Source: Bacteroidetes bacterium QS_8_68_15 (lineage in GTDB: Bacteria > Bacteroidota > Rhodothermia > Rhodothermales > Salinibacteraceae). From it: a stretch of DNA of 6,259 nt. The notes under the pieces are model-generated. The model made no database searches. It was given only the letters and a program-made list of their open reading frames with translations, and was not told where the DNA came from. Shown one piece after another: positions 1 through 6,259 of this stretch (within the stretch, counting starts at the first letter, position 1; each line of letters starts with the position of its first letter). The position numbers and the translations under genes were made by a program. Location of the stretch: positions 1 to 6,259 of the forward strand of contig PXTR01000139.1 in assembly GCA_003023245.1 (NCBI GenBank). Reading direction: 5' to 3'.

Positions 1-1
1 C

Positions 2-716
2 ACCCTCGGCCCGCTTGCGGCCACGCACGCCGAAAAGTACCGCCGCCCGTACGCCGACATTTTGCCCGAGACGCACTTCGTCCCCTTCGCCGACGCCGGC
101 GCCGTGGCCGAGGCGCTGGAAACAGGCGACGTAGGTGGTGTCATCCTCGAACCCATCCAGAGCATCGCCGGCGTGCGCGAGGCCCCGGCGGACTACCTGC
201 GCGAGGTGCGCGATCTGTGCGACGCCCACGGCGCGAAGCTCATCTTCGACGAAGTGCAGACCGGCGTCGGACGCACCGGCACCTTCTCGATCAGCCAGCA
301 GCTCGGCGTGACGCCCGACCTCATCACGATGGCCAAGAGCCTCGGCGCAGGCGTGCCCGTCAGCGCCGTGCTGGTGAACGAGCCCATCGCCGCGACCGTG
401 GAGTCGGGCGACCAGGGCTCGACCTTCGGCGGCGGGATGCTGGCGATGGCCGCCCTCGACGCTACGCTACGGACGCTCGACGAGGACGACCTGATGCCGC
501 GCGCCGCGGACCTGTTCGCGCAAATCGACGACACCCTCTCCTCGCACGAGACCGTGCGCGACGTACGCGGGCGCGGTTGCTTGGCCGGCGTGCAGCTTCA
601 TCCCCCCGCCGGCCCGGTGCGCGAGGCGCTCCGCGAGGAAGGCGTCCTCGTCGGCGGCGCCAACCCGCCGGACGTGCTGCGCCTCATGCCGCCACCGTGT
701 GCGAGAGGTAGCGTGA
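2..716 (+). CDS. argD: Acetylornithine aminotransferase, 5'-partial, with a frame break near its 3' end
   Basis: This is a PLP-dependent class III aminotransferase that transfers an amino group from glutamate to N-acetylglutamate semialdehyde, giving N-acetylornithine in the cytoplasm. The gene enters from the left edge, and the reading frame is open from base 2. Visible motifs are LIFDEVQTGVGRTG, whose Asp (codon 248-250) should contact the PLP pyridine nitrogen; AKSLGAGVP, whose Lys (codon 335-337) should be the Schiff-base lysine; and GSTFGGG, a phosphate-contact segment. Family similarity runs to VLRLMPP at about 694 and then stops abruptly. The uninterrupted frame continues to 805, but its tail is translated intergenic repeat. 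In another frame the sequence ends VREVA and stops at 714-716, exactly where the repeat array begins, as it does for three other genes here. I infer that about 20 C-terminal codons are missing at about 695-705. Identity is confident; the 3' end is inferred. Confidence 0.9.
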
Positions 717-864
717 TCCGTGAAACGTGGTGCGTGATGAAGCCGGCCCTCGTTGCTTCCAATGAACCCCTACCGGAATGCCATTCGGAACGGACCAACG
801 ATTGAATTCTCGTTCGGCGTACACCAATCAGCAACCTCACGCATCACGCATTACGAATCACGCT
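713..864. repeat. Intergenic element E1 with inverted heptamer arrays
   Basis: The left array at 713-740 has four 7-bp units: GTGATCC, GTGAAAC, GTGGTGC and GTGATGA. The right array at 837-864 has four units of the opposite strand: TCACGCA, TCACGCA, TTACGAA and TCACGCT. By eye about 20 of 25 aligned positions are complementary, so the arrays could form one long stem around a 96-nt core. The core contains the interrupted palindrome GAATGCCATTC (776-786), the motif CCAATCAG (824-831, shared with E2), GCAACCTCACG at its right edge (831-841, shared with E2) and TCCAATGAAC (758-767, close to TCCAATGCAC in E5). It lacks the CTAAAGGCACT-type segment of E2 and E3, so it may be an internally shortened copy. 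Confidence 0.8.
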
Positions 865-894
865 CCGCCCCAGCAGCCCTCCCGCGCCCAACCA

Positions 895-922
895 ACTCCA
901 AACCCCGGACCCCAAACCCGCA
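895..922. repeat. C-rich heptamer array (ACCCCRR type) before argF'
   Basis: Four 7-bp units lie in the leader of the carbamoyltransferase gene: ACTCCAA, ACCCCGG, ACCCCAA and ACCCGCA. Degenerate continuations reach about 936, just before the ATG at 939. The unit length matches the other intergenic arrays but the sequence does not, and I see no inverted partner (TTGGGGT) in this gap. No promoter or Shine-Dalgarno sequence is visible here. Confidence 0.5.
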
Positions 923-938
923 CAACCCGAAACCGCGA

Positions 939-1949
939 ATGTACGCGCTTACTCACTGGCCCGCCGTCTCGGACGAGGACTGGAACGCCCTGCGCGAGGC
1001 GGCGCGGCGCCACCGGCAGGCCGGCTCGACCTGGGCCGACGACGCGCACGGCCACAGCATCGGCCTCGTCTTTTTCAACCCGTCGCTGCGCACGCGCTGC
1101 TCGATGGAGTTGGCCGCCCACCAGCTCGGCGCGCACGCCACCACGCTGACGCCCGGCAGCGGAACGTGGGACTTCGCCTGGAAAGAGGGCGCCGTGATGG
1201 ACGGCCCCGAAGCCGAACATGTCCGCGACGCCTTCGGCGTTTTGTCGCGCTACTACGACGTCCTCGGCGTGCGCGCCTTCGCCTCCCTCTCCGACCGCGC
1301 GCAGGACGAGAGCGACGCGCTCATCCAGACGGTCGCCGACGCCGCGGACGTCCCCGTCGTCAACCTCGAATCGGCCCGCTACCACCCGTGCCAGGCCCTC
1401 GGCGACGCGACCGCACTGGCCGCGCATTTCGGCCAACGTGACCTCAGCGGAAAGCGCTTCGTGCTTTCGTGGACCCCGCACCCGAAGCCGCTCCCGCGCG
1501 CCGTCCCGCACTCGGCCCTCCTGATGGCCGCGCGCTGCGGGATGGACGTGACCGTCGCCCGGCCCGACGGCTTCGCCCTCGACGACGGCGTCATGGAGCA
1601 GGCGCGCACCTACGCCGACGCGAACGACAGCGCTCTCACCGAAAGCACCGACCCGGATGCCGCCTTCGACGAGGCCGACGTGATCTACGCCAAGTCGTGG
1701 GCGGGGAACGCCATTTACGAAACCCCCGACGCCGAGGCCGACCAGCGCGCCACCCGCGGCGACTGGACGATTTCGGCCGACCGCATGGGGCGCACGACCG
1801 ACGCCGCCGCCTTCATGCACTGCCTCCCGGTGCGCCGCAACGTCGTGGTCGACGACGCCGTGCTCGACGGCCCACAGTCCATTCCCCTCCCGCAGGCCGA
1901 GTGCCGCCTCCACGCGCAGAAGGCGATTCTGGAGCGCATGTTTTCGTGA
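939..1949 (+). CDS. argF': N-acetyl/N-succinyl-ornithine carbamoyltransferase (Bacteroidota type), intact
   Basis: This 336-residue cytoplasmic enzyme should transfer the carbamoyl group of carbamoyl phosphate to an N-acylated ornithine, giving acetyl- or succinyl-citrulline. Motifs in order are FFNPSLRTR (45-53, carbamoyl-phosphate site), HPCQ (149-152), the proline-rich loop HPKPLPRAVP (181-190), and HCLPVRR (294-300). The proline-rich loop and HCLPVRR are typical of the acylornithine branch, not of ordinary OTCase. From recalled family sequences, the residue before EH in the substrate loop is Glu92 in the Xanthomonas acetyl enzyme and Pro90 in the Bacteroides succinyl enzyme. Here it is Ala92 (codon 1212-1214), so the acyl group cannot be assigned. 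The frame is open upstream to 753, but that part is element E1 and array sequence; MYALTHW at 939 begins the conserved protein. No Shine-Dalgarno is seen. The TGA stop lies in the first unit of E2. The neighbouring argE fits deacylation after carbamoylation. Confidence 0.95.
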   Translation: MYALTHWPAVSDEDWNALREAARRHRQAGSTWADDAHGHSIGLVFFNPSLRTRCSMELAAHQLGAHATTLTPGSGTWDFAWKEGAVMDGPEAEHVRDAFGVLSRYYDVLGVRAFASLSDRAQDESDALIQTVADAADVPVVNLESARYHPCQALGDATALAAHFGQRDLSGKRFVLSWTPHPKPLPRAVPHSALLMAARCGMDVTVARPDGFALDDGVMEQARTYADANDSALTESTDPDAAFDEADVIYAKSWAGNAIYETPDAEADQRATRGDWTISADRMGRTTDAAAFMHCLPVRRNVVVDDAVLDGPQSIPLPQAECRLHAQKAILERMFS

Positions 1950-2157
1950 TGCGTGACACGTGATCCGTGACTGATGCTCATTCGACCCGTTTACGCTCTG
2001 CTGCGACCAGCGACGCCAATCAGAACACCCTAACGCTCGACTCTTTCTTCTTCCGCAGCGAAGCAACCTCACGCGCTGTGAGCGAAGCGAAGGGCCTTGT
2101 GTCATGCCCTTGTGGTACGAGTGCTTTTAGAGTGAATCACGCGTCACGAATCACGCC
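1946..2157. repeat. Intergenic element E2 with inverted heptamer arrays
   Basis: The left array at 1946-1973 has four units (GTGATGC, GTGACAC, GTGATCC, GTGACTG), and its first unit contains the argF' stop. The right array at 2137-2157 has three units (TCACGCG, TCACGAA, TCACGCC). About 18 of 21 positions are complementary. The 163-nt core reads as the same family as E3 but on the opposite strand: AGTGCTTTTAG (2120-2130) is the reverse complement of CTAAAAGCACT, compared with CTAAAGGCACT in E3. GCAACCTCACGCGC (2063-2076) matches GCAGCCTCACGCGC in E5. CCAATCAG at 2016-2023 is shared with E1. A small hairpin CTCAC/GTGAG lies at 2068-2082. This is the longest copy. I see no gene in it. Confidence 0.8.
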
Positions 2158-2197
2158 GGTCTTCCTAAAAGCAACTCCGCTCGCCCAACCCCCCTCG

Positions 2198-2906
2198 ATG
2201 ACTAACGAAAAACCCACCGTCGTCAAAGTCGGCGGGGCGGTGCTCGACGACGCGGACGCCGCCGATGCGCTCTGGCGGGGCATCGCCCAACTCCGCGACG
2301 AGGCGCCCGTCGCGCTGGTGCACGGCGGCGGGCGGCAGGCCACCGCGCTCGCCCCCCGGATGGGGGCGCGGGGCCCTCAGCACCCGCCTCGTCACCGATG
2401 CCGAGCAGCGCGGCGTCCCCGCCGTGGGCCTCTCCGGCGCGGACGGCGGCCTCCTGCGCGTCACCAAGCGCCCGCCGTGGAACGTCGACGGCGAAACGGT
2501 CGACTTCGGCTGGGTCGGCGACGTGGAACGCGTGAAGCCGGACGTGCTGCGGGCACTCCTGGAGGGCGGCTTCACGCCCGTCGTGGCTCCGCTCGGCGCC
2601 GACGCCGACGGGCAGGTCTACAACGTCAACGCTGATGCGGTCGCCTGCGCGCTCGCCTCGGCGCTCGACGCGTGCCGCCTGCTGCTCGTGACCGCCGCCG
2701 CGGGCGTCGACCGCGCGGACGGCACGCGCCTGCCCCGCTGCGACGCGCAAATTTTCGAAGACGGCGTCGCGAACGGCTGGATTCGCGGCGGGATGCGCGT
2801 GAAAGTGCACACCGCCCTGAACGCCCTCGGCGACGGGGTGGACGAGGCGTTTGTCCTCGGTCCCGACGACCTGGTGGCGCGCGAGGCGGGGACGCGGATT
2901 GCGTGA
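2198..2906 (+). pseudogene. argB: Acetylglutamate kinase, frame broken by an internal gap
   Basis: ArgB phosphorylates N-acetylglutamate with ATP, the committed step of arginine synthesis. Two frames encode its parts. Residues 1-56 (2198-2365) contain KVGG (10-13) and the glycine-rich VHGGG (41-45) and run to LAPRMG. From 2367 a second frame reads RGALSTRLV, then AVGLSGADGGLL, the acetylglutamate-site motif YNVNADAVA, VTAAAGVD and GGMRVKVHTAL, ending GTRIA. Between LAPRMG and RGALST the family normally has about 25 residues, including the conserved (V)xGxRVT segment; these are absent. The missing length must be 2 modulo 3, for example 74 or 77 bp. A CCCCC-GGAT-GGGGG hairpin (2353-2366) sits at the join. 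The two parts total 235 residues, against about 260 expected. The start is ATG 2198, because sequence upstream is repeat. There is no N-terminal helical extension before KVGG, so the arginine-feedback helix of sensitive ArgBs seems absent. As read, no functional kinase would be made. Confidence 0.9.
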
Positions 2907-3091
2907 TGCGCGTTGCGTGATGCAACCTAAAGGCACTTCTTCACTGCGTTCAGGGCGCGTGATTGCAGCCAGCCCGATACGCTCGCGCTCCGACTCTGCC
3001 GGTGGGAACCAGTCAGAAAGCGCAGACGCCTGACCACCTTTTCGGCTTCCGAAGGAGACCACCTCACGAATCACGCATTACGCATCACGTT
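2903..3091. repeat. Intergenic element E3 with inverted heptamer arrays, core in opposite orientation
   Basis: The left array at 2903-2923 has three units (GTGATGC, GCGTTGC, GTGATGC) and contains the argB stop. The right array at 3064-3091 has four (TCACGAA, TCACGCA, TTACGCA, TCACGTT) and ends 6 nt before the argE ATG. About 17 of 21 positions pair. Read on the plus strand, the core has CTAAAGGCACT (2927-2937), then GCACTTCTTC (2933-2942), a 12-nt gap and GCGCGTGA (2955-2962). The minus strand of E5 has GTACTTCCTC, also a 12-nt gap, and GCGCGTGA, which indicates a common origin with inverted orientation. A short hairpin TTCGG-CTT-CCGAA lies at 3041-3053. Confidence 0.8.
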
Positions 3092-3097
3092 CGTCTC

Positions 3098-4222
3098 ATG
3101 CCACCCCAAGTCGTTTCCGAACCCGATGCGGTCGCCCTGCTGAAAGCCCTCGTCGGCTTTCGGTCTCTCAGCGGCGAAGAAGGCCCCGTCGCCGACTTTG
3201 TCGAGGAGTACGTCCGCTCTGCCGATCTCCCCGTCGCCGTGGGGCGCGTGGACGACAACGTGTATTTCTCGCTCGGGGACGACGACGCCGGGAGCGATGC
3301 GGACCGGCTCTTGCTGTGCTCACACCTGGACGTGGTGCCCCCCTCGTCGGATCATCCGTACGACCCGTTCACGCCCACCGAGACGAGCGGCCGGCTCTAC
3401 GGGCGCGGCGCCGTCGACGCCAAAGCCAGCGGCGCCGCCATGACGACGGCCCTCCTCTCACTCGCCCGCGACGACTGGACGCCCGGCCGCGACGGCCGCG
3501 CCGGGCAACTCATCGTCGCGCTCACCACGCACGAAGAAACCGGCGGCGCGTACAACGGCCTCCAGACGCTCCGCCCCCATCTGCCGACCCTCAGCGCCGC
3601 CGTCGTCGGCGAGCCGACGCAGCTTCAGCCCTGCGTGGCGCAGAAGGGACTGCTCATCCTCGAAGCCTGGGCCCACGGGCAGACGGCCCACGCCGCGCGC
3701 GCTCCCCTCGGCGACAACGCCATCGTGCGCGCCGCCCGCGACATCGAACGCCTCCAGTCCTTTTCCCTCGACCGCGAAGACCCGTTCCTCGGCGCGCCCA
3801 CCATCAACGTCACCACCGTCGAGGGCGGCTCCGCGCGCAACGTGATCCCCGACCGCTGCACCTTCACCCTCGACATCCGCTCCACGCCCGCCTACACCCA
3901 CGACGAAATCACCGCCGAGGTCGACGCGCTGCTCGAATCGGAGGTCGCTGTGCGCTCGAAGCGCCTCGTGCCGGCGAGCACCGCGCCCGAAGCGCGCATC
4001 GTGGAGGCCGCCCGCGCAGCGCTTCCCGCCGGCGCGGAACCGTTCGGCTCACCGACCGCTTCGGACTGGATCTTTCTCAACGACGTGCCGGCCGTCAAGC
4101 TGGGACCGGGCGAAAGCAGCCGCTCCCACACGGCCGAGGAGCACATTCGCCTCGCCGCGGTGGAACGCGCGGCGGAGGGGTATGCTGATCTGGCAAAAGC
4201 ATACTTCGGTAACCAATCGTAG
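3098..4222 (+). CDS. argE: M20-family acetylornithine/N-acetylcitrulline deacetylase, intact
   Basis: This 374-residue dinuclear-metal amidohydrolase (ArgE/DapE family) removes the acyl group from an arginine intermediate. Next to an acylornithine carbamoyltransferase, the expected substrate is N-acetylcitrulline, giving citrulline (inference from context). Expected metal and catalytic residues are present: SHLDVV (His76, Asp78), GRGAVDAKA with bridging Asp107, THEETGG with general base Glu146 and ligand Glu147, VGEPT with Glu172, and C-terminal SHTAEEH with ligand His344. HGQTAHAAR (193-201) is the usual dimerization-domain segment with its conserved His. Length is normal and the frame is unbroken. 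The start is ATG 3098, 6 nt after the E3 right array; the longer frame from 2963 translates repeat sequence. No Shine-Dalgarno is visible. The stop here is TAG, and it is the only stop in the operon that is not inside a heptamer unit. A DapE-like substrate cannot be excluded from sequence alone. Confidence 0.9.
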   Translation: MPPQVVSEPDAVALLKALVGFRSLSGEEGPVADFVEEYVRSADLPVAVGRVDDNVYFSLGDDDAGSDADRLLLCSHLDVVPPSSDHPYDPFTPTETSGRLYGRGAVDAKASGAAMTTALLSLARDDWTPGRDGRAGQLIVALTTHEETGGAYNGLQTLRPHLPTLSAAVVGEPTQLQPCVAQKGLLILEAWAHGQTAHAARAPLGDNAIVRAARDIERLQSFSLDREDPFLGAPTINVTTVEGGSARNVIPDRCTFTLDIRSTPAYTHDEITAEVDALLESEVAVRSKRLVPASTAPEARIVEAARAALPAGAEPFGSPTASDWIFLNDVPAVKLGPGESSRSHTAEEHIRLAAVERAAEGYADLAKAYFGNQS

Positions 4223-4247
4223 CTCGTCCGCCTGGGTTCGATCACTC

Positions 4248-4327
4248 GATGGGAGATGGTCTGGCTTGACTGACGACGCCTGCGGAGCGAGAACCATCCA
4301 CTATCTACCATTCACCGTCTACCCGCT
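4248..4327. repeat. Intergenic element E4: inverted arrays of a different heptamer
   Basis: The argE-argH gap repeats the architecture of E1, E2, E3 and E5 with another unit. The left side at 4248-4261 has two units, GATGGGA and GATGGTC. The right side at 4293-4327 has ACCATCC, ACTATCT, ACCATTC, ACCGTCT and ACCCGCT, ending 2 nt before the argH ATG. AGATGGT at 4254-4260 is the exact reverse complement of the right-hand consensus ACCATCT. The core is only 31 nt. Unlike the other elements, the left array begins 25 nt after the stop codon and does not include it. Confidence 0.65.
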
Positions 4328-4329
4328 CC

Positions 4330-5612
4330 ATGCCCTCTGACCGGCAACGCCTCCTCTGGCAAAAAAGCGCCCCCGGCGACGGCGACGACTGGACCACCCG
4401 ATTTACCGTCGGCGACGACTATCGCTGGGACACGATGCTGTTGCCGTATGACATTCGCGCCACGCGAGCGCACGCCTGGGCGCTGGCTGAAACGGGCGTG
4501 CTCACCGCAGAGGAACGCGCGCAGATCGAAGACGCGCTCGACGGGCTGGGAAACGCGGTCGAAGACGGAACCGTCACCGTCGCGCCGGCGGACGAGGACT
4601 GCCACACCGTTATCGAGCGTTTTCTCACCGATCGGCTGGGCGAGACGGGCGAAAAGATTCACGCCGGACGCTCGCGCAACGACCAGGTGCTCGTGGCCGT
4701 GCGGATGTTTCTGCGCGACAAGTTGCGCGCCCTCGGGCGGCAGACGGCCGCCGCCGCCGAGGCGCTCTGCGCGCTGGGCGAACGCTACTCGGGCGCCCTG
4801 ATGCCCGGGTACACGCACCTTCAGCGTGCCATGCCCACCACCGCCGGCCTCTGGGCGCTGGGCCACGCGGAGGTCCTCGCCGCCGACCTCGACACGCTGC
4901 GCCACGCCGAGCGACGGGTCAACGTCTCTCCCTACGGCAGCGCCGCCGGCTACGGCGTGCCGCACCTCGACCTCCCGCGCCGCGCGGTGGCCGAGCGGCT
5001 GGGCTTCCGCGCCGTGCAGACGCACGCTCCCGCCGTGCAGCTCACCCGCGGCAAAATCGAACTCGCCACCGTCCACGCCCTCGTGCAAGTCGCCGGCGCC
5101 GTCAACCGCTTCGCCGCCGACCTGTCGCTCTTCACGACCGCCGAGTTCGCCTTCGCCGACCTGCCCGACGCCCTGACGACCGGCAGCAGCATCATGCCGC
5201 AGAAGCGCAACCCCGACGTGGCCGAGATCGCCCGCGCCACCTACCACCCTCCGGCTACCACCGCGACCTCCAGTTCACCAAAGCCGCCGCCATGAAGAGC
5301 GCCTTGATGACCGAAGACCTGCTCGAAGCCGCCCGCCGCCTCGCCGAGGGCCTCCGCTTCGACCGCGAGGCGATGCGCGCGGCCTGCTCGCCCGAGCTCT
5401 TCGCCACCGCCGCGGCGATGGAGCGCGTCGCCGAGGGCGTGCCCTTCCGCGCCGCCTACCACGAGGTCGGCAGTGCGCTCGACACGCTCGCCGGCGCGCC
5501 CGACGCCGACACCGCCCTCGCCGCCTACCGCACCGACGGCCCCCCCGGCCAGGGCCGCCCCGACCTCGTTCGCGAGCGCCTCGCCGAGCACGACGGGTGG
5601 ATGGAAGCGTGA
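4330..5612 (+). pseudogene. argH: Argininosuccinate lyase, frame broken by an internal gap
   Basis: ArgH cleaves argininosuccinate to arginine and fumarate, the last step of the pathway; it is a homotetramer of the fumarase/aspartase superfamily. The first frame (4330 to about 5241) carries HAGRSRNDQ (111-119), the THLQRAMPT catalytic-His segment (162-170), the SAAGYG segment, and the family signature GSSIMPQKRNPD (285-296). It runs to EIARAT and then reads out of frame to a stop at 5295. A second frame from 5241 to 5612 continues LPPSGYHRDLQFTKAAAMKS and the normal C-terminal domain (SPELFATAAAMERVAEGVPFR). Comparison with the usual spacing between NPD and LPxxYxxD suggests about 17 residues are missing; the gap must be 1 modulo 3, for example 49 or 52 bp. 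CTACCAC occurs on both sides of the join. The restored protein would be about 440 residues, normal for the family. The TGA stop lies in the first unit of E5. The start at ATG 4330 abuts the E4 array. Confidence 0.92.
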
Positions 5613-5805
5613 TTCGTGACGCGTGATTCGTGATGACAACAGTCCAATGCACCTGCGTCTCGAAGCGACTGGCAGAAGCCTGTCCGAATGCACCGTCGCC
5701 CGAATGTTCTTTCAGCCCCCGCCAGCGGGCAGCCTCACGCGCCCCGACCAACGGGAGGAAGTACTCTCCGGGGTGCATCACGCAATACGCATCACGCAAC
5801 ACGAA
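5609..5805. repeat. Intergenic element E5 with inverted heptamer arrays
   Basis: The left array at 5609-5636 has four units (GTGATTC, GTGACGC, GTGATTC, GTGATGA) and contains the argH stop. The right array at 5778-5805 has four (TCACGCA, ATACGCA, TCACGCA, ACACGAA). About 20 of 25 positions pair. The 141-nt core holds GCAGCCTCACGCGC (5729-5742, as in E2), GAGGAAGTAC (5755-5764, the reverse complement of an E3-like motif at identical spacing), and TCCAATGCAC (5643-5652) followed by CCGAATGC (5684-5691), as in E1. Small open frames inside are repeat sequence and show no recognisable protein. Confidence 0.8.
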
Positions 5806-5896
5806 ACACTCTTGACAAACGCTTAACGATCCTCGCCCGAACAATCTCTCGTCGGCTGACATACGTTGTACCGATATGAAACGATGTTGATGCTGA

Positions 5897-6037
5897 CATT
5901 CATCCGGAAGGGTGGAGGGAGCAGGCCCTCTGAAGCCCTGGCAACCGCTCTTGCTGCTGTGCGGCCTCGCGCCGCGCTGGTCAGACAGAGAGAAAGGTGC
6001 TACCTCCTGCCTCGCAGCCCGCGAGGGAAGATGAATG
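5897..6037 (+). ncRNA. SAM-I (S-box) riboswitch aptamer
   Basis: The conserved SAM-I core is readable in order. P1 is a perfect 8-bp helix, CATTCATC (5897-5904) with GATGAATG (6030-6037). GGAGGGA (5914-5920), GGCCC (5924-5928) and TGAAGCCC followed by GGCAACC (5931-5946) form P2, its kink-turn and the pseudoknot loop. P3 spans about 5946-5993 with an internal GCGGC/GCCGC stem. GGTGCTACCTCC (5996-6007) is the J3/4 segment. P4 is CCTCGC/GCGAGG (6010-6026), followed by AGATGA. SAM-I RNAs bind S-adenosylmethionine and usually shut off methionine, cysteine or SAM synthesis genes. The controlled gene must lie to the right, beyond the window. The aptamer is separate from the arg operon. Confidence 0.93.
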
Positions 6038-6047
6038 GGAAGAAGCC

Positions 6048-6075
6048 CCAGCGCGTCGCCGCTGTGCACGCCTGG
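6048..6075 (+). promoter_or_regulatory. Hairpin between aptamer and terminator (expression platform)
   Basis: CCAG-C-GCGT (6048-6056) pairs with ACGC-CTGG (6068-6075) over eight base pairs with one bulged C and an 11-nt loop. It lies between P1 of the riboswitch and the terminator. Its role is not clear; it may be a spacer helix of the expression platform. Confidence 0.5.
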
Positions 6076-6095
6076 ATGCTTTCGTCCCCTTCTAC

Positions 6096-6126
6096 GCCCC
6101 TCTGACGGCTGGGAGGGGCCTTTTTT
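6096..6126 (+). terminator. Rho-independent terminator, probably SAM-controlled
   Basis: GCCCCTC (6096-6102) pairs perfectly with GAGGGGC (6113-6119) around a 10-nt loop. The stem is followed by one C and six T (6121-6126). Its position about 60 nt after the aptamer fits a transcription-attenuation platform, in which SAM binding favours this terminator. I could not identify a convincing antiterminator by eye. Confidence 0.85.
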
Positions 6127-6129
6127 ATG

Positions 6130-6188
6130 GCGCGTCCTTTCGAATCGAAAGACGCGCGCGCCGGTCCTCTCCCCGCCTCGTCAGGCGG
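6130..6188 (+). promoter_or_regulatory. Two further hairpins downstream of the terminator
   Basis: GCGCGTCCTTTCGA (6130-6143) and TCGAAAGACGCGC (6145-6157) form a 13-bp inverted repeat with one extra C on the left arm. CCGCCT (6173-6178) and AGGCGG (6183-6188) form a perfect 6-bp stem with loop CGTC. Both lie in the leader of the unseen downstream gene. Neither is followed by a T tract, so they are not simple terminators. The rest to 6259 shows no coding region I can defend. Confidence 0.55.
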
Positions 6189-6259
6189 AATCGGTCGTCC
6201 TCACGCGGCGACCGCGCCCGCACCTCTCGCTGCTGTACTGGCGCCTCTTCTGGATGGAT

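Follow-up and report, generated by a model that had tools for sequence, protein, structure and literature searches.

Copies of a non-coding element with inverted heptad-array ends in the gaps of an arg gene cluster of a Salinibacteraceae bacterium

What fills the gaps between the arg genes of Bacteroidetes bacterium QS_8_68_15, and how it came to lie there, is the question raised by the 6,259-nucleotide stretch of contig PXTR01000139.1 analyzed here (the window). Its plus strand carries the 3' part of argD (acetylornithine/succinylornithine aminotransferase family; 2..711, placed by tblastn against L001), an argF-type carbamoyltransferase gene (939..1949), argB (acetylglutamate kinase; 2198..2906), an argE-like deacetylase gene (3098..4222), which we take to be argE from its sequence and the gene order, and argH (argininosuccinate lyase; 4330..5612). 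The nearest genome compared, G001, is the 951-kb MAG Bacteroidetes bacterium SW_4_67_19. The window argD matches that of L001 at 92% on the amino acid level over residues 87-317 of 343 (tblastn), and its C-terminus is damaged relative to G001, with 59 nt present in L001 missing between two shared anchors. The frames of argB, recovered by tblastn as residues 1-56 and 81-259 of 259, and of argH are broken near 2365 and 5245, respectively. A plasmid search with the whole window returned 147 records, all at 60-80% identity, and those among the matches listed (5 of 147) concern arg-type or aminotransferase genes. A SAM riboswitch at 5897-6037 is the only Rfam match in the window up to E = 1.

Profile search and array scanning show that four of the gaps hold copies of one dispersed element, A, in which an oriented, non-coding core of ~110 nt lies between inverted arrays of CGTGATN. 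A preliminary description of this DNA had marked four such array pairs, E1, E2, E3 and E5, in strict 7-bp phase, and all four were recovered in place; the 3-4 units that it gave to each array hold for every arm except the left arm of E3 (~2901-2923), where two good units and one broken unit were read by eye and which is too degenerate to be listed by the array scan. E1 (712..862, plus strand) is a pure A element with arms of four units each (712-739 and 835-862) and a core at ~733-841, innermost units included. E2 (1945..2155, plus strand) has a left arm of four units (1945-1972), in the first of which the carbamoyltransferase gene finds its TGA stop, a core at ~1966-2073 and a right arm of three units (2135-2155). 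The argB TGA stop lies likewise in the first unit of E3 (2901..3089, plus strand; core 2958-3068; four-unit right arm 3062-3089), and that of argH in the first unit of E5 (5608..5803, plus strand; core ~5629-5739; four-unit arms 5608-5635 and 5776-5803). All four cores are homologous, scoring 71 (E5), 66 (E1), 57 (E3) and 55 bits (E2) with the core-A profile. The fifth gap, between argE and argH (4223..4329, plus strand), gave no match in the core-A profile search and holds another heptad family in a mirrored layout, reading GATGGGAGATGGTC on its left side and ACCATCCACTATCTACCATTCACCGTCTACC (ACCATCC type) on its right.

The extra length of E2, E3 and E5 over E1 is due to a second, smaller repeat, B, nested in one arm, and this nesting accounts for the uneven core lengths of 96-163 nt reported at first. 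In E2 it lies on the minus strand of the right arm (2061..2147; B profile 64 bits). The pieces in the other two were assigned by eye against similar G001 copies and are not among the B profile matches: a B-like piece at ~2923-2957 in E3, and a short B-like repeat on the minus strand of the right arm of E5 (5740..5775), with the ends GCACCCC...GGGGCGC. B has a profile of 118 positions and short forms of ~35 nt, and profile searches gave 32 matches in 951 kb of G001 and 0 in 735 kb of G003.

The element is present in many copies, and these lie behind genes. In 951 kb of G001 the core-A profile has 52 matches, 33 of them near full length, so that the element answers to the description of a MITE (short, non-coding, multicopy, with terminal inverted repeats). 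No match is contained entirely in a predicted gene, with 82% of the sequence predicted as coding, and a single one runs over a gene end, by 79 nt. They fall in tandem (35), convergent (6) and divergent gaps (2) or at contig ends (9), and divergent gaps are used below expectation, whether reckoned by length (p = 0.001) or by count (p = 0.03). Among 39 tandem cases (35 of G001, 3 of the window and 1 of L001), with gene ends drawn from a simple gene finder run on MAGs, the median distance is 10 nt from stop to element and 80 nt from element to next start; 27 are nearer the stop, and 14 overlap the end of the upstream gene as compared with 1 overlapping a start. Overlap is greatest at window E1 with the broken argD (94 nt) and next in L043 (79 nt), and in both cases the gene end was probably mispredicted. 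The family is old, as the 33 copies average 66% identity with a best pair at 78%, and no recent burst is therefore seen.

The arms themselves are not a product of chance, since arrays of at least 3 units number 76 in G001 and 0 in its reversed sequence. A search of G001 with the pattern CGTGATNCGTGANNCGTGAT at no more than 2 mismatches gave 129 + 127 places, and 0 + 1 when the pattern was read backwards. Base frequencies of 144 units give the consensus CGTGATG. In the 28 elements for which both ends are available, arms of at least 3 units carry stops in every frame in 10/19 cases on the left and 13/21 on the right, as compared with 2.5% and 3.9%, respectively, in shuffled arms. Around the stop codons of genes, NCGTGA outnumbers NCCTGA by 102:27 in G001 and 59:31 in G003 (82:27 and 55:31 after removal of those followed by an array), and the NCG:NCC ratio inside genes is 0.96 and 0.98, respectively. 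Stop codons occur in the second unit of the arms and not only in the first, so insertion exactly at the native stop is not general.

Comparison with relatives shows that sites turn over. The E1 core is 98% identical to its L001 ortholog and the E5 core 91% identical to its ortholog at L052:5051-5161(-), and at both sites the arms differ in length, the left arm of E1 having 4 units in the window vs 8 in L001, and E5 having 4 vs 2. In alignment with L052, the B-like repeat of E5 is present in the window and absent from the G001 ortholog, which has the core; as a target-site duplication of B, the comparison (by eye) allows either a 2-bp GC repeat or none. The gap of E2 in L001 holds only a short B-like remnant (read by eye). 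Core A is carried by G001, G002, G003 and G009. The syntenic comparison that had been suggested showed the G003 arg gaps to be free of arrays, measuring 44, 60 and no more than 46 bp, and a comparison of arg loci from 30 relatives showed core A only in that of G001. Of 92 gene pairs conserved between G001 and G003, the core is found in G001 only at 4, in both at 1 and in G003 only at 1. The initial proposal of a dispersed family is thus borne out by the many copies in G001 and the empty sites in G003, which are not alignable at base level with filled ones.

These observations, namely dispersal, inverted arrays, multiple copies and empty sites, suit the MITE- or REP-like reading first offered, and we favor, at a probability of about two in three, the interpretation of the elements as old, non-autonomous MITE/REPIN-like mobile elements with heptad-array arms and an oriented core. 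A recombinase acting in trans would have moved copies to sites just downstream of genes, perhaps with a preference for places already reading CGTGA, such as ...GCG-TGA stop codons. Since CGTGA or CGTAA appears in whichever direction the arms are read, they would often bring stop codons with them, and insertion at the end of a gene would cost little. Once in place, the arms may grow and shrink, probably by slippage, and may serve as landing sites for B. Besides the age of the family and the stops in unit 2, two counts sit less well with this reading: arrays also occur without element A (of the 76 in G001, 43 are near A, 7 near B only and 26 near neither), and five of 23 B matches scoring more than 39 bits are centered within a predicted gene.

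Candidate movers were sought with PF01797 (Y1) and PF00078 (RVT_1) only, in MAGs that may be incomplete. Movement as REPINs by a RAYT (Y1) transposase is suggested by the layout, since inverted pairs with a spacer, in many copies outside genes and mainly downstream of them, are shared with REPs and REPINs (PMC3116915, PMC3733652, as far as those descriptions go), and by Y1 matches in 25/60 genomes, including the array-rich G023, G046, G010, G026, G032 and G008. However, the core-A carriers G001, G002 and G003 gave no PF01797 match (the carrier G009 has one), nor did the array-rich G014 and G022, and the unit is not palindromic: the arms are CGTGATN arrays rather than the single palindromic REP with a GTAG or CGTC tag described in the text of PMC3733652 drawn on here. 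Element A, like REPINs and REPs, is probably non-autonomous, and a RAYT as its mover is highly improbable. A retroelement mover was set aside, as PF00078 has no match in G001; among the 8 genomes searched it is also without a match in G002, G003, G009, G022, G046 and G023, and is present in G014. An apparent autonomous element in L048, ~700 bp with arrays at both ends, was likewise rejected, since the gene it encloses is PII-like by eye and not a transposase.

The arms may owe less to transposition than to a mutational process of the lineage that makes 7/8-bp intergenic tandem arrays, often mirrored, of which CGTGATN would be the most frequent; cores A and B would then be passengers lodged in such arrays and exchanged by recombination via them. 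In the intergenic DNA of G001 (157 kb, computed without runs of N), 84 places show period 7, 71 period 14, 28 period 8, 26 period 16 and 17 period 15, with other periods from 4 to 13 in at most 4 each; period 7 still occurs in 50 places after CGTRW arrays are cut out, and in only 12 places in 774 kb of coding DNA. An E. coli K-12 sample, small and with non-coding DNA differently defined (21 kb non-coding per 200 kb), had none at periods 7 or 8. Arrays of other units also have inverted partners in the same gap above control, in counts where both arms of one pair may be included: 14/52 (period 7) and 9/33 (period 8) in G001, control ~3-4%, and 6/18 at period 7 in G003, control 1.9%. In addition, G046 has CGTGATN arrays around an element other than A, with a further insert within the array, and cores at sites shared with G003 or G002 (3 well placed, 2 tentative) are 0.52-0.59 identical, no closer than random paralogs, which is not what simple inheritance of an insertion predicts. 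The arrays near neither A nor B point the same way.

Such a process alone does not explain dozens of copies of a core with inverted arms, however. Direct partners in one G001 gap are also found, for 13/42 CGTRW arrays vs 16/42 with inverted ones (7/52 and 3/33 for other arrays), and G003 has inverted partners for 0/5 period-8 arrays and a spectrum stronger at 14-16 (28, 18, 23) than at 7 and 8 (16, 8). Viral contigs, which carry CGTGATN arrays in 56 stretches, have an inverted partner within 350 bp for just 1/70 CGTRW arrays, so the pairing of arrays is not automatic; on the whole we consider the reading as a mutational process unlikely. The viral loci also lack core-A or B matches at E up to 0.01, and carriage of the element by phages was rejected on these two grounds. 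In a bolder reading, likewise less likely than not, an active process of the lineage would build mirrored 7/8-bp arrays of many unit sequences after genes as standing docking sites, cassettes would be inserted and swapped there, and sites would outlive their contents; the cassettes would be core A in the clade of G001, other cores in G046 and G032, and repeats such as B.

Selected RNA stems, the other reading offered at the outset, would require that the two arms base-pair once transcribed and control the ends or the processing of the mRNA, with selection keeping the pairing. E1 folds at -50.8 kcal/mol (z -3.5), but mirrored arms guarantee folding. The innermost units of the two arms do agree (G/G 23, A/A 4, A/G 1; n=28 elements), with A-left elements no closer in core to each other than to the rest; over whole arms, matching within vs between elements is not significant (p = 0.07, 12 elements), and arm covariation was therefore not accepted as proof of RNA pairing. 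Conservation of the E5 core above argH third positions (91/101 vs 327/405, p = 0.027) hints at a function. Against the hairpins stand the mixed orientation of the core relative to tandem genes (23 parallel, 16 antiparallel), an RNAalifold consensus of only the 5 innermost pairs and no core structure, the same operon in G003 without arrays, and no Rfam family matching the elements at E up to 1. We regard selected hairpins as improbable; an oriented riboswitch or attenuator was rejected on the mixed orientation and the Rfam result.

Placed among known repeats, element A is closest in kind to the convergent heptad pairs of Xanthomonas. The initial view, that no such family with paired inverted heptad arrays was known, is not supported: two Xanthomonas species have 70 and 75 convergent pairs of GGGAATC arrays (Rehm et al. 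2015, PMC4692102), and the kind is therefore one already published. Like these and the Nostoc GGGGA(C/T)T arrays, the arms here are intergenic arrays of degenerate 7-bp units, mostly four per array, and, as in Xanthomonas, they lie nearer the upstream gene, are rare between divergent genes, form convergent pairs and vary in length between related species (PMC4692102, in the portion used here). Unlike either, CGTGATN has no G-tracts (the consensus CGTGATG lacks the run of three G of a G-quadruplex), a conserved core lies between the arms and B is nested in them; the same portion of that source mentions no core in common for the Xanthomonas pairs and leaves the role of the repeats to be elucidated. 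The BrickBuilt MITE of Porphyromonas gingivalis is similarly intergenic, multicopy and built with tandem repeats, but as excerpted it has a 23-nt array between leader and tail with small inverted ends (PMC4596501), whereas in element A the inverted ends consist of the 7-bp arrays. TAACTGA repeats of Beggiatoaceae, cyanobacteria and some Bacteroidetes are also mostly intergenic heptads with stop codons; the account available in PMC4679880 gives 169 direct sets and one inverted case in the studied genome, with no core in common. Searches of the open-licence literature found no paper on the element-A core.

Nostoc STRR heptads form arrays with small elements embedded in them, the SDR, which are 21-27 nt families with a common hairpin, and this resembles arms with nested B. 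As generally described, STRR and SDR probably differ from element A and B in size and sequence, B being longer than SDR. As far as searched, novelty lies in the core common to the copies, in the role of the arms as landing sites, in the different cores that relatives carry between arrays of the same heptad and in the 7/8-bp intergenic periodicity. Many bacterial genomes contain heptad repeats in excess, and no cause for this is generally accepted. In the present lineage, such repeats terminate a multicopy element whose core can be recognized, differ in length between orthologous copies and receive other elements. Consequently, two ideas can be put to the test within a single lineage: heptad pairs may be the ends of mobile elements, or they may be made by a process generating 7/8-bp arrays and then be used by mobile elements.

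The arg cluster of the window runs from the end of argD through an argF-type carbamoyltransferase gene, argB, argE and argH, names that we in part presume, to a SAM riboswitch (RF00162; 5897-6037, 80.1 bits) directly downstream of element E5. The heptad arrays claimed for elements E1, E2, E3 and E5 in its gaps are real, mirrored, in 7-bp phase and far above chance. In 144 arm units of 28 elements, innermost ones excluded, base frequencies are C 0.94, G 0.97 and T 0.92 at positions 1-3 and G/A 0.76/0.23, A/T 0.67/0.21, T 0.73 and G/T 0.68/0.22 at positions 4-7, the first five being favoured by the detection rule itself. Contig search found a relative, PXTX01000118.1 of MAG Bacteroidetes bacterium SW_4_67_19 (G001, genome about 1.9 Mb), with argF 88% identical to the window; by argF the closest other genome is G003 (74%). 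We sampled 80 stretches of G001 totalling 951 kb, selected partly for array-bearing contigs, and 52 of G003 totalling 735 kb, 12 of them selected for core matches, so per-Mb rates are those of non-random samples. A scripted list of inverted array pairs (G001 stretches, the window and the G001 arg locus, L001) held 38 entries, a few of them overlapping or spurious, and reading it showed the DNA between paired arms to be homologous. This core, A, is oriented and without sign of coding on inspection. Its profile (110 positions, E up to 0.01) gave 57 matches: 4 in the window, 1 in L001 and 52 in the G001 stretches (33 near full length), bearing out the preliminary description of a dispersed family. 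Copies average only 56% identity in a MAFFT alignment (35 copies) and 66% by pairwise global alignment (33 G001 copies; best pair 78%), and the family is therefore old.

None of the 52 G001 matches lies wholly within a predicted gene, one overlapping a gene end by 79 nt; they occupy tandem (35), convergent (6) and divergent (2) gaps and contig ends (9). Over 39 tandem cases, the element lies a median 10 nt behind the upstream gene and 80 nt before the next start. Window argF, argB and argH terminate at the TGA in arm unit 1, as does the argD of L001 (damaged in the window); elsewhere the first or second unit holds the stop, except for one case further out. Since stops in G001 and G003 frequently read CGTGA already, this motif may be a target, an array seed or a relic. 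At L001 3124-3240, argB of G001 precedes what by eye is a holA-like gene, where the window has argE, and its stop, GCGTGA with no array attached, marks a candidate for an empty site. Stretches present in G001 are missing from window argD near 693 (59 nt), argB near 2365 (about 72 nt, frame broken) and argH near 5245 (about 49 nt, frame broken), which may reflect either assembly collapse or real decay.

With a sequence-only model and 60 genomes including G001, repeated core matches occur only in G001 (at least 58), G003 (14), G009 (11) and G002 (8); a further eight genomes show a single marginal match each (E 1.8e-4 to 0.008). G003 has the arg genes as in the window; the gaps between them measure 44, 60 and no more than 46 bp and are free of arrays. 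Of the 49 relatives with argF, the arg loci of 30 were compared; the only core A in them is that of G001, and CGTRW-pattern arrays of at least three units occur in G001, L118 (G004) and L123 (G022). At 92 conserved G001/G003 gene pairs, the core is in G001 only at four, in both at one and in G003 only at one. Eight core matches of G003, G002 and G009 are placeable in the G001 stretches by their flanks; G001 has a core at five (L204, L207 and L215 by both flanks, L208 and L209 by one firm flank) and none at three (L210, L218, L219). At the common sites, several cores are partial and core identity (0.52-0.59) does not exceed the mean for paralogs (0.656), in contrast to window/G001 orthologs (E1 0.98, E5 0.91); the values at the common sites reflect either exchange of cores, recurrent insertion or saturation by neutral change. 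For L204/L103 and L207/L056, the array starts at the same point behind terminator-like sequence (by eye). Between the window and G001, the E5 core is identical at 91/101 positions versus 327/405 argH third positions (p = 0.027), other nearby intergenic DNA at 72/87 and 166/202, and the riboswitch at 133/141. The first 300 nt of window argD are as alike as the E1 core (98%), which suggests recombination and makes the E1 value less informative on constraint.

CGTGATN arrays are more widespread than core A, matching in 38 of 60 genomes (over 100 matches per strand in three), with the backward control also matching in some, up to 45 times. Forty-three of 76 G001 arrays of at least three units are near an A core, 7 near only B, a smaller repeat nested in the arms, and 26 near neither, so array ownership is not confined to A. 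IMG/VR viral contigs (L262-L317) carry such arrays in 56 stretches, almost all unpaired and with neither core A nor B. In the window, a third heptad family, of imperfect AAACCCC type, lies just downstream of E1 (880-930). Tandem similarity in G001 intergenic DNA is practically confined to periods 7, 8, 14, 15 and 16; period 7 accounts for 84 places (50 once CGTRW arrays are removed), against 12 in five times as much coding DNA. Among non-CGTRW arrays there, 14/52 (period 7) and 9/33 (period 8) have a mirrored partner in their gap (control 3-4%), and 7/52 and 3/33 a direct one. G003 is alike but weaker: period 7 has 16 places, period 8 has 8 and periods 14-16 have 18-28 each, with mirrors for 6/18 (period 7) and 0/5 (period 8) arrays. 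In 200 kb of E. coli K-12, of which 21 kb lack long ORFs and were taken as non-coding, there is no place at period 7 or 8, and 5 kb of a Salinibacter plasmid has one at period 8 and two at period 15. Further mirrored arrays were seen by eye in relatives' arg gaps, such as those of CGTGATA/CGTGAGG in G022 and the GTNTGGGN-type octads of G004. Directly behind the argB stop in the argB-argE gap of L125 and L130 is a 14-bp unit, TGATGCGTGAATTG, whose copy number differs between these two relatives.

The B profile (118 positions, E up to 0.01) gave 33 matches: the one in the window lies in E2, the other 32 are from G001, and the 735 kb of G003 yielded none. B ends in GC[A/G]CCCC...GGGGCGC or similar and, by eye, sits within CGTGATN arms and also other tandem arrays; among matches above 39 bits, the midpoint is in a predicted gene for 5/23. 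Short B forms of E3 and E5 were assigned by eye, outside the profile matches. In the E5 ortholog at the G001 argH locus (L052; core 91% identical), the right arm is continuous at the point of the window's short B. Core A and B are absent (E up to 1) from 13 array-selected loci of G046 and G032, and most G046 array loci have their own common element. There, an unrelated insert, with ends like TGCCAAATCCGG and CAACTCCGGTT, interrupts the heptad array of one copy and, in reverse orientation, the opposite arm of another (L329, L333).

No family with paired inverted arrays around a core in such an operon was known to us at the outset; PMC4692102 reports convergent heptad pairs behind Xanthomonas genes, so the layout itself has a precedent. 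REPINs are linked to RAYTs (PMC3116915), whereas no RAYT (Y1) gene was found in the sequence of core carriers G001-G003; a Y1 gene is present in carrier G009 and in several relatives rich in arrays. No earlier description of core A or of arms as landing sites was found in open-licence literature, and one may exist elsewhere. The initial MITE-like or REP-like reading is retained: with a probability of about two in three, these are dispersed, non-autonomous, MITE/REPIN-like elements with heptad-array arms. Given B in window E5 but not in L052 and the inserts in G046 arrays, the arms appear to be favoured landing sites.
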